Below are positions 1 through 64,000 of a DNA stretch of 64,000 nt, piece by piece. The DNA is from an uncultured Alphaproteobacteria bacterium (lineage in GTDB: Bacteria; Pseudomonadota; Alphaproteobacteria; Micavibrionales; UBA1664): assembly GCA_943789475.1 (NCBI GenBank), contig CALSUG010000003.1, positions 62,001 to 126,000 of the forward strand, read 5' to 3'. Under the pieces are notes generated by a model. The model did not search any database. It was not told the origin of the DNA and worked only from the letters and a program-made list of their open reading frames with translations. The position numbers and the translations under genes were made by a program. How positions within the stretch are numbered: position 1 is the stretch's first letter; each line of letters starts with the position of its first letter.

Positions 1-291
1 TGCAACAGGGATCAACGATGTAAAATCCAACATCTCACGAAATAATATTGGTACAGCCATTAACAAGCCAAGGACAACAATCGCAAAAAATATAATTAAA
101 ATGACAAGCGCGGACAACCAACGCGGAATCGATCTTTTTTGTAACTTTGTAACAAGAGGATTTAAGAGATATGCAACAGCAAAACCAACAACGAACGGCG
201 CCATAATGCCTCCGAACAACCATACAAAAGTAATAATGCCAAAAACAACAAATCCCCAAAATTGGAACGATTTTTCCTGTAAATACGACAT
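1..291 (-). CDS. AI-2E family transporter (PerM-like), N-terminal part, cut by window edge
   Basis: The reading frame starts at an ATG and stays open for 97 codons to the window edge, so only the N-terminus is present. It shows two hydrophobic segments (about residues 11-40 and 60-85) separated by AYLLNPLVTKLQKR, a pattern typical of the AI-2E/PerM permease family (eight-helix inner-membrane proteins, mostly of unknown substrate). The downstream part lies outside the window. Its start is 19 bases beyond the stop of the DUF2066 gene on the same strand, so the two are probably co-transcribed; this pairing is familiar in alphaproteobacteria. Substrate cannot be inferred. Confidence 0.8.
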   Translation of the reverse strand, partial: MSYLQEKSFQFWGFVVFGIITFVWLFGGIMAPFVVGFAVAYLLNPLVTKLQKRSIPRWLSALVILIIFFAIVVLGLLMAVPILFREMLDFTSLIPVA

Positions 292-310
292 GAATTTTTC
301 TCTCTATTAT

Positions 311-1003
311 TTAACGATATGCAGCCAAAACATATGGAACAACGCCCATATTACCCGTTCTATTCGGTAATAATTGCAGACCACGGCGCATCAAGCCTGT
401 TTTCAAACTTTCGACATCACCATCATATTGTATTTCAACAATCGCACGATTTGATTTAATCGATGACAATAAAATTTTATCCAACATTGGAATACTGGTC
501 ATATTATTTTTTAAATTAACAAAATGAGATAAATTATTAATTTTCACCTCGGCCTTATATAAAGACAAATGCTTGCTTTGCTGCATATTTCTTGCAGGCG
601 TAAAACGATCATTATTATGGCCCGAGTTGCTCAATACATCGTTATTCACAGCCAAATTCGTATTTCGACCAACATAAGCCTGAACTGCATTTTTATTAAA
701 CATCACATTAACGCTGGCCAAATATCTGTTCTTCGATGATTTTTCACGATTAATCTCAAAACTATTCACCATCGTGGCTATTGAGCGATCACTCACCGAA
801 GCAAAAGACGCATCAACACCTAAACGTTTTAACATCGTTTCAAACCCATTACGTCGCGCGCGTGTTAAGGCATTATCTTTCGCCTCAATAGCATTTTCAC
901 CGCCGGCATCCACCGCAATATCGCGCACTACATACAGATCTTCCGCAAAAACGGATACTGTTATTAGAAAAAAACACATAAAGACAAGAAAAAAACATTT
1001 CAT
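311..1003 (-). CDS. DUF2066 domain-containing exported protein
   Basis: A 230-residue protein with a clear signal peptide (residues 1-20, ending SVFA before ED), then a DUF2066-type region including ARRNGFETMLKRLGV and a conserved tail ending near YVLAAYR. Members are exported proteins of unknown function, commonly encoded beside an AI-2E permease in alphaproteobacteria, as here. It probably acts in the periplasm. A -10 box lies so close to the start codon that the transcript may have almost no leader, and no ribosome-binding site is visible. The function is not known; the family call rests on sequence character and gene order. Confidence 0.75.
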   Translation of the reverse strand: MKCFFLVFMCFFLITVSVFAEDLYVVRDIAVDAGGENAIEAKDNALTRARRNGFETMLKRLGVDASFASVSDRSIATMVNSFEINREKSSKNRYLASVNVMFNKNAVQAYVGRNTNLAVNNDVLSNSGHNNDRFTPARNMQQSKHLSLYKAEVKINNLSHFVNLKNNMTSIPMLDKILLSSIKSNRAIVEIQYDGDVESLKTGLMRRGLQLLPNRTGNMGVVPYVLAAYR

Positions 1004-1011
1004 ATTTACAT

Positions 1012-1041
1012 TATATAAACCATTTCATGCGCACCCTTCAA
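1012..1041 (-). promoter_or_regulatory. Putative promoter of the DUF2066 gene
   Basis: On the minus strand TTGAAG and TATATA are separated by 18 bases. An overlapping TATAAT sits even closer, only 6 bases before the ATG. Transcription from either would begin at or next to the start codon. Confidence 0.4.
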
Positions 1042-1109
1042 CGGAATTGATTCATCGATAGGATTCATACACAATAAAACTATCTTTAACATTACTTTGG
1101 AGAACACTC

Positions 1110-1253
1110 ATGGCGTCACACGACAATTCAAAAGCAAGCACCTCTGCTATCAAGGATGCAAACAACATGTGGAATAATTTTACGTATGCATCTACAATCT
1201 GTGGTGGAATTGCAGCAGCAACATTAGTTTTAATGGCGATATTCCTTGTATAA
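1110..1253 (+). CDS. aa3-type cytochrome c oxidase subunit IV (bacterial COX4_pro_2 type)
   Basis: A 47-residue gene with a good ribosome-binding site (TTGGAGA, 7 bases before the ATG). The product has a polar N-terminus beginning MASHDNSKAS, a central W-x-x-F (MWNNFTYAS) and one C-terminal transmembrane helix (about residues 29-47). This is the layout of the small subunit IV of alphaproteobacterial aa3 cytochrome c oxidase, which lies beside the catalytic core in the inner membrane. The other oxidase genes are not nearby. Its last 8 bases overlap the start of the sensor kinase downstream. The short length limits certainty, but the residue pattern is characteristic. Confidence 0.75.
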   Translation: MASHDNSKASTSAIKDANNMWNNFTYASTICGGIAAATLVLMAIFLV

Positions 1254-4200
1254 AAACATCATAAGCATTTTTATTCTTTTGATCTCCTTATTTATAGGGA
1301 GAATAACACATGCCAATGACCATATTATTACCCTAAAAGAAACCAGCGACTTTGTTAACATTGCAAAGCACGCGCGGATCATCCCTGATCCTGATGGAGA
1401 ATACAGTGCACAAGATATCATTTTACGTTATCGCAACAACATTCGCGGAACACAAAACGAAAAAGATACAATATCAATAACCTCCCCCACGGTCCCGACA
1501 TGGATTGTTTTTGAAGTTTTGAACAAATCAAATACAGAACAGTGGCTTCTTAATTTTGGCCGTCACGACACACAAAGATCCGGAATTTTAAGCAATCTTT
1601 ATATCTATGAGGCCAATAAACGAAAAATTATATATGATGGAATGGCCAACGCCTCCTCCGTCACTCCAATAAAAAACGATCTATCTGTTAACATTCAGAA
1701 ACGTTCACGTGCGCTCTATGTTATGTACGTTTCTCCCACTCAATATAAAACTTTTCGTTTTACACCACACATACAAAAATCAAATTCCACAATCGTACAA
1801 ATATCCATAGCGGACAAAATTTTTAATTTTCTTATTTCTCAGACTAATTTAATTATTATTGCCTCCATATCTATCACCCTAATCGCTCTATTAATCACCA
1901 AATTTATAGGTCTTATTCCCGTATTGTTCTATTATGGAATCCTTTACGCTTGGTATAATTTTTACGAAATGCCTTTTTTTAGTGCCATGATGGGCACAAA
2001 AATATTACCTTTAATTTTACCTGTACTTATTGCAATCACCGTCCTATCAATAGCCCCAACATCAATTCCAGCTCGAAACAGTAATTCTTTTTTACGCTAC
2101 ATTTTATTCACTTTTATAGGACTATCATTCCTCGGCCTCTACTTTATTATATCAACCCCATCATCCCCGATGATTCTCCTCACATCATACGGCTTACTAT
2201 CATTTTCTCTCATCTTTGTTGTTTTTTATCTATCAAGAAACAATAACACTCTTTTGAAACCATCACTATCAGCCCTACAACTTTGGATTATTTTCCTATC
2301 CGTCGGTCAATTCACCATCATTGGTAATTTATTCGGCATTATACCCATGTCATCATGGACCATCCACGCTGATTATCTCATGCTATACCCTCAGCTAGTT
2401 TTTGCGGTTTTTTATACTTTTCGCCTCATAAAGTCCGAAACAAAACGTCGAATTCTCTACGTAACTCGCAAATTTCAAAGAACACAGGAACTTCTTAAAG
2501 CACAAAAATCAAAAGAAAGTAACGACCATTCACGTCTTTTACGTGTTATCGAACGCGAACGTGAAATCATGGAGGAATTAAGAGGACGTGAAAGTGAACG
2601 CGCTGAAGAAATGCGCCAGGCCAAAATCACGGCCGATGAAGCAAACCAAGCACAGGCAGCTTTTCTTGCTGTTGTCAGTCATGAAATTCGCACACCAATG
2701 ACTGGCGTTATGGGAATGCTACGCCTGCTCCAAGAAACCCCACTTAATAACGAGCAAAAAAATTACCTAATGACTATTAAAGACTCTGGCGATGCCATGG
2801 TTTCCCTTCTAAACGATATCCTTGACTTCTCAAAAATAGAAGACGGTGGAATGTCTTTAGAAGAAATAGATTTCGATCTACAACGCATGACCAACGGCGT
2901 CATCATGCTAATGAAAGGTCACGCAGATCAAAAAAATATAAACCTAGTACTCGACATCGGCAATGATGTTCCAGCAACTCTTCATGGGGACCCAACCCGA
3001 TTACGTCAAATTTTTCTTAATCTTATTGGTAACGCATTAAAATTTACAGAACGCGGTCATGTCACCCTTAGAATAAAAGCGATAGATACAACAAACAGTG
3101 AAAACGATATTATTAAATTCATTGTTGAGGATACAGGTATTGGAATATCCCCTGAAGCACAAGAACAGCTATTCACACCTTTTTCACAAGCAGACTCCAC
3201 CATATCACGCAAGTATGGTGGAACAGGCTTAGGTTTGACTATCTGTCAAAAACTTGTCCATGCCATGGGTGGCGAAATAAAAATAGACAGCACTGAGAAT
3301 GTAGGAACACAGTTCTTCTTTACAGTACCCTTCAAAAAACAATCTGATAATATCATCAAAGATATATCACAACCAAATGCTCACGAAGAAAACACACAAC
3401 CATCATCCCCGAAGAATGTTTTAATCGTGGACGATAATGATGTTAATCAAAAAGTTATTACGGCACTACTAGCTCAAAAACATCATACTTTTTCTGTTGC
3501 CAGTTCAGGAAAAGAAGCTCTAGAAACATTATCCACAAAGCGTAATTTTGATCTCATTCTTTTAGACATTGAAATGCCCGATATGAATGGGAAAGACGTT
3601 GCAAAACATATCCTTTCCGATGATATTATTGCCCACATTCCAATCATTGCGTTAACTGGAAATGTATCTGATAAAGATATCACCACATACATCGACATTG
3701 GTTTTCAAGGACATTTAGCAAAGCCTGTTAATCCTGAAAAACTGTACGAATTGGTCGCAACAACAACACCTAAAAACAACTTTGAAATAACCCCACATCG
3801 TCACAACATTGAATTAAGTGAAAATGAAATAAGTGAAGATAGTTTTGTTATTGCAGAAACCAAAATAGTTGAAGAAGAAAAAAACAAAAACAAACAACCT
3901 CATTCATCATCAACTTTAGATAAGGCCATGCTCTCTGGATTGAAAGATGGTTTAGGTATCGCGCAAACACAAGAATTATTAAGTGACCTATACATCAAGG
4001 GAGATGAAATTATAGAACAAATGAAAAAATCCACAAATCCTTTCAATGCATCTGATTTGAAAGATCGTGCCCATGAGCTTAAGGGAATGGCTGGCAATTT
4101 TGGCCTAAAAGCAGTTAGTGAAAAAGCCGGAGAAATGGAAAAAATGTGCAAACAAGACACAATAAAATCCGAAGATGCTATCCCACGCATAGAGGAAATG

Positions 4201-4254
4201 GAGACATTACTAGAAAGATCAAAAATCGCAGTTAATAACTTCTTAGAAAATTAA
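1246..4254 (+). CDS. Hybrid sensor histidine kinase with 7TMR-DISM-like sensor, receiver and HPt domains
   Basis: A 1002-residue membrane phosphorelay protein. In order: signal peptide (residues 1-24), a periplasmic 7TMR-DISMED2-like region (about 25-190), a block of about seven transmembrane helices (195-405), a charged coiled coil (410-475), HisKA with SHEIRTPM and phospho-acceptor H479, HATPase with DTGIGI and GGTGLGL, a receiver with acidic VDDND and acceptor D774, and a C-terminal HPt domain (HELKGMAGNFGL, H943). It can therefore carry phosphate through His-Asp-His to an unlinked regulator. No in-frame ATG is available near the N-terminus, so the start is TTG, overlapping the oxidase subunit gene by 8 bases. 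It shares one base (TAATG) with the next gene. The signal sensed is unknown. Confidence 0.9.
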   Translation: MYKNIISIFILLISLFIGRITHANDHIITLKETSDFVNIAKHARIIPDPDGEYSAQDIILRYRNNIRGTQNEKDTISITSPTVPTWIVFEVLNKSNTEQWLLNFGRHDTQRSGILSNLYIYEANKRKIIYDGMANASSVTPIKNDLSVNIQKRSRALYVMYVSPTQYKTFRFTPHIQKSNSTIVQISIADKIFNFLISQTNLIIIASISITLIALLITKFIGLIPVLFYYGILYAWYNFYEMPFFSAMMGTKILPLILPVLIAITVLSIAPTSIPARNSNSFLRYILFTFIGLSFLGLYFIISTPSSPMILLTSYGLLSFSLIFVVFYLSRNNNTLLKPSLSALQLWIIFLSVGQFTIIGNLFGIIPMSSWTIHADYLMLYPQLVFAVFYTFRLIKSETKRRILYVTRKFQRTQELLKAQKSKESNDHSRLLRVIEREREIMEELRGRESERAEEMRQAKITADEANQAQAAFLAVVSHEIRTPMTGVMGMLRLLQETPLNNEQKNYLMTIKDSGDAMVSLLNDILDFSKIEDGGMSLEEIDFDLQRMTNGVIMLMKGHADQKNINLVLDIGNDVPATLHGDPTRLRQIFLNLIGNALKFTERGHVTLRIKAIDTTNSENDIIKFIVEDTGIGISPEAQEQLFTPFSQADSTISRKYGGTGLGLTICQKLVHAMGGEIKIDSTENVGTQFFFTVPFKKQSDNIIKDISQPNAHEENTQPSSPKNVLIVDDNDVNQKVITALLAQKHHTFSVASSGKEALETLSTKRNFDLILLDIEMPDMNGKDVAKHILSDDIIAHIPIIALTGNVSDKDITTYIDIGFQGHLAKPVNPEKLYELVATTTPKNNFEITPHRHNIELSENEISEDSFVIAETKIVEEEKNKNKQPHSSSTLDKAMLSGLKDGLGIAQTQELLSDLYIKGDEIIEQMKKSTNPFNASDLKDRAHELKGMAGNFGLKAVSEKAGEMEKMCKQDTIKSEDAIPRIEEMETLLERSKIAVNNFLEN

Positions 4255-5967
4255 TGAATTTCAAAAACACACTAACATCACTACGCAAACAGATGGAACG
4301 CATGCACCTAGACGCCTTTATTATTTCACAGGCAGATGCATGGCAATCAGAACATCCCGAACCTTGCGATCAAAGACTTAAATATATTTGTGGATTAGAC
4401 ACCAGCGCAGGATACATTGTTATCACCGCAAATAAAGCCTGCGTATTGATCGACGATCGTTATACCGTTCAGGCAAAAAACATGGTCGATCAAACATTAT
4501 TCGACATCGAGTATTACACTGAAACACCTCCTGAAAAATGGGCTATCGACAATTTAAATTCAGGTCAAACCATTGGTTACGATGCGTGGCTTCATACAAA
4601 ATCACAGGCAAAATCAATGCAAAAAACATGCAATGAAGCGGGCGTTTTTTTGCAAGCCGTGCGTGACAACCCCAATCGATGAAATATGGAAGGATCAACC
4701 TGCCCCCCTCATTCAAAAATCTATCGCTCACAATCTAGAATTTGCAGGTCAATCTGTTGATGATAAAATTACATCTATTTGTAGTGAGCTTACGGATACA
4801 GCAACGGATCATTACATTATCACCGCACCTGACAACATTGCATGGCTATTAAATCTTCGTACAATCGAAGACACAGCATCGCCCGGGATAAAAGGATTTG
4901 GAATTATTACACCCAGCAATAAAAATGCGACAATCTTTACGGATGTTGATTATCGTGAATTTAATCACCGTCAAACAACAGCCACAGAAGTTGATTTTTT
5001 ACCCTTAGAAGATTTCCCCCTATCCATTCACTATCTTGATACAAAACAAAATATAAAAATTCAAATCTCCGATCATGCCCCAGATTGGTTAACGGAACAC
5101 CTTAACGCTCCAACACTCGACATCATCGTAAAACCCGATCCGATCGCACAATTAAAATCGATCAAGAATAATGTTGAACAAGATGGTATTCGTGCGTCAC
5201 AAAAACGAGATGCAAAAGCCATCGCACGTGCAATATTACGCATCAAAGAAGGTTCAAACCTTACTGAAAAAGATTGCGCAAATATTTTATTGGAAGAGCG
5301 AAAAAAGAATGATTTATTCCGTGGCGTGAGTTTTGACACAATTGCAGGATGGAACGCCAATGGTGCCGCCATTCATGGCACACCGTCCGATACAATCATC
5401 GAAGGCAATGGCCTCCTCCTTATTGATTCTGGTGCGCAATATGATGATGGAACAACTGACATTACCCGTACAATCGCGATAGGTGAACCGACACAGGATA
5501 TGAAAGAAAAATACACATTGGTGTTAAAGGCTCATATCGCAATGGCCACCGCCATTTTTCCAAATGGTACAACAGGCACACAGATTGATGCGCTTGTTCG
5601 TGCACCATTGTGGAATGCTGGTGTCGATTTTGCACATGGCACTGGTCATGGTGTTGGACATTTCCTTAACGTTCACGAAGGCCCCTGTGGTATTTCTCCA
5701 CGATCAAACGAACCGTTACGCGCAGGCATGTTTTTATCAAACGAACCAGGATATTATAAAGAAGGCGCATTCGGCATTCGTCTTGAAAACCTTGCCCTCA
5801 TCCAAAAATACATGGATAAAAATGATCCTCATAATCAAACAGGAAAAGATTTGTTATGTTTTGAAACAGTAACACATGTTGCTTTTGAAGAAACATGTAT
5901 CATTCGCGAAATGCTTACCCCAGACGAACTGGCATGGTTGGATAATTATCATTCGATCTGTGGTTAG
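4254..5967 (+). pseudogene. pepP: M24B Xaa-Pro aminopeptidase, interrupted by one frameshift
   Basis: A metallo-aminopeptidase that removes N-terminal residues preceding proline. The creatinase-like N-terminal domain runs to VRDNP and then meets a stop, while the rest continues in another frame from IDEIWKDQP. Removing one C from the four-C run at 4670-4673 joins them as DNPIDEIW, the usual family linker, giving 570 residues. The M24 domain keeps its metal ligands in LLIDSGAQYDDGTTDITRT, FAHGTGHGVGH and LSNEPGYY, followed by RLEN. The rest of the gene shows no decay, so a sequencing error or a very recent mutation is likely. It follows the sensor kinase with a one-base overlap, and its 3' end overlaps the convergent Nudix gene by 53 bases. 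Confidence 0.85.
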
Positions 5968-6391
5968 AATATTTATTTAAAGCCTCAATTGACCTTTCCA
6001 TCATAAAATGCGCTGGTTGTGGCCATTGTGCCAAAGATGTCCATTGATATCCTGCACTTTCATCACATAAATTAGGTTCAAATTCATGTTGAACACAAAC
6101 AAGGAAAAGGGTTGATAATGATCCCGCAGGTGTTTCTTGTTTTGCAATCTTTATAAGATCACTTTTCTCCCTTATAACTAACCCCGTTTCTTCACCTAAT
6201 TCACGAATTAATGCCTGCTCAGGTGTATCACAGCTTTCAGCCTCACCTCCAAAAAGTCCCCAACTAGATATTTCGTTTGGCTCATATTTTGAGGCACGAC
6301 ATTGTGCCAACAATCGCCCCGTATCATGCGCCATAATGAAAGCGACAGAGGCGCGTTTAGTAGTTTTAGAATTTGCTATTTGCTGAAGCAT
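5915..6391 (-). CDS. Nudix hydrolase
   Basis: A 158-residue Nudix fold protein, which hydrolyses nucleoside diphosphates linked to another group. The Nudix box is seen as G-EAESC-D-TPEQALI-RELGEETGL: it matches the pattern except that the first conserved Glu is Asp, a mild substitution. Residues before the box (SWGLFGGEAE) are typical of the family. Substrate cannot be told. The 3' end overlaps the convergent aminopeptidase gene, and smpB lies just upstream on the same strand, 36 bases away, so joint transcription is possible. Confidence 0.8.
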   Translation of the reverse strand: MLQQIANSKTTKRASVAFIMAHDTGRLLAQCRASKYEPNEISSWGLFGGEAESCDTPEQALIRELGEETGLVIREKSDLIKIAKQETPAGSLSTLFLVCVQHEFEPNLCDESAGYQWTSLAQWPQPAHFMMERSIEALNKYSNHRSNDNYPTMPVRLG

Positions 6392-6427
6392 TATAAAGAC
6401 ATATCAAATCGATATGTTAAAATCAAT

Positions 6428-6928
6428 CTACTCTTTCAACAAACGTGCCTTATTACGATTCCAATCACGATCTTTTACCGCGGCACGTTTGTCATGTTGT
6501 TTTTTACCACGAGCCAGCGCAATTAATATTTTTGCCATGCCATTTTTATCAAAAAATAATTTTACAGGCACAATTGTCAAACCATCCTTATTCACTCCAC
6601 CAATAAGTCGATTAATTTCCCGGCGGTTCAATAATAACTTGCGTGGGCGCGCCGCCTCATGTTGAAAAAAACTACCCGCCTGTGAGTATTCTTGGATATT
6701 AGAATTTAAAAGAAAAATTTCGTTTTCCTGTGGTTTTACATACGCCTCGTTAATACTAGCCTGCCCTAAACGAAGTGATTTTACTTCTGTTCCATGCAAT
6801 ACAATTCCGGCTTCATACTCATTCAATAATTCATAATCAAATTTAGCACGACGGTTATGCGCCACCGTCACGTTTTTAGTTAACATTCCTGATTTTGAAC
6901 TCTTATTCTTAGCCATAGTGCGCATCAT
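6428..6928 (-). CDS. smpB: SsrA-binding protein SmpB
   Basis: SmpB binds tmRNA and brings it to stalled ribosomes for trans-translation. The 166-residue product has the family core (VAHNRRAKFDYELLNEYEAG, then LHGTEVKSLR), followed by KLFFDKNGMAKILIALARGK and a basic C-terminal tail (KQHDKRAAVKDRDWNRNKAR) that enters the ribosome. An AGGA six bases before the first ATG supports this start, though a second Met four codons later is possible. In many alphaproteobacteria dapA lies beside smpB; here dapA is absent and slt is divergent 68 bases away. Confidence 0.95.
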   Translation of the reverse strand: MMRTMAKNKSSKSGMLTKNVTVAHNRRAKFDYELLNEYEAGIVLHGTEVKSLRLGQASINEAYVKPQENEIFLLNSNIQEYSQAGSFFQHEAARPRKLLLNRREINRLIGGVNKDGLTIVPVKLFFDKNGMAKILIALARGKKQHDKRAAVKDRDWNRNKARLLKE

Positions 6929-6996
6929 GCATTTTCCTGTTTAGTTCTTCAAGTTAAACCTTTTAAAAACGGCGTTAAGTCATTACATTCCTTCAT

Positions 6997-8862
6997 ATGC
7001 ACATATGGATTTTCATTTTAATAGCCCTACTACTTCCTCTTAACGCAAATGCTAATGATGCATCTGCTGTTCGCGCAGCAGCAAAAAAAAATTATACCGT
7101 CAAAACATCCACCTCAACGGGATACGCTCTTAAACAATGGTATAAATTAAGACAATCAAACGAAATAAGCTTTAGAGATGGTGCTAATTTTATTCAATCC
7201 CACCCTGACTATCCTGATTTAAAAACCATTAAAACAAAGATGGAAAAATCCATTTCTTCAAATATCCCCTCCAATGAACTTATTCGATGGTTTGATAAAA
7301 ACCCTCCTGTTACGGCAACAGGCATGAAACATTATCTAAACGCGCTTTTATCCATTGAAAATACAGCCATTGCGATGCAAACATTAAAAAATTGGTGGCC
7401 CAATGCGGTTATTACGCCCCACGATCAAGATGATATGATCAAAAAATTTGGAAAATATTTAGGATCTCAAGATCACGAACGCCGCCTTCGTTCTATCATC
7501 CATGACAAACATTACACAGCCTCACGTCGTATTGCGAAACAATTGGGCGGCGGTTATCCTCAATTAGTTGAGGCAAAAATTGGACTAATTGAAAGCAAAC
7601 CAAACGTTAACGCGTTGATTGCAAAGGTTCCTCCATCCCTTCGCAATAACGAAGCATTAATGTTAGCACGCGCGCAATGGCGACGTAAAAACGACCAAGA
7701 TGATGGTGCTATAAACATTCTTCGTAAAGCACCAGCCTATAATCGTTTATCCAATCCATCTGCATGGTGGAAAGAACGTCACATTATTGCACGACGCCTG
7801 ATGGAGGAAAAAAAATGGGGAAGCGCCTATAAACTGGTGAGTGATCACCGTCAAAAAGAAGGTGTTTCATTTGCACAGGCCGAATTTGTTGCAGGGTGGA
7901 TTGCCTTACAAAAGATTGGAAAACCTTGGGAAGCATTTCAACATTTTGAACGCTTATTCAACGCCGTAAAAAGCCCCATTAGTCGTGCACGCGGATCATA
8001 TTGGGCTGGATTGGCTTCAGATAGTCTCGGCCATCCTGAAATTGCAATGCAGTGGTACCAAGTGGCTGCAAAATATCAGACAACATTTTACGGACAAATG
8101 GCCGCCAATCACATCAATTTACCCTTGGGACTTATCACCGCGACCCCAATACAGATCACACCCCAGTCACGTCAACAATTCAGATCAACCCCACTTGTCT
8201 CTGCAGCAATGCTTTTAAAACAAGCTGGACAAAATCGTGATGCAAAACGTTTTTTAAACACGCTTGGCAAAGGCAATCTATCGGGTAAAAATTATCGTAT
8301 TTTGGCTGAATTATCATCATCACTCGGTTTTAACGATGTTGCCGTACGGGTTGCCAAATCTGCAGAACGCGCCGGCTATATAATGCCTGAATACTTATTC
8401 CCCGTTCTTCCTGAAGCCAAGAAAAAAGGATATGCAACCCACCCAGCCTTCATTCACGGCATCATTCGCCAAGAAAGCGCTTTTGATCAATATGCACGCT
8501 CCCACGCCGGCGCATTAGGATTAATGCAATTGATGCCACCAACAGCGAAAGAAACGGCCGGAAAACTCGGCCTTTCTTATAACAAATCACGCTTAACAAG
8601 TGATCCTGCATATAACATGACACTCGGTGCCAAGTATATCGCACAAATGCTTAAACGATTTGATGGCAATCGTACCCTGGCAATAGCATCATACAATGCG
8701 GGCCCAGGTCGTGTATCAGGATGGGTCAAAGAATTTGGCGATCCACGTGACCCAAAAATCAACGAAGTCGATTGGATTGAAGGAATTCCTGTTTACGAAA
8801 CACGCAACTATGTTCAACGTGTTACAGAGGCGTTAAATGTTTACGCCTACATGATTCGGTAG
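6997..8862 (+). CDS. slt: Soluble lytic murein transglycosylase
   Basis: A 621-residue periplasmic enzyme that cleaves the glycan strands of peptidoglycan, forming 1,6-anhydro ends. It has a signal peptide (residues 1-19, LLLPLNANA), a long alpha-helical superhelical domain (about 40-460) and a C-terminal SLT domain. The catalytic Glu is E493 in RQESAFD, followed by GALGLMQLMPPTA, ASYNAGPGR and a tail ending in NYVQRVTEALNVYAY, all standard for Slt70-like enzymes. It stands divergent from smpB. No clear ribosome-binding site precedes the ATG; a TACATT hexamer ends 7 bases before it. Confidence 0.92.
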   Translation: MHIWIFILIALLLPLNANANDASAVRAAAKKNYTVKTSTSTGYALKQWYKLRQSNEISFRDGANFIQSHPDYPDLKTIKTKMEKSISSNIPSNELIRWFDKNPPVTATGMKHYLNALLSIENTAIAMQTLKNWWPNAVITPHDQDDMIKKFGKYLGSQDHERRLRSIIHDKHYTASRRIAKQLGGGYPQLVEAKIGLIESKPNVNALIAKVPPSLRNNEALMLARAQWRRKNDQDDGAINILRKAPAYNRLSNPSAWWKERHIIARRLMEEKKWGSAYKLVSDHRQKEGVSFAQAEFVAGWIALQKIGKPWEAFQHFERLFNAVKSPISRARGSYWAGLASDSLGHPEIAMQWYQVAAKYQTTFYGQMAANHINLPLGLITATPIQITPQSRQQFRSTPLVSAAMLLKQAGQNRDAKRFLNTLGKGNLSGKNYRILAELSSSLGFNDVAVRVAKSAERAGYIMPEYLFPVLPEAKKKGYATHPAFIHGIIRQESAFDQYARSHAGALGLMQLMPPTAKETAGKLGLSYNKSRLTSDPAYNMTLGAKYIAQMLKRFDGNRTLAIASYNAGPGRVSGWVKEFGDPRDPKINEVDWIEGIPVYETRNYVQRVTEALNVYAYMIR

Positions 8863-8921
8863 TTTTTAGCATTCAACTGCATTCAAACGAAATACAATTA
8901 CCGCCATTCATTTTATTTTGG

Positions 8922-8927
8922 TATACT
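8922..8927 (+). promoter_or_regulatory. -10 box of the LuxR-family regulator gene
   Basis: TATACT matches five of six consensus bases and ends 6 bases before the ATG. No convincing -35 box was found 16-18 bases upstream. The spacing implies a start of transcription at or beside the start codon. Confidence 0.35.
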
Positions 8928-8933
8928 ACCTGC

Positions 8934-9647
8934 ATGAGAATTTTACTTGCCGATGATCATGTTTTATTCCGTGAAGCGATGATGTTATTCATTTTATCTC
9001 TTCGACCGGATTGGAAGATCGACATTTCATCCAGTTTTACAGAAGCCTACCAAAAGCTTGAAAATGGAAGCACTTACGATCTTGTTTTATTAGATCTTCG
9101 GATGCCAGGAATGAATGGAACCGACGAATTATCCACCCTTATAAAACATTACCCCAACCAATACGCGGCAATATTATCTGGCGTTGCAGAGGAACATCAT
9201 GTTCACGAAACAATGGCTATGGGATCGCGAGCCTACTTCCCAAAAACACTTTCAGGAAAGGTTCTCGTCCGCGCTATAGAATTGGTTATCTCTGGTCAAA
9301 AATTTATACCCATGGATGAAACTGGTCAAAAATTAATGCCAGCCTATTATGATGATTACCAAGAAATCCAAAATGCGGAAATATCTACCGCCTCAGATAG
9401 CGAAGATCTTGCTGATAATGCCATAGAAACACTTACTCCACGGGAAAGAGAAGTTATGCAGCATTTAGCACAAGGTTTAAGCAATAAAGATATTGCTGAA
9501 AATATGACGTTGAAAATTTCTACGATAAAACTGCATGTCGGTAACATTTGTAAAAAACTAAATGTTGAAAATAGAACACAAGCCGCGATCATTGCTTACC
9601 AGTATGGCTTAACAACCTCTATGCATATGGGGACAGACTCTTTATAA
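8934..9647 (+). CDS. NarL/FixJ-type response regulator with LuxR helix-turn-helix
   Basis: A 237-residue DNA-binding regulator. The receiver domain occupies residues 1-120, with the acidic pair in LADDH, phospho-acceptor D54 in LLDLRMPGMNG and a conserved Lys in YFPKT. After a linker of about 45 residues the LuxR-type HTH (residues 167-226) begins LTPREREVMQHLAQGLSNK and continues with STIKLHVGNICKKL, the recognition-helix region. No histidine kinase is adjacent. The hybrid kinase at 1.2-4.3 kb, which ends in an HPt domain, is a possible partner, but this is conjecture. The next gene begins 10 bases downstream. Confidence 0.92.
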   Translation: MRILLADDHVLFREAMMLFILSLRPDWKIDISSSFTEAYQKLENGSTYDLVLLDLRMPGMNGTDELSTLIKHYPNQYAAILSGVAEEHHVHETMAMGSRAYFPKTLSGKVLVRAIELVISGQKFIPMDETGQKLMPAYYDDYQEIQNAEISTASDSEDLADNAIETLTPREREVMQHLAQGLSNKDIAENMTLKISTIKLHVGNICKKLNVENRTQAAIIAYQYGLTTSMHMGTDSL

Positions 9648-9657
9648 TCTGCTTCTA

Positions 9658-10146
9658 ATGCAGGTAAAATTTTACAATCCAAACAAACCCGAAGATGATT
9701 TTAAAATTCACATTGATCGTAACGGTCAGTGGTTTCATAGAAATGCGCCAATAGAACGCAAACGACTAGAAAAATTATTTTCCACCGCCCTCCACTATAA
9801 TGATACGAACGATGAATATTGGCTCATCACTCCGCATGAACAAGGGCGAATAGAAGTCGAGGACACACCGTTTATCATTACGGATTTCACATGGGAAGGC
9901 TCCACATTGGTTTTAATATCAAACATGGATCATCACATTATTCCTGACCACAATAATTCTTTCTTTTTAAAAAATGATATCACTTATTGCACAATTGGTA
10001 ACAATATTCCCACACGATTAAATCGTACTGTTCGTGAAAAATTAATCAATATTGCATTAGATCAACCCCATAATAAAAACTATAATGGAGAAGACACGCT
10101 CTTCTTAAAGGCAAACAATCATGACCATCCTATTGCCCGCCCATAA
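9658..10146 (+). CDS. DUF1285 domain-containing protein
   Basis: A 162-residue cytoplasmic protein of unknown role. It matches the DUF1285 pattern in GQWFHRNAPIERKRLEKLFS, EYWLITPHEQGRIEVED and the following PFIITDF. The gene overlaps cca by 26 bases, and this pairing is often seen in alphaproteobacteria, suggesting co-translation. No catalytic motif is evident. The C-terminal segment is less conserved-looking than the first 100 residues. Confidence 0.8.
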   Translation: MQVKFYNPNKPEDDFKIHIDRNGQWFHRNAPIERKRLEKLFSTALHYNDTNDEYWLITPHEQGRIEVEDTPFIITDFTWEGSTLVLISNMDHHIIPDHNNSFFLKNDITYCTIGNNIPTRLNRTVREKLINIALDQPHNKNYNGEDTLFLKANNHDHPIARP

Positions 10147-11290
10147 AATTGAACCGCCACAGTGGATGCAAGATCCTGATCTTATTTTAATTCTCGATAC
10201 ACTTAATCACGATGACATTAATGCACGTATGGTTGGCGGATGTATTCGAAACCATTATCTAAACAAAAATATTTATGACATTGATATTGCTTGTAAATTA
10301 ACTTCTAAAAAATCAATATATCTACTTCAAACAAGCCACATTAAAACAATTCCAACAGGTATAAAACACGGCACAATAACCGCACATATTAATGGTAAAA
10401 ATTTCGAAATAACCACACTGCGTCGCGACACAAAAACCGACGGACGACACTCAAAAATAGAATTTTCCGAATGCTGGATCGAAGACGCAAAACGTCGAGA
10501 TTTTACGATCAACGCATTATACGCCGATCGCGACGGGAGCATTTACGACCCTCTTGGCACAGGAATAAACGATCTACAAAACAACATTGTTCATTTTATA
10601 GGGAATGCAGATGAGCGTATAAAGGAAGACAATCTGCGCATCCTACGTTTTTTCCGCTTCTTTGCAGAATGCGGACAAGGCACTCCTGATAAAAAGTCAT
10701 TCGACGCCTGCGTAAAAAACAAAGACACTATCGCATCACTATCCGATGAACGCATAGCAGACGAATTGTATAAAATATTATCAAAAGATTCCGCACCACG
10801 CGCGATTAACGCGATGCATAACGGTCAAATATTCACCCTAAATAATGATACAGGCGAACAATTATCAACACTTATCACATTACAAAAACAGCTCAACTCC
10901 ACAAACATAGACACACGGTATTTAATTTCAAATCTTTCAAAAAAACACATCAAAAACAATAAAATAAAATTATTTTTTAATAAATTAAATGAATTTAAAA
11001 ATCAATGGAAAAACAATATAAAAGAATCCCTTTATCGTTTTGACAGAGAAATTGTTACACAAGGATTACTCATCCTAAAATCACAAAACAATGATATTGA
11101 TGATTTACAAATTAGCGATGCAATGAACATGAGTATTCCGATCCTTCCAATCAATGCAGCAGACATTATGGATCATTTCAAAATTCCACAAGGAAAAGAA
11201 ATTGGCGAAAAATTAAGACAAGCAGAAATGATTTGGATAGACAGCAATTTCACCATCAACCACGATCAAATTTTAGAACAATTGGATTAA
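10121..11290 (+). CDS. cca: CCA tRNA nucleotidyltransferase
   Basis: This enzyme adds or repairs the 3' CCA end of tRNAs. The 389-residue protein has the class II nucleotidyltransferase head (MVGGCIRNH then YDIDIA with the two metal-binding Asp), the second motif RRDTKTDGRH, and RRDFTINALYAD, followed by the RNA/ATP-binding motif EDNLRILRFFRF. The helical C-terminal half is Lys/Asn rich and AT-rich. GGCIRN replaces the commoner GGxVRD, with Asn in place of Asp. The start lies inside the DUF1285 gene; the end overlaps the convergent hemF by 4 bases. Confidence 0.92.
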   Translation: MTILLPAHKIEPPQWMQDPDLILILDTLNHDDINARMVGGCIRNHYLNKNIYDIDIACKLTSKKSIYLLQTSHIKTIPTGIKHGTITAHINGKNFEITTLRRDTKTDGRHSKIEFSECWIEDAKRRDFTINALYADRDGSIYDPLGTGINDLQNNIVHFIGNADERIKEDNLRILRFFRFFAECGQGTPDKKSFDACVKNKDTIASLSDERIADELYKILSKDSAPRAINAMHNGQIFTLNNDTGEQLSTLITLQKQLNSTNIDTRYLISNLSKKHIKNNKIKLFFNKLNEFKNQWKNNIKESLYRFDREIVTQGLLILKSQNNDIDDLQISDAMNMSIPILPINAADIMDHFKIPQGKEIGEKLRQAEMIWIDSNFTINHDQILEQLD

Positions 11291-12141
11291 TCCCATTTTG
11301 CAACAGGTGGCAAAGACATCAATATCGCCTCGGTATTTCCACCCGTTTGAAGACCAAAAATTGTTCCACGATCATAAACAAGATTAAATTCAACGTAACG
11401 GCCACGTTTAATCAGTTGCACCTCGCGCTCTTCATCACTCCACGGTTTATTCATATTTTGACGAACCAGCGCACAATAGGCATCACGAAATGTTTTTCCA
11501 ACATCTTGGGTGAATGCAAAATCCGCATCCCAATCACCACTATCTAAATAATCATAAAATATTCCGCCAACGCCGCGCGCCTCGTCACGATGCGGGATAA
11601 AGAAATAATCATCTGCCCATTCTTTAAATTTCGGGTAATATTCTGGATCATACCTGTCACATGTATTTTTAAATGCCTCATGGAAAAATTGGGCATCTTC
11701 CGAAATATCAAAAATAGGATTCAAATCTCCACCACCGCCAAACCACCCTTTTGACGTCACAATCATACGTGTATTCATATGCGCGGGCGGAACATGTGGG
11801 TTTCGCGGATGCGCCACCAACGACACGCCAGAAGCCCAAAATTCATTACTATTATCATCTGCACCAGGAATTTTTTTCGCAAATTCATCCGAAAATTTTC
11901 CATGAACGGTTGAAATATTCACCCCAACTTTTTCAAACACATTTCCTTTCATCACGGACATCTCACCGCCACCACCATGGGTATCATCACCCGTCGCACG
12001 ATCCCATTGTTTCCGTGTAAAAACAGATGAAGCTTCTGAACTATATTCAGATTCTATAGCTTCAAATTCCGCACAAATGGAATTTCGCAATTCGCAAAAC
12101 CACTTTTCGACCCGTTTTTTTTGATCCTGATTGATAATCAT
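11287..12141 (-). CDS. hemF: Oxygen-dependent coproporphyrinogen-III oxidase
   Basis: HemF converts coproporphyrinogen III to protoporphyrinogen IX in haem synthesis using oxygen. The 284-residue length is normal. Conserved stretches include the VAHPRNPHVPPAHMNTR region, GWFGGGGDLNP, FIPHRDEARGVGGIFYDYL and the C-terminal GRYVEFNLVYDRGTIFGL followed by TGGNTEAILMSLPP. It lies near petABC and trmL, a common arrangement in alphaproteobacteria, and supplies haem for the cytochromes there. Using the oxygen-dependent form fits an aerobic lifestyle. Confidence 0.95.
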   Translation of the reverse strand: MIINQDQKKRVEKWFCELRNSICAEFEAIESEYSSEASSVFTRKQWDRATGDDTHGGGGEMSVMKGNVFEKVGVNISTVHGKFSDEFAKKIPGADDNSNEFWASGVSLVAHPRNPHVPPAHMNTRMIVTSKGWFGGGGDLNPIFDISEDAQFFHEAFKNTCDRYDPEYYPKFKEWADDYFFIPHRDEARGVGGIFYDYLDSGDWDADFAFTQDVGKTFRDAYCALVRQNMNKPWSDEEREVQLIKRGRYVEFNLVYDRGTIFGLQTGGNTEAILMSLPPVAKWD

Positions 12142-12263
12142 GTAAGAACACCGTTAAAAATTAAAAACTATACCTATCACGACTAATAAATTGGTCAATA
12201 GTACAGGCGAAACCTACCCACACCCATTCACCTAATCACCATTGTTGTATTTTTTGTTCTTTT

Positions 12264-13037
12264 ATGTTATTTTTCATAATGCATAGAATTTTAAACATCG
12301 GCGATAGAATTTTCCACACCTTCCCAACAACAGACGGAACATGGAAACCATCTCAAGCAACAGTTTGGGGCATTCACTATGGGCGATATAACGAGATCAT
12401 AGGAATAGACGCCCTTGCCATGCGCCACACAGCAGGAAATATCTATCCAAACGAAGCAACACTGGACAAGAAACATTACACATCACAACCAAACTGGCTA
12501 AACAAATCTACTTTCACCGGCCGCCGATTAAAAAGCATCCCTGTAGATAGTAGAGATTTACATCACGAAAATATTGCACCGCTAAAAACGCACTTCCTAC
12601 CTGACTTAATTTCTGCACGCTCTATATCACTTGTACACTCCACAGCTGACAGTCATCAAAATCATCTTAATTTTTTAGACACAGTCACAAGAAAAGGCAT
12701 TGCGTTTTCTCAACTTAACTCCACAAACATTACATCAGAACATATCCCTATTGACACGACACAAGGATGCGAAGAAAACGATCTCTACAATACGCAACCC
12801 GCGGGAATGACACAATCAGATGTCGACGCCATCGCCCAGTGGAGTCTTTTGTATAACAAACAATGCAGGGAACAAGGTGAGAGGGTTCAGTGGCCACCAT
12901 TGGGAATATGGCCTTATTGGCAAACACTCACATTTCAAGGCCGCGAAGTACAATGTTGTTCAAAAGAAACATTAGAAGCACGAGAGCGTAGATCAACTAA
13001 ACCGTGGAATCCAACTGCCTTAACGCCTCGCCCATAA
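12264..13037 (+). CDS. Uncharacterised protein between hemF and trmL
   Basis: No family is recognised. The 257-residue product has no signal peptide or transmembrane segment. It begins (from the second Met, 5 codons in, which may be the true start) MHRILNIGDRIFHT, and has a Trp-rich, Pro-rich C-terminal part (VQWPPLGIWPYWQTL) with a Cys pair (EVQCCSKE). The 3' end overlaps the convergent trmL by 41 bases. It interrupts the usual closeness of hemF and the trmL/petABC group, so it may be a lineage-specific addition. Base use is AT-rich like its neighbours. Confidence 0.65.
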   Translation: MLFFIMHRILNIGDRIFHTFPTTDGTWKPSQATVWGIHYGRYNEIIGIDALAMRHTAGNIYPNEATLDKKHYTSQPNWLNKSTFTGRRLKSIPVDSRDLHHENIAPLKTHFLPDLISARSISLVHSTADSHQNHLNFLDTVTRKGIAFSQLNSTNITSEHIPIDTTQGCEENDLYNTQPAGMTQSDVDAIAQWSLLYNKQCREQGERVQWPPLGIWPYWQTLTFQGREVQCCSKETLEARERRSTKPWNPTALTPRP

Positions 13038-13470
13038 TCATTGAAGATGCATTTATAACATTCATCGAACGTGCCTGCCCATGCATAGGGATGTATATTC
13101 CCGCATCCACGGCATCATGTACATCGCCTGGCACGCCCGCACTTTCGCGTCCTGCCATTAATGTATCGCCAGGTTGAAATTCAAAATCGGTATATGGCAC
13201 TGCCCCTTTTGTCGTCATCAAAATAATGCGCCCATTATGATTTTCGCGAAATTTACCCCACGACATATGGCGCTCATAATCAACCAAATCAATATAGTCC
13301 ATCGCGGAACGTTTGAACTCACGCTCCTTCCATAAAAAACCAAATGGCTCGATTAAGTTAAGCTTAATCCCTAAACATGCACATAAACGCATGGCTGCAC
13401 CGACATTCTGCGGAATATCCGATTGATACAATGTCAATGAAACAGGCATTTTTTTATCTTCTACATTCAT
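12997..13470 (-). CDS. trmL: tRNA (cytidine(34)-2'-O)-methyltransferase TrmL
   Basis: A SPOUT-class RNA methyltransferase that methylates the wobble nucleotide of certain leucine tRNAs with S-adenosylmethionine. The 157-residue length fits a minimal trefoil-knot enzyme. It shows SLTLYQSDIPQNVGAAMRLC near the N-terminus, EPFGFLWKEREFKR, and the knot motifs TLMAGRESAGVP and IPMHGQARSMNVINASS. Comparison with other TrmL proteins suggests that the ATG 7 codons in (13449) may be the true start. It is divergent from petA, as is common in alphaproteobacteria. Confidence 0.9.
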   Translation of the reverse strand: MNVEDKKMPVSLTLYQSDIPQNVGAAMRLCACLGIKLNLIEPFGFLWKEREFKRSAMDYIDLVDYERHMSWGKFRENHNGRIILMTTKGAVPYTDFEFQPGDTLMAGRESAGVPGDVHDAVDAGIYIPMHGQARSMNVINASSMIMGEALRQLDSTV

Positions 13471-13552
13471 AAAGGATATAGCTATAACAAATTCCGATCA
13501 TCAACAAGCCACCTTCTAACCATTAACATCGGGGGTAATTTGATTTCCATCA

Positions 13553-13581
13553 TTTACAAACCTTTAAAAACACTCGATAAT
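13553..13581 (+). promoter_or_regulatory. Putative sigma-70 promoter of petA-petBC
   Basis: TTTACA and GATAAT, each one mismatch from consensus, are separated by 17 bases. The expected start of transcription lies about 28 bases before the petA ATG that has a ribosome-binding site (GGAAG). It is incompatible with an upstream ATG at 13580, which would lie inside the -10 box. Confidence 0.55.
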
Positions 13582-13615
13582 GTCGCCATTATTAACAGTG
13601 GTTTTGGAAGATTAC

Positions 13616-14149
13616 ATGACTAAAAAAACGAACAACTCTAAGCGAGATTTTCTTTATTTAACGGCGGCGGCCACAGGTGCGGTTGGTGCCGCATCCATGG
13701 GATGGTCAATCATTGACAGCATGAACCCAGCGGCAGATACGTTGGCACTATCATCAACAGAAGTGAACATCTCACAAATTGAATCGGGACAAGCCATCAC
13801 AGTAATGTGGCGCGGAAAGCCTGTTTTCATTCGTCGCCGCACGAAACAAGAGATAAAAGATGCCGAAGATATAGATGTTTCAACATTACGTGATCCACAA
13901 ACCGACAACGCACGCATTGTAGATGGCAAAAAAGAATGGTTAGTTGTTGTCGGCATTTGTACACATCTTGGCTGCGTACCATTAGGACAAAAACAAGCCG
14001 AAGTTAAAGGTGAGTTTGGGGGATGGTTTTGCCCATGCCATGGATCACATTATGATAGCTCTGGTCGCATCCGCAAAGGTCCCGCACCTAAAAACTTGGC
14101 AGTTCCTGAATATAAATTCATCAACGATACAACGATTAAAATTGGATAA
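13616..14149 (+). CDS. petA: Ubiquinol-cytochrome c reductase iron-sulfur (Rieske) subunit
   Basis: The Rieske subunit passes electrons from ubiquinol to cytochrome c1 in the bc1 complex. The chosen start has GGAAG five bases upstream and gives 177 residues. An N-terminal anchor (about residues 10-35, LYLTAAATGAVGAASMGW) is preceded by SKRDFL, where the usual twin arginine of the Tat signal is Lys-Arg. The cluster site is complete: C115-T-H117-LGC and C139-PCH142-GSHYD, ligands C115, H117, C139 and H142, with a C120/C141 disulfide expected. petBC follows 12 bases later. Confidence 0.95.
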   Translation: MTKKTNNSKRDFLYLTAAATGAVGAASMGWSIIDSMNPAADTLALSSTEVNISQIESGQAITVMWRGKPVFIRRRTKQEIKDAEDIDVSTLRDPQTDNARIVDGKKEWLVVVGICTHLGCVPLGQKQAEVKGEFGGWFCPCHGSHYDSSGRIRKGPAPKNLAVPEYKFINDTTIKIG

Positions 14150-14161
14150 TAGGTAGATATA

Positions 14162-16351
14162 ATGGCAAATAAAGATAGACAACCTTTTGATAATACCGTG
14201 ATTGAGTGGGTAGATAGTCGCCTACCCGTTTTTACAATGATGCAAAAGGAATATGGTGTTTTCCCAACACCACGTAACTTTAACTATTTCTGGAACTTTG
14301 GTGCATTATCCATGGTTTTCCTTATCCTCATGATCCTCACAGGGATTTTCTTGGCGATGAATTATACGCCGCACGCCGATATGGCATTTAATTCAGTCGA
14401 ACGTATTATGCGTGACGTGAATTCAGGATGGATGTTGCGTTACATGCATATGAACGGAGCTCACTTCTTTTTTGCAGTCGTTTACATCCATATTTTCCGC
14501 GGAATGTATTATGGATCATACAAAAACCCGCGTGAACTTCTTTGGATACTAGGTGTTGTCATCTTTATCTTAATGATGGCTACTGGCTTTATGGGGTACA
14601 CATTGCCTTGGTCACAAATGTCTGGTTGGGGTGCAACGGTTATTACATCCCTATTTTCGGCCATTCCTGTTGTTGGTGAAGGTCTTGTTGAGTTACTTTG
14701 GGGTGGATTTAGTGTCGATAATCCAACATTAAACCGGTTTTTTGCACTTCATTACCTATTCCCGTTTTTGATTGTTGCCGTTGTTGCCTTACACGTATGG
14801 GCATTGCATGTAACGGGATCAAACAACCCATTAGGAATTGAGCCCAAGACAAAGCGCGATACGCTACCTTTCCACCCTTACTACACAATGAAAGATTTAT
14901 TCGGGATTAGTGTTGTTTTGGTGATTTACGCATTATTCGTGTTTTTTGCACCAAATTCATTGGGCCATGCGGATCATTACATTCCGTTTGATCCGTTGGT
15001 GACACCACCGCATATTGTCCCTGAGTGGTATTTCCTAATGTTTTATGCGATTTTGAGATCAATCACTTTTGATTTTAACATTTACATTTGTGCAGGATTG
15101 GGGGCGATGGCCATTGCCGCACTTCCTCTTTACCAAAACCGTGACAAAGCATTAAATCTACCGCCAATTTTCGCATTCGGCGCTCTTGGTGGCATATTGT
15201 TCATTCTTGGTTTTGTTGCACAAGAAGCTGGTGGTAATTTGATTTCTCTACCACTTACAAGCTTCCACATCATCACAGCAAAACTAGGTGGTGTATTGGC
15301 TATGTTTGGTGCCATTGGTGCATTACTTGTTCTACCATGGCTTGATTGGCACAAGGTACGATCGGCACGCTTTCGTCCAATGTACAAATTTTTCCTCATC
15401 CTATTTGTGATTAATGCTGTTGTTCTTGGGATTATGGGGGCGAAAGTCGCGGAACAACCATGGGTTATTATTTCTCAATTGGCGACTGGATATTATTTTG
15501 CATTTTTCTTTGTGATCGTCCCATTACTCTCACGTATCGAAGTTGCAAAACCATTACCACGTAGCATTTACGAAGAAGTCGTGAAGAAAATTGCCGTTGT
15601 TGCATTGATTTGCGTCGTAGGATTTGGTGGATTTTCAAACAATGCCTTAGCGGCCGGTGATGCTCCCGCAGCGCCACAACGTGAATGGTCATTCGATGGA
15701 ATGTTAGAAACCTTCGACAAGGGTGAATTACAACGTGGTTTTCAAGTATACAAAGAAGTTTGTGCCGCGTGCCACGGTATGAAACGATTGTCATACCGTA
15801 ACCTCACTGGCCTTGGATATTCTGACGCACAAGTCAAATCAATCGCATCGGAATATGAAGTAACGGATGGTCCAAATGATGAAGGCGATATGTTTGATCG
15901 CCCTGCACGCCCATCAGACAATTTTAAAGACCCTTTTGAAAATGATAATGCCGCCCGTTTTGCAAATAACGGTGCGTTACCACCTGATTTATCATTAATT
16001 GCGAAAGCTCGCCACGGAGGTGCCGATTACCTGCATGCCATTCTAACAGGGTATGTCGAGGCACCTGAAGGATTCGAGATGAACCCAGGGATGAGCTATA
16101 ACAAATTTTTCTCTGGTCACCAAATTGCAATGGCGCCACCATTGATGGACGATCAAATTTCTTATGCTGACAATACGCCTGCCACTGTTGAACAAATGGC
16201 ACATGATGTTTCAACATTCCTAACATGGGCATCAGAACCTTCACAAGATGATCGTAAACGCACAGGTTGGAAAGTTGTAATCTTCCTGACATTCTTCTCA
16301 ATTCTTCTTTATTTAGTTAAAAAGAAAATTTGGAAAGATGTAGAAAAATAA
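14162..16351 (+). CDS. petBC: Fused cytochrome b / cytochrome c1 (FbcH-type polyprotein)
   Basis: One uninterrupted 729-residue frame encodes both haem subunits of the bc1 complex. Residues 1 to about 470 are cytochrome b: transmembrane helices, [45 protein letters not shown] and the Qo-site PEWY in [11 protein letters not shown] hydrophobic stretch ending SNNALAAGD (about A498) looks like an internal signal peptide, after which cytochrome c1 begins. Its haem site is C534-AAC-H538, with [17 protein letters not shown] and IAMAPPL (Met ligand region) downstream, and a C-terminal anchor. Such fusions, cleaved after synthesis, are known from Bradyrhizobium. A terminator follows. Confidence 0.95.
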
Positions 16352-16373
16352 ATTTACCTTCTAATTTATCTGC

Positions 16374-16401
16374 AAAAAAGCCGGTTTTTATCGGCTTTTT
16401 T
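16374..16401 (+). terminator. Rho-independent terminator after petABC
   Basis: A perfect 10-bp stem (AAAAAAGCCG / CGGCTTTTTT) with an 8-base loop lies 23 bases after the petBC stop; its own 3' arm supplies the U-tract. Confidence 0.85.
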
Positions 16402-16426
16402 CATGCCTAATCTATCCAAAACCACC

Positions 16427-16460
16427 TTGGCCTTTTAAGGTGATGCAGGTACACTGTACC
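16427..16460 (+). promoter_or_regulatory. Putative motA promoter with overlapping palindrome
   Basis: TTGGCC and TACACT are 17 bases apart, each matching four of six consensus bases; the -10 ends 6 bases before the motA ATG. A perfect palindrome (GGTACA-C-TGTACC, 16448-16460) overlaps the -10 box, and a second dyad (CACCTT/AAGGTG, 16423-16442) overlaps the -35. No ribosome-binding site is visible. The palindrome could be an operator; this is unproven. Confidence 0.35.
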
Positions 16461-16461
16461 C

Positions 16462-17352
16462 ATGATTAAAATTCTCGGTTTTTTAATGGTATTTGGTGCA
16501 ACATTTGGTGGTCTAATCATGACCGCTGGGTTTGAAAAGGCTATGTCCCTTTTGATGGGCGTTATCGTTCCAGCCCTTCCTGGTGAAACCGTTATTATTA
16601 TGGGGTGTGCTATTGCTGCCTTTATTATCGGTAACTCCATGCACGTGATTAAGGCATCTTTGTCTTACATGAAAAAAATGCTTAATCCCGAAGCATATAG
16701 CAAAGAAGACTATATGGAGCTTTTATCCCTCCTGTTTGTTATTTTTAAAATGGCAAAAACAAAAGGATGGCTTGCACTTGAACAACATATTGAAAATCCA
16801 CACGAAAGCGAAATTTTCAAAGCATTCCCAAACTTTCAAAAAAATCATCATGCCGAGGTCTTTCTGTGCGATTACCTTCGTATTATATCCCTTGGAAATG
16901 ATAATCCACATGAAATCGAAGCCTTAATGGATGAAGAATTAGATACATTCAAAACTGGTGAAGAACATCCCTCTCACGCAATTCAAGCCATGGCCGATGG
17001 AATTCCCGCTCTTGGTATTGTTGCCGCGGTTTTGGGTGTTATTAAAACAATGGCGTCAATTTCAGAACCGCCTGAAGTTCTGGGTAAATTAATCGGTGGC
17101 GCACTTGTTGGGACATTCCTTGGTGTGTGGTTGGCCTATGGTATTTTTGGTCCTATGGCATCTGCAATGGGTGCACGCGCAGAAACAGAAGTTAAATATT
17201 ATAAGGTGATGAAAGTTTGCCTTCTTGCATTTTTACAAGGATGTGCACCGCAAATTTCCGTTGAATTTGGACGTAAGATTTTACATCACGATGTGCAACC
17301 AACATTCGCAGAAGTTGAAGAAGCGACAAATAACGTACCAACGTTCGGTTAA
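16462..17352 (+). CDS. motA: Flagellar motor stator protein MotA
   Basis: MotA forms, with MotB, the proton-driven stator of the flagellar motor. The 296-residue protein has two N-terminal helices (about 1-25 and 33-55), a large cytoplasmic loop and two C-terminal helices (about 180-240) with DGIPALGIVAAVLGVIKTM and GGALVGTFLGVWLAYGIFGP, the conserved channel-lining region. The organism is therefore probably motile, although no other flagellar genes are in the window. motB follows after 20 bases with a ribosome-binding site (CGAGGAAAAGG). Confidence 0.95.
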   Translation: MIKILGFLMVFGATFGGLIMTAGFEKAMSLLMGVIVPALPGETVIIMGCAIAAFIIGNSMHVIKASLSYMKKMLNPEAYSKEDYMELLSLLFVIFKMAKTKGWLALEQHIENPHESEIFKAFPNFQKNHHAEVFLCDYLRIISLGNDNPHEIEALMDEELDTFKTGEEHPSHAIQAMADGIPALGIVAAVLGVIKTMASISEPPEVLGKLIGGALVGTFLGVWLAYGIFGPMASAMGARAETEVKYYKVMKVCLLAFLQGCAPQISVEFGRKILHHDVQPTFAEVEEATNNVPTFG

Positions 17353-17372
17353 CGAGGAAAAGGCAACAGGTC

Positions 17373-18728
17373 ATGGCATCTAGCGATAACGAAGTTCCCG
17401 CACCGATAATTGTTAAAAAAATTATCAAGGGTGGCCATGGTCACCATGGTGGTGCGTGGAAAGTTGCATATGCCGATTTCGTGACGGCCATGATGGCGTT
17501 TTTCCTCCTTATGTGGTTGTTAAATGTGACGACAGAAGAACAAAAAAATGCCATTTCTAATTATTTTGATCCGACACATCCCGTTGTATCAAGTGAATTA
17601 AGTGGATCTGGCGGTATATTAGGTGGTATGACCATGTCCCCCGAAGGTGCGCAAGTATCCAATGTACAATCCATTGCCGCACCTGTCGGACGTGTTACAC
17701 CAAGATCCGGTATGGCCAAAGGTGACCAGACAGAACAGCTTGGAACATCCGAACATGAAGGTGACACTTTTGATCCAAATCTTGAGGGTCGTGTGGCATC
17801 AGACACCGATAAAGGTGCACAAGATGATGGTGAAAACAATCTTCAAGATGGTTTCAACGTCCTCGACGAAATGGAAAAATTAGAACAACAAGATCTTGAA
17901 CAAATGAAAGCCATTGTTGAAGAATTTGAAAACACTAATTTCGAAGAAATAAAAGAACAAATCATTCAAGAGGTTGAGAAATCACCTGAACTTGCTGACC
18001 TTATGGACAACCTCATGGTTGATATAACACCCGAAGGCCTCCGCATTCAAATCATCGATAGCGAAGGACGTTCTATGTTCCCTATTGGTAAAGCCAACAT
18101 GCACGGTTTTATGAAAGAGTTGGTCCACAAGGTAACACAAGTGATCATCCCTCAATCAAATCAGATTTCTGTCCGTGGTCACACTGATGGAAAACCATAT
18201 CCCGTTGGCGCCACCTATAACAACTGGAACCTTTCATCCGACCGTGCCCTGGCATCACACCGTGCAATGGTTGATACTGGTTTAGGACAAGACCGTGTTG
18301 AAAATGTTGTTGGACGTGCAGATCGTGAACATTTTTTACCAGACGAACCGCTATCCCCACGCAATCGTCGTATATCTATTGTTCTTCTTCGTGAAAAATT
18401 AAAAAATGCGGATGAAATAAAGAAAAAAGCCGCGGAAGTCGTGAAAAAGATACAAGAAAAAGCCGCAGCACAACGTGAATTAGAAGAAGATCGCGAAGAT
18501 GCACCACAATTTGAACAGGTGATTGAAGGAACAACAACTTTCACAATCGAAGATCGTAAAACACCACAAAGCCAACATGAAGAAACAAAAACTGATATAG
18601 GTAATGAAATCAAAAAAGTTCGTGATAATGCACAACAAGGTAATACAACACCACCACGTATTATTGAGTTACCTGCGCCGAGTGAACCGACAAGTAATAA
18701 CAATACACAAGTTTTAGATTTTCCATGA
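17373..18728 (+). CDS. motB: Flagellar motor stator protein MotB
   Basis: The peptidoglycan-anchored stator partner of MotA. Residues 27-51 form the single transmembrane helix with the essential proton-carrying D35 in AYADFVTAMMAFFLLMW. A long acidic linker (about 60-190) precedes the OmpA-like peptidoglycan-binding domain (about 210-340, with ISVRGHTDGKPYP and PLSPRNRRISIVLLRE). A C-terminal charged extension of about 110 residues (KKAAEVVKKIQEKAAAQ, many Glu/Lys) follows; it is longer than in the E. coli protein. The histidine run GGHGHHGG near the N-terminus is usual. Its stop overlaps the ggt start as ATGA. Confidence 0.94.
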   Translation: MASSDNEVPAPIIVKKIIKGGHGHHGGAWKVAYADFVTAMMAFFLLMWLLNVTTEEQKNAISNYFDPTHPVVSSELSGSGGILGGMTMSPEGAQVSNVQSIAAPVGRVTPRSGMAKGDQTEQLGTSEHEGDTFDPNLEGRVASDTDKGAQDDGENNLQDGFNVLDEMEKLEQQDLEQMKAIVEEFENTNFEEIKEQIIQEVEKSPELADLMDNLMVDITPEGLRIQIIDSEGRSMFPIGKANMHGFMKELVHKVTQVIIPQSNQISVRGHTDGKPYPVGATYNNWNLSSDRALASHRAMVDTGLGQDRVENVVGRADREHFLPDEPLSPRNRRISIVLLREKLKNADEIKKKAAEVVKKIQEKAAAQRELEEDREDAPQFEQVIEGTTTFTIEDRKTPQSQHEETKTDIGNEIKKVRDNAQQGNTTPPRIIELPAPSEPTSNNNTQVLDFP

Positions 18729-20386
18729 TACGCACGTTAATCGCACTTACATTGTTAAGTACTAGTGTTGTTGCACAAGATTTTCGTCCTTCACCTGAAA
18801 TTGCAACTTCATCAAATTCATTAACTGCACAAAAATCTATCGGTGATGATTTTATGATTGTCACCGCAAACCCATTGGCCACACAAGCAGGATATGATGT
18901 TTTAAAAAAAGGGGGCAGCGCCGCCGATGCTGCCATTGCCGCACAATTAGTATTAGGATTGGTTGAACCACAATCATCTGGATTGGGTGGTGGTGCATTC
19001 GCATTGCATTACAATGCAACAACCAATGCCCTCACCTCATGGGACGGACGCGAAACGGCACCGCACTCTGCAAAACCGGATATGTTCTTAAATGCTGATG
19101 GCACACCGATGAACTTTTGGAATGCGGTTGTTGGTACACAATCAATTGGCGTTCCGGGAACACCAAAATTGTTAGAGACATTGCACAAAAAATTTGGATC
19201 ATTGCAATGGAAAAACCTATTTCCATCCGCCATTGATATCACCGAACGTGGCTTTGTTAAATCCCCTCGCCTACAAAAAATGATCGATGCGGATATTGGG
19301 AAATTAGATCAATTTCAATCGTCTCGTGAATATTTTTATAATACGAATAACACCCTTAAAAATCCTGAATACGCATCCACGCTAAACCTTTTCAAAACGC
19401 TGGGCGCATCTGCATTTTACAATCCCCATTTAATTGGTGGAAAAATAATTAATGCGACTGATGGTCGCATTAACTCCACTGATTTAAAAAAATATAATGT
19501 TATAGAGCGTGATCCCGTGTGTGGTGAATATCGCACCTATACAATTTGTTCTATGGATGAACCATCATCTGGCGGATTAACAATTCTACAAATCCTAAAA
19601 ATTTTAGAACCATATAATTTAAAACAGGATGATCCCGAAACTATTCATCTCATTGCTGAGGCATCAAAGATGGCCTTTGCCGATCGTAACATGTATATGG
19701 CCGATCCCGATTTTGTTGATACGCCAGGCGCATCCCTACTCAATAAAGCCTATTTGGATAAGCGTCGTGAATTGTTAAATGATAAAGCGCAAGCCTACAC
19801 CGCTGGTGATCTGTCCGATATATTTACAAGTGCCCAAACACAGATCGAGGATGGCACGACCCATATCGTCGCGATGGATAAACAGGGTAATGCCATATCC
19901 ATGACCAGTACGATCGAAAGTGCTTTTGGGTCAAAAATAATGACCAACGGTTTTTTACTCAACAATGAAATGACTGACTTTTCTTTTATCCCTGAAACGG
20001 ATGGAAAGCCTGTCGCCAATGCCATTGAACCTAGAAAACGTCCACGATCTTCCATGGCACCAACAATCGTATTTGATAAAAATACGAAACCCGTTTTATT
20101 AATCGGATCGGCCGGGGGAAGCCGTATTATCGGTTTTGTACTACAACGCCTAATCGCAATAATCGATTGGAATATGAACATTGATGATGCCATTGCCATG
20201 CCCAATATATTGAATCGCGGTAATGGATTGGAAAGTGAAACTGAGTTAAACCAATCACTCAATGAAAAAGGTCACGATATTAAAATTCGTGATCTCACAA
20301 GCGGCCTAACCGCTATTCATATTCATGATAATAAAATTATCGGGGCTGCCGACCCGCGACGCGAGGGCCATGCAATGGGGAAATAG
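18725..20386 (+). CDS. ggt: Gamma-glutamyltransferase (gamma-glutamyltranspeptidase)
   Basis: A periplasmic N-terminal-nucleophile hydrolase that removes the gamma-glutamyl group from glutathione. The 553-residue precursor has a signal peptide (1-18, cleavage near VVAQ), the large-subunit signature GGSAADAAIAAQLVLGLVEP and SSGLGGGAF, and the autocleavage site D-G-T378-T-H, where T378 becomes the N-terminal nucleophile of the small subunit. Further motifs are MTSTIESAFGS and GSAGGSRI. It is translationally coupled to motB by a 4-base ATGA overlap, an odd functional pairing. Its end overlaps the convergent unknown gene by 50 bases. Confidence 0.93.
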   Translation: MIRTLIALTLLSTSVVAQDFRPSPEIATSSNSLTAQKSIGDDFMIVTANPLATQAGYDVLKKGGSAADAAIAAQLVLGLVEPQSSGLGGGAFALHYNATTNALTSWDGRETAPHSAKPDMFLNADGTPMNFWNAVVGTQSIGVPGTPKLLETLHKKFGSLQWKNLFPSAIDITERGFVKSPRLQKMIDADIGKLDQFQSSREYFYNTNNTLKNPEYASTLNLFKTLGASAFYNPHLIGGKIINATDGRINSTDLKKYNVIERDPVCGEYRTYTICSMDEPSSGGLTILQILKILEPYNLKQDDPETIHLIAEASKMAFADRNMYMADPDFVDTPGASLLNKAYLDKRRELLNDKAQAYTAGDLSDIFTSAQTQIEDGTTHIVAMDKQGNAISMTSTIESAFGSKIMTNGFLLNNEMTDFSFIPETDGKPVANAIEPRKRPRSSMAPTIVFDKNTKPVLLIGSAGGSRIIGFVLQRLIAIIDWNMNIDDAIAMPNILNRGNGLESETELNQSLNEKGHDIKIRDLTSGLTAIHIHDNKIIGAADPRREGHAMGK

Positions 20387-20768
20387 GTTTTCCCAAGAAT
20401 GGATGATCTCCAGAAATGTAATCCATAAACATAGACCTCAAATCATCGCCGATAAAATCAACACTAATTTCTTCAGCCAGTTCCGACAATGTTTCAATAC
20501 CATTAGAGATCGCCGCACTACATAAATCACGCATAATTTCTTGAGGATTCTCATACAGATGTCCTCGATTAATCGAAGATTTTACAAACTCCCTAAACTT
20601 CGCAGTATAGTCACAGGGCATAGGATCAAATGTAAAACTGTTATGAATACTCCATTTGGAAATTATTCTTTCTTCAGAAGATGTTGGGTTGGCAAAAAAG
20701 AAAACTTCTGGCACTTCTTGTATATCCGTTGCCACTCCACCAAAATTCACACTAATCACTTTTGTCAT
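20337..20768 (-). CDS. Uncharacterised 143-residue protein
   Basis: No family is recognised. The product is soluble and mildly acidic, without signal peptide or membrane helix. It begins MTKVISVNFGGVATDIQEV and has a Gly/Pro/Arg tail (GKPISPLHGPRVAGRQPR) whose coding region overlaps the 3' end of ggt; the tail composition may reflect that overlap rather than selection. A purine-rich AGGGGGA directly abuts the ATG, closer than usual for a ribosome-binding site. Coding status is likely but not certain. Confidence 0.6.
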   Translation of the reverse strand: MTKVISVNFGGVATDIQEVPEVFFFANPTSSEERIISKWSIHNSFTFDPMPCDYTAKFREFVKSSINRGHLYENPQEIMRDLCSAAISNGIETLSELAEEISVDFIGDDLRSMFMDYISGDHPFLGKPISPLHGPRVAGRQPR

Positions 20769-20961
20769 TCCCCCTAATACACATCATTATTTTTATGACA
20801 ATATTTATTTGTGTATAATATTAACTTAAACTGTATACTATAAAAAGAAGAATAATGGTCAAAAACAAAATTCACTGTATATTTTTATTTTACGAATTTA
20901 AATTACTTGATATCCAAACATCACTCATTATTATAGCACTTAAGAAAAAGGAGATATAACC

Positions 20962-21822
20962 TTCAACATTTTTAGAACACACGCCTACACAATTTTTGAA
21001 CCAGGAAACCCCACAGGTTTTGTAGCAAGCCTTCCGCATAGCAGCACACATATTCCATGTCGCTTTCGCCACTTATATAGGGATGAACATCTATCGCGCC
21101 TACGCAATACTGACTGGCACTTGCAATCACTCTATGATTTTTTACCTAAAATTGGTGTAACCGTTATTCAGGCTGATTTCAGCCGATATATCGTTGATGT
21201 TAATCGCCCACATATTTCCGAGACATTAGTTGGCAGATATAATAAATCCGCGATTTATACATCGGATACATGGCACGATCCTATTTTATCTGATGACACT
21301 GCTAATTTAATGATCCATGACCGCATGTCTAATTACTATCACCCATATCATAATGCCCTAGAAAAAATATTAAATCGTACAAAGAGACAATTTGGTTATG
21401 CTCACCTTCTTGATCTGCACAGCTTTCATGGGCCTCTCCACGAAAGCATATGTCTTGGTTCACGCAACAATAAAACCGCGAAAACCCTTCACCCATACAT
21501 GCATGATGCATTATCATCTGCATTTTCAAACATAGCCAATAACAAAATTTTTTGCGGAGGATTTATTACACAAAAATATGGTGCTATGGATGATATCGAA
21601 GCATTACAAATCGAACTTCGCTATAGTGAATATTTGAAAGATGGAACATATGATGGTGATCGTTTTCCTGAAATTGATCCATTGAAATTCGACTATACAA
21701 AGGAAAGGCTCAAACGAGCCTTCCAAGAAATTATACAGCTACAGTCGACACAGCCATCTAAAATTTATTATTTTTCGGGAAACCATTCGGCGGTAACTTC
21801 CCTTGCGCGGCGCGTCCCATAG
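20962..21822 (+). CDS. N-formylglutamate amidohydrolase family protein, start codon not canonical
   Basis: Zinc-dependent family that hydrolyses N-formylglutamate to glutamate and formate in histidine breakdown; some members have other roles. The conserved opening PGNPTGFVASLPHSSTHIP is present, followed by NTDWHLQSLYDFLP, SRYIVDVNR, LLDLHSFHG and EALQIELR. No ATG, GTG or TTG occurs in frame between the upstream stop (20941) and that region; the first usable codon, TTG at 21121, would delete conserved sequence. A strong AAGGAG (20948-20953) places the expected start at or near 20962, where the codon is TTC. The start given is thus approximate (about 286 residues). The 3' end overlaps parC by 65 bases. 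Confidence 0.75.
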   Translation, partial: FNIFRTHAYTIFEPGNPTGFVASLPHSSTHIPCRFRHLYRDEHLSRLRNTDWHLQSLYDFLPKIGVTVIQADFSRYIVDVNRPHISETLVGRYNKSAIYTSDTWHDPILSDDTANLMIHDRMSNYYHPYHNALEKILNRTKRQFGYAHLLDLHSFHGPLHESICLGSRNNKTAKTLHPYMHDALSSAFSNIANNKIFCGGFITQKYGAMDDIEALQIELRYSEYLKDGTYDGDRFPEIDPLKFDYTKERLKRAFQEIIQLQSTQPSKIYYFSGNHSAVTSLARRVP

Positions 21823-23959
21823 TCCATGGCATAACATCCTCGGTACGCTCACCAGATCCGTAACGGAAGGTTAGGCCAGTTTCACCATTAAAAGTTTTCA
21901 CATCGGACAAATGCCCGCCTTTATATTTTTGCAAAATAACACCTTTACCACGTGCCATTTCGGGTAGGTCAGCCAATGGAAATACAAGGAATTTACGGTT
22001 TGAACCAATCACGGCGATATGATCATCGCCCTCGTTTACCATTCGGCAAACCTCCGCCTTGTTATCACCCACATTCAACACTTGTTTACCCGTTTTTGTT
22101 TGCGCCAAAACATCCTTCATCGCAACAATAAAACCATGTCCCGTTGACGCCGCCACAATCATTTTCGCATCGGCATCATATAATTTCATATCAACAATGT
22201 CGCAATCATTTGGTAAATCAACCATCAAACGAACAGGTTCACCAAATCCACGCCCTGCAGGTAATTTATCACCACCAATAGTGTAGAAACGACCGTTGGA
22301 TGCAAACACGATTATTTTATCCGTTGTTTGCGCCGTAAATACAAATTCACCTTTATCACCATCTTTGTATTTCAAATCTTTTGGATCAATGTTGTGCCCT
22401 TTCATCGCGCGGATCCACCCCATTTTGGAACAAATCACAGTGATAGGCTCTTTCTCAATCATCATTTCATCAGGGACAATTTCAATCGTTGGTGCCGATC
22501 CAATTTCGGTGCGACGCGCCCCAAGGACAGTGTCTTTACCAAATGTTTTACGGAGCTCTTTGATTTGTTTTTTAATCGCCGTCCATTGGCGAGCCTCAGA
22601 CGCAATTAATTTTTCCAATGCGTCTTGTTCAGCACTCAAATCGTCATGTTCTTTACGGATTTCAACTTCTTCAAGTTTACGAAGTGAACGGAGGCGCATA
22701 TTCAAAATGGCATCGGCTTGCACTTCGGTCAAATCAAACGCCTTCATCAATTCGGCCTTTGGTTCATCTTCATACCGAATAATGCGGATCACTTCGTCTA
22801 GGTTTAGATAAGCAATCAAATACCCACCCAACACCTCTATACGATGCTTTACCTTTTCCAAACGATAATTCGAACGACGGACAAGAACTTCTTGCCTATG
22901 ATCCAAGAACGCCTGCAAAATTTCTTTAATGTTCATCACACGCGGAATGCGCCCGCCTTCCAACACGTTCAAATTCATTGAAAAACGCGATTCCAAATCA
23001 CAGTGACGATATAACGCCTCCATCAAAATTTCAGGTTCAACATTGCGATTTTTTGGTACAAGAACAAGACGGATATCTTCGGCCGATTCATCACGCACAT
23101 CATCCAACATTGGAATTTTCTTCGCGTTGATAATATCTGCAATTTTTTCAATCAATTTTGATTTTTGAACCTGGTACGGAATTTCGGTAACGATAATTTC
23201 ATATGCACCTTGTTTTAAATCTTCCTTGTGCCATTTTGCACGCACGCGGAATGCCCCCTTACCCGTGGTATAGGCATTAATGATGCTATCTTGATTTTCA
23301 ACCAGTGTCCCACCCGTTGGGAAATCAGGACCAGAAATGTGATTTTTGACTAAATCTTCGACACTGATATCACCTTCGATCATTGCCTCCATTCCTGAAC
23401 ATAATTCATCAACATTATGCGGTGGAATATTTGTCGCCATACCAACGGCAATACCCGATGAACCATTGGCCAATAGGTTAGGAAACGCCGCGGGAAAAAC
23501 CGCAGGCTCCATCGTTTCGCCATCATATGTTGGGCGAAAATCAACGGCGTTTTCTTCGATCCCTTGTAACATCAACATAGACACTTCTGTCAAACGCGAT
23601 TCCGTATAACGCATCGCGGCGGCATTATCACCATCAATATTACCAAAATTCCCTTGTCCATCGACCATGGGATAACGCACGGAAAATTCCTGCGCCAAAC
23701 GTACCAACGCATCATAAACGGATTGATCACCATGGGGGTGAAATTTACCAATAACATCACCGACAACACGCGCACATTTTTTAGGGGATAATTTTGGATC
23801 CAATTTCAATTGATGCATCGCGAATAAAATACGACGGTGAACGGGTTTCATCCCATCACGAACATCAGGAAGAGATCGTGAAGTAATCGTGGACAGGGCA
23901 TAAGCAAGATACTTCTCGCTCAAAATTTCATCCATATTGCGTGTTTCGATATTATTCAT
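21758..23959 (-). CDS. parC: DNA topoisomerase IV subunit A
   Basis: ParC cuts and rejoins DNA, with ParE, to separate daughter chromosomes. At 733 residues it is of normal ParC length. It shows YLAYALSTITSRSLPDVRDG at the N-terminus, the active tyrosine Y118 in AAMRYTESRL and GSSGIAVGMATNIPPHN. In the quinolone region (HPHGDQSVYDALVR), positions equivalent to E. coli S80 and E84 are Q79 and D83. The C-terminal beta-propeller is shorter and lacks an obvious GyrA box, which argues for ParC over GyrA. recO lies 42 bases upstream on the same strand, a known alphaproteobacterial pairing. Confidence 0.93.
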   Translation of the reverse strand: MNNIETRNMDEILSEKYLAYALSTITSRSLPDVRDGMKPVHRRILFAMHQLKLDPKLSPKKCARVVGDVIGKFHPHGDQSVYDALVRLAQEFSVRYPMVDGQGNFGNIDGDNAAAMRYTESRLTEVSMLMLQGIEENAVDFRPTYDGETMEPAVFPAAFPNLLANGSSGIAVGMATNIPPHNVDELCSGMEAMIEGDISVEDLVKNHISGPDFPTGGTLVENQDSIINAYTTGKGAFRVRAKWHKEDLKQGAYEIIVTEIPYQVQKSKLIEKIADIINAKKIPMLDDVRDESAEDIRLVLVPKNRNVEPEILMEALYRHCDLESRFSMNLNVLEGGRIPRVMNIKEILQAFLDHRQEVLVRRSNYRLEKVKHRIEVLGGYLIAYLNLDEVIRIIRYEDEPKAELMKAFDLTEVQADAILNMRLRSLRKLEEVEIRKEHDDLSAEQDALEKLIASEARQWTAIKKQIKELRKTFGKDTVLGARRTEIGSAPTIEIVPDEMMIEKEPITVICSKMGWIRAMKGHNIDPKDLKYKDGDKGEFVFTAQTTDKIIVFASNGRFYTIGGDKLPAGRGFGEPVRLMVDLPNDCDIVDMKLYDADAKMIVAASTGHGFIVAMKDVLAQTKTGKQVLNVGDNKAEVCRMVNEGDDHIAVIGSNRKFLVFPLADLPEMARGKGVILQKYKGGHLSDVKTFNGETGLTFRYGSGERTEDVMPWTMGRAAQGKLPPNGFPKNNKF

Positions 23960-24001
23960 GTATATAATTTAGAATATTACCTGAACAAAAGAAATAGCGT
24001 T

Positions 24002-24724
24002 TCACACGCTATCCATAGAGTTTTCAAGTTGATGTCGTGCATCAGGTAACGCATGATAGGACGAATGTTGTAATAAACGATGCATCAAAAAATATCCCGT
24101 AAGTTTCAATCCCTTGGTGATATCATCGTCGGACAATTCGCCTTCCCGCATGAATGATGGAATTTCCAGAAGTTTATCTTTATACGGCTCGGCCTCCGCC
24201 GCACATACCGCTCGACCAGATTTAGGTGAAACATGGGTTAAGCCACCCTCAACACCACTCACCGCGCATTTTGATATATCAATGCCGTATCCCATTTCCT
24301 TTAAAAACGCCATTTCCCACGTGATATAAACCGCCGGCCATTGATCCGTTTTCATGATATTCATTAATGCACATGTGCCATGAAATAAGGCATCCTGTTT
24401 TTCGCGATCGGGTAAAAACATGTCGATCAATGCGCATGCCGATTGCACCGCCAATAACGATTTTGCATCCGAAAACAAACTGGCGGAAATATCTTGTTCC
24501 AACTCAACATCAAAACGTCCTAATTGTCCTTCTGATTTTGATTGCCAATCAACATTGACGATATTACCCGGTTGTAATGTTGAACGCAGGCGAGAACTGG
24601 CCTGTGCACCATTGACATACCCACCGCATTTACCGTGGTCTTCGGTTAACACATGAATGACAGCACCGCTCTCACCATGCGCACGTACCGATATGATAAT
24701 AGCTTGATCCAAAAATTGATTCAT
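24002..24724 (-). CDS. recO: DNA repair protein RecO
   Basis: RecO helps RecF and RecR load RecA onto single-stranded gaps. The start is set at MNQFLDQAIIISVRAHGESG, which matches the family N-terminal OB fold; a longer frame upstream has no conserved character. This gives 240 residues, normal for RecO. Later conserved parts are WEMAFLKEMGYGIDISKCA and YVSPKSGRAV-like THVSPKSGRAVCAAE, then LTGYFLMHRLL. Only 15 bases separate its start from the divergent phosphatase gene, so leaders must be very short. Confidence 0.9.
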   Translation of the reverse strand: MNQFLDQAIIISVRAHGESGAVIHVLTEDHGKCGGYVNGAQASSRLRSTLQPGNIVNVDWQSKSEGQLGRFDVELEQDISASLFSDAKSLLAVQSACALIDMFLPDREKQDALFHGTCALMNIMKTDQWPAVYITWEMAFLKEMGYGIDISKCAVSGVEGGLTHVSPKSGRAVCAAEAEPYKDKLLEIPSFMREGELSDDDITKGLKLTGYFLMHRLLQHSSYHALPDARHQLENSMDSV

Positions 24725-24739
24725 GACACATATTATGAC

Positions 24740-25300
24740 ATGAAATCCCCTATCCCACAGAAACCTTTTTATTTTATTCGTCATGGGGAATCCGTTTGGA
24801 ATACGTTGGATCAATTTGCAGGAGGACAGACAGATACACCACTAACGGCCAAGGGTGAAAAGCAGGCCTATGATAAACAAAATATTATAAAAATTTTAAA
24901 TCCCTTTCCTTCACATGTTGTTCACTCCCACCTATCCAGAGCAAAAGACACTGCAAAAATTTTGATGCAAGGGTACGATATAAAATTCATCGAAGATGAG
25001 ACTATTCGTGAAATAGATGCTGGCGATTGGGCGGGGTTAAATAATGCAGAAGCCAAAAAACGATGGTATCAAGGGGACACTCCTAACAATGGAGAAAACA
25101 TTGATCTTTTTGCACATCGTATCGAACAATCATTTACAAAAATATTATCCAATAACGATTATCACTTTCCATTTATCGTTGCCCATGGGCGCATCATTAA
25201 TGCATTGGATCATATTTATGGTATAGATCCTCGCCCACTCCAAATCGCTAATTGTACTATTTTAAAATTCATCCCAACTTTAGATAAACAATACCCATAG
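24740..25300 (+). CDS. Histidine phosphatase family protein (phosphoglycerate-mutase-like)
   Basis: A 186-residue enzyme of the branch that forms a phosphohistidine intermediate. The start chosen gives FYFIRHGESVWN near the N-terminus, with nucleophile H15 and the RHG motif. SHLSRAKDTAKIL, the acid region REIDAGDWAG and the second histidine in IVAHGRIINAL complete the site. Several activities (phosphoglycerate mutase, alpha-ribazole phosphatase and others) share this signature, so the substrate is left open. It is divergent from recO, and no ribosome-binding site is seen; TATTAT lies 3 bases before the ATG. Confidence 0.85.
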   Translation: MKSPIPQKPFYFIRHGESVWNTLDQFAGGQTDTPLTAKGEKQAYDKQNIIKILNPFPSHVVHSHLSRAKDTAKILMQGYDIKFIEDETIREIDAGDWAGLNNAEAKKRWYQGDTPNNGENIDLFAHRIEQSFTKILSNNDYHFPFIVAHGRIINALDHIYGIDPRPLQIANCTILKFIPTLDKQYP

Positions 25301-25320
25301 GATGTTTTTGAATGCGCAAT

Positions 25321-25352
25321 AAAAAACGGCCAATTACACGAGGTATTGGCCG
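25321..25352 (-). terminator. Rho-independent terminator after the DUF882 gene
   Basis: CGGCCAAT and ATTGGCCG pair perfectly (8 bp) across a 10-base loop. Read on the minus strand, a run of six T follows directly. It lies about 30 bases past the DUF882 stop and between convergent genes. Confidence 0.75.
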
Positions 25353-25380
25353 ATTGGTCTCAATTATAATTCTTATTTTT

Positions 25381-25938
25381 TTAAGAACTCCAAGTGCGGA
25401 CATCGCCCGTATCAACATGAACAAAACCGCTGCGCGGGTAATAACCAACACCACCCGTACGCAATGCACGCGCCGTGTTGCGCACCTTTTTCGTTGATGA
25501 GCCTGGTACACGAATGTCCGCTGCCTGTCCCTTCATATGATATGAATTTTTGGCAACACCGCGTGTATTACGGCGCAACATATTATTTGTTTTTGGCGAC
25601 CTGTACCCTGAAAGAATTTCAATTGCTTGACCGCAACGACAATCCTTTTGAACGCGCGCCAATGTATCAAGCAATTTAGGATCCATTGGAATAATGTCAC
25701 CTGTACGGTGATCACGCATTACACGGTTAATCTTACGAAAAGCCGCAGGTACATAATAATTACCGATACGATATACACCTTGAAAACGCTCACCTGTATG
25801 AGCGTTACGGATGGAAATTTCATGACCAATTGTTTCACGTGCAGACGCAGGCAGAACCTTCATCACACCTGAAGCCATCAATGCCACACCCGCAAGTGAA
25901 AGATTGACGAATTTTCGTCTTGTTTGATTGATTAACAT
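25381..25938 (-). CDS. DUF882 family (peptidase M15-like) exported protein
   Basis: A 185-residue protein with a Tat-type signal (QTRRKFVNLSLAG, cleavage near PASA) and a DUF882 domain resembling M15 metallopeptidases such as MepK/YcbK, murein endopeptidases. Putative zinc ligands are the His and Asp of YHMKGQAADIRV and the His of GFVHVDTG. GYRSPKTNNMLRR is the conserved substrate-side segment. It lies just downstream of an L,D-transpeptidase gene on the same strand, so both probably work on peptidoglycan cross-links in the periplasm. The exact bond cleaved is not shown by the sequence. Confidence 0.87.
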   Translation of the reverse strand: MLINQTRRKFVNLSLAGVALMASGVMKVLPASARETIGHEISIRNAHTGERFQGVYRIGNYYVPAAFRKINRVMRDHRTGDIIPMDPKLLDTLARVQKDCRCGQAIEILSGYRSPKTNNMLRRNTRGVAKNSYHMKGQAADIRVPGSSTKKVRNTARALRTGGVGYYPRSGFVHVDTGDVRTWSS

Positions 25939-26016
25939 GTATCCACTCTACCCAATATTATTTTTATTTCTTACCATGATACGCCTAAGAAGTTAAGAGA
26001 ACATAAAGACATTATG

Positions 26017-27234
26017 CTATTCCTCAAGCGTTTTTTGATCGTTTTCTTCTATTATTTGAACTTTCTCCATCATATCATGGTACAAATCCTCGTCCAAGCC
26101 ATAAATATCATGCCCTAAAACCAACTTTCCTGCATTATTTAACCAGGCTGTCTTATAATCAAAATAAACTGGAATAGAGCGTTTTGCCCCCAAGTCTGTA
26201 GTTTCATTTTTTGCCATGACTTCGTCTAGTTTTTCAGATGTCCACCCAACATCATCCTTTAACAAAAATTCAACAATGCGACGGGGGTCAGACACACGAA
26301 CGCACCCAGATGATCTAGCGCGCCCTGCACGGTCAAACAAATATTTTTTATTCGTATCATGCAAATAAATATCGTATTTGTTATTCATCAAAAAACGATA
26401 TTGTCCTAAAGGATTACTGCTTCCCGCATTTTTATAAAATCGCATTGCCTTGATTTCATTATCAGATAAAAATGACCAATCTACGGTTGTTGGGTCGATC
26501 GGCTCTGCGTCTTTATCCCAACTTGTGTATATTTTCACACCTTTTTCACTTACCCATTCTGGGTTTTCGCGCAATTTTGGAATGTAATCTTCTGTCTTAA
26601 TTGTCGGAGGCAATGTCCATCCTGGATTTAAGCGAATACCCGTCATAGTTGTTGTGAAAATATTAGTCGGGCGTTCTTTTGATCCCACAACAACAGGCAT
26701 TTCAAACGATATCATTTTATCTTCGTACGCCTTCAACCAATATCGCGCAATATCAACCTCTATCCGTAAATCTGGTCGATCAAACCATTCTACAGATTTG
26801 AACCGATAAAGATTAACTTCTATCTGTTTTTTTTTCATCTTCCAATGAACGATTTAAATAACTTAATGTCGATGGACCCAAAATACCATCCGCCCGTAAA
26901 CCACGTTCAGCCTGATATTTTTTAACAGCCTCCACTAAATCATCATCATACAAATGTGGATCAGCTTTCAAAAGTTTCACTAAGGCCATAATCCATCAAT
27001 TTTGCGCGTAACAGTGGGATGTTTTTGTGCGACTGACCAACCTTAAGCAATTGATCTCCAAACATCACTGGGTGGTAATGCATTTTCAGAATCATATACT
27101 TTAATCTCTCCATTGATTTCATTCAAACGATTTTCGAGCGCGCCTAAAAGCGCTTGATGATCTTGCGACAACGATTGTGCCGCAACTTGATTTGAAACAA
27201 GAAGAATGCATAAACAAAGTAAAAGTGAACGCAC
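26017..27234 (-). pseudogene. L,D-transpeptidase (LdtD/YcbB-like), broken by three +1 insertions
   Basis: Such enzymes form 3-3 cross-links in peptidoglycan or attach lipoproteins to it. Starting from a GTG with a signal peptide (RSLLLCLCILLVSNQVAAQ), the frame shifts near 27050, near 26970, and in the nine-A run at 26827-26835. Each shift is repaired by deleting one base, giving 404 residues: signal, a scaffold region, a peptidoglycan-binding segment ([19 protein letters not shown]), then QIEVNLYRF and the YkuD domain. The catalytic Cys is in RARSSGCVRVSDP, the SSGC form seen in LdtD. The last 273 residues are intact in one frame. These are probably sequencing errors (see findings). Confidence 0.8.
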
Positions 27235-27239
27235 GACGG

Positions 27240-27847
27240 TTACATATCTCCTTTTTTAAGAGATCTTGCGCGCTCTATCGCCTTGCGAAAATCGATAGGA
27301 TCAGACATTTGAGGAAGAATAATTTCACCAACTCCCATTCCACGAACAATCACATATCCAAACCCCATAATACGCCCAAATATGCCTTGGAACACGGTCC
27401 ACACCCTCGATACGATCTACACTAATTTCACTTACGTGACGTGCAAACCATCCCGCGTTTTCAAAACCAAACGATCGGATGTTAAACAGATTTCTGTTGT
27501 TGCCTTAATAACCATACGTTGGGCAAATGCTAGTAATCCCAAAATTAACGCCCCAAACGAAGCTAATTTAATGCCAATATGTAATGACTTGATAACGCCA
27601 AAGACTCCCCCTCTTTGACGCACAGCATCATCCCATGCGGCCGCTTTTTAAATTTTCTGGAAGTCCTTGAAAATTAGCGCGTACAAATTGACTTATATTC
27701 CCAATAATAACCTGCGTACAAAACAGCGATCAATCCCGCAAACCCAATCACAATCCATGTCACCGCGTTAAATGTATACCACCAATGAAATTCGCCGACA
27801 CGTACGATTTCTTCATTTGGGTTAAGTGATTGTTGTATGTATAACAT
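27240..27847 (-). pseudogene. Bacterial PH-domain (bPH_2-like) membrane protein, broken by four insertions
   Basis: Piecing frames together gives a 200-residue protein: YIQQSLNPNEEIVRVGEFHW, a hydrophobic segment, VRANFQGLPENLK, AAAWDDAVRQRGGVFGVIK, a second hydrophobic segment, ICLTSDRLVLKT, GWFARHVSEISVDRIEGVDR and GFGYVIVRGMGVGEIILPQM. The last part is the PH-like domain seen in YdbS/YdbT-type proteins. Shifts lie near 27692, 27650, 27450 (two extra bases) and 27365 (GGGG). All are insertions. Function is unknown; members are inner-membrane proteins. It ends 5 bases before the L,D-transpeptidase start, and pfkA ends just upstream. Confidence 0.7.
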
Positions 27848-27853
27848 TATATA

Positions 27854-28935
27854 TTAATCCCCTAAACAAATTCCAAGACTACGCGCAGTATGAACCAACG
27901 TTCCATCGACATTCACATCCTGATACGTTGCAATCGCATCTTCAATTGCAACATCAACAACCTTACGATTTTGCCACGCAACCATACGTCCAAATTGACC
28001 TTCCTTAATCAAATCAACCGCACGCACACCAAATGCCGATGCAATCATACGATCATGATATGTTGGTTGCGCACCGCGTTGAATATGTCCTAAAACTGTT
28101 ACACGTGTTTCCGATCCTGTAACTTGTGCAATTTTTTCACCTAAATAATCACCAATACCACCAAGGCGTTTTTGACCATCTGCAAATGTTTTTTGCAATG
28201 GTTCGCCATTTTCATCCTTTACCGCCTCGGACACAACGACAAGGGCAAAAATTACGCCCTTTATCTTTTACATTTTGGATTTTTTCCGCGATTGATTCTA
28301 ATGTATATGGGATTTCAGGGATAAGAATAACATCCGCACCACCCGCAATACCCGCATTTAACGCAATATGACCTGCGTCACGGCCCATCACCTCTAACAC
28401 CATGACACGATCATGCGATGCCGCCGTTGGTTGCAAACGATCCAACGCCTCGGTTGCAATCGTTACCGCGGGTATCAAAACCAACGGATACTTCCGTACA
28501 ACCCAAATCATTATCGATTGTTTTGGGAACACCCACCATTGTTGAAACCACCACGTTCGGCCAATTTTTTCAAAATTGCAAATGATCCATCGCCACCAAT
28601 ACCAATGATCGCATCAAGACCTAATGTCTCGATCCCTTTTAAAATATCACCGCTAATGTCTTTTGTTTGTGCCGTCATCCATAGGATATGCAAAGGGATT
28701 CCCCTTGTTCATCGTTCCTAAAATCGTACCGCCAAGACGTAAAACCGTACCATCAAATTCGGTTGCACTTAATTTCCGCACATCGGGTGGATCGGACAAC
28801 AAACCATGTGTTCCATTAAGGATGCCATAAACTTCCCATCCTAGTTGATCTTGCATAATGCGTGACCGATCGTATAACGGCATTTAGCCCTGCACAATCA
28901 CCACCACTGGTTAATATTCCGATTTTTTTGCTCAT
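27854..28935 (-). pseudogene. pfkA: 6-phosphofructokinase, broken by five +1 insertions
   Basis: Phosphofructokinase makes fructose 1,6-bisphosphate in glycolysis. Fragments in three frames join into 358 residues: KKIGILTSGGDCAGLNAVIR, GWEVYGILNGTHGLL, LDAIIGIGGDGS, VGVPKTIDNDLG, VMVLEVMGRDAGHIAL and VTVLGHIQRGAQPTYHDR. Shifts map near 28851, to TTTT 28661-28664, near 28541, to GGG 28470-28472 and to AAAAA 28247-28251; deleting one base at each restores the frame. The residue equivalent to E. coli 104 is Gly, suggesting ATP use, while the 124 equivalent is Lys (VPKTIDND), a mixed type. The pattern points to sequencing insertions rather than loss of the gene. With pgi at 59-60 kb it suggests a working upper glycolysis. 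Confidence 0.85.
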
Positions 28936-29037
28936 ATCGTATAGTACACAAAGAAATAGCTTAAAAAAGGGGCTTTTTTCTGTTATCTTCCCATAAATTA
29001 ACAGTTATTTTAAATAGAATGCGATAGAATAAAAACT

Positions 29038-29245
29038 ATGGATAGTGAATACGAAGAAGAATTATTGGCAAAACTCGCCGAAATGCGTGAAGAACATAGC
29101 GATCTTGACCAAGTTATTTCAAAATTAATGGTCACACCACCTGTTGATTTTATTCAATTACAACGCCTTAAAAAAAGAAAATTATCGTCTCAAAGATGAA
29201 ATTCGAAAAATTGAGAGTAGTTTGATTCCCGATATTATCGCTTAA
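29038..29245 (+). pseudogene. YdcH/DUF465 family small protein, one frameshift
   Basis: A short coiled-coil protein of unknown function. It opens MDSEYEEELLAKLAEMREEH and continues VDFIQLQRLKK, then needs one base removed (in the seven-A run at about 29170 or the next few bases) to reach RLKDEIRKIESSLIPDIIA and a stop, giving 68 residues. H-x-x-L-D and LKK...LKDEI are the family hallmarks. It is convergent with the SemiSWEET gene, 8 bases apart. The gene is too short and broken to be obvious in a simple frame scan. Confidence 0.65.
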
Positions 29246-29253
29246 CAAAATAA

Positions 29254-29555
29254 TCATTGCGATGATATATTTAAACAATCTTGCATCTTCATTTCATTTT
29301 TAACTTTTATAAAAATGATTGGGGCTATCATCGCCATCAAACATATGCCAGAAAAAACTAACGCCATACTATCATAGGCAAGACCATTAATTAACCACCC
29401 TAAATTTCCCAAAAAAGATAGAGTTAATGTCATTAAAGATAACCCCTCGGTACTCCGCGTTCTAACTGTTTTAATAAGTTGAGGCAACATACTACACGTT
29501 GCAATAATTGAAGCAAAAAATCCCCGCAAAATCACCAATAGTAATCATTATCCAT
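29254..29555 (-). pseudogene. SemiSWEET (PQ-loop/MtN3-type) transporter, two frameshifts near the start
   Basis: A three-helix half-SWEET protein; homologues form dimers that carry sugars across the inner membrane. The body is open: CSMLPQLIKTVRTRSTEGLS (the PQ motif), then SFLGNLGWLINGLAYDSMALV and IAPIIFIKVKNEM. The N-terminus needs two single bases removed (near 29543 and 29521) to start at an ATG and read DNDTIGDFAGIFASIIATC, giving 99 residues, a normal size. The proline-glutamine pair and conserved Asn (GNLGWLINGL) are intact. Substrate unknown. Confidence 0.75.
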
Positions 29556-29957
29556 AGTCAAAATTATAATCGATACTTTTTAATTTTTGATTAAAGCATA
29601 TAGCAGATAAGAAAAATTCACACGAATGAACAATGATCGGATATAATATTTTGATCAACGCCATAATTGCGGCATTGTGAGGAGAAGATGACGATTATAT
29701 TTTTAAAATCGTCAAACGAACTAAGTAATTCCAATTTAATTGATTAAAACCAATATGTTATATTTACATTATTGTGAATATACGTTGGTAAAACATAAAA
29801 ATCTAAATCGGCTAAGTCATTTCACCCTTAACCTATTGAAATATATAAAAACGCATCAATTGAATCAAACCATTTTAAGTCTAATTTCGACTACCCTTGT
29901 CACCCCATGTCGAACACCATAAAATAATCAACGTTAAATTATTAAAAGGGAAATATA
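29556..29957 (+). other. Gene-free AT-rich stretch upstream of fumC
   Basis: No convincing gene on either strand. A TATAAT hexamer (29642-29647) lacks a -35 partner. A purine-rich GAGGAG lies close to an ATG (29688) that opens only a 19-codon frame beginning MTIIFLKSSN; because this region contains spurious insertions, a longer small gene could be hidden. The fumC promoter is presumably here but no consensus pair was found. Confidence 0.4.
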
Positions 29958-31359
29958 ATGACAAGAACACGTATCGAAACAGACTCACTTGGGTAAAATG
30001 AAGGTGCCTGCAAAAAAATATTGGGGCGCACAAACACAAAGGTCATTAGAAAATTTTAAAATTGGTGGCGAACAACAACCCCTACCCCTTATTCGCGCAC
30101 TTGGTATTGTTAAAAAGGCCGCGGCACAGGCCAATATGGATATGAAATCCCTCCCTAAAAAATTGGGAAAAGAAATTGTGGCGGCCGCCGATGAAGTCAT
30201 CGATGGTACATTGGTTGACCATTTTCCACTTGTCGTATGGCAAACGGGTTCAGGCACACAATCAAACATGAATACAAACGAAGTCATCGCCAACCGCGCC
30301 ATCGAAATGATGGGGGGAAAGATTGGATCAAAAGATCCCGTACACCCAAACGATCACGTAAACATGGGACAATCATCCAACGATACATTCCCAACCGCGA
30401 TGCATATTGCGGGCGGGTGAACAGGTTCATCACGCCCTCCTCCCTGCGCTTGAAAAAATGCAAAAGGCTTTGGATGCAAAGGCAAAAGAATATAAAGATA
30501 TCGTCAAAATTGGCCCGCACACATTTACAAGACGCAACACCACTAACATTGGGACAGGAATTTTCTGGATACGCCCAACAAATGAAATATGCGGTTGAGC
30601 GTGGTAAAGGCGTGCATGCCACGCGTGATGTTGCTTTGCCCAAGGTGGAACCGCCGTTGGAACGGGGATCAATTCTAAAAAAGGATTTGATAAAAAATTT
30701 GCGGAAAAGGCGTCAAAAATAACAGGGTTAAAATTCAAAACTGCACCAAATAAATTCGAAAGCCTTGCCGCACATTGATGCCTTGGGTTGAACTGTCAGG
30801 CGCATTGAACACGATCGCCGCTAGCCTCATGAAAATTGCAAATGACATTCGCTTGCTTGGGTCTGGCCCTCGATCAGGAATTGGCGAGCTTTCCCTTCCT
30901 GCAAACGAACCGGGATCATCCATCATGCCAGGAAAGGTAAACCCAACACAATCCGAAGCAATGACACAAGTTTGTGCACAAGTGATGGGTAACCATGTGG
31001 CTGTAACAGTCGGCGGATCAAACGGTCATTTTGAATTGAATGTATTCAAACCCGTTATGATTTATAACGTCCTTCAATCTATTAGATTGATTAGCGATTA
31101 GTTGTCACAGCTTCACTGATAATTGTATCGTTGGAATCAAACCAAACATCGATCGTAATTGGACCAATTAATGAATGACAGCCTGATGCTTGTGACCGCT
31201 CTTAACCCGCATATTGGGTATGATAATGCGGCGAAAATTGCGAAAAAGGCACATGCGGATGGCACAACATTGAAGGAAGCAGGTATCGCCCTCGAACTTT
31301 TGACTGAGAAACAGTTTGATAAATGGATAAAACCAAAGGAAATGATCAAACCGAAATAG
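29958..31359 (+). pseudogene. fumC: Class II fumarate hydratase, broken by ten inserted bases
   Basis: FumC interconverts fumarate and malate in the TCA cycle. All conserved blocks are present, spread over three frames: [89 protein letters not shown], the signature [28 protein letters not shown] and [13 protein letters not shown]. The frame is restored by deleting single bases near 29995, 30412, 30510, 30608, 30637, 30774, 30785 and 31098, and two near 31152. The result is 463 residues (E. coli FumC has 467). No deletion or missing block is seen, so the organism probably has a working enzyme. A terminator follows. Confidence 0.9.
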
Positions 31360-31371
31360 AGATACAAAAAG

Positions 31372-31399
31372 CCCCGCAAAATGCGGGGTTTCTTTTTTT
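31372..31399. terminator. Rho-independent terminator between fumC and the convergent unknown gene
   Basis: CCCCGC and GCGGGG pair across a 5-base loop (AAAAT), followed on the plus strand by TTTC and seven T, and flanked on the other side by A-rich sequence, so it may act in both directions. Confidence 0.8.
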
Positions 31400-31821
31400 A
31401 TTCCATGGTGCCCATTTTTTGTCGTGATGCCGCGGCCAACATTTGCATCGTATCGATATGATTTTGTGATGCGGCCTTTTTACGCAATGGTGCGGGAAAC
31501 AGATTCTTGCCCAAATTGTGGGGCATCTTTTGATGCAAAACCACGAAGGATATCCTTGCCCAACTGGTCTTTTTTACTGGACGATAACGCCGCGTCTTGT
31601 GCTTTTTCCTCTAACATTTCTTCGTTAGATTTCAGCATACGATTAAGAACACGTTGTATGGCATATGCCGTAATACCGTTAAGGTGTGGACGTGTCATTT
31701 CCAACAACAGCTTATGATCTTCATAAAGCCATGCTGAGATCTGCCTTTTTGCATCATTCACATTGCCATTATTCATGCGCAATGCATCTTTAATACGATT
31801 TTGGGTATAATTTAAACTCAT
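31398..31821 (-). pseudogene. Uncharacterised protein next to the AAA+ ATPase, one frameshift
   Basis: No family is recognised. From MSLNYTQNRIKDALRMNNGN the protein is rich in helices and charged residues (NDAKRQISAWLYEDHKLLLE, HLNGITAYAIQRVLNRM). Near 31503 one extra T throws the frame; removing it continues LFPAPLRKKAASQNHIDTMQ and ends in RQKMGTME, 140 residues in all. It lies 43 bases downstream of the AAA+ ATPase gene on the same strand, so it could be a partner of it. No signal peptide. The stop overlaps the edge of the terminator. Confidence 0.6.
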
Positions 31822-31864
31822 AACAAATTCAGTATTGCACGAAACGCACCAAAATGGAAATTTA

Positions 31865-34032
31865 TCATTTATCACCAAATCCCAATTTAGTAGGCCCAGA
31901 TGATTGTTGAGCCGAAGCAGCAACCCTTCTATCTATAATTTGTTTGGGAGTTTGCCCTAAGAAATGAACGTTAAATGATTTTCCTGCTCTTTTAATATCA
32001 CCAATTGCCCTTGCTGGTGTGCCCTTTGGAGGTCGTGCGCCTGTATATTTTTTATACGCGGATGCCAGTTGTTTGCCGTCAATTTTACCTAATTTCATCT
32101 TTACATCCATAAAGGCACGAAACTCATCTGACATTTGAGAATTTTCCTGCTGAATTAAAATAACTGGTGCCCTATGGGTTTCCATTTCCTCCATAAAACA
32201 TTCAATCATTTTTTTACGATCACTGTCATGAGCATCTGAAAATAATTTATCAAAGTTTTTAACAACCAATATAGCATCCATTTTTGCCGCATTTGCAAAG
32301 GCAATTGACACATGGTGAACAGGATCTGTTTGTTGTGTAGGTATAATCATCACATCCATATCCTCGGATGACACATGACGCATCGTTTTTTCCGCTAAAT
32401 AGTTTGCAATTGTGCTTTTACCAACTTTACTATCTCCTTCTATCAATATTGATACTGGACGTTGATCATTAGATGCATCTGTAAAAATTTTCTCCAATAT
32501 CGGTAAAATCTAACGATGAAGATAGATAGTTGGGATTATATTGTGCTGGAACAGGATTGTTAGAATTATACCCTGTTCTAAATCCGCCAAAATTCCACCG
32601 ATGATTTTTCTTGAACCTGCTCAATGATGTCATCTATACCACCATCAAGAAGCATCGCGGCCTCACATGATTGTGCGATCACACGCGGAGGCGCATCAAA
32701 CATACGTGCTAGTTTTAACGATGCACCACGCCCCAATTTTAATTTGTTTTTCTTAATATGATGTGCCCAAATATCCTTGGAAATCAGAGTTGGCTGGGTA
32801 CCCCACACATAAAGGAAATTTAAACCTTTGTTTTACTGATCCATGAAATTTACCAATATCATTGGCAAGCCATATTGTTGGCACTGTATTTTCTTCTAAC
32901 GCTCTATTCAAAAGAATTTTACTACCTGTATCTGCTGCTTTAGTTGGAATCCTCCCCCTTAACAAGAAGATCTTCCATTTCATCCATTAAACATGCTGAA
33001 TCATTAGTATCACTAAGGAATGCCTGCGCCTGTTGAAGGCGCATCAACCGTTTTGATGAATCCATTTTTCCGCCATCATCACCATAGGTTGTGTTGCTAT
33101 CAATATCCTCGCCAATTGCATAAGCACTTAGGGCCCGCCGCCTTACAAATTGCTTTTGCCAATTCTGTTTTACCACTGCCTGCGGGACCGTAAAGAACAA
33201 CATTAACCCCTTTTATACCTTCCGCAGCCGCCTTTTTCATGACTTTTACAATTTTTCGTGCCTGAGCATCTAAATGTTGGAAATTTTTTTCAATTGTTAG
33301 GGTTGCCTTTACTGGTGTACCCACAATTTCTTCAACAAGCCGCGTTTCATCGAATTCAGATTCAAGTAATAACTCCTTAATTCTCGGATCAATGATGGGA
33401 AAGGCAAAACCATTATTTACCCCCTCATCGTAATCTAGCAGGCCATACTCGGTAAGCTTTCCACTTGGCGATATTATTTTTGCAATTTCTTTATAATCAC
33501 TATCACGACCTAAACCTAAGGCAATAAATGCAAAAAAACGTTCCGGAGACGATTTTAACAAATCTGTAATGAAGTTAAAGAATGATGGATCAACAGCTGA
33601 AATTGAATGAATATAGACAAGACACTCAACCTCCAAATCACTTAGATTTAACCTTGTTGCCAGTTTTTCTACATTTTTTGCGAATGTATTTTTAGGCGGG
33701 TTGTCGAATTTTACCTGAGCTTCTGCAAAGGTAATAATAGAATCCCAATCTTTTTGACTCACTTTACCTCGTGAAGATCCTGTTGGATATTGACTAACAT
33801 AGTTATCTTTTGCATCCTTTTTTTGAGTAGCAGGAAACTCCATTCCCGCCAATTCCATTATATCTCTGAAATTGTTTTCAAAACCTGAGGCTATTTCATA
33901 AGCTAGTTTTGAATTTCTAGGCACGCTCTTAACCACATTGTTAACAAGACGGTTAACCAACCATTCAGAATAACTATCATCCTCTTCTAAGATTGCCTGA
34001 ACTGCGCTTTTTTCTCTTAATTTTGAAACCAT
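31865..34032 (-). pseudogene. Two-domain AAA+ ATPase (NSF-like layout), broken by five +1 insertions
   Basis: Reassembly gives 720 residues. Residues 1-250 form an N-terminal helical domain (begins MVSKLREKSAVQAILEEDD). The first AAA+ domain has Walker A GPAGSGKTELAK, Walker B ACLMDEMEDLL, a sensor-1-like TIWLAND, and a lid region RVIAQSCEAAMLL. The second has Walker A IEGDSKVGKSTIANYLAEK, but its Walker B region (AILVVKNFDKLF) lacks the usual DE, suggesting weak or no hydrolysis. Shifts lie near 33134 (CCC), 32950, 32780, 32592 (TTTT) and 32493; one deletion at each restores the frame. Substrate unknown. A remodelling ATPase of COG0464 type is the best guess. Confidence 0.75.
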
Positions 34033-34122
34033 ATTTCTCCCTGCCCTGATCTACATTTTTTATGAATATAATATTCGTAGCAAGGTAAAACCATAAACGC
34101 AATAAAATTATGGAATTAGTCA

Positions 34123-34150
34123 CAATTGTTATTTAAAATAATAACAATTG
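34123..34150. repeat. Perfect 11-bp inverted repeat overlapping a -35 box (possible operator)
   Basis: CAATTGTTATT and AATAACAATTG are exact reverse complements separated by 6 bases. The right arm runs into the TTGACA of the promoter that follows, and the repeat lies between the divergent AAA+ ATPase gene and the unknown plus-strand gene. A repressor binding there would block the promoter. Confidence 0.6.
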
Positions 34151-34177
34151 ACATATTTTAAAATTTTCTTATATAAT
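34148..34177 (+). promoter_or_regulatory. Near-consensus sigma-70 promoter of the 137-residue unknown gene
   Basis: TTGACA and TATAAT are both perfect, with an 18-base spacer. The -10 ends 11 bases before the ATG, so the expected transcript has a leader of only a few bases. Confidence 0.75.
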
Positions 34178-34188
34178 GATAACCTATT

Positions 34189-34602
34189 ATGACTGTTACC
34201 CTTGACGATGTTTATGACCATTTACACAAACGCATACGATCCGCGTTTAATGGTGTTTCATTATCAAAACAAGGCAACCACATTGCCCTGACATCAAAAA
34301 ACAATTCAGGACAAGAAGTGCAAACAAAGATTAATTTTCACCCTGAAGTTGTAAAAAATGACAAACCAACTCAGCGTAAACAAGTAAGTGACAATGTATT
34401 CATCTATCCATCAAATCACTTTGCACGCCCTGCATCGGTAAGCATTGATATAGGCATCGCACAAATTTCAAGTCACAAAACGGCGACACGGTTCCCTATT
34501 ACACAAAATAATGATGATACACTGGACGCGGAATGGGACACAATCGCCACAGGCGCCGTACGCGATTTAAAACAAAAATTAAAGCGCAGAGATTTCTCGT
34601 AA
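34189..34602 (+). CDS. Uncharacterised 137-residue protein
   Basis: No family is recognised. The product is soluble and basic at the C-terminus (VRDLKQKLKRRDFS), starting MTVTLDDVYDHLHKRIRSAF. It has no signal peptide, membrane segment or obvious motif. It is expressed from an unusually good promoter carrying an operator-like dyad and has hardly any 5' leader. The 3' end overlaps the convergent mfd by 24 bases. A regulated single gene is the likely arrangement; the divergent AAA+ ATPase could share the control region. Confidence 0.65.
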   Translation: MTVTLDDVYDHLHKRIRSAFNGVSLSKQGNHIALTSKNNSGQEVQTKINFHPEVVKNDKPTQRKQVSDNVFIYPSNHFARPASVSIDIGIAQISSHKTATRFPITQNNDDTLDAEWDTIATGAVRDLKQKLKRRDFS

Positions 34603-37600
34603 AATTGATCGAGTACCCTTGATCCGTTGATCGGCGGACGTCCACCCACGTGGGAAAAATAATTTTTGATCTGGACGCAACTTAACAGTACCTGCCTTTG
34701 ATTGAATAAACTGCATCACACCTGTCGGATTAATAGGCGTATTATTATAAAACGTCATTAACACACCTTTTGGCCCCGCCTCGACATGGCTGATATTCAC
34801 TTGCTTGCACAGTTGTTTAATCGTGATGAGTTGAAGTAAGTTTTCAACCTCGGTCGGCAGCGCGCCAAAACGGTCAATCATTTCCGCGGCGAATGATTCA
34901 ATTTCACCCGCATCATCCAATGTCGCGATACGACGGTACAGCGACATACGCACGGACAAATCCTCAACATAATTTTCAGGGATCATAATGGATGTGCCAA
35001 GGTTAATTTCCGGTGAAAAATTTTGCTCCATCGCCTCAATATTATCATGTGTGACACCTGCACGTGCGGCGGCAACGGCTTCTTCCAACATTTGTTGGTA
35101 CAGCTCTACACCAACTTCTTTCACGTGACCCGATTGTTGCTCACCGACCAAATTACCTGCACCGCGAATATCCATGTCGTGCGATGCCAATTGGAACCCA
35201 GCGCCCAACGTGTCCAACATGCCTATGACTTCCAAACGTTTCATCGCGACATCGGATAATTTTTTATCTTGTTGATAGGTGAGGTATGCGTAGGCACGAA
35301 TTTTTGATCGACCAATGCGTCCACGAATTTGATATAGTTGCGCAAGGCCAAACATGTCCGATCGATGTACAATCATCGTATTTGCACTTGGCACATCAAT
35401 TCCCGATTCAATGATATTGGTTGCCAATAAAACATCATATTGTTTTTCGTAGAAGGCGGTCATGCGGTCTTCCAAATCACCCGGTGCCAACTGTCCATGC
35501 GCGGTGATCATTTTCACCTCGGGCACCAATTCCTTAATATGATCTTCCATTTCTTTTAAATCTTTAACACGCGGACAAACGATAAAGCTTTGCCCTCCGC
35601 GATGGTGCTCACGCAATAACGCTTCACGTATAACGACAGGATCAAACGGCATAACAAATGATCGTATCGCCAACCGATCAACAGGTGGCGTGGTGATAAG
35701 CGACATATCACGCACACCCGTGAGTGACATTTGCAATGTTCGTGGAATTGGCGTCGCGGTAAGGGTCAGGACGTGAACATCCTTTTTCAAATCCTTTAAA
35801 CGCTCCTTTTGTTTCACACCAAAACGTTGTTCTTCATCAACAATAACAACACCAAGGTGATCGAATTTTATCGCGTCTGATAACAACGCATGCGTTCCGA
35901 TAACAATATTCACCGAACCATCTTGTAATCCATCCTTGGTTAATTTTTGGTCTTTTGCACTAACCAATCGTGATAAATGTCCAATGCGTAATGGAACACC
36001 TTGAAAACGATTACAGAAATTTTCGTAATGTTGTCGTGCCAATAAAGTTGTTGGGGCGACAATCGCAACCTGCCCACCCGCCATCGCGGTAACATATGCC
36101 GCGCGGATTGCGATTTCGGTTTTACCAAAACCAACATCACCACATACCAATCGATCCATCGGTTTACCCGATTTCAAATCATCCAAAACGGATGCAATGG
36201 ACGATAATTGATCTTCGGTTTCATGGTATGGGAAACGTGCGGCAAAATCATTATAAACGGCATCATCAACCGCGAATATATCCGCCTTTTGCAATGCACG
36301 TGCGGCGGCAATATCGATTAATTTACCTGCCATTTCTAATAAATTCTTCTTAACCTTCGCACGGCGTGCCTGCCACCCTGCACCACCCAGTCTGTCCAAA
36401 TTAACAATGCTGTCCGCGTCACCATAACGTGATAAAACTTCAATATTTTCAACAGGAACAAACAATTTGTCCCCCTCGTGATAAACAATCTTTACACAAT
36501 CATGTTTAACCCCATGAACGTTCAGCGTTTCTAATCCTTCAAATCGACCAATCCCATGTTCGGTATGAACAACAAAATCACCCTCGGATAAACTGGATAC
36601 TTCACGAAGGAAAGCATCCGCCTTACGCTTGCGTGATTTTGTTTTACGCACCAATCGATCGCCAAGGATATCTTGTTCCGATACAACGACAAATCGATCA
36701 TTCACAAAACCGCGTTCCAACGGCAATGTGATGAGGGTTATTGAACCATCCTTTGCCTTTACAACCTGTTCAAAATTATCGCATATTTTTAACCCGACAA
36801 TGCCGTGCGCATCCAACAATCCCTTTAACCGTTCCCGCGCACCGTCACTATATGCATTAACAATTATTTTTTTACCAATGTGATTGTTGAAATATGTTTT
36901 AACGGCCGCGAATACATCACCATCGGGCAAGGCACGTACATCGCCAAAATCGCGCCCTTGTTTCGCATCTGTTTCATTCGCGGCAAAGGGTGAAAACATT
37001 TCCGCATTCGGCATGTCTTTTGTAAAACAACTATCAATCGGCACCGCGTGATAAATGCTTTGTGGGTTTGATTTATTTTTCTTGTTTGATTCCGCGGTTT
37101 GTTTGGCCAGTGTTTGGCGGGCTTGGTAAAAATCTTCTATTTGATCCCATGCCTCCACCATTGCCTGATCACATTGATGATCCATCGACACAATCGCATT
37201 TGGAACATAATCAAACACACTCACCATTTCTTCAAAAAACAATGATTGCCAATGTTCCGTTCCATTAATTTTACGCCCATCCGTAATCGCCTCGTACAAC
37301 GGATCAATATTATTCACCGCGCCAAATAATTCACGATAGGTTGATCGAAAACGCGAAATCGATTCCTTCGTCATTGGAATTTCGGTTGCTGGATTAAGCG
37401 ATAGCGAATTAATCACCGTTGATGATTTTTGCGTCACTGGGTCAAATTCTTTAATCGATTCAACCTCGGCTCCAAATAAATCCAACCGCACGGGTGCATC
37501 GGCCGTGGCAGGCCACAAATCAACAATACCACCACGAATGGCAAATTCACCACTATCGCGTACCGTGTCGGTACGGCTGTAACCATTTTCACTGAGGAAT

Positions 37601-38088
37601 GTTTTTAGGTTATTTTCATCCAAACGACCACCCGTTGTGGCGTTTAGGCCGCCCATACTGGACAAATATTGCGGTGGAATAACCTTGCGCATTACCGCAT
37701 TCACCGTTGTGATCACAACACATGGTTTTTTAATATCGCTACCCATACGTGATTTTAATTGTCCTAACGCCTTCATCCGTTGACCAATAATAGCCGTGTT
37801 GGGCGATATACGGTCATAGGGCAAACAATCCCAAGCAGGGAAATAAATTACCTCAATCTCAGGCGCAAAAAACGACAATAAATCTTGCACAGTTTGCGCG
37901 CGAATATCATCCATCGCAATATGACATGCAACGGCACCACCATTGCGTTGTGCATCCATTGCACGTTCGCGTAATACAAACGCATCTTGTCCTTCTGGCA
38001 CACCAGATAGGATTTCATGTTTTGGACTATCGTTTAATTTGGGTGTTTCCATCGCCCTTTTTATAAAGGGATAGGACGCATATTCCAA
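34579..38088 (-). CDS. mfd: Transcription-repair coupling factor Mfd
   Basis: Mfd pushes stalled RNA polymerase off damaged DNA and recruits UvrA. The 1169-residue protein has the UvrB-homology N-terminal part (GVPEGQDAFVLRERAMDAQR, FFAPEIEVIYFPAWDCLPYD), the polymerase-interacting domain (GDFVVHTEHGIGRFEGLETL), RecG-like helicase domains (Walker A CGDVGFGKTEIA, DEEQ box VIVDEEQRFG, TATPIPRTLQMSLTG, QIRGRIGR) and the C-terminal TRCF domain (GALPTEVENLL). Length is standard. sdhE lies 3 bases upstream on the same strand; recG is divergent beyond it, a familiar alphaproteobacterial layout. Confidence 0.96.
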   Translation of the reverse strand: MEYASYPFIKRAMETPKLNDSPKHEILSGVPEGQDAFVLRERAMDAQRNGGAVACHIAMDDIRAQTVQDLLSFFAPEIEVIYFPAWDCLPYDRISPNTAIIGQRMKALGQLKSRMGSDIKKPCVVITTVNAVMRKVIPPQYLSSMGGLNATTGGRLDENNLKTFLSENGYSRTDTVRDSGEFAIRGGIVDLWPATADAPVRLDLFGAEVESIKEFDPVTQKSSTVINSLSLNPATEIPMTKESISRFRSTYRELFGAVNNIDPLYEAITDGRKINGTEHWQSLFFEEMVSVFDYVPNAIVSMDHQCDQAMVEAWDQIEDFYQARQTLAKQTAESNKKNKSNPQSIYHAVPIDSCFTKDMPNAEMFSPFAANETDAKQGRDFGDVRALPDGDVFAAVKTYFNNHIGKKIIVNAYSDGARERLKGLLDAHGIVGLKICDNFEQVVKAKDGSITLITLPLERGFVNDRFVVVSEQDILGDRLVRKTKSRKRKADAFLREVSSLSEGDFVVHTEHGIGRFEGLETLNVHGVKHDCVKIVYHEGDKLFVPVENIEVLSRYGDADSIVNLDRLGGAGWQARRAKVKKNLLEMAGKLIDIAAARALQKADIFAVDDAVYNDFAARFPYHETEDQLSSIASVLDDLKSGKPMDRLVCGDVGFGKTEIAIRAAYVTAMAGGQVAIVAPTTLLARQHYENFCNRFQGVPLRIGHLSRLVSAKDQKLTKDGLQDGSVNIVIGTHALLSDAIKFDHLGVVIVDEEQRFGVKQKERLKDLKKDVHVLTLTATPIPRTLQMSLTGVRDMSLITTPPVDRLAIRSFVMPFDPVVIREALLREHHRGGQSFIVCPRVKDLKEMEDHIKELVPEVKMITAHGQLAPGDLEDRMTAFYEKQYDVLLATNIIESGIDVPSANTMIVHRSDMFGLAQLYQIRGRIGRSKIRAYAYLTYQQDKKLSDVAMKRLEVIGMLDTLGAGFQLASHDMDIRGAGNLVGEQQSGHVKEVGVELYQQMLEEAVAAARAGVTHDNIEAMEQNFSPEINLGTSIMIPENYVEDLSVRMSLYRRIATLDDAGEIESFAAEMIDRFGALPTEVENLLQLITIKQLCKQVNISHVEAGPKGVLMTFYNNTPINPTGVMQFIQSKAGTVKLRPDQKLFFPRGWTSADQRIKGTRSILREISAL

Positions 38089-38091
38089 TGA

Positions 38092-38343
38092 TTATTTCGG
38101 GATTTGATATCCGATTAATTGTGGCAAAATAATATTATCTTGATCGGCGGGGACTTCCTCGCGCATTGATATCCAATTATACAGGTCAGGGTCGCTCTCG
38201 TTTAATAATTCATCATACGCATCGACTTGTTCTTGTGTCGCGGTGGGAATAAACGCACGGGAAAATGTGCCAAGGATTAAATCCATTTCCTTTGTCCCAC
38301 GATGTTCAGATCTAAATATTAATTTCTTACGTTGTGCATCCAT
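38092..38343 (-). CDS. sdhE: FAD assembly factor SdhE (succinate dehydrogenase assembly factor 2)
   Basis: SdhE helps attach FAD covalently to the flavoprotein of succinate dehydrogenase. The 83-residue protein has the defining R-S-x-H-R-G-T-K-E-M-D motif (FRSEHRGTKEMDLILGTF), where the RGxxE segment contacts the flavoprotein. A helical acidic tail (LLNESDPDLYNWI) is also conserved. It sits 3 bases before mfd and probably shares its transcript. It links to the TCA-cycle genes (fumC, sucAB) elsewhere in the window. Confidence 0.92.
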   Translation of the reverse strand: MDAQRKKLIFRSEHRGTKEMDLILGTFSRAFIPTATQEQVDAYDELLNESDPDLYNWISMREEVPADQDNIILPQLIGYQIPK

Positions 38344-38388
38344 AGGTTATTTTTATACCACAGAATGAAATAGATCACGGAATTTTTC

Positions 38389-38622
38389 TTATAACCTCCA
38401 CGAAAATCCTGGTTGACGCCCTGCGTCTCTTGCTTTTACTGCCATAGACGGAGAAACTTCTTCTCCTACAGCTCTCACAAAATACCCAACACGCTTCAAT
38501 ATACCTGAAACAACAGACTGTTTTGCAAACTCAGCTTTGGCATTCCCTTTTTCTGGAGATGATGGTTCCTGAACTTCTTCAAAAACAGCATCTTCTACAT
38601 CTGGATCAATATTAAAAGGCAT
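38389..38622 (-). CDS. Small uncharacterised protein
   Basis: A 77-residue frame starting MPFNIDPDVEDAVFEEVQEP, acidic first and basic later (AVKARDAGRQPGFSWRL). An AGGA lies about 9 bases before the ATG. No family, signal or membrane segment is recognised. It stands between sdhE and the divergent recG. Coding character is plausible (charged, no strange composition) but unproven. Confidence 0.45.
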   Translation of the reverse strand: MPFNIDPDVEDAVFEEVQEPSSPEKGNAKAEFAKQSVVSGILKRVGYFVRAVGEEVSPSMAVKARDAGRQPGFSWRL

Positions 38623-38695
38623 ATCAATTATTCCTACTATCTATTTCAGTATATAAAATCATATCAAAAAAAGACATTACGTCAATTTATTTTTC

Positions 38696-38719
38696 CTCTG
38701 TGCCTCTGCGCCTCGGTGG
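38696..38719 (+). repeat. Three tandem 8-bp CTCTGYGC-like units before recG
   Basis: CTCTGTGC, CTCTGCGC and CTCGGTGG follow one another directly, GC-rich against AT-rich flanks, 17 bases before the recG ATG. The role is unknown. Confidence 0.5.
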
Positions 38720-38736
38720 TTTAATATCATTTCATT

Positions 38737-40824
38737 ATGAGACCATTAATCCTCGATTCAATTTTTCGATCACTGCGCACACTTGACGGTGTAGGGCCTA
38801 AAAGCGCGACCTTGTTTGAAAAATTATTGGGTGGTGAAAAAATTATCGACCTATTACGTCATAAACCCGTTGATTGCATTCACCGTGGTGATATCAAACC
38901 ATTATCCGAAATAAACAAAGAAGGCATCGCAACAACGCAAGTAACAATTACATCGCACAGTCCCGCCAAACGTCGTGGTGCGCCGTATCGCATTTCCGCA
39001 AAAGGTGATGATGGACAGGTAATGGACATTGTGTATTTCAACGCGCCTGGGCAATGGTTAAAAGACACATACCCAACGGATAAAGAAATTATCATCAGCG
39101 GAAAAATCGAATTTTATAATGATAAAATTCAAATACTTCACCCCGATTATGCCGTCCCACCGGAAAAGAAAAATGAGATAAAAGCGTTCGAACCCATCTA
39201 TCCCATGACAGGCGGATTAAGCCCTAAGCTGTTACATAAGGCAATTATCGGTGGGATAAAACACCTTCCCACCCTGCCTGAATGGATTGACGATTCCATG
39301 ATTAAAAAACATGGGTGGCTTGGATGGAGTGAGTGCATGCGTGCACTCCACAACCCACAATCATCGAAAGAAACATTAAGCGATAGCGTTACCCGCACGC
39401 GGTTGGCGTATGACGAAGCGCTCGCAAGGCAACTCGCCATGCAACTGGTTCGTCTGACATTTAAAAAGAAAAAAGGCATTTCGTTTAATAATGCACCCGA
39501 TCTGCGCCAAAAACTATTGGATGCTCTACCATTCGACTTAACTGGCGCACAAAGTCGAACACTCTCCGAAATTGACGATGACATGGGAACGCCTACGCGG
39601 ATGTTGCGACTGCTCCAAGGTGATGTGGGAAGTGGTAAAACCGTCGTTGCGCTTGGCACTATGCTCAACTGTATCAATGATGGTTTTCAATCGGCGATGA
39701 TGGCACCGACCGAAATTTTGGCACGCCAACACGCCGAAACCTTACAACCATTATGTGATGCGATTGGCGTCACGATGATCACATTAACAGGGCGTGATAA
39801 AGGCAAAGATCGCACCGCGATTTTAGAAAAAATTGAAAATGGTGAGGCACAAATTGTTATCGGCACACATGCCATTTTTCAAGATACGGTGAATTTTAAA
39901 AATCTTGGGTGTGTCGTGATTGACGAACAACATCGTTTTGGTGTTCATCAAAGGTTAAGCTTGTCCGACAAAGGCGTGGCTCCCGATGTATTGGTTATGA
40001 CGGCCACCCCTATTCCACGCACACTGACCCTATCCCTGTTTGGTGATATGGATGTATCACGTTTGGATGAAAAACCACCAGGGCGCAAACCAATTGAAAC
40101 CGTCCTTATTTCCACCGATCGTATCGCCGATATCGCCCAAGGATTAAAACGTAAAATTGCGGAGGGTGAACGCATTTATTGGGTGTGTCCCTTGGTCGAA
40201 GAAAGCGAAAAAATTGAACTGGCCAATGCCGAAGATCGCCACACCCTCCTATCTCAAATTTACGGCGACCGTGTCGGCCTTGTCCATGGACGCATGAAAC
40301 CATTGGAAAAAGATCAAGTCATGCAAAAATTTGCACGTGGTGACTTGGATATTTTGGTGGCAACCACCGTGATAGAGGTTGGTGTAAATGTGCCTGAGGC
40401 CACGGTCATGATTATCGAACATGCCGAACGATTTGGCCTTGCCCAATTACACCAATTACGCGGACGCGTCGGCCGTGGTTCGGACAAATCATCCTGTATT
40501 CTCATGTATAACGCGCCGTTATCCGAGGCGGGAAAAGAACGTCTATCCATCATGAAAAAATCAGAAGACGGATTTGTGATTGCGGAAAAAGATTTAGAAT
40601 TACGCGGTGCAGGTGAAGTGTTAGGCACAAAACAAAGCGGCCTGCCCGCCATGCATTTTGTTGATTTGGATAACCACCGTGACCTTATGCAAATGGCACA
40701 TCAAGACGCACGATTACTCACCGAAAAAGACCCCACCCTTTCCACCCGTCGTGGTGATGCGCTCAAAACACTTCTCTACCTTTTTGAACAAGATGAGGCT
40801 GTTAAAACATTGGGAAGCGGGTAA
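38737..40824 (+). CDS. recG: ATP-dependent DNA helicase RecG
   Basis: RecG remodels stalled replication forks and branch-migrates Holliday junctions. The 695-residue protein has an N-terminal wedge/OB domain (LDGVGPKSATLFEKLL, KRRGAPYRISAKGDDG), Walker A LLQGDVGSGKTVVALG, a DEQH box VVIDEQHRFGVHQR, TATPIPRTLTLSLFGDMDVS, and HQLRGRVGRGSDKSSCIL, ending with ELRGAGEVLGTKQSG. All motifs of superfamily 2 RecG are present. The deaminase gene begins 9 bases later, so both may be co-transcribed. Confidence 0.95.
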   Translation: MRPLILDSIFRSLRTLDGVGPKSATLFEKLLGGEKIIDLLRHKPVDCIHRGDIKPLSEINKEGIATTQVTITSHSPAKRRGAPYRISAKGDDGQVMDIVYFNAPGQWLKDTYPTDKEIIISGKIEFYNDKIQILHPDYAVPPEKKNEIKAFEPIYPMTGGLSPKLLHKAIIGGIKHLPTLPEWIDDSMIKKHGWLGWSECMRALHNPQSSKETLSDSVTRTRLAYDEALARQLAMQLVRLTFKKKKGISFNNAPDLRQKLLDALPFDLTGAQSRTLSEIDDDMGTPTRMLRLLQGDVGSGKTVVALGTMLNCINDGFQSAMMAPTEILARQHAETLQPLCDAIGVTMITLTGRDKGKDRTAILEKIENGEAQIVIGTHAIFQDTVNFKNLGCVVIDEQHRFGVHQRLSLSDKGVAPDVLVMTATPIPRTLTLSLFGDMDVSRLDEKPPGRKPIETVLISTDRIADIAQGLKRKIAEGERIYWVCPLVEESEKIELANAEDRHTLLSQIYGDRVGLVHGRMKPLEKDQVMQKFARGDLDILVATTVIEVGVNVPEATVMIIEHAERFGLAQLHQLRGRVGRGSDKSSCILMYNAPLSEAGKERLSIMKKSEDGFVIAEKDLELRGAGEVLGTKQSGLPAMHFVDLDNHRDLMQMAHQDARLLTEKDPTLSTRRGDALKTLLYLFEQDEAVKTLGSG

Positions 40825-40833
40825 ACTGTTTTC

Positions 40834-41715
40834 ATGATCACACCTTTTCAGGCCATGCAACATGCCGTTGATATTGTAAATACCAGCGAACATAACAAAA
40901 ATAAAGTTGCCGCGTGCCTAGTGTCAGGTGACCGATATATTGCAAAAACAAATTATCGTCCTGATATTTTAAAACAACATTTTGATGCAAAAGACCGCAT
41001 TGGGAACAGTTCTCAATTCATTCATGCCGAAGTTGCGTGCATTTTCAACGCACCTTTTCCTACACATGGCGCATCACTATTCATCACCGACCCCATGTGC
41101 CCCAATTGTGCAAAGGCCATATGCGAGGCAGGAATAAAACATGTTTATATTGACCATAAGGGTATGGAAAAAGATTTTTTCATTCGCCGTAAAGATGCGT
41201 TTGAACAACTATCAATTCCAATGATGGAACAATCAGGCATAAGTGTTTCCATCATTTATAGAAAAGAAGAACGTATAGAAAAAATATTAGATGAAGATCA
41301 TTCCGAAAACTCACGCAATCATGTTGTTAAAAGAAATAATAACTTAAAAACAGAATTACAAAAAAGAATAAAATCATCGAGCGATCGTTCTTTTGCATTA
41401 TGTATGACCGACAAGAGCACTCTCTATATTCCTGAAATACAAAATGATATCGATCACAACAACACAAAATATCGTGATAGCGTTAGCCCACTTAACCGCC
41501 TTTTATTCAATGTAAAACGTTATGGGTATAATATTGAGGATATGCATGTCGCATGCAATCTTTACCCCTCATCACGTGATTTGGTAAACGCTGTTGGGTT
41601 TGGAATACAAAAAATAACAATAGGTTCACAAATCGTGGATCACGATACGGATGGCCAAGATGCAGCAGGAACATTAAAAAAAATTGATATCATCGACATA
41701 GATATAGTAAACTAA
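40834..41715 (+). CDS. Cytidine/deoxycytidylate deaminase-fold protein with a degenerate second lobe
   Basis: The first lobe (residues 1-110) is a zinc-dependent deaminase domain: H64-A-E66 supplies a ligand and the proton-shuttling Glu, and PMC89PNC92 the two Cys ligands. The second half repeats the fold pattern, FALCMTDKSTLYI matching AACLVSGDRYIA and LYPSSRDLVNAVGFGIQKI matching PMCPNCAKAICEAGIKHVY, but Ser replaces the Cys ligands, so it should be inactive. Substrate unknown: free base, nucleotide or RNA are all possible. Located after recG with no signal peptide; cytoplasmic. Confidence 0.8.
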   Translation: MITPFQAMQHAVDIVNTSEHNKNKVAACLVSGDRYIAKTNYRPDILKQHFDAKDRIGNSSQFIHAEVACIFNAPFPTHGASLFITDPMCPNCAKAICEAGIKHVYIDHKGMEKDFFIRRKDAFEQLSIPMMEQSGISVSIIYRKEERIEKILDEDHSENSRNHVVKRNNNLKTELQKRIKSSSDRSFALCMTDKSTLYIPEIQNDIDHNNTKYRDSVSPLNRLLFNVKRYGYNIEDMHVACNLYPSSRDLVNAVGFGIQKITIGSQIVDHDTDGQDAAGTLKKIDIIDIDIVN

Positions 41716-41719
41716 CCCT

Positions 41720-41986
41720 ATGAAATATATATTTATTATTCCTCTTTTTATTTTAACCACAGCTTTTATGGTTCCCCTCCATGAAGAAACAATGGCAACC
41801 CCAACATGTAAAACATATGTTGAATGGACAGGAAAAAATATAAAAAATGTCGATTTATCTGTTCTAGGTGATCGCCCTCACCGTATCCTTAAACCAGACA
41901 GTATGGCCACAATGGATTATTTACCTGATCGTTTAAACATCCACACAACGGATGATGATATCGTTTTATCACAAGATTGTGGGTAA
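41720..41986 (+). CDS. Exported I78-type peptidase-inhibitor-like protein
   Basis: An 88-residue protein with a hydrophobic N-terminal signal (residues 1-18, YIFIIPLFILTTAF). The mature part has a Cys near its start (TPTCKTYVEWTG) and ends with LKPDSMATMDYLPDRLNI and DDDIVLSQDCG, the pattern of the I78 inhibitor family (potato-inhibitor-like fold), with the two Cys likely bonded. Family members inhibit serine proteases or are uncharacterised envelope proteins. It starts 4 bases after the deaminase stop. Confidence 0.65.
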   Translation: MKYIFIIPLFILTTAFMVPLHEETMATPTCKTYVEWTGKNIKNVDLSVLGDRPHRILKPDSMATMDYLPDRLNIHTTDDDIVLSQDCG

Positions 41987-41987
41987 T

Positions 41988-42014
41988 AAAAAAGCGGTTT
42001 AAAACCACTTTTAT
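41988..42014 (-). terminator. Terminator after sucB, between convergent genes
   Basis: AAAAGTGGTTT and AAACCGCTTTT on the minus strand pair with one U-G wobble and run into six T, 8 bases past the sucB stop. On the plus strand the same sequence has a C/A mismatch and a weaker T-run, so it should act mainly for sucB. Confidence 0.65.
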
Positions 42015-42021
42015 TTTAAGA

Positions 42022-43254
42022 TTAGATTTCCATCAACAATCTTGCTGGATCTTCCAACGCTTCCTTAATTTTAACAAGGAATGAAACGGATTCACGACCA
42101 TCAACAATACGATGATCATAGGACAATGCCACATACATCATTGGGCGTGCCTCGATCGAACCATCAGGCATAACCATTGGACGCATTTGTGTTTTATGCA
42201 TTCCCAAAATTGCAGATTGTGGACGATTCAAAATTGGTGTCGACATCATTGATCCAAACACACCACCATTTGTAATTGTAAATGTTCCACCCGTCATTTC
42301 ATCCATGCCTAATTTTCCTTCACGTGCACGGCCAGCCATATCACCAATTGATTTTTCAATCTCGGCAAATGATTTTACATCCGCATCACGAACATTTGGC
42401 ACAACAAGACCTTGAGGTGTTGAAACCGCAACCCCAATGTCATAGTAATTTTTGTACAAAATATCTGTGCCATCAATTTCCGCATTAACGGATGGGAATT
42501 CCTTCAATGCCTGAACCGCGGCCTTCACAAAAATCGACATAAAGCCCAGCTTAACGCCGTGTCTCTTTTCAAAACCATCTTTGTATTTTTTACGCAGATC
42601 CATGAAAGGCCCCATATCAATTTCATTGAATGTGGTTAGGATCGCCGCCTCGCTTTGCGCTTCTTTCAAACGTTTTGCAATTGTTTGACGCAATTTTGTC
42701 ATACGAACGCGTTCTTCACGGTCTTTCACCTCGCGTGGTGCAGATGGTGTTGCCGCAGGTACAGGTGCGCTCGCCGTTTTTGCTGCGCCGCCACTCTCAA
42801 CTGCTTTCAAAACATCTTCTTTTGTAATGCGTCCATCTTTACCTGTACCTGTAATCGCCGCCGCATCCAAATTATTATCATTAATCAACTTACGAACGGC
42901 TGGTGATAACTCACCACTTTTATCAACCGATGATGGTGCAGGTGCAGACGCCGCCTTTGGCGTTTCTTCCGCTTTTGCATCTGATTTTGGTGCCTCTTTT
43001 TTAGGAGTAGAAGCATCACCCGCCGCGCCTAATGCACCCAACAATGCGCCAACCTCAACCGTTTCACCTTCTTGCGCACTAATCGATACCAATGTCCCTG
43101 CCTCAGCCGCATTGACCTCTAATGTCACTTTATCGGTTTCCAATTCCACCAATGGCTCATCCATTGCAACGGCCTCACCTTCTGATTTCAACCATTTTGC
43201 GATAATTGCCTCAGTTACAGATTCACCCAGCGCAGGTACGATAATGTCAGTCAT
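42022..43254 (-). CDS. sucB: Dihydrolipoyllysine-residue succinyltransferase (E2 of 2-oxoglutarate dehydrogenase)
   Basis: E2 transfers succinyl groups to CoA in the TCA cycle. The 410-residue protein has one lipoyl domain (residues 2-76) with lipoyl-Lys K42 in [11 protein letters not shown], an Ala/Pro-rich linker, an E1/E3-binding domain ([20 protein letters not shown]), and the catalytic core ending with [16 protein letters not shown], the histidine of the active site. In most relatives sucA precedes sucB directly; here an oppositely oriented gene separates them, so sucB presumably has its own promoter or depends on read-through across that gene. Confidence 0.95.
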
Positions 43255-43337
43255 GTTTGTTCTTCCTTTTTATTCAGTGCATATAGGATACAGGGCATGG
43301 GGAAGAAGATAAAGAGCGAATGTATTTGTATTTAAAT

Positions 43338-43366
43338 TTGACAAACACACATCATTTAAATATGGT
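43338..43366 (+). promoter_or_regulatory. Putative promoter of the gene between sucB and sucA
   Basis: A perfect TTGACA lies 17 bases before TATGGT (four of six). Transcription would start about 20 bases before the ATG. Confidence 0.5.
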
Positions 43367-43392
43367 AATAAAAAATAAAACGGATTTATAAA

Positions 43393-44028
43393 ATGAATCA
43401 CACACCTGAAGAAATAGAAGCAGCCCTTACATTCAATAAAGTTGGTTACGATGATAGAGTTACACAGAGAGTTGAAGAAATTAAAGCTGAAATAGATAGA
43501 AAATCTAAATTTTTATTAAAGTTATTTGATGCGATAGATAGCGATTATAGAACTCATTCACAAACAGAAAGCCCTTTTAGCAGCCCTGTGGTTCAAAAAA
43601 CAGACAGTGGAATTACTTATTTTGAGTTTGATACTAAATTAAGCGGTGAAGAACACCTCTTTCAAATTGAAATTTGTGAAAGAGGTTATTTTGTTAATGG
43701 GCCATGCGAAGCAACATTCCTCCCTGATGATATTGTTCTCCCAGGAAGAACCACACGAAAAGAGCAAACAAAAACCTTATTCCCCTCCGAGCACAGTATT
43801 ATTTCACAAATACTGCGTGGTTACGCCTTCTGTACAGGCGATGGACCTATGATTGATATAGAAAATAGAATATTTAAAGAATTGGGTATTGAAGAAAAAT
43901 TTTTAGGCATACAGAACAATCAAAAACCAGAAACAGTCATTGAACACATAGAAAATGCAAATAAACATTGGAAAACTTTTGCATCCGTTTTTAGAAAAGC
44001 ACCTCACTTAGCTTTCTTTGTGAAATAA
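43393..44028 (+). CDS. Uncharacterised protein inserted between sucA and sucB
   Basis: No family is recognised. The 211-residue product is soluble, starts MNHTPEEIEAALTFNKVGYD, has a charged helical N-terminal part (QRVEEIKAEIDRKSKFLLKL) and a middle with alternating strands (GITYFEFDTKLSGEEHLFQI). It lies against the direction of the suc genes, has its own promoter, and ends 4 bases from the sucA stop. Its base composition looks even more AT-rich than the suc genes. A recent insertion of a foreign or duplicated gene is possible; no mobile-element sequence flanks it. Confidence 0.65.
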   Translation: MNHTPEEIEAALTFNKVGYDDRVTQRVEEIKAEIDRKSKFLLKLFDAIDSDYRTHSQTESPFSSPVVQKTDSGITYFEFDTKLSGEEHLFQIEICERGYFVNGPCEATFLPDDIVLPGRTTRKEQTKTLFPSEHSIISQILRGYAFCTGDGPMIDIENRIFKELGIEEKFLGIQNNQKPETVIEHIENANKHWKTFASVFRKAPHLAFFVK

Positions 44029-44032
44029 AAAT

Positions 44033-46948
44033 TTAATTAATTGTCAAAGCATCATTAATTAATTTTTCTTGCTCTGCTTTATGCACGCTTGCGCTTCCCG
44101 TTGCGGGTGAGGCAGATGATTTACGTCCGACATATGATGGACGACCTGCTTTATGCTTAGCAATACCAAGTGAACCTTCGATACGGCGATCCACAAATTC
44201 CCAATAACCACTGTTTTTGGGTTCTTCCTGACACCACACAACATCAGCATTTGGATATTTTTCCAATTCTTCCGCCAAGGCACCCAATGGGAATGGATAT
44301 AATTGTTCCAAACGCAAAATCACAACGTCTTTGATTTTCTTTTCCTCGCGCGCTTGGTACAGATCGTAATAAACCTTACCCGTACATAAAACGACACGTT
44401 TTACATCCTTTGGTTTATTCAATTCACCTGCCAATTCGGCATCATCCCACAAAATACGATGGAATGTAGAATCATCACGCATCATCGCCGCAGGTGACAC
44501 ACATAATTTGTGACGTAATAATGATTTTGGCGTAAACATGATTAATGGTTTGCGGAAATTACGTACCATTTGACGACGCAATGCATGGAAATAGTTTGCA
44601 GGCGTTGTCGCATTCACGATTTGCCAGTTATCTTCAGCACTTAAATTCAAGAAACGTTCTGGGTGACATGAACTATGTTCTGGCCCTTGCCCTTCATACC
44701 CATGGGGAAGAAGCATAACAAGCCCCGACATACGCAACCATTTTGTTTCACCGCTACTGATGAATTGATCAATAATCGTTTGTGCGCCGTTTACAAAATC
44801 ACCAAATTGCGCTTCCCACAATGTTAACCAATTTGGCTCTGCCAATGTAAATCCGTATTCGTAACCAAGCACCGCAAATTCAGACAACGGTGAATCGTGC
44901 ACTTCGAAATCCGCCTGATCTTTTGAAATATTCTGAAGCGGTTGATAACTGTGCCCATCGGTTTGATCATACATTTTTGCATGACGTTGAGAAAACGTTC
45001 CACGGCCACAATCTTGTCCTGACAACCTTACACCAAATCCGCTATCGACCAATGAGCCAAACGCCATTGCCTCGGCCGTGGCCCAATCAAAACCTTCACC
45101 CGTTTCGAACATTTTTTTACGTGCATCGATAAACCGTTTTAATTTTGAATGAATATCAAAATCATCTGGAATTGCTGTTAACCCCTTACCAATATGATCA
45201 AAAGTTTTCTTATCCAATCCTGTTTTACCACGGCGAGGCTCATCTTCATTATCTGCGACATTCATGTCACTCCACACACCTTGAAGGAAATCAGCTTCGT
45301 TTGGCTTATAACTATTCGCCGCCTTAAATGAGTCCTCTAACAAACGATTCATTTCATCCTTAATCGCGGTGGCGTCTTCGGCCTTAACTGAACCTTCTTC
45401 TTCCAATTTGTCGGCATATAATGCACGCGTTGTGGGAAGTGACTTGATCTTTTGGTACATCAACGGATTTGTAAATGCTGGTTCATCACCTTCATTGTGT
45501 CCAAAGCGTCGGTAACACATAATGTCGATAACGACATCTTTTTTGAATTCCTGGCGGAATTCTGTTGCAATACGCGCAACATGAACAACGGCTTCTGGAT
45601 CATCACCATTCACATGGAATATCGGTGCGGAAAGAAGTTTCGCAACATCCGTACAATAAGGGCCAGAACGTGAAAATTGTGGCATCGTTGTAAAACCAAT
45701 TTGGTTGTTAATCACAACATGCATTGTTCCACCAACACTGTATCCATCCAGTTCAGAAATCATTAATGTTTCCGCAACAATTCCTTGACCAGCAAATGCC
45801 GCATCACCGTGAAGGAGGATCGGCATGACTTGCGTACCATCCTTGTCACCACGTTGGTATTGTTTCGCACGTGCCTTACCAATACAAACGGGGTTCACAC
45901 ATTCAAGGTGAGATGGGTTCGCGGTTAAAGACAGGTGAATATTATTACCATCAAAATCACGATCACTGGATGTTCCCAAGTGATACTTAACATCGCCTGA
46001 TCCCAACACGTCATCTGGTTGTGTTTTGATCCCTAAAAATTCAGCAAAAATTGCGCTAAATGGTTTTCCCATGACATTGGCCAACACATTTAAACGGCCA
46101 CGGTGTGCCATACCAACAATCATTTCTTTCAAACCTAATTGACCACCACGCTTCATGATTTGTTCAATGGCTGGGATTAAAACTTCACCGCCATCAATTC
46201 CGAACTTTTTCGTTCCAGGATATTTTTTGGCTAAAAATTGTTCGAATGTTTCGGCCGCTGTTAGGCGCTCCAAAATTGCACGTTTACCATTACTTGTGAA
46301 ATCCGTGTGATTACGTGGTGCTTCGATACGTTGCTGTATCCATGCTTTTTCATCTGGTGAACTCATATGCATGAATTCAACACCAATTTTGCCACAGTAA
46401 ATTTGACGAACCGCGTTTAAAATTTGGTTCAACGTCCCCTCTTCCATTCCCAAAACACCATCAAGGCGAATAGGACGATCATAATCAGCGGACGTAAAAC
46501 CATAATGTTCTGGTGTTAATTCAGGGTGAGATGAATGCTTTCGCATTCCCAGTGGATCAAGGTCAGAAACCAAGTGTCCACGCACGCGATACGCACGGAT
46601 TAATTGTATTGCGCGAATTGAATCACGAACGGCCTGTTGCACGTCGGCGGTATTCGTCGCCCCACCTACCATTGGCATAGGAGCATATACAGGAACCTGT
46701 GACACAGCCTGTGCCTGTTGCGATACAGCGAAACTGCGCCCATCCATTCTGTTTTCATCGGGTGCCCAACTTGCACCATGCATTTCGCGCAAAACATCTA
46801 ACTCAGAATCCGTAAGATCATTAAAAAAATTAGCCCAAGAGTGATCAACACTGTTGGGCGATTTTTGATATTGGGCAAAAAGATGCGCGATATATTCCGC
46901 ATTTACGCCAGTTAGAAAAGATTCGTTACGAGATTGTGTCTGTGCCAT
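44033..46948 (-). CDS. sucA: 2-oxoglutarate dehydrogenase E1 component
   Basis: E1 decarboxylates 2-oxoglutarate with thiamine diphosphate and passes the succinyl group to SucB. The 971-residue protein opens with the E2-binding region (SFLTGVNAEYIAHLFAQYQK), then GVEFMHMSSPDEKAWIQQRI, KRFGIDGGE-like KKFGIDGGEVLIPAIEQIM, GMAHRGRLNVL, the thiamine-binding GDAAFAGQGIVAETL and INNQIGFTT, CYRRFGHNEGDEPAFTNP and the C-terminal LLPHGYEGQGPEHSS and TPKSLLRHK. All catalytic blocks are present. A 10-bp hairpin covers the region just before its ATG. Confidence 0.96.
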   Translation of the reverse strand: MAQTQSRNESFLTGVNAEYIAHLFAQYQKSPNSVDHSWANFFNDLTDSELDVLREMHGASWAPDENRMDGRSFAVSQQAQAVSQVPVYAPMPMVGGATNTADVQQAVRDSIRAIQLIRAYRVRGHLVSDLDPLGMRKHSSHPELTPEHYGFTSADYDRPIRLDGVLGMEEGTLNQILNAVRQIYCGKIGVEFMHMSSPDEKAWIQQRIEAPRNHTDFTSNGKRAILERLTAAETFEQFLAKKYPGTKKFGIDGGEVLIPAIEQIMKRGGQLGLKEMIVGMAHRGRLNVLANVMGKPFSAIFAEFLGIKTQPDDVLGSGDVKYHLGTSSDRDFDGNNIHLSLTANPSHLECVNPVCIGKARAKQYQRGDKDGTQVMPILLHGDAAFAGQGIVAETLMISELDGYSVGGTMHVVINNQIGFTTMPQFSRSGPYCTDVAKLLSAPIFHVNGDDPEAVVHVARIATEFRQEFKKDVVIDIMCYRRFGHNEGDEPAFTNPLMYQKIKSLPTTRALYADKLEEEGSVKAEDATAIKDEMNRLLEDSFKAANSYKPNEADFLQGVWSDMNVADNEDEPRRGKTGLDKKTFDHIGKGLTAIPDDFDIHSKLKRFIDARKKMFETGEGFDWATAEAMAFGSLVDSGFGVRLSGQDCGRGTFSQRHAKMYDQTDGHSYQPLQNISKDQADFEVHDSPLSEFAVLGYEYGFTLAEPNWLTLWEAQFGDFVNGAQTIIDQFISSGETKWLRMSGLVMLLPHGYEGQGPEHSSCHPERFLNLSAEDNWQIVNATTPANYFHALRRQMVRNFRKPLIMFTPKSLLRHKLCVSPAAMMRDDSTFHRILWDDAELAGELNKPKDVKRVVLCTGKVYYDLYQAREEKKIKDVVILRLEQLYPFPLGALAEELEKYPNADVVWCQEEPKNSGYWEFVDRRIEGSLGIAKHKAGRPSYVGRKSSASPATGSASVHKAEQEKLINDALTIN

Positions 46949-46954
46949 TACGTT

Positions 46955-46986
46955 CTATCACCACTTTATTATTATTGTGGTGATAG
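46955..46986 (-). promoter_or_regulatory. Hairpin over the sucA ribosome-binding region
   Basis: On the minus strand CTATCACCAC and GTGGTGATAG pair perfectly (10 bp) across a 12-base A/T loop. The 3' arm holds GGTGA, the only ribosome-binding-like sequence, and ends 6 bases before the sucA ATG. It could limit ribosome access or be a protein-binding dyad. Confidence 0.55.
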
Positions 46987-47023
46987 TCTAGCACGTTCAT
47001 AAAACTTGAAAAGAGCGAAAGAT

Positions 47024-47701
47024 TTAAGCCGCTTCTAGCAATTGCTGCACATCAATTGTGCGTCCAGCGTGTGACTTATTCAAATATTCATTTACAGATT
47101 CAATCATTGGCCCCATTTGACCACGGAAGAAGTGGTTTGCACCTTCAATTTGTGCATGATCAACATCAATACCTTTTTGTGCACGCAATGTATCAACCAA
47201 TTTTTGAACATCTGCGCTAGGTACAATTGTATCATCTTGTCCATGAACAATTAATCCTGATGTTGGGCATGGCGCCAAGAATGTAAAGTCCTCTGTATGT
47301 GCCGGCGGTGCAACAGATACCCAACCGCGAATTTCAGGACGACGCATTAATAATTGCATACCAATCCACGCACCAAATGAAAAACCAGCAACCCATACAT
47401 AGGGTGCATTTTGGTTAAGATCTTGCATCCAATCCAACGCTGCCGCTGCATCCGCTAATTCACCTTCACCTTCTGAATATTCACCTTGTGATTGACCTAC
47501 GCCACGGAAATTAAAACGTAATGTTGAAAATCCACGCGCCGCGAATGTTTTATATAAACTATATGTAACACGGTTATTCATTGTTCCGCCGTGTTCTGGA
47601 TGTGGGTGTAATATAAGCGCAAGTGGCGCATTTGGTGTTTTTGAATGAAAGTAGCTTGCTTCGATACGACCTTCAGGGCCGTTAATCATAATGTCTGGCA
47701 T
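47024..47701 (-). CDS. Alpha/beta hydrolase
   Basis: A 225-residue soluble hydrolase of the alpha/beta fold. The oxyanion segment is LALILHPHPEHGGTM, the nucleophile elbow G-F-S-F-G-A-W, the acid lies in VHGQDDTIVP and the base in EGANHFF. RFNFRGVGQSQGEYSEGEGE is typical of a widespread proteobacterial subgroup with no assigned substrate, often encoded beside a cysteine desulfurase in alphaproteobacteria, as here. The ATG chosen removes five codons of a longer TTG-started frame, since only the ATG matches the family start. Confidence 0.85.
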   Translation of the reverse strand: MPDIMINGPEGRIEASYFHSKTPNAPLALILHPHPEHGGTMNNRVTYSLYKTFAARGFSTLRFNFRGVGQSQGEYSEGEGELADAAAALDWMQDLNQNAPYVWVAGFSFGAWIGMQLLMRRPEIRGWVSVAPPAHTEDFTFLAPCPTSGLIVHGQDDTIVPSADVQKLVDTLRAQKGIDVDHAQIEGANHFFRGQMGPMIESVNEYLNKSHAGRTIDVQQLLEAA

Positions 47702-47839
47702 AAAGTTATGTCCCAACCTTTTATTTATTATGTTATGTTTTTATTTATGATGTAAATTCATAAGGCATTTGAGTGTCAAATGTCCAGAAAAAAATGTTAA
47801 ACTGTTGATAAATATAAACTTTCAGAATAAAGTATTCCC

Positions 47840-48934
47840 ATGATTTACCTTGACCATAACGCGACAACACAAACCCGCCCCGAAGCCATTGACCTTGTAA
47901 CAAACATCATGGCGCAGGTGGGAAATGGATCATCCACACATTGTGCAGGGCGCGCCGCATCTATGCATATTGAACGGGCGCGCGAACAGATCGCAAAGGC
48001 GATCAACACACGACCAGCACAAGTGATATTCACATCTTGCGCAACAGAATCCATCAACACCATTTTAAAAACATTCAAGGGTGAACGCATATTGGCCAGC
48101 GGCATTGAACATGCAGCCATTGTCGATTGTGGAAATGCGGAATTGGAAATTATCCCCGTAACATCGGATGGCATTATAGATTTAGATACCATGGAGGCTA
48201 TGTTAGAACGCGCACCAACCGCTCTGGTCAATATCATGTATGTGAATAATGAAACAGGTGTTATCCAACCCATTAAGGAAGCCATCGAAATCGCGCATAA
48301 ATATGGTGCCCTCATCCACATTGATGCGGTACAGGCACTTGGGAAAATTCCTGTTGATTTCAAAGATAGTGGCGCCGATTACATGTCCTTTTCCGCGCAC
48401 AAGGTCGGTGGACCACAGGGCGTTGGGTGTTTTGCCTTTGCTGCAAAAAAACCTATTCGTCCTCTTATGATTGGTGGAAAACAAGAAAAAAACCAACGCG
48501 CAGGAACATCGAATGTCGCAGGCATCGCAGGCATGGGATTGGCCGTTGAAATCGCCGTTGAAAATATAAACCGTTATGATGAATTGGCAACATGGCGCGA
48601 TGACATTGAAAATCGTCTAACAAAATCATTGCCTGGCATCACTATCAACGGCAAAAATACACCACGGGTTGGAAACACTATCTCTCTTACTTGTGCAAAA
48701 ATAACAAACACCATTCAAATAATGAATCTCGATTTGGATAAAATCTGTGTAAGTGGCGGATCGGCATGCAGTAGCGGTGTAGCAAAACCATCACACGTCC
48801 TTACCGCCATGGGATTGACCGATGATGACGCCTTATCAACCATTCGCATTTCAATGGGTTGGAATACAACCCAAGATGATGTAAACCAATTCATCGAAAA
48901 ATACACAAAAATAATAGAACGGTTAAATAAATAG
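47840..48934 (+). CDS. Cysteine desulfurase (NifS/IscS-type)
   Basis: A pyridoxal-phosphate enzyme that takes sulfur from cysteine for Fe-S clusters and thio-modified tRNA. The 364-residue protein has YLDHNATT at its start, the cofactor lysine K188 in SFSAHKVGGPQG, and the sulfur-carrying C310 in GGSACSSGVAKPS. The cofactor-contacting His in GIEHAAI and Asp in HIDAVQALGK are present. The SACSSG motif marks the IscS/NifS group rather than SufS. A ferredoxin follows after 2 bases, supporting a role in Fe-S assembly. No scaffold gene is nearby. Confidence 0.92.
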   Translation: MIYLDHNATTQTRPEAIDLVTNIMAQVGNGSSTHCAGRAASMHIERAREQIAKAINTRPAQVIFTSCATESINTILKTFKGERILASGIEHAAIVDCGNAELEIIPVTSDGIIDLDTMEAMLERAPTALVNIMYVNNETGVIQPIKEAIEIAHKYGALIHIDAVQALGKIPVDFKDSGADYMSFSAHKVGGPQGVGCFAFAAKKPIRPLMIGGKQEKNQRAGTSNVAGIAGMGLAVEIAVENINRYDELATWRDDIENRLTKSLPGITINGKNTPRVGNTISLTCAKITNTIQIMNLDLDKICVSGGSACSSGVAKPSHVLTAMGLTDDDALSTIRISMGWNTTQDDVNQFIEKYTKIIERLNK

Positions 48935-48936
48935 AT

Positions 48937-49281
48937 ATGCCTAATATGACCTTTTACACGCGTAACGGAACACCGATGGAGGTTGACGCTCCCAACGGAT
49001 TATCCATCATGGAAATCGCACACAAGCATGGATTAACTGCTGATGTTGAAGGCGTATGCGGCGGATCATTGGCCTGCGCCACATGTCACGTATGGGTACA
49101 CCCTGACTGGGTTGCAAAATGCATGCCCGATGATGGCGAAGTGTCAGAAGACGAAGAAGACATGTTGGATTTGGCATTCGACCTAAAGCAAACATCACGT
49201 CTATCATGTCAAATTATGATGAGCGATGACCTTGATGGCCTTGTCGTTGCCGTACCTGGTGCAAAGGTTGATTGGGTATAA
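48937..49281 (+). CDS. fdx: 2Fe-2S ferredoxin (adrenodoxin/Fdx type)
   Basis: A 114-residue electron carrier. Cluster ligands are C41, C47 and C50 in the segment VCGGSLACATCHVW, and C91 in SRLSCQIM, the spacing of ISC-type and adrenodoxin-like ferredoxins. The acidic region EVSEDEEDMLDLAFD is the partner-binding helix. It is directly downstream of the cysteine desulfurase and so probably supplies electrons for Fe-S cluster assembly. Confidence 0.92.
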   Translation: MPNMTFYTRNGTPMEVDAPNGLSIMEIAHKHGLTADVEGVCGGSLACATCHVWVHPDWVAKCMPDDGEVSEDEEDMLDLAFDLKQTSRLSCQIMMSDDLDGLVVAVPGAKVDWV

Positions 49282-49286
49282 ATATC

Positions 49287-49988
49287 ATGATGGCTCATGA
49301 GCGACATATCGAACGCCACTATATCAATCGATCCGCATGGTTACGCGCGGCTGTTTTGGGCGCAAATGACGGTATCATTTCCATTTCCAGTTTAATGATT
49401 GGCGTTGCCTCTGCGACAACATCGCCATCGGGCATTGCCTTGGCTGGGATCGCGGGATTAGTCGCAGGTGCAATGTCGATGGCGGCGGGTGAATATGTGT
49501 CCGTTTGCACACAATCTGATCTTGAAAATGCAGATTTAAAAAAAGAAGAACGCGAACTTCTTCACAGTCCCGAACATGAATTAGAAGAGCTGGTCGAGAT
49601 TATGATGTCACGCGGATTAAACGAAGACACAGCACAAAAGGCCGCACACCAAATGACCAAGCATGATGCATTGGCTACACACGCCCGAGAAGAATTAGGG
49701 ATATCCGAATTGACAGAGGCAAAACCATTACAAGCAGCATTTGCATCTGGCCTCGCATTTACATTAGGTGGAATTATTCCTGTTTTATCTGTATTTGTCG
49801 CCCCACAAGAATTTTTTGTTACTATTGCAACCCTTATCTGCCTTCTTCTTTTAGGAATATTAGGCGCACTTGGAGCAAAAACAGGAGGATCTCCAGTCCT
49901 CAAACCTGCAATCCGTGTAATGTTTTGGGGTGCATTGGCCATGGGTGCATCGTATATTGTTGGCGATTTAGTCGGCACTACGTTATAG
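49287..49988 (+). CDS. VIT1/CCC1-family transporter (iron or manganese)
   Basis: A 233-residue inner-membrane protein. The first helix region RAAVLGANDGIISISSLMIG and the second GLVAGAMSMAAGEYVSVCTQ are strongly conserved in the family. A cytoplasmic charged segment (DLKKEERELLHSPEHELEEL) could bind metal, followed by three more helices (FALTLGG-like FTLGGIIPVL, ATLICLLLLGILGALGAKTG, MFWGALAMGASYIVGDLVG). Homologues move Fe(II) or Mn(II) out of the cytoplasm. The ATG at 49287 is preferred over a TTG that overlaps the ferredoxin gene. A link to iron supply for the neighbouring Fe-S genes is plausible. Confidence 0.87.
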   Translation: MMAHERHIERHYINRSAWLRAAVLGANDGIISISSLMIGVASATTSPSGIALAGIAGLVAGAMSMAAGEYVSVCTQSDLENADLKKEERELLHSPEHELEELVEIMMSRGLNEDTAQKAAHQMTKHDALATHAREELGISELTEAKPLQAAFASGLAFTLGGIIPVLSVFVAPQEFFVTIATLICLLLLGILGALGAKTGGSPVLKPAIRVMFWGALAMGASYIVGDLVGTTL

Positions 49989-49995
49989 TTCGTAT

Positions 49996-51285
49996 ATGCA
50001 ATCCGCCTTATTCAACACAGGAAATGATATCAAGCCACTAGCCGAACGGTTACGTCCACAGTCTTTAGATACAATTATTGGGCAAGATCATTTGGTTGGA
50101 CAAGGTGCACCCATCCGCACGATGGTTGATAATAAAAACCTGCAATCCATGATTTTATGGGGACCACCCGGATGTGGGAAAACAACACTAGCGCGTATTT
50201 TGGCCGAAACAAGCGGTCTTCATTTCGAGGCATTATCCGCGATTTTTTCAGGTGTTGGTGACTTGCGCAAAGTATTTGGTGGCGCAAGATCACGCGCGCA
50301 AGATGGTTTAAAAACACTTCTTTTTATTGATGAAATTCATCGTTTTAACAAGGCACAACAAGATGCATTTTTACCCCTTGTCGAAGATGGAACAATCCTC
50401 CTTATTGGTGCAACGACAGAAAATCCATCATTCGAGTTGAACGCGGCTCTTCTCTCTCGTGCATCCGTTTATGTACTGAATCGTTTAGACATGAACGCAT
50501 TGGAACAAATGATATCGGTCGCGGAAAATGACACAAAAATACTCCCCCTCAATGATGAGGCACGCACAATGTTAAAGGCAATGGCCGATGGCGATGGGCG
50601 TTACCTTTTGAATATGATTGAACAAATTCATGCCAGTCATTCTGGTGATGAACTTGATACAGAAGGATTAGCGCAAATTATTCAAAAACGCGCACCACAA
50701 TATGATAAGGGTGAAGATAGTCATTACAACCTTATTTCTGCCCTTCATAAATCGGTAAGAGGGTCAGATCCCGATGCCGCACTGTATTGGTATGCACGTA
50801 TGTTAGATGGTGGCGAAGATCCCCGTTATTTGGCGCGACGTATCACACGCATGGCGTACGAAGATATTGGTTTAGCATCACCACAAGCGTTATCCATGTG
50901 TATTGATGCGTGGAATGCATATGAACGATTAGGATCACCCGAGGGTGAGTTAGCCATAGCACAAGCATTAGTTTATTTGGCCACCGCACCAAAATCAAAT
51001 GCCACCTATGTTGCCTATAAAAAGGCACGCTCATCCGCAAAAAAACATGGCAGTTTAATGCCACCAAAACATATCCTTAACGCACCGACATCGATGATGA
51101 AAGATCAAGGATATGGCGATGGATATCAATATGATCCAGATGTTGAAGGCGGATTTTCAGGACAAAATTATTTTCCCGATGAAATGGTCCCCGAATCCTT
51201 TTACAATCCAAAAGGTGACGGATTTGAAAAAGGCATAAAGGATCGTTTAGATGATTGGAACACAAAAAGAAATGAAGACAGTTAA
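49996..51285 (+). CDS. rarA: Replication-associated recombination protein A
   Basis: RarA (MgsA) is a clamp-loader-like AAA+ ATPase acting at stalled forks. The 429-residue protein has [20 protein letters not shown], Walker [17 protein letters not shown], Walker [21 protein letters not shown], sensor 1 [12 protein letters not shown], arginine finger region [10 protein letters not shown], and the C-terminal MgsA domain ([51 protein letters not shown]). It is 7 bases after the transporter gene and overlaps the next Nudix gene by 14 bases. Confidence 0.94.
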
Positions 51286-51835
51286 TCGTGACGACCTCAT
51301 CACTGAATTAAAATCTTACTCACCTATCCAAGGTGAAGATATCACATGTGTGGATCGTTTTATCTACCTATTGCAATCAGATCGGTGTTTTTACCGAGAT
51401 CATTTTGAACCAGGGCACATCACGGGTTCGGCCCTTTTATTAAATGTTACGGGCAATCAAATTTTAATGAACCATCATAAATCACTCAATATGTGGTTGA
51501 ATTTCGGCGGACATTGTGATGGCGAAGAAGACGTATTGGCCGTGGCTATTCGTGAAACGATGGAAGAAAGTGGCATTACCGCGATCAAACCAGCAACACC
51601 TGATATTATCGACATAGACATTCATGAAATCCCTGCCAATGCTAAAAAAGATGAACCCGAACACTGTCATTATGACATCCGATACATCATGCAAATGACA
51701 GGTGAACAGGATGCCGTGATAAGTGATGAATCACTTGCATTAAAATGGATGACATTTGATGAAGCGATTGCAGCATCCCCCAATGACAAAACATTAGAAC
51801 GACTTGTAAACAAAACACGGGAACGTATTTCTTAA
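51272..51835 (+). CDS. Nudix hydrolase
   Basis: A 187-residue Nudix protein. The box region reads GGHCDGEEDVLAVAIRETMEESGI, with the REx2EExG core intact as R-E-T-M-E-E-S-G. Preceded by MWLNFGGH, as in several uncharacterised Nudix groups. The ATG chosen lies inside the 3' end of rarA; a longer frame adds seven residues with no family support. The next gene, a membrane kinase-like protein, begins one base after its stop. A tie to lipid or nucleotide metabolism cannot be shown. Confidence 0.85.
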   Translation: MKTVNRDDLITELKSYSPIQGEDITCVDRFIYLLQSDRCFYRDHFEPGHITGSALLLNVTGNQILMNHHKSLNMWLNFGGHCDGEEDVLAVAIRETMEESGITAIKPATPDIIDIDIHEIPANAKKDEPEHCHYDIRYIMQMTGEQDAVISDESLALKWMTFDEAIAASPNDKTLERLVNKTRERIS

Positions 51836-51836
51836 T

Positions 51837-52562
51837 ATGTATGAACATTACTTAATCCTTCTTGGTATTTTATATGGGATTAGTTTTTTCCTTGGTTTAT
51901 TTGTGACCTATAAAAATTTACGCGTTAATTATTCTCGCAAAATATTATCCATCATTTTTTTCCTTGTTGCATCACTAACCCTCACGCAACCACATATCGA
52001 TAACATATGGATTCGCACGGCATTAAGTCTCGGCACACCAATGATTTGGATATTGTCTTTTTTAGAACCATTACGAAGAAGATCAAAATTTTTAACTATT
52101 TGCTTTTCATCTTTTGATCGAACAGAAGATCGTCCTTACACAATTATCTGGCTTTCAACGGCTATGGTGGCGGGATATATAATTTTATTGTTAATGATTG
52201 AGTGGTTACGGTTATACAATGCGACACATTTGATTTTTATTACCGTTTTCGTGTCCACATTTGGTGATGGCCTAGCGGAACCCATAGGTATAAAATATGG
52301 ACGATTAAAATATAAAACACACGCGCTATTCACCAAAACAAAATTTCATCGCACCGTAGAAGGAAGTGCTTGTGTCGCTCTGGCCGCAATCAGTGGAACC
52401 ATTGCCCTTATGAATGAAATGACACTATATCAATTTATTGCTATGATCATTCTTATGCCACTATGCCTGACAATTACGGAGGCAAAATCTCCTCACACTT
52501 GGGACAATCCATTTTTACATTTAGTCGGCGGTTTGATTACAATTTTGTGCCTACAATTTTAA
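51837..52562 (+). CDS. Dolichol-kinase-like (SEC59/VTE5-type) membrane protein
   Basis: A 241-residue protein with seven or so transmembrane segments. The stretch STFGDGLAEPIGIKYGRLKY followed by RTVEGSACVALAAI matches the nucleotide-binding hallmark (GDxxAxxxGxxxG then the EGS segment) of the CTP-dependent lipid kinase family that includes dolichol, phytol and diacylglycerol kinases. The tail EAKSPHTWDNPFLHLVGG fits the final conserved helix. In bacteria the substrate is usually unknown; a polyprenol or phytol-like alcohol is possible. Neighbours on both sides are closely packed. Confidence 0.7.
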   Translation: MYEHYLILLGILYGISFFLGLFVTYKNLRVNYSRKILSIIFFLVASLTLTQPHIDNIWIRTALSLGTPMIWILSFLEPLRRRSKFLTICFSSFDRTEDRPYTIIWLSTAMVAGYIILLLMIEWLRLYNATHLIFITVFVSTFGDGLAEPIGIKYGRLKYKTHALFTKTKFHRTVEGSACVALAAISGTIALMNEMTLYQFIAMIILMPLCLTITEAKSPHTWDNPFLHLVGGLITILCLQF

Positions 52563-52574
52563 TAAGGATGAAAA

Positions 52575-52874
52575 ATGAAATTTTTAATAACACTACTATT
52601 GCTAACATTTGTACCAACACCTTCACATTCTTTAATGCTGAACCCTGAAAATCAAAAACTTACGCGCGTCATGATAATTCCCGCAGGAGAACAACAGGAA
52701 AAAATTTATATCAATCCAAGTGATCCAAACCCCGCAGCAACTCTATATGTTCGTGAAAGACACATACCAAAACCATTTTATAAAAAATCACTATTTATTG
52801 CCGGCAGCATTTTTACCCTGTTTATCCTCGGATTTGTTATTTTTCTAAAACGAAGAAATGGTAAAAACAAATGA
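52575..52874 (+). CDS. Small exported or membrane protein of unknown function
   Basis: A 99-residue protein with an N-terminal signal sequence (FLITLLLLTFVPTPSHS), a short extracytoplasmic stretch (about residues 20-68) and a C-terminal transmembrane helix (SLFIAGSIFTLFILGFVIFL) followed by a basic tail KRRNGKNK. The topology suggests a membrane-anchored periplasmic protein with the C-terminus inside. AAGGA precedes the ATG by 6 bases. It overlaps crcB by 4 bases (ATGA). No family is recognised. Confidence 0.65.
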   Translation: MKFLITLLLLTFVPTPSHSLMLNPENQKLTRVMIIPAGEQQEKIYINPSDPNPAATLYVRERHIPKPFYKKSLFIAGSIFTLFILGFVIFLKRRNGKNK

Positions 52875-53233
52875 TCGTCTCTCATATTATTGCCGTTGCA
52901 TGTGGCGGCGCACTGGGCACAGTATCGCGATATTTATTATCGCCTGCCCTTGGTACAAACGCTATTTTGTTCATCAATATTCTTGGGTGCTTTACCATTG
53001 GTTTACTTGTATCTCTTCTGTCCCTTAAAACATCAATATCACAAACGGCGAATTTGTTTTTAACCGTTGGTCTATTGGGTGGATTTACAACATTTTCCGC
53101 ATTTTCAATTGAAGCTATGACGTTAATCGATACACACAAATACGGACATGCCCTATTTTATATCCTTGCATCTGTGGGAGGCGGATTGGGCGCTTTCATT
53201 CTTGGGCGTTTTCTTGTAAGACTGGCATCATGA
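52871..53233 (+). CDS. crcB: Fluoride ion channel CrcB/Fluc
   Basis: A small channel, working as an antiparallel dimer, that lets fluoride leave the cell. The 120-residue protein has four helices. Conserved parts are GGALGTVSRY, the pore Asn in LFINILGCFTIG and the signature LGGFTTFSAFSIEAM with the central Phe and Thr residues. No fluoride riboswitch precedes it; instead it overlaps genes on both sides by ATGA, so it is translated from a longer message. The pairing with an RluC-type synthase is common in alphaproteobacteria. Confidence 0.93.
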   Translation: MIVSHIIAVACGGALGTVSRYLLSPALGTNAILFINILGCFTIGLLVSLLSLKTSISQTANLFLTVGLLGGFTTFSAFSIEAMTLIDTHKYGHALFYILASVGGGLGAFILGRFLVRLAS

Positions 53234-54159
53234 TAATAAAACAAGATGATGATGGACAACGTTTAGATCGTTTTTTAAAGAAAACGTTTCCAACCTTAAC
53301 ATTTGGACAAACCCAAAAATTAATTCGTACAGGGCAAATTCGTATTAATGGCAAACGTGTAAAACAAGACACCCGATTAACGGCGAATGATGAATTACGC
53401 CTGCCTCCATCATTACAAGATGGCACAGCAAAACCAAAGATGCAGTTCAATCAAAAAGATCGTGATTTTATAAACAGTATGGTTTTGTTTGAAGATGCCC
53501 ATATTTTGGTTTTGAACAAACCACATGGTTTGGCCGTTCAAGGTGGAACAAAAACAAAAATACATCTTGATGGCATGTTAAACAGCTATATTAAAAAAGA
53601 TGTTAAACCGCGCCTATGTCATCGTCTGGATCGTGATACATCTGGTGTTCTTATCCTTGGAAAAACGGCCGAGGCAACGCGTCATTTAACGAGACAATTC
53701 CAAACTCATCACGTTCAAAAAACATATTGGGCATTGACGACACCCGCACCAATCGAGCCTCACGGTACAATTGACGCCCCCATTGCAAAGGCTGATATTT
53801 ACCGCGATGGCGGGGAAGTCATGTGCCATGACCCAGAAAATGGTAAGAAGGCGATTACTGATTTCGAAATCATTGAACGCGCAGGAAAGGAAGCGGCCTT
53901 TGTTGCATTTTATCCAAAGACAGGACGTACACACCAAATTCGTGTTCATTCCCAAATCATTGGCGCACCTTTATTAGGCGATCCAAAATATAATGATAAT
54001 CCATTCCCATTTGAAGGATCAGAAGTGCATAAAGGCCTCCACCTTCATTCGCGTGAGATATCTTTTAAACACCCGGAGGATAATCGTGAAATATCAATTA
54101 ATGCGCCTTTACCAAATATCTTTTTAAAAAGCTGGAAATCGTTCGGCTTCAATGTATAA
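53230..54159 (+). CDS. RluC/RluD-type ribosomal large-subunit pseudouridine synthase
   Basis: Converts specific uridines of 23S rRNA to pseudouridine. The 309-residue protein has an N-terminal S4 RNA-binding domain (GQRLDRFLKKTFPTLTFGQT, RINGKRVKQDTRL) and a catalytic domain with the active Asp in HRLDRDTSGVLIL. GRTHQIRVHSQIIGAPLLGD and LHLHSREISF follow. Gene order after crcB favours RluC, but the target positions cannot be read from sequence. Starts in a 4-base overlap with crcB. Confidence 0.92.
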   Translation: MIIKQDDDGQRLDRFLKKTFPTLTFGQTQKLIRTGQIRINGKRVKQDTRLTANDELRLPPSLQDGTAKPKMQFNQKDRDFINSMVLFEDAHILVLNKPHGLAVQGGTKTKIHLDGMLNSYIKKDVKPRLCHRLDRDTSGVLILGKTAEATRHLTRQFQTHHVQKTYWALTTPAPIEPHGTIDAPIAKADIYRDGGEVMCHDPENGKKAITDFEIIERAGKEAAFVAFYPKTGRTHQIRVHSQIIGAPLLGDPKYNDNPFPFEGSEVHKGLHLHSREISFKHPEDNREISINAPLPNIFLKSWKSFGFNV

Positions 54160-54168
54160 TTATTTGTT

Positions 54169-54963
54169 ATGAAATTCATGCTCGACAAACAACTCGTTTT
54201 ACCTCTTATTGCCAGTGCGTCAGTACTGACTTTTGGGTCTATATTTTTCATTTCATCATGGCAATATTCTGAGCAATGGCACGAAATTTTATTTTCTGCA
54301 TTCATTGTATTATCCTTAATTCTTTTTGTAACATTACGTTTTAAATACAAACAATTGGTCATGTTAGTTTTAATGTGCCTTATTTCTATTTTACTTTATG
54401 CTAATTTAAAATTTGATTGGCGCAAAGAATATGTTCTGGCTTCTAACTCAGGTGTTCATTTCGCAATGGGGGAATATATTGACCGATACCCCTTATTTGA
54501 AGAACATATTCTTCCATCGTTATTTAACTCTCCACGTTGGGTTGATTTTAACGATGACTGCCTTACTCCAGCTTTAAAACACATTCCCGCCAACAGATCT
54601 TGCAAATCCATACAATTAATTGAACGAAAATATGGTTTTAATGTCCAAACATTAATAAACAGACAGTATAAAAAAATGAAAGATACTGCTTCAAGTTTAG
54701 AAAAAGGAAAAATAAAAAGGAAAGAACAGCTACTATCTTGTATCAAAGAAAAAAAGTGTGCCAAGATCCCCCTTTTACCAGCTGGCGTTGATATTGAAAA
54801 ATTCGATGAAAAAAGCGATGATTACCTAACCATTCGCACACAATTTTGGTCCCTTATAAATGAAAGAAAAATTTCTCCAGAAAATTGTGAATTCATGACA
54901 CTTTGTCGTGCTATGCGTGATTTAGAAGCGATCGCTATCAAAAAACCAAATACAAACATTTAG
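54169..54963 (+). CDS. Uncharacterised membrane-anchored protein
   Basis: A 264-residue protein with three hydrophobic segments in the first 85 residues (LVLPLIASASVLTFGSIFFI, ILFSAFIVLSLILFVTL, LVMLVLMCLISILLYANL), then a soluble region of about 175 residues with six Cys (DDCLTPALK, RSCKSI, LLSCIKEKKCAKI, ENCEFMTLCRAM) that are likely to pair outside the cytoplasm. No family is recognised. Codons are AT-rich and the protein Lys-rich. It is the last gene of the close-packed run that starts at the cysteine desulfurase, 9 bases after the pseudouridine synthase. Confidence 0.65.
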   Translation: MKFMLDKQLVLPLIASASVLTFGSIFFISSWQYSEQWHEILFSAFIVLSLILFVTLRFKYKQLVMLVLMCLISILLYANLKFDWRKEYVLASNSGVHFAMGEYIDRYPLFEEHILPSLFNSPRWVDFNDDCLTPALKHIPANRSCKSIQLIERKYGFNVQTLINRQYKKMKDTASSLEKGKIKRKEQLLSCIKEKKCAKIPLLPAGVDIEKFDEKSDDYLTIRTQFWSLINERKISPENCEFMTLCRAMRDLEAIAIKKPNTNI

Positions 54964-55230
54964 TTCGAATTTGAGCTATTTTTCAAATATATTTAACATA
55001 CATTAGTTATTCTATAACTATCACAGATGATGTGATACGTGCATATCCCTCTATAGTGTTGGAAGCATAATAAAAAAGAGTTATAAAAACAGTATTATGA
55101 GACGACGACTAAAGGATAATATAATCCCCCTAAAATTATATTATGGCCTTTAAACTCTCGATATTGTTTTAAATATCCCTTCGTTTGAAGGTCAGAATCT
55201 TTTTTAAGATATGCCCAATGCAAACCTTAT
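54964..55230 (+). other. Gene-free, hairpin-rich stretch (possible ncRNA or long 3' untranslated region)
   Basis: No coding frame of note. Perfect dyads are TAGTTAT/ATAACTA (55004-55020), ATAATATAAT/ATTATATTAT (55116-55144, 9-base loop), GATATT/AATATC (55160-55177) and CCTTC/GAAGG (55178-55191). A TATAGT hexamer at 55052-55057 has no good -35. A very strong terminator follows. The series would suit a structured small RNA, but the A/T-rich stems could be chance. Confidence 0.4.
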
Positions 55231-55269
55231 TGGTCGAAATTCCTACTATGGAATTTCGACCATTTTTTT
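55231..55269 (+). terminator. Very strong rho-independent terminator
   Basis: A perfect 13-bp stem (TGGTCGAAATTCC / GGAATTTCGACCA) with a 6-base loop and seven T directly after. It ends the plus-strand transcription unit and meets the stop of the convergent membrane-protein gene. Confidence 0.9.
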
Positions 55270-55747
55270 ATTGAATTAATTTTTTAACGCCCGCTATCGC
55301 ACGGTATATTAAATAGATAGGATATGGCGGCAATGAAACCAATGATGTCCACTGTATCAATGTTGAATTATCTTGAACAAAGTTCCATATTGATCTTTGC
55401 ACATCAGCCTCGGTTGGGATAACACCACGCGCTACACTATCTTGCATATTATAAATTATTGACCAATCGCCGTTGGACCATAAAATTGAAGAAAACAATC
55501 CAACCCCAATCGTAAGAATCAATGTCGACCACCAAACAGTTCGAATAATATAAGACATGTGAAATTGCATAACTTCATTAGATTTATATTTCCATTTATA
55601 AAAATACGTTGCGATCAATCCAACACTCATACATGCAACCCCCGCAAATGGTATCAATGAATATGGAACAAGCATCATCAAGGCTCCAACCATTACAAGC
55701 GCATACAGACTCATTATTTCTTTTTGATCTTTGTTAAACGTATTCAT
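55268..55747 (-). CDS. Uncharacterised membrane protein
   Basis: A 159-residue protein with four predicted helices: MSLYALVMVGALMMLVPYSL, FAGVACMSVGLIATYFY, TVWWSTLILTIGVGLFSSIL, and a C-terminal segment around SLVSLPPYPIYLIYRAI. A hydrophilic loop (about residues 92-125) separates the last two. The general look is that of DUF4870-like or related small inner-membrane proteins, but no firm family is assigned. It starts 3 bases after the mutL stop, so it is probably on the mutL transcript. Confidence 0.65.
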   Translation of the reverse strand: MNTFNKDQKEIMSLYALVMVGALMMLVPYSLIPFAGVACMSVGLIATYFYKWKYKSNEVMQFHMSYIIRTVWWSTLILTIGVGLFSSILWSNGDWSIIYNMQDSVARGVIPTEADVQRSIWNFVQDNSTLIQWTSLVSLPPYPIYLIYRAIAGVKKLIQ

Positions 55748-55750
55748 CGC

Positions 55751-57496
55751 CTACCGCCTCTTAAATAATTTTTCAACGTCATCTAAAGATAGAGAAATCA
55801 TTGTCGGGCGTCCATGATTACATTGTCCGGATAATGGGGTCTCTTCCATCTGACGTAATAATTCGTTCATTTCACTTTGATTAAGCCTGCGCCCTGACCG
55901 TACAGATCCATGGCAGGCCATTGTTGCCAATAAATAATTTATTTTTTCGGTCACACGGTCAACCGTGCCAATATCTTCAACTTCATCTGCTAAATTTTTG
56001 ATCATATCTTGAATATTCAAACGATCTGCTAAAATTGCAGGCACCTCACGAACAATGATCGCACCTTCACCAAATGCTTCCAAAACAACGCCTACATCAT
56101 TTAAAAGGGATTGATGTTCCAAGATCATCAAAACATGATCTTGTGACAAGTTCACAATTTCAGGAACCAAAAGTATCTGTTTTTTAACGCCTGATTGTGC
56201 GTAATTATCCTTCATACGTTCATAAACCAAACGTTCATGTGCGGCATGTTGATCGACGATAACAATACCGTCCTTTGTTTGTGACACAATATAATTTTCA
56301 TGGAATTGCGCCAATGCCGACCCTAATGGATAATCAGGTGTTATATCATTTGACTCAACCTCATCCACAATAGGAAATATTTGTGTCTCTTCCGCTATTC
56401 GTGCCTGTGGTTTAAAATCCATTTCTGGCAAAGCGTAATTAACCTTTGGTGCCTGCGCAATTTTTGTTTGAAAGTGCACTGTTTGATTAGGCAATAACCC
56501 CGCTGATGTTTTGGCATGCTCGCGCAATGCATTTTGGATACCATGAAAAATCAAATTACGAATAATCATTGGTTTTTTAAAACGTACTTCAGATTTGGCC
56601 GGATGCACATTCACATCCACCTCCGTTTGTTCCAAATCAACGAATAACGCAACAAGAGGATAGCGATCGCGCGGTAAAACATCCATATAGGCACCACGCA
56701 AAACACCCATCAATAATTTATCCTTCACTGGTCTACCATTCACAAATAAATATTGTGCACGCGCATTTCCACGACTATATGTTGGCAGACTTGCAAAACC
56801 ACTTAAACGAACACCTTCAACTTCACTTTCAATCGGCATCGCATTACTTTGAAAATCACGCCCCATCACTGATGATATACGTTCTAACAATGTTTCCGAT
56901 CGATAGTGGAACGTTTTTTTGTCATCATGTTCACAACGCATTTCAATATCAGGGTAAGCCATGGCCAAACGATTCAATGTTTCCTTTATGATCATCATTT
57001 CAGCTTGATCTGATTTTAAAAATTTAAGGCGTGCAGGTGTTGCATAAAACAAATCTTTTACCGTTATGCGCGTTCCCTGACGAATTGATGATGGTGATAT
57101 GTCTGCTATTGCACCAGCCTTCGCCGTAATAATCCAGGCATCTCCCTCACCCTGTGCTCGTGATTGAATTTCTAAACGACTGACTGATGCTATTGATGGT
57201 AAAGCCTCACCACGAAATCCTAAGGATCCAATATTAAGAAGATCATCGTCAAGCATTTTTGATGTCGCATGACGCGACAAACATAATTTTAAATCGTCCG
57301 ATGACATGCCAATACCGTCATCTTCGATAACCATCAGACTCTTCCCCGCCTGGCGAAGCGTGACCGAAATACAGCCAGCACCTGCATCAATAGAATTTTC
57401 AACCAGTTCTTTAATAGCCGCGGCAGGATTTTCAATCACTTCACCAGCAGCAATTTGATTAACTAAATTATCTGGTAATTGACGAATAATCGTCAT
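55751..57496 (-). CDS. mutL: DNA mismatch repair protein MutL
   Basis: MutL couples mismatch recognition by MutS to strand incision. The 581-residue protein has the GHKL ATPase head (IAAGEVIENPAAAIKELVEN, DDGIGM, GFRGEALPSIASV, QGTRITVKDLFYATPAR) and a C-terminal dimerisation domain with D415-QHAAHERLVYE, the DQHA(X)2E(X)4E metal site of MutL proteins that cut DNA themselves. That fits a bacterium without MutH. The linker is short. A membrane-protein gene follows closely on the same strand. Confidence 0.95.
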   Translation of the reverse strand: MTIIRQLPDNLVNQIAAGEVIENPAAAIKELVENSIDAGAGCISVTLRQAGKSLMVIEDDGIGMSSDDLKLCLSRHATSKMLDDDLLNIGSLGFRGEALPSIASVSRLEIQSRAQGEGDAWIITAKAGAIADISPSSIRQGTRITVKDLFYATPARLKFLKSDQAEMMIIKETLNRLAMAYPDIEMRCEHDDKKTFHYRSETLLERISSVMGRDFQSNAMPIESEVEGVRLSGFASLPTYSRGNARAQYLFVNGRPVKDKLLMGVLRGAYMDVLPRDRYPLVALFVDLEQTEVDVNVHPAKSEVRFKKPMIIRNLIFHGIQNALREHAKTSAGLLPNQTVHFQTKIAQAPKVNYALPEMDFKPQARIAEETQIFPIVDEVESNDITPDYPLGSALAQFHENYIVSQTKDGIVIVDQHAAHERLVYERMKDNYAQSGVKKQILLVPEIVNLSQDHVLMILEHQSLLNDVGVVLEAFGEGAIIVREVPAILADRLNIQDMIKNLADEVEDIGTVDRVTEKINYLLATMACHGSVRSGRRLNQSEMNELLRQMEETPLSGQCNHGRPTMISLSLDDVEKLFKRR

Positions 57497-57544
57497 ACGC
57501 TATTTCCTTACCCTTAGAATAAAAATAAAATTAATGGTTCTCGA

Positions 57545-58861
57545 TTATAAAATCTCGACACCATCATCCATCAGTGCCCCTTCCATATTTGCCCCCGCAA
57601 ATATGGCTCCATTGGTTTTAGCACCTGTCAAATCGGCCTTACGCAAATCAGCACCAGTAAAATCAGCAAACGACAAATCAGCACCCTTTAAACGAATGCC
57701 TGCTAGTTTCGCATTTTTCAAAACACTATAGCGTAATGCAACACCATTCATATTAACAGGCATCACACGCGATGTGCCGTCTGCGTTTTTAAACATTAAT
57801 GGCAACAAATTTGCATTTGTAAGGTCACATCGTGACAAACGAGCTTCTTTGAATGAAGCTCCCCGTAAATCTGATTCTACAAATTTACAGTCACGGAAAT
57901 CCGCCTCATCAAAAACTGCGCTTTGAATATCAACCTTTGAAAAATCCAAATTAAGAAAATTTGCACCAACCGCCTTCATCGCCGTTAATGTGTATGAACG
58001 TATTTCTTCGAACTCGCGCATATCATAGTTGGATAGATCAAGTCGATCGCCTTCGGCTCCATTACTACTTAACCATAAAGCATGAGCCTTTAATCTCTCA
58101 GGTAATGGGACTTCCATTTCTTCAATTTCAAGACCTGCAGGTTTTTCTGTTACAACACCTTCCATGTTGGCATTGGCCTTTTCAACACCATCCATATTGG
58201 TATCCGCCATAATTGAATTTTTAAAATTCGCGCCACGTACATCTGACCCACTAAGATCAGAGTTACTCAGATTCGCACCCTCCATATTTGCATCGCGCAA
58301 ATCCGCACCTTGAATAACAACATTACTTAAATCTGCATCCGAAAAATCAGCGTTCATTGCACGTACAGCAGCCATATTAGTCGCCACCATTTTTGCTCCC
58401 GCAAAAACAGTACGCGCAACACCAGCATCATCGGATTGATCACGGCGCACCCTATCTTTCAAGACACCCTCTGCATCTTTTTCCATGATACGACCTTCAC
58501 GCAAATCAGCCGATTTCATATCTGCACCATTTAAATTTGCACCAGCAACAAATGCACCACGAAAATCACAACGAATAAAGCATGCATTTTCTAAATTTGA
58601 GCGACGCATGTCACATGCAAAGAATGTCGCCGATGTAAAGTTACCACCGGACAAATCCGCACCAATAAAACATGATCCGGTAAAATCGGCGTGAGACATA
58701 TCTTGTCTAGATAACGTCAAACCCGATAAATTTTTAAATTTAACCTGCGCACGTGCGCCACCATTTTTACCTGACAAATAAATGGCATGAAGACGAATAA
58801 TGTCATTCAGTTCTTCTTGCGTTAAATGCGCCATAAAAAAATTTTCGTGTGGATTACTCAT
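57545..58861 (-). CDS. Pentapeptide-repeat protein
   Basis: A 438-residue protein dominated by A(D/N)LxX repeats (for example SHADFTGSCFIGADLSGGNF, GANLNGADMKSADL, LKGADLSFADFTGADLRKAD) in two blocks, about residues 35-240 and 290-435, separated by a non-repeat segment (LPERLKAHALWLSSNG). Each block should form a square beta-helix. Some such proteins mimic DNA and protect gyrase; most are unassigned. The ATG with GAGG upstream is chosen over an upstream TTG. It lies just after pgi and before mutL. Confidence 0.85.
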   Translation of the reverse strand: MSNPHENFFMAHLTQEELNDIIRLHAIYLSGKNGGARAQVKFKNLSGLTLSRQDMSHADFTGSCFIGADLSGGNFTSATFFACDMRRSNLENACFIRCDFRGAFVAGANLNGADMKSADLREGRIMEKDAEGVLKDRVRRDQSDDAGVARTVFAGAKMVATNMAAVRAMNADFSDADLSNVVIQGADLRDANMEGANLSNSDLSGSDVRGANFKNSIMADTNMDGVEKANANMEGVVTEKPAGLEIEEMEVPLPERLKAHALWLSSNGAEGDRLDLSNYDMREFEEIRSYTLTAMKAVGANFLNLDFSKVDIQSAVFDEADFRDCKFVESDLRGASFKEARLSRCDLTNANLLPLMFKNADGTSRVMPVNMNGVALRYSVLKNAKLAGIRLKGADLSFADFTGADLRKADLTGAKTNGAIFAGANMEGALMDDGVEIL

Positions 58862-58886
58862 TGAGACTATTTTCCTCTTTTCTTGC

Positions 58887-60293
58887 CTATCGTGCAAGGA
58901 TTTGTTTTGCTAGTTTTTTTCCAAGCTCTACACCAAATTGATCAAAGCTATTAATATTCCAAATAATTCCCTGTATAAAGACTTTATGTTCATACAACGC
59001 AACCAATTGTCCGAGACACAATGGCGACATATCGTCCATTGATATTGTGATCGACGGACGTCCTCCTGCATAATTGCGATGTTTGTCTTGATTTATTTCT
59101 CCATCTAAAAAGGCATCTGATTGTGCCTGTGCATGTGCGTTTAACACATGGTGATGTTCGGTGTTATATAATGATTTTTCAACCGTTACGAATTCAACAG
59201 GAATAATGTCTGTTCCCTGATGTAACCATTGATGAAAAGCATGCTGTCCGTTTGTTCCTGCCTGACCAAACACCATTGGCCCAGTTTTATAATTCGTAAT
59301 AAACGCACCATCACGATCAACAGATTTGCCATTAGATTCCATGTCAACTTGTTGTAAAAAATTTGGTAGCAAGGATAAGTTTTGCGCATACGGTAAAACA
59401 GAAACCGCAGAACGATCCATAAAATTACGATTCCAAACACCATTTAATGCCAACAAAATTGGCAAATTATTTTCAAATCTTTGAGACACAAAATGGTCAT
59501 CCATCGCGCATGCCCCATTTAGAAACTCTTGAAAAACATCAAATCCATAAGTCAAAGCAATCGGCATTCCGATTGCCGACCAAACAGAAAAACGTCCGCC
59601 AACCCAATCCCAAAATGGAAACATATTATTCGTATCAATGCCGAATTCAGAAACTGCATCGGCATTTGTGCTGAGCGCAATCATGTGTCTTTCAATATTA
59701 CGCTCACCCAACCATTTTTTTGCAAATACCGCGTTCATCATAGTTTCTTGCGTTGTGAATGTTTTAGACGCAATGACAAACAAGGTTGTGTCAGGATTTA
59801 ACCCCTTTAATGTCTCCTCTATATCCGCAGCATCAACATTGGAAACAAAATAAACATTTAGTTTTTTTGGCAAATGCTTCAACGCATCGCATATAAATCT
59901 AGGTCCAAGATCAGATCCACCAATACCTATATGCACGACATCAGTGAACAAATTATCATCGTGTGTTTTTTCAACAAACACTTTCATTTGATTTAAGACA
60001 TTTTGCACATCTTCGCATGCACCTGAGCGCAGTTGCATGTGACCAACAGAACGATTTTCTGTGATATTAATTGGCTCCATCACAACCATTTTATCACGCC
60101 ACATCTCTACATCCTGGCTCTGGGCCAAATCAATCAAACCACTCCATGCGTCCGCAGATATCATGGATTTTGAAAAATCTATGGATATACCTAAAGTGTC
60201 ATCACCAACTATGCGGATCGATGATTGTTTTACACCATCTTCAACAGTTTGTTTCAAATCACCCCATGCATTTGTGCGCGTCGGATTACCCAT
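58887..60293 (-). CDS. pgi: Glucose-6-phosphate isomerase
   Basis: Pgi interconverts glucose 6-phosphate and fructose 6-phosphate. The 468-residue protein is shorter than the 550-residue E. coli form but has all core motifs: HIGIGGSDLGPRFICDAL, ASKTFTTQETM, GGRFSVWSAIGMPIAL, GTNGQHAFHQWLHQGTDIIP, and the C-terminal signature SFDQFGVELGKKLA. The catalytic Glu, His and Lys regions are thus present. With pfkA in the same window it supports glycolysis through fructose 1,6-bisphosphate. The next gene upstream ends 3 bases away. Confidence 0.94.
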   Translation of the reverse strand: MGNPTRTNAWGDLKQTVEDGVKQSSIRIVGDDTLGISIDFSKSMISADAWSGLIDLAQSQDVEMWRDKMVVMEPINITENRSVGHMQLRSGACEDVQNVLNQMKVFVEKTHDDNLFTDVVHIGIGGSDLGPRFICDALKHLPKKLNVYFVSNVDAADIEETLKGLNPDTTLFVIASKTFTTQETMMNAVFAKKWLGERNIERHMIALSTNADAVSEFGIDTNNMFPFWDWVGGRFSVWSAIGMPIALTYGFDVFQEFLNGACAMDDHFVSQRFENNLPILLALNGVWNRNFMDRSAVSVLPYAQNLSLLPNFLQQVDMESNGKSVDRDGAFITNYKTGPMVFGQAGTNGQHAFHQWLHQGTDIIPVEFVTVEKSLYNTEHHHVLNAHAQAQSDAFLDGEINQDKHRNYAGGRPSITISMDDMSPLCLGQLVALYEHKVFIQGIIWNINSFDQFGVELGKKLAKQILAR

Positions 60294-60295
60294 TA

Positions 60296-61663
60296 CTATT
60301 CCACCCCTGGCACGGTATCAACAATTTCAAATTCCAAATCATCTGGGATCGCCCCCGCGATAACAGTTGCTTTTGCATCCAACGTTTTAAAAAATTTATT
60401 AGCTACTCGCTGCACATCTTCAGCTGTAACTTGTTTTATATTACTATTCCATTCATCCAATGCACCTTGATGACGACCGTCCAATTGCATACGCAGTGCC
60501 GTTCCAGACAAACTTTGTGTTGTTGAAAAACGAAGCGGCAATGCACCCATTAAATAATTTTTAGCATCAACTAACATGCCACCATCAACCAATTGTGTTT
60601 TCATATCCGTTAATACTGTTTGAATGGCCTCGATCATTGGTGCAATATTTTCTGGTGATGTCGCACTTTCAACAACAAGATAATCATCATATTTCATGAA
60701 TACTGGGTTTGAATAAATGCCGTATGTTAATCCTTTTTTTTCACGAATTTCTTCCATTAAGAATGATGAAAATCCACCACCACCCAGCATATAATTCATC
60801 ACACGATAGGCATAATAGTCTTGATCCTCTTTTGTAATAGATGATGGCCAAATCATTTGCACAACGGATTGTGGGCTATCGAATCTATACGCAATTTTTA
60901 CATTGTTCGCAGGTGCCTGAACACGATCAATATCACTAGTATCTTCTGATTTCATAGGTAAATCACCAAACACACGATCAACCATTGTCATCATTTCATC
61001 TGATGACAAATCACCAGCTACACCAACGACCAAACGATCACGCGTAAAATACGTTTTTACAAAATTTTGCAAATCATCTCGTGATATCTTTTGTAAACTC
61101 GAAACAGTACCCCCACTATTCCGCGCATACGGATGATCACCAAAATAAACATCATTCATCAAACGAGACGTTATCCAATTGGGTTTTGAAACTGATGATT
61201 TAATGCGCATTATATTCGCGTGACGCATTCGATTTAATGCTTCATCTTCGAATAACGGCGTATGAAGCGCATCATACAATAATTCAAATGCCAAGTCTGA
61301 ATGACGTTTGAGAGTTTTTATTTTACCCGCAAAATGATCTCGTGAATTATTAAAGTACAACTCAATCGCATGGTCCTGTAAGGCCTCTTGATATGCATTC
61401 GCATCACGCGTTCCTGCACCCTCATCCAATGTATTTGACAACAATTGCCCTAAACCAATTTTCCCTTCTGGATCACGAACAGCTCCCGCACCACGAAAGG
61501 CGAAATTCATTGTAACAATTGGTAATGAATGGTCTGCAACATGCCAGACCTCAATACCTTTTGGTGTGGTGTATGTTTCAATATCTAAAATACGATCAGT
61601 TTGATCCGTGGCGTATGCCATTGATGTCATAAGAAATAATCCTGCAATAATAATTTTTAACAT
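60296..61663 (-). CDS. M16 family peptidase, non-catalytic partner
   Basis: A 455-residue exported protein with a signal peptide (residues 1-18, IIAGLFLMTSMAYA) and two M16 (insulinase-like) lobes. Where active members have HxxEH, this one reads GLGQLLSNTLDEG, so the zinc site is lost. The conserved R/Y region of the second lobe is present (GGGGFSSFLMEEIREKKGLTYGI). It follows the active member with a one-base TAATG overlap, the usual active/inactive pair of alphaproteobacteria, which parallels the mitochondrial processing peptidase. Substrate unknown; acts in the periplasm. Confidence 0.9.
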   Translation of the reverse strand: MLKIIIAGLFLMTSMAYATDQTDRILDIETYTTPKGIEVWHVADHSLPIVTMNFAFRGAGAVRDPEGKIGLGQLLSNTLDEGAGTRDANAYQEALQDHAIELYFNNSRDHFAGKIKTLKRHSDLAFELLYDALHTPLFEDEALNRMRHANIMRIKSSVSKPNWITSRLMNDVYFGDHPYARNSGGTVSSLQKISRDDLQNFVKTYFTRDRLVVGVAGDLSSDEMMTMVDRVFGDLPMKSEDTSDIDRVQAPANNVKIAYRFDSPQSVVQMIWPSSITKEDQDYYAYRVMNYMLGGGGFSSFLMEEIREKKGLTYGIYSNPVFMKYDDYLVVESATSPENIAPMIEAIQTVLTDMKTQLVDGGMLVDAKNYLMGALPLRFSTTQSLSGTALRMQLDGRHQGALDEWNSNIKQVTAEDVQRVANKFFKTLDAKATVIAGAIPDDLEFEIVDTVPGVE

Positions 61664-63009
61664 TAGTTTTCGTTTGGCAATAAATGCCCCGTAACTGCGT
61701 GGTATGATCCTGCCGATGATATGAGATAATCACGAACCAAATCTTGAACGTTATCCGCGTTAATATGAGAGAGATCATCCGCCCATGATTCAATTTTATC
61801 TAACTCAATACCAGAGGCCAATTGATATCCAATCATCATCGCAGGGCCGGTCAAACTATCCCGTTCATAAACAGATTCGTCTTGCATTTGAGAGATCGAT
61901 TTTTGCACTTCATCACTAGTTACACCATTATCTGCGACATCACGCAATACAGACATAATTGCGGTATCAATATCATTCAATGGGACACCATCCAATGGTG
62001 CCGCACCAATCGAAATTGTGCTGTCATCAATACTTACTCCACCGTATCGAAAATTGACGGATGATGCTAATTTTTGATCCACGACTAATGCTTGATATAA
62101 TCGCCCCGTATTTCCACCAATAATATTTTCAGCCACGGCAAACCCTAGTGATTTATCGTAATCTGTTCCCATGCCTGGTACGCGAAATAGTTTTTGATAT
62201 ATGGGTTGACGAATAGATTCGTGCATATGTGTAACCGTTACTTGTCCATACATGTTTGGAACCTCTGGCCATGTCGGACGACTTATCGCTTCACCATTTT
62301 CAATCTTACCGTATGTTTTTGCCGCCAATTCAAAAACATCTTTTGCGTTAATATCACCGCTAACCACTAATATTGCATTTTTAGGGGCATAATAATTTTT
62401 ATAAAATGCACGCGCACCCTCAGGTGATAATTTTTTTAACTCTTGATCCCACCCAATAATTGGACGACCATATGGATGATTAATAAATAACGTGGCGCGC
62501 ATCGCTTCATGCAATTGAGCCATCGGATTAGAATCAGTTCTTTGTTTACGCTCTTCCAACACAACATCACGTTCTGTTAATGCTTCCTCATCCTTAAAAT
62601 TTAAATTTTTCATACGGTCCGATTCCATCAACATAACCGCTTCCAATTTATCTTTTGGAACTGTTTGGAAATATGCCGTAAAATCCCATGATGTAAATGC
62701 ATTATCATTCCCGCCCCATGATTTTACCTTCTTTGAAAATTCACCCGAATCAACAAGATCACTTCCCTTAAACATCAAATGCTCTAAATAATGAGCAAGA
62801 CCCGTTTCACCTGCAACTTCATCCGCGCCACCAATACGGTACCACACCATGTGCGTTACCGCGGGCGTACGATGGTTTTCAACCACAACAACCTGCATTG
62901 CATTAGGCAATGTTATCGATTGTGCATTATAGATTTTATCGTTGGCATTCGCCTGACCCGATAGAGTATGAGACATAAATATTCCTATCAAAAAAATGAT
63001 TTTTTTCAT
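61663..63009 (-). CDS. M16 family zinc peptidase, catalytic subunit
   Basis: A 448-residue exported metallopeptidase. The signal peptide covers residues 1-22 (IIFLIGIFMSHTLSGQANA). The zinc motif is H73-YLE76H77 in GLAHYLEHLMFKGS, and the distant Glu ligand lies in TERDVVLEERKQR. The second lobe holds GGNTGRLYQALVVDQKLAS. The ATG used is three codons inside a TTG-started frame. Together with the inactive partner just downstream it should form a clam-shaped heterodimer that cuts small peptides in the periplasm. Confidence 0.92.
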   Translation of the reverse strand: MKKIIFLIGIFMSHTLSGQANANDKIYNAQSITLPNAMQVVVVENHRTPAVTHMVWYRIGGADEVAGETGLAHYLEHLMFKGSDLVDSGEFSKKVKSWGGNDNAFTSWDFTAYFQTVPKDKLEAVMLMESDRMKNLNFKDEEALTERDVVLEERKQRTDSNPMAQLHEAMRATLFINHPYGRPIIGWDQELKKLSPEGARAFYKNYYAPKNAILVVSGDINAKDVFELAAKTYGKIENGEAISRPTWPEVPNMYGQVTVTHMHESIRQPIYQKLFRVPGMGTDYDKSLGFAVAENIIGGNTGRLYQALVVDQKLASSVNFRYGGVSIDDSTISIGAAPLDGVPLNDIDTAIMSVLRDVADNGVTSDEVQKSISQMQDESVYERDSLTGPAMMIGYQLASGIELDKIESWADDLSHINADNVQDLVRDYLISSAGSYHAVTGHLLPNEN

Positions 63010-63054
63010 GGGATACAAGATAGCTCTTTTAGTGAAAAAAAGCCAATGGCAATA

Positions 63055-63564
63055 TTAAGGCGCCTCAACCTCATCATTACGTTTTTTTATGACCACGCCT
63101 TCACTTTTCAATCTTTCCAGCTCTTCCTTTGGATCAATCGGTGCTCCCTTGTTTTTATCATCACCAGAGAGAAATAATAATTTTTCCGCTGTTGTTCGCG
63201 TATCAATTGGTTCTTCGGAATCCACGACATCGCGAATGTTTGAATTATCTCCACTCACACCAATTTTTCCTAAAAAGCCATCAATTTTACTGTTTTGTTC
63301 ATTCGCAACACCAGTATCTTTGTTGATATCCTCAACACCAAAAACCGTTTGGCGCGCATCATCACGCGTTGAAATCTCCATTGGACGTGATGTACCAGGG
63401 CGCGGCGGGCGCAATGTATAATCAGGTGGAACAGATAACGGTGCACGCGTAATCACAGAAAACTCATCCGGGGCGACCTTTGCAAGCCCCAAATCTTCTT
63501 TTACATCTTGTGAACAAGCCGCCAATCCAGCTCCCATCAATCCAATCAATACTATTTTTTTCAT
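63055..63564 (-). CDS. DUF3035 lipoprotein
   Basis: A 169-residue lipoprotein with a lipobox LAAC (lipidated C17). After it come DLGLAKVAPDEFSVITRAPL and PPDYTLRPPRPG, a proline-rich conserved block of the DUF3035 family, found mainly in alphaproteobacteria and thought to be an outer-membrane lipoprotein. The charged C-terminus (PKEELERLKSEGVVIKKR) is variable. It lies 2 bases downstream of lspA, the peptidase that would remove its signal, and upstream of the M16 pair, an order seen across the class. Confidence 0.83.
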   Translation of the reverse strand: MKKIVLIGLMGAGLAACSQDVKEDLGLAKVAPDEFSVITRAPLSVPPDYTLRPPRPGTSRPMEISTRDDARQTVFGVEDINKDTGVANEQNSKIDGFLGKIGVSGDNSNIRDVVDSEEPIDTRTTAEKLLFLSGDDKNKGAPIDPKEELERLKSEGVVIKKRNDEVEAP

Positions 63565-63566
63565 TT

Positions 63567-64000
63567 TTATTTTTCGTCCTTTTTGTCCATGAAAAATCCA
63601 TGAACGAGTAATAATACAACACCTATACTAATCGCACTATCCGCAATGTTAAAGGCCGGCCAATGATATGTCCCCACATAAACATCAAAAAAATCAGCCA
63701 CAGCACCAAATCTAAAACGATCAATCACATTTCCAATGGCACCACCAATAATCATCCCCAACGATATTGCTTCTAACTTTGATGTCGATTTTATCAACCA
63801 TCGCATCATAATCATACAAATAATTCCTGCCAGAATAACAAGAGGCCATATGCCCATATTTTGTAACAACCCAAAACTAACCCCATGGTTCCAAACCATC
63901 GTCATATTGAAATTAGGTAACACAGGTACACTAATGAAGCCTAATTTCTCTGGTGCGCCCATAATCCATTCCAACAAACCAACAGATTCACCGGCATCAA
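63567..64000 (-). CDS. lspA: Lipoprotein signal peptidase (signal peptidase II), N-terminus beyond window
   Basis: LspA cuts signal peptides from prolipoproteins in the inner membrane. About 143 codons are visible and the frame is open to the edge, so the first helix is missing. The visible part has MVWNHGVSFGLLQ, GGAIGNVIDRFRFGAVADFF and FNIADSAISIG, with the two catalytic Asp in the GNVIDR and FNIADS motifs. The helices are as expected. Apparent starts inside the window are internal codons. The next gene downstream encodes a lipoprotein. Confidence 0.93.
   Translation of the reverse strand, partial: DAGESVGLLEWIMGAPEKLGFISVPVLPNFNMTMVWNHGVSFGLLQNMGIWPLVILAGIICMIMMRWLIKSTSKLEAISLGMIIGGAIGNVIDRFRFGAVADFFDVYVGTYHWPAFNIADSAISIGVVLLLVHGFFMDKKDEK

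Follow-up and report, generated by a model that had tools for sequence, protein, structure and literature searches.

The locus analyzed here lies in a window of 64 kb (the whole stretch of DNA under study) and is built around a 137-codon lineage-specific open reading frame (ORF; 34189..34602, plus strand), which is preceded by a sigma-70 promoter (34148..34177, plus strand) and by a perfect 11-bp inverted repeat running into that promoter (34123..34150, no strand assigned). The ORF overlaps by 24 bp the 3' end of its convergent neighbor (34579..38088, minus strand), which we take from its sequence to be mfd, the gene for the transcription-repair coupling factor. On the other side lies a divergent gene for a two-domain AAA+ ATPase (31865..34032, minus strand), split over several frames.

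Compared with the intact 728-codon ortholog in the congeneric genome G004, the window ATPase falls into five pieces in three frames. Two genes at 27.8-31.4 kb, presumably phosphofructokinase-like and fumarase-like, are likewise split, while mfd and the gene that we assume to be recG are intact; because of this pattern, local sequence errors are a more likely cause than decay into a pseudogene. The affected stretch of three adjacent frame-split genes with intact surroundings (27854-33210) suggests a run of assembly indel errors. The ATPase was found in five of 55 relatives, the genome itself included and one of them at E 3.6e-4 only. In addition, its ortholog at L035:226-2412 (minus strand) matched phrog_10401, a phage ATPase family, over residues 90-674 (E 2.8e-36), hinting at a possible phage link.

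The 137-codon ORF and the slot beside mfd

Homology searches with the ORF returned nothing that could assign it to a family. Its own genome was the sole match among 55, with none in the 54 related genomes, and no convincing match was found in the other 384 genomes of the class. Hits in 13 other class genomes (E 0.004-0.09) were rejected as noise, being of low identity over short stretches and in several cases running across stop codons, and a single 20-residue match in an actinomycete from the genome contig search was taken as chance. Pfam, NCBIfam, PHROGs and PADLOC gave nothing usable (one PHROGs match reached E 0.053), nor did the IMG/VR viral contigs and phage records, and the Rfam search was also negative. 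The structure model was poor (pLDDT 52.5), with a best Foldseek match at E 0.1.

That none of the libraries and genomes searched yielded a usable homolog is what would be expected if the ORF were not a gene and the promoter served something else or nothing. We regard that as improbable, since the coding score in the right frame (0.095 per codon) lies above those of the other five frames, only 0.5% of wrong-frame segments score that high, and a perfect promoter stands exactly upstream. The score is nevertheless low for a gene, with only 7.6% of true-gene segments scoring as low.

Congeneric genomes carry other genes at this place. At the end of mfd, G002 has a dissimilar convergent ORF of 143 codons and G003 one of 134; in G004 the slot is filled by a same-strand gene, and the contig of G001 ends there. 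Judging from these arrangements, the slot beside mfd is variable. Pairwise BLASTP gave E 0.015, 28 and 9.5 for the slot ORFs of G000, G002 and G003, and homology was not accepted. The ORF thus resembles ORFan genes in variable slots, both in having no homologs and in the dissimilar small ORFs that occupy the congener slot, and no distinctive difference from such genes was seen. Upstream of the slot, a GGAATTA-type element is shared with G002 over 14 identical bases (p = 0.007); it was set aside, given that a pattern search found several other copies at ordinary gene starts. In G004, the intergenic sequence that best matches the window (p = 0.07) corresponds to DNA other than the inverted repeat. 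Separately, a small conserved protein with a MSREYAERRIKEALKL-type start is encoded at 31480-31890 of the window and at loci among L009-L033. It directly follows mfd in many genomes of the order, and in the window the ATPase and the orphan ORF stand between it and mfd.

The sigma-70 promoter and a recurrent 12-bp box

The promoter consists of TTGACA at 34148-34153 and TATAAT at 34172-34177 with a spacer of 18 bp, and it matches the consensus at 12 of 12 positions. No other 12/12 site exists at 30-38 kb or in the whole 64-kb window, where 0.07 perfect promoters would be expected; one arose in 0.05% of simulations of a region of this composition, so that the promoter is well beyond chance. The genome of 1.97 Mb holds five perfect TTGACA-16..18-TATAAT sites, this one included, against none for the reversed control. 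Compared with the sigma-70 consensus TTGACA-N17-TATAAT, both hexamers are perfect and the spacing, at 18 bp, falls within the range of 16-18 bp. The difference is a conserved TATTTT directly after the -35, which is not part of the general sigma-70 consensus.

The -10 hexamer ends 11 nt before the ATG, and no motif resembling a Shine-Dalgarno (SD) sequence is visible, so a predicted start would leave almost no leader. Such leaders do not seem remarkable in this genome. By a simple test, 4 of 27 chosen gene starts in the window had an SD-like motif, and a strong SD preceded 39 of 220 long ORFs in a 464-kb sample made up of the window and 20 stretches of the same genome. Among these 220 ORFs, TATAAT-like hexamers ending 0-9 nt before the ATG numbered 34, compared with 16-28 per 10-nt bin further up, a mild enrichment in counts that are rough, the start codons having been taken mechanically. 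The preliminary description of a near-perfect promoter, the best in the window and potentially very strong, driving a single gene of unknown function with almost no leader, was supported; the strength and the start site themselves are predictions.

Four of the five perfect promoters start with the same 12-bp box, TTGACATATTTT (34148..34159, plus strand, in the window), and the fifth starts with TTGACATA. Copies of the box number 13 in this genome, 12 in G001, three in G004 and two in G003, with none in G002, a total of 30 sites in five congeneric genomes. The reversed word, a control that does not keep dinucleotides, was found once in the genome itself and in none of G001-G004. In the 464-kb sample, the box was present seven times against 0.26-0.45 expected under Markov models of orders 2-5. 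None of 2,999 letter permutations reached seven occurrences there, and any other word of TTGACA plus six letters occurred at most twice.

The best -10 spacing was 17 in 18 of the 30 sites, and at that spacing the T, the A and the final T of the -10 were present in 24, 25 and 22 sites, respectively; the box is hence both over-represented and spaced to a -10. Positions 4-9 upstream of it are A-rich across the 30 sites. At 11 of the 13 sites in the genome itself, an ORF of at least 60 codons starts no more than 130 bp after the expected end of the -10. Ten proteins encoded downstream of boxes (seven from this genome and three from G001) gave no match above the curated cut-off in Pfam or NCBIfam. 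Most boxes are followed by a weak -10, so that only the perfect sites are well described as a strong promoter class. At one site, L144, the -10 is poor and the ORF that follows 119-120 bp on has just 62 codons. In this genome, the box at C3:29050 (L134) coincides with the start codon of a divergent gene, which we take to be isocitrate-dehydrogenase-like, and so does its counterpart in G001 (L141); their conservation was rejected as evidence for that reason, as the start codon may be what is conserved.

Taken together, these data indicate that the promoter is real, unusually good and a member of the box family, and that the best-supported shared element at the locus is TTGACATATTTT and not the inverted repeat. 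Literature searches with the string TTGACATATTTT returned, at the level of search listings, unrelated papers only. What this adds to the preliminary description is that the promoter is part of a small family of sites repeated, usually before other uncharacterized genes.

The inverted repeat over the -35 hexamer

The arms of the repeat, 34123-34133 (CAATTGTTATT) and 34140-34150 (AATAACAATTG), are 100% complementary and are separated by a 6-bp gap. The preliminary description had an exact 11-bp repeat abutting TTGACA-18-TATAAT; the repeat and its exactness were confirmed, while "abutting" has to be corrected to a 3-base overlap, the last TTG of the right arm being the first three bases of TTGACA. 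The same DNA may also be viewed as two CAATTG palindromes whose centers are 22 bp apart.

The repeat lies in an intergenic region of 156 bp with 23% GC, and a perfect arm of at least 11 with a gap of at most 20 arose in 1.2% of Markov-simulated regions of this length and composition. In the 64-kb window, two perfect arms of at least 11 were observed against 0.5 expected in order-2 whole-window simulations, and thus the repeat, selected from 64 kb, exceeds chance only modestly. The second arm pair, at 55231-55262, lies between two ORFs and forms a 13-bp perfect inverted repeat around a 6-bp loop, with a T run behind it on the plus strand, a terminator-like structure. Within 42 kb of intergenic DNA, perfect arms of at least 11 were present at ten places, several of them followed by T runs in the same terminator-like way.

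Two readings of the repeat deserve weight. First, it could be a true operator, on which a dimeric repressor bound to 34123-34150 would cover the -35 and keep the strong promoter off until induced, the repressor being either the product of the gene itself or an unlinked regulator with this single target. We consider this joint proposal doubtful, although the position is apt: the 28-bp site is perfectly symmetric and is placed over the promoter, its two CAATTG centers lie about two helical turns apart, the local chance is low as given above, and among the 30 box promoters an arm of 11 near the -35 is unique to this one (the runner-up has 8). Repressor operators that overlap the -35 share this perfect symmetry and a position that would block polymerase; unlike them, the repeat was seen here with no second site, regulator or conservation. 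No further copy with up to three mismatches was found in the genome (one site in total), and the degenerate core, at the same tolerance, gave 63 sites where the reversed control gave 73, hence no excess and no sign of a regulon; the ten best core sites (L039-L048, the window's own among them) lay mostly within ORFs when inspected. Searching the genome for the same repeat, which had been suggested as a way to the regulator, accordingly yielded a single copy and revealed none. No regulator family was found in the 137-codon ORF or the neighboring ATPase, the structure model of the ORF being too poor to judge a DNA-binding fold. The claim of a tightly repressed gene thus found neither a regulator nor a second site to stand on, and an operator role for this real repeat is a guess.

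Among the 55 genomes, the repeat occurred at up to three mismatches in three, the genome itself counted, and there were no orthologs of the gene for comparison; the two other matches were single three-mismatch sites in other families. At this locus, it is absent from G004 and G002. The preliminary description held that a repeat not conserved in relatives would refute its reading. The lack of conservation seen here does count against that reading, if weakly, since no relatives of the gene are there for comparison.

Second, the AT-rich stretch might be an UP-like element contacted by the alpha subunit of polymerase, with accidental symmetry. This seems to us a possibility of some substance, if still short of an even chance. 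It agrees with the A-richness seen just upstream of the box across the 30 sites, with the low GC content of the intergenic region, and with the ten intergenic places at which comparable arms occur. The DNA directly upstream of the -35 is A/T-rich as in an UP element, a likeness that covers A-richness only; exact symmetry is no feature of UP elements and sets the repeat apart from them. An accidental exact 11-bp symmetry is expected in about 1% of such regions, and one ending inside the -35 would be rarer still.

Shared control with the divergent ATPase, which had been suggested as well, gained no support. The repeat does stand between the starts of both genes, at a distance of about 90 bp from the ATPase start. 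However, the G004 ortholog of the ATPase has neither the repeat nor the small gene, the other three congeners have no ATPase match, and in the stretch between the genes no sigma-70 match on the strand of the ATPase exceeds 9/12, which makes co-regulation of both genes by the repeat very unlikely. In the literature, the string AATAACAATTG led to unrelated papers only (at the level of search listings), and topic searches gave nothing relevant. Alone, the repeat is of small interest, as one unconserved symmetric site before one gene.

A proposed box-class promoter for a lineage-specific gene

The reading toward which we lean, with modest assurance, is that a strong sigma-70 promoter of a genus-level box class serves a lineage-specific gene and that the repeat is a local extra. 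Under this reading, a housekeeping-type promoter would drive the gene placed in the variable slot between mfd and its neighbors, and what would define its class is the extended -35 box TTGACATATTTT, immediately preceded by A-rich DNA and followed after about 17 bp by a -10. Transcription by RNA polymerase would begin only a few nucleotides ahead of the ATG, which would make the message nearly leaderless. The box probably sets expression, either through polymerase itself or through a putative shared factor, and any regulation of the promoter is a prediction. The repeat would belong to this promoter only; in the best case it would be a single-target operator blocking the -35, in the worst AT-rich promoter DNA that is symmetric by accident. 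A more far-reaching proposal, which we offer as speculation and think likely to be wrong, is that TTGACATATTTT is the site of an undescribed genus-specific transcription or polymerase-associated factor co-regulating about 12 lineage-specific genes per genome, the 137-codon gene among them, with the repeat adding a further level of control that is private to this gene.

Should the box class prove real, it may help to show how genes that arose recently or evolve fast become connected to the rest of a genome, and sister species would be using one promoter box for different uncharacterized genes.

Other promoter arrangements were also observed in these genomes. The 11 perfect promoters listed for G001 have in common a spacer of approximately NNATAGG..TCC ahead of TATAAT; the AGGA/TCCT palindrome that this places between the -35 and the -10 makes them a likely operator family in that sister species. 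Similar sites were also present in G002, plus one in the window's own genome at L080:12050. Additionally, eight perfect sigma-70 promoters lie on the same strand within 7 kb at G008:C4:535-7370, an unusual density.
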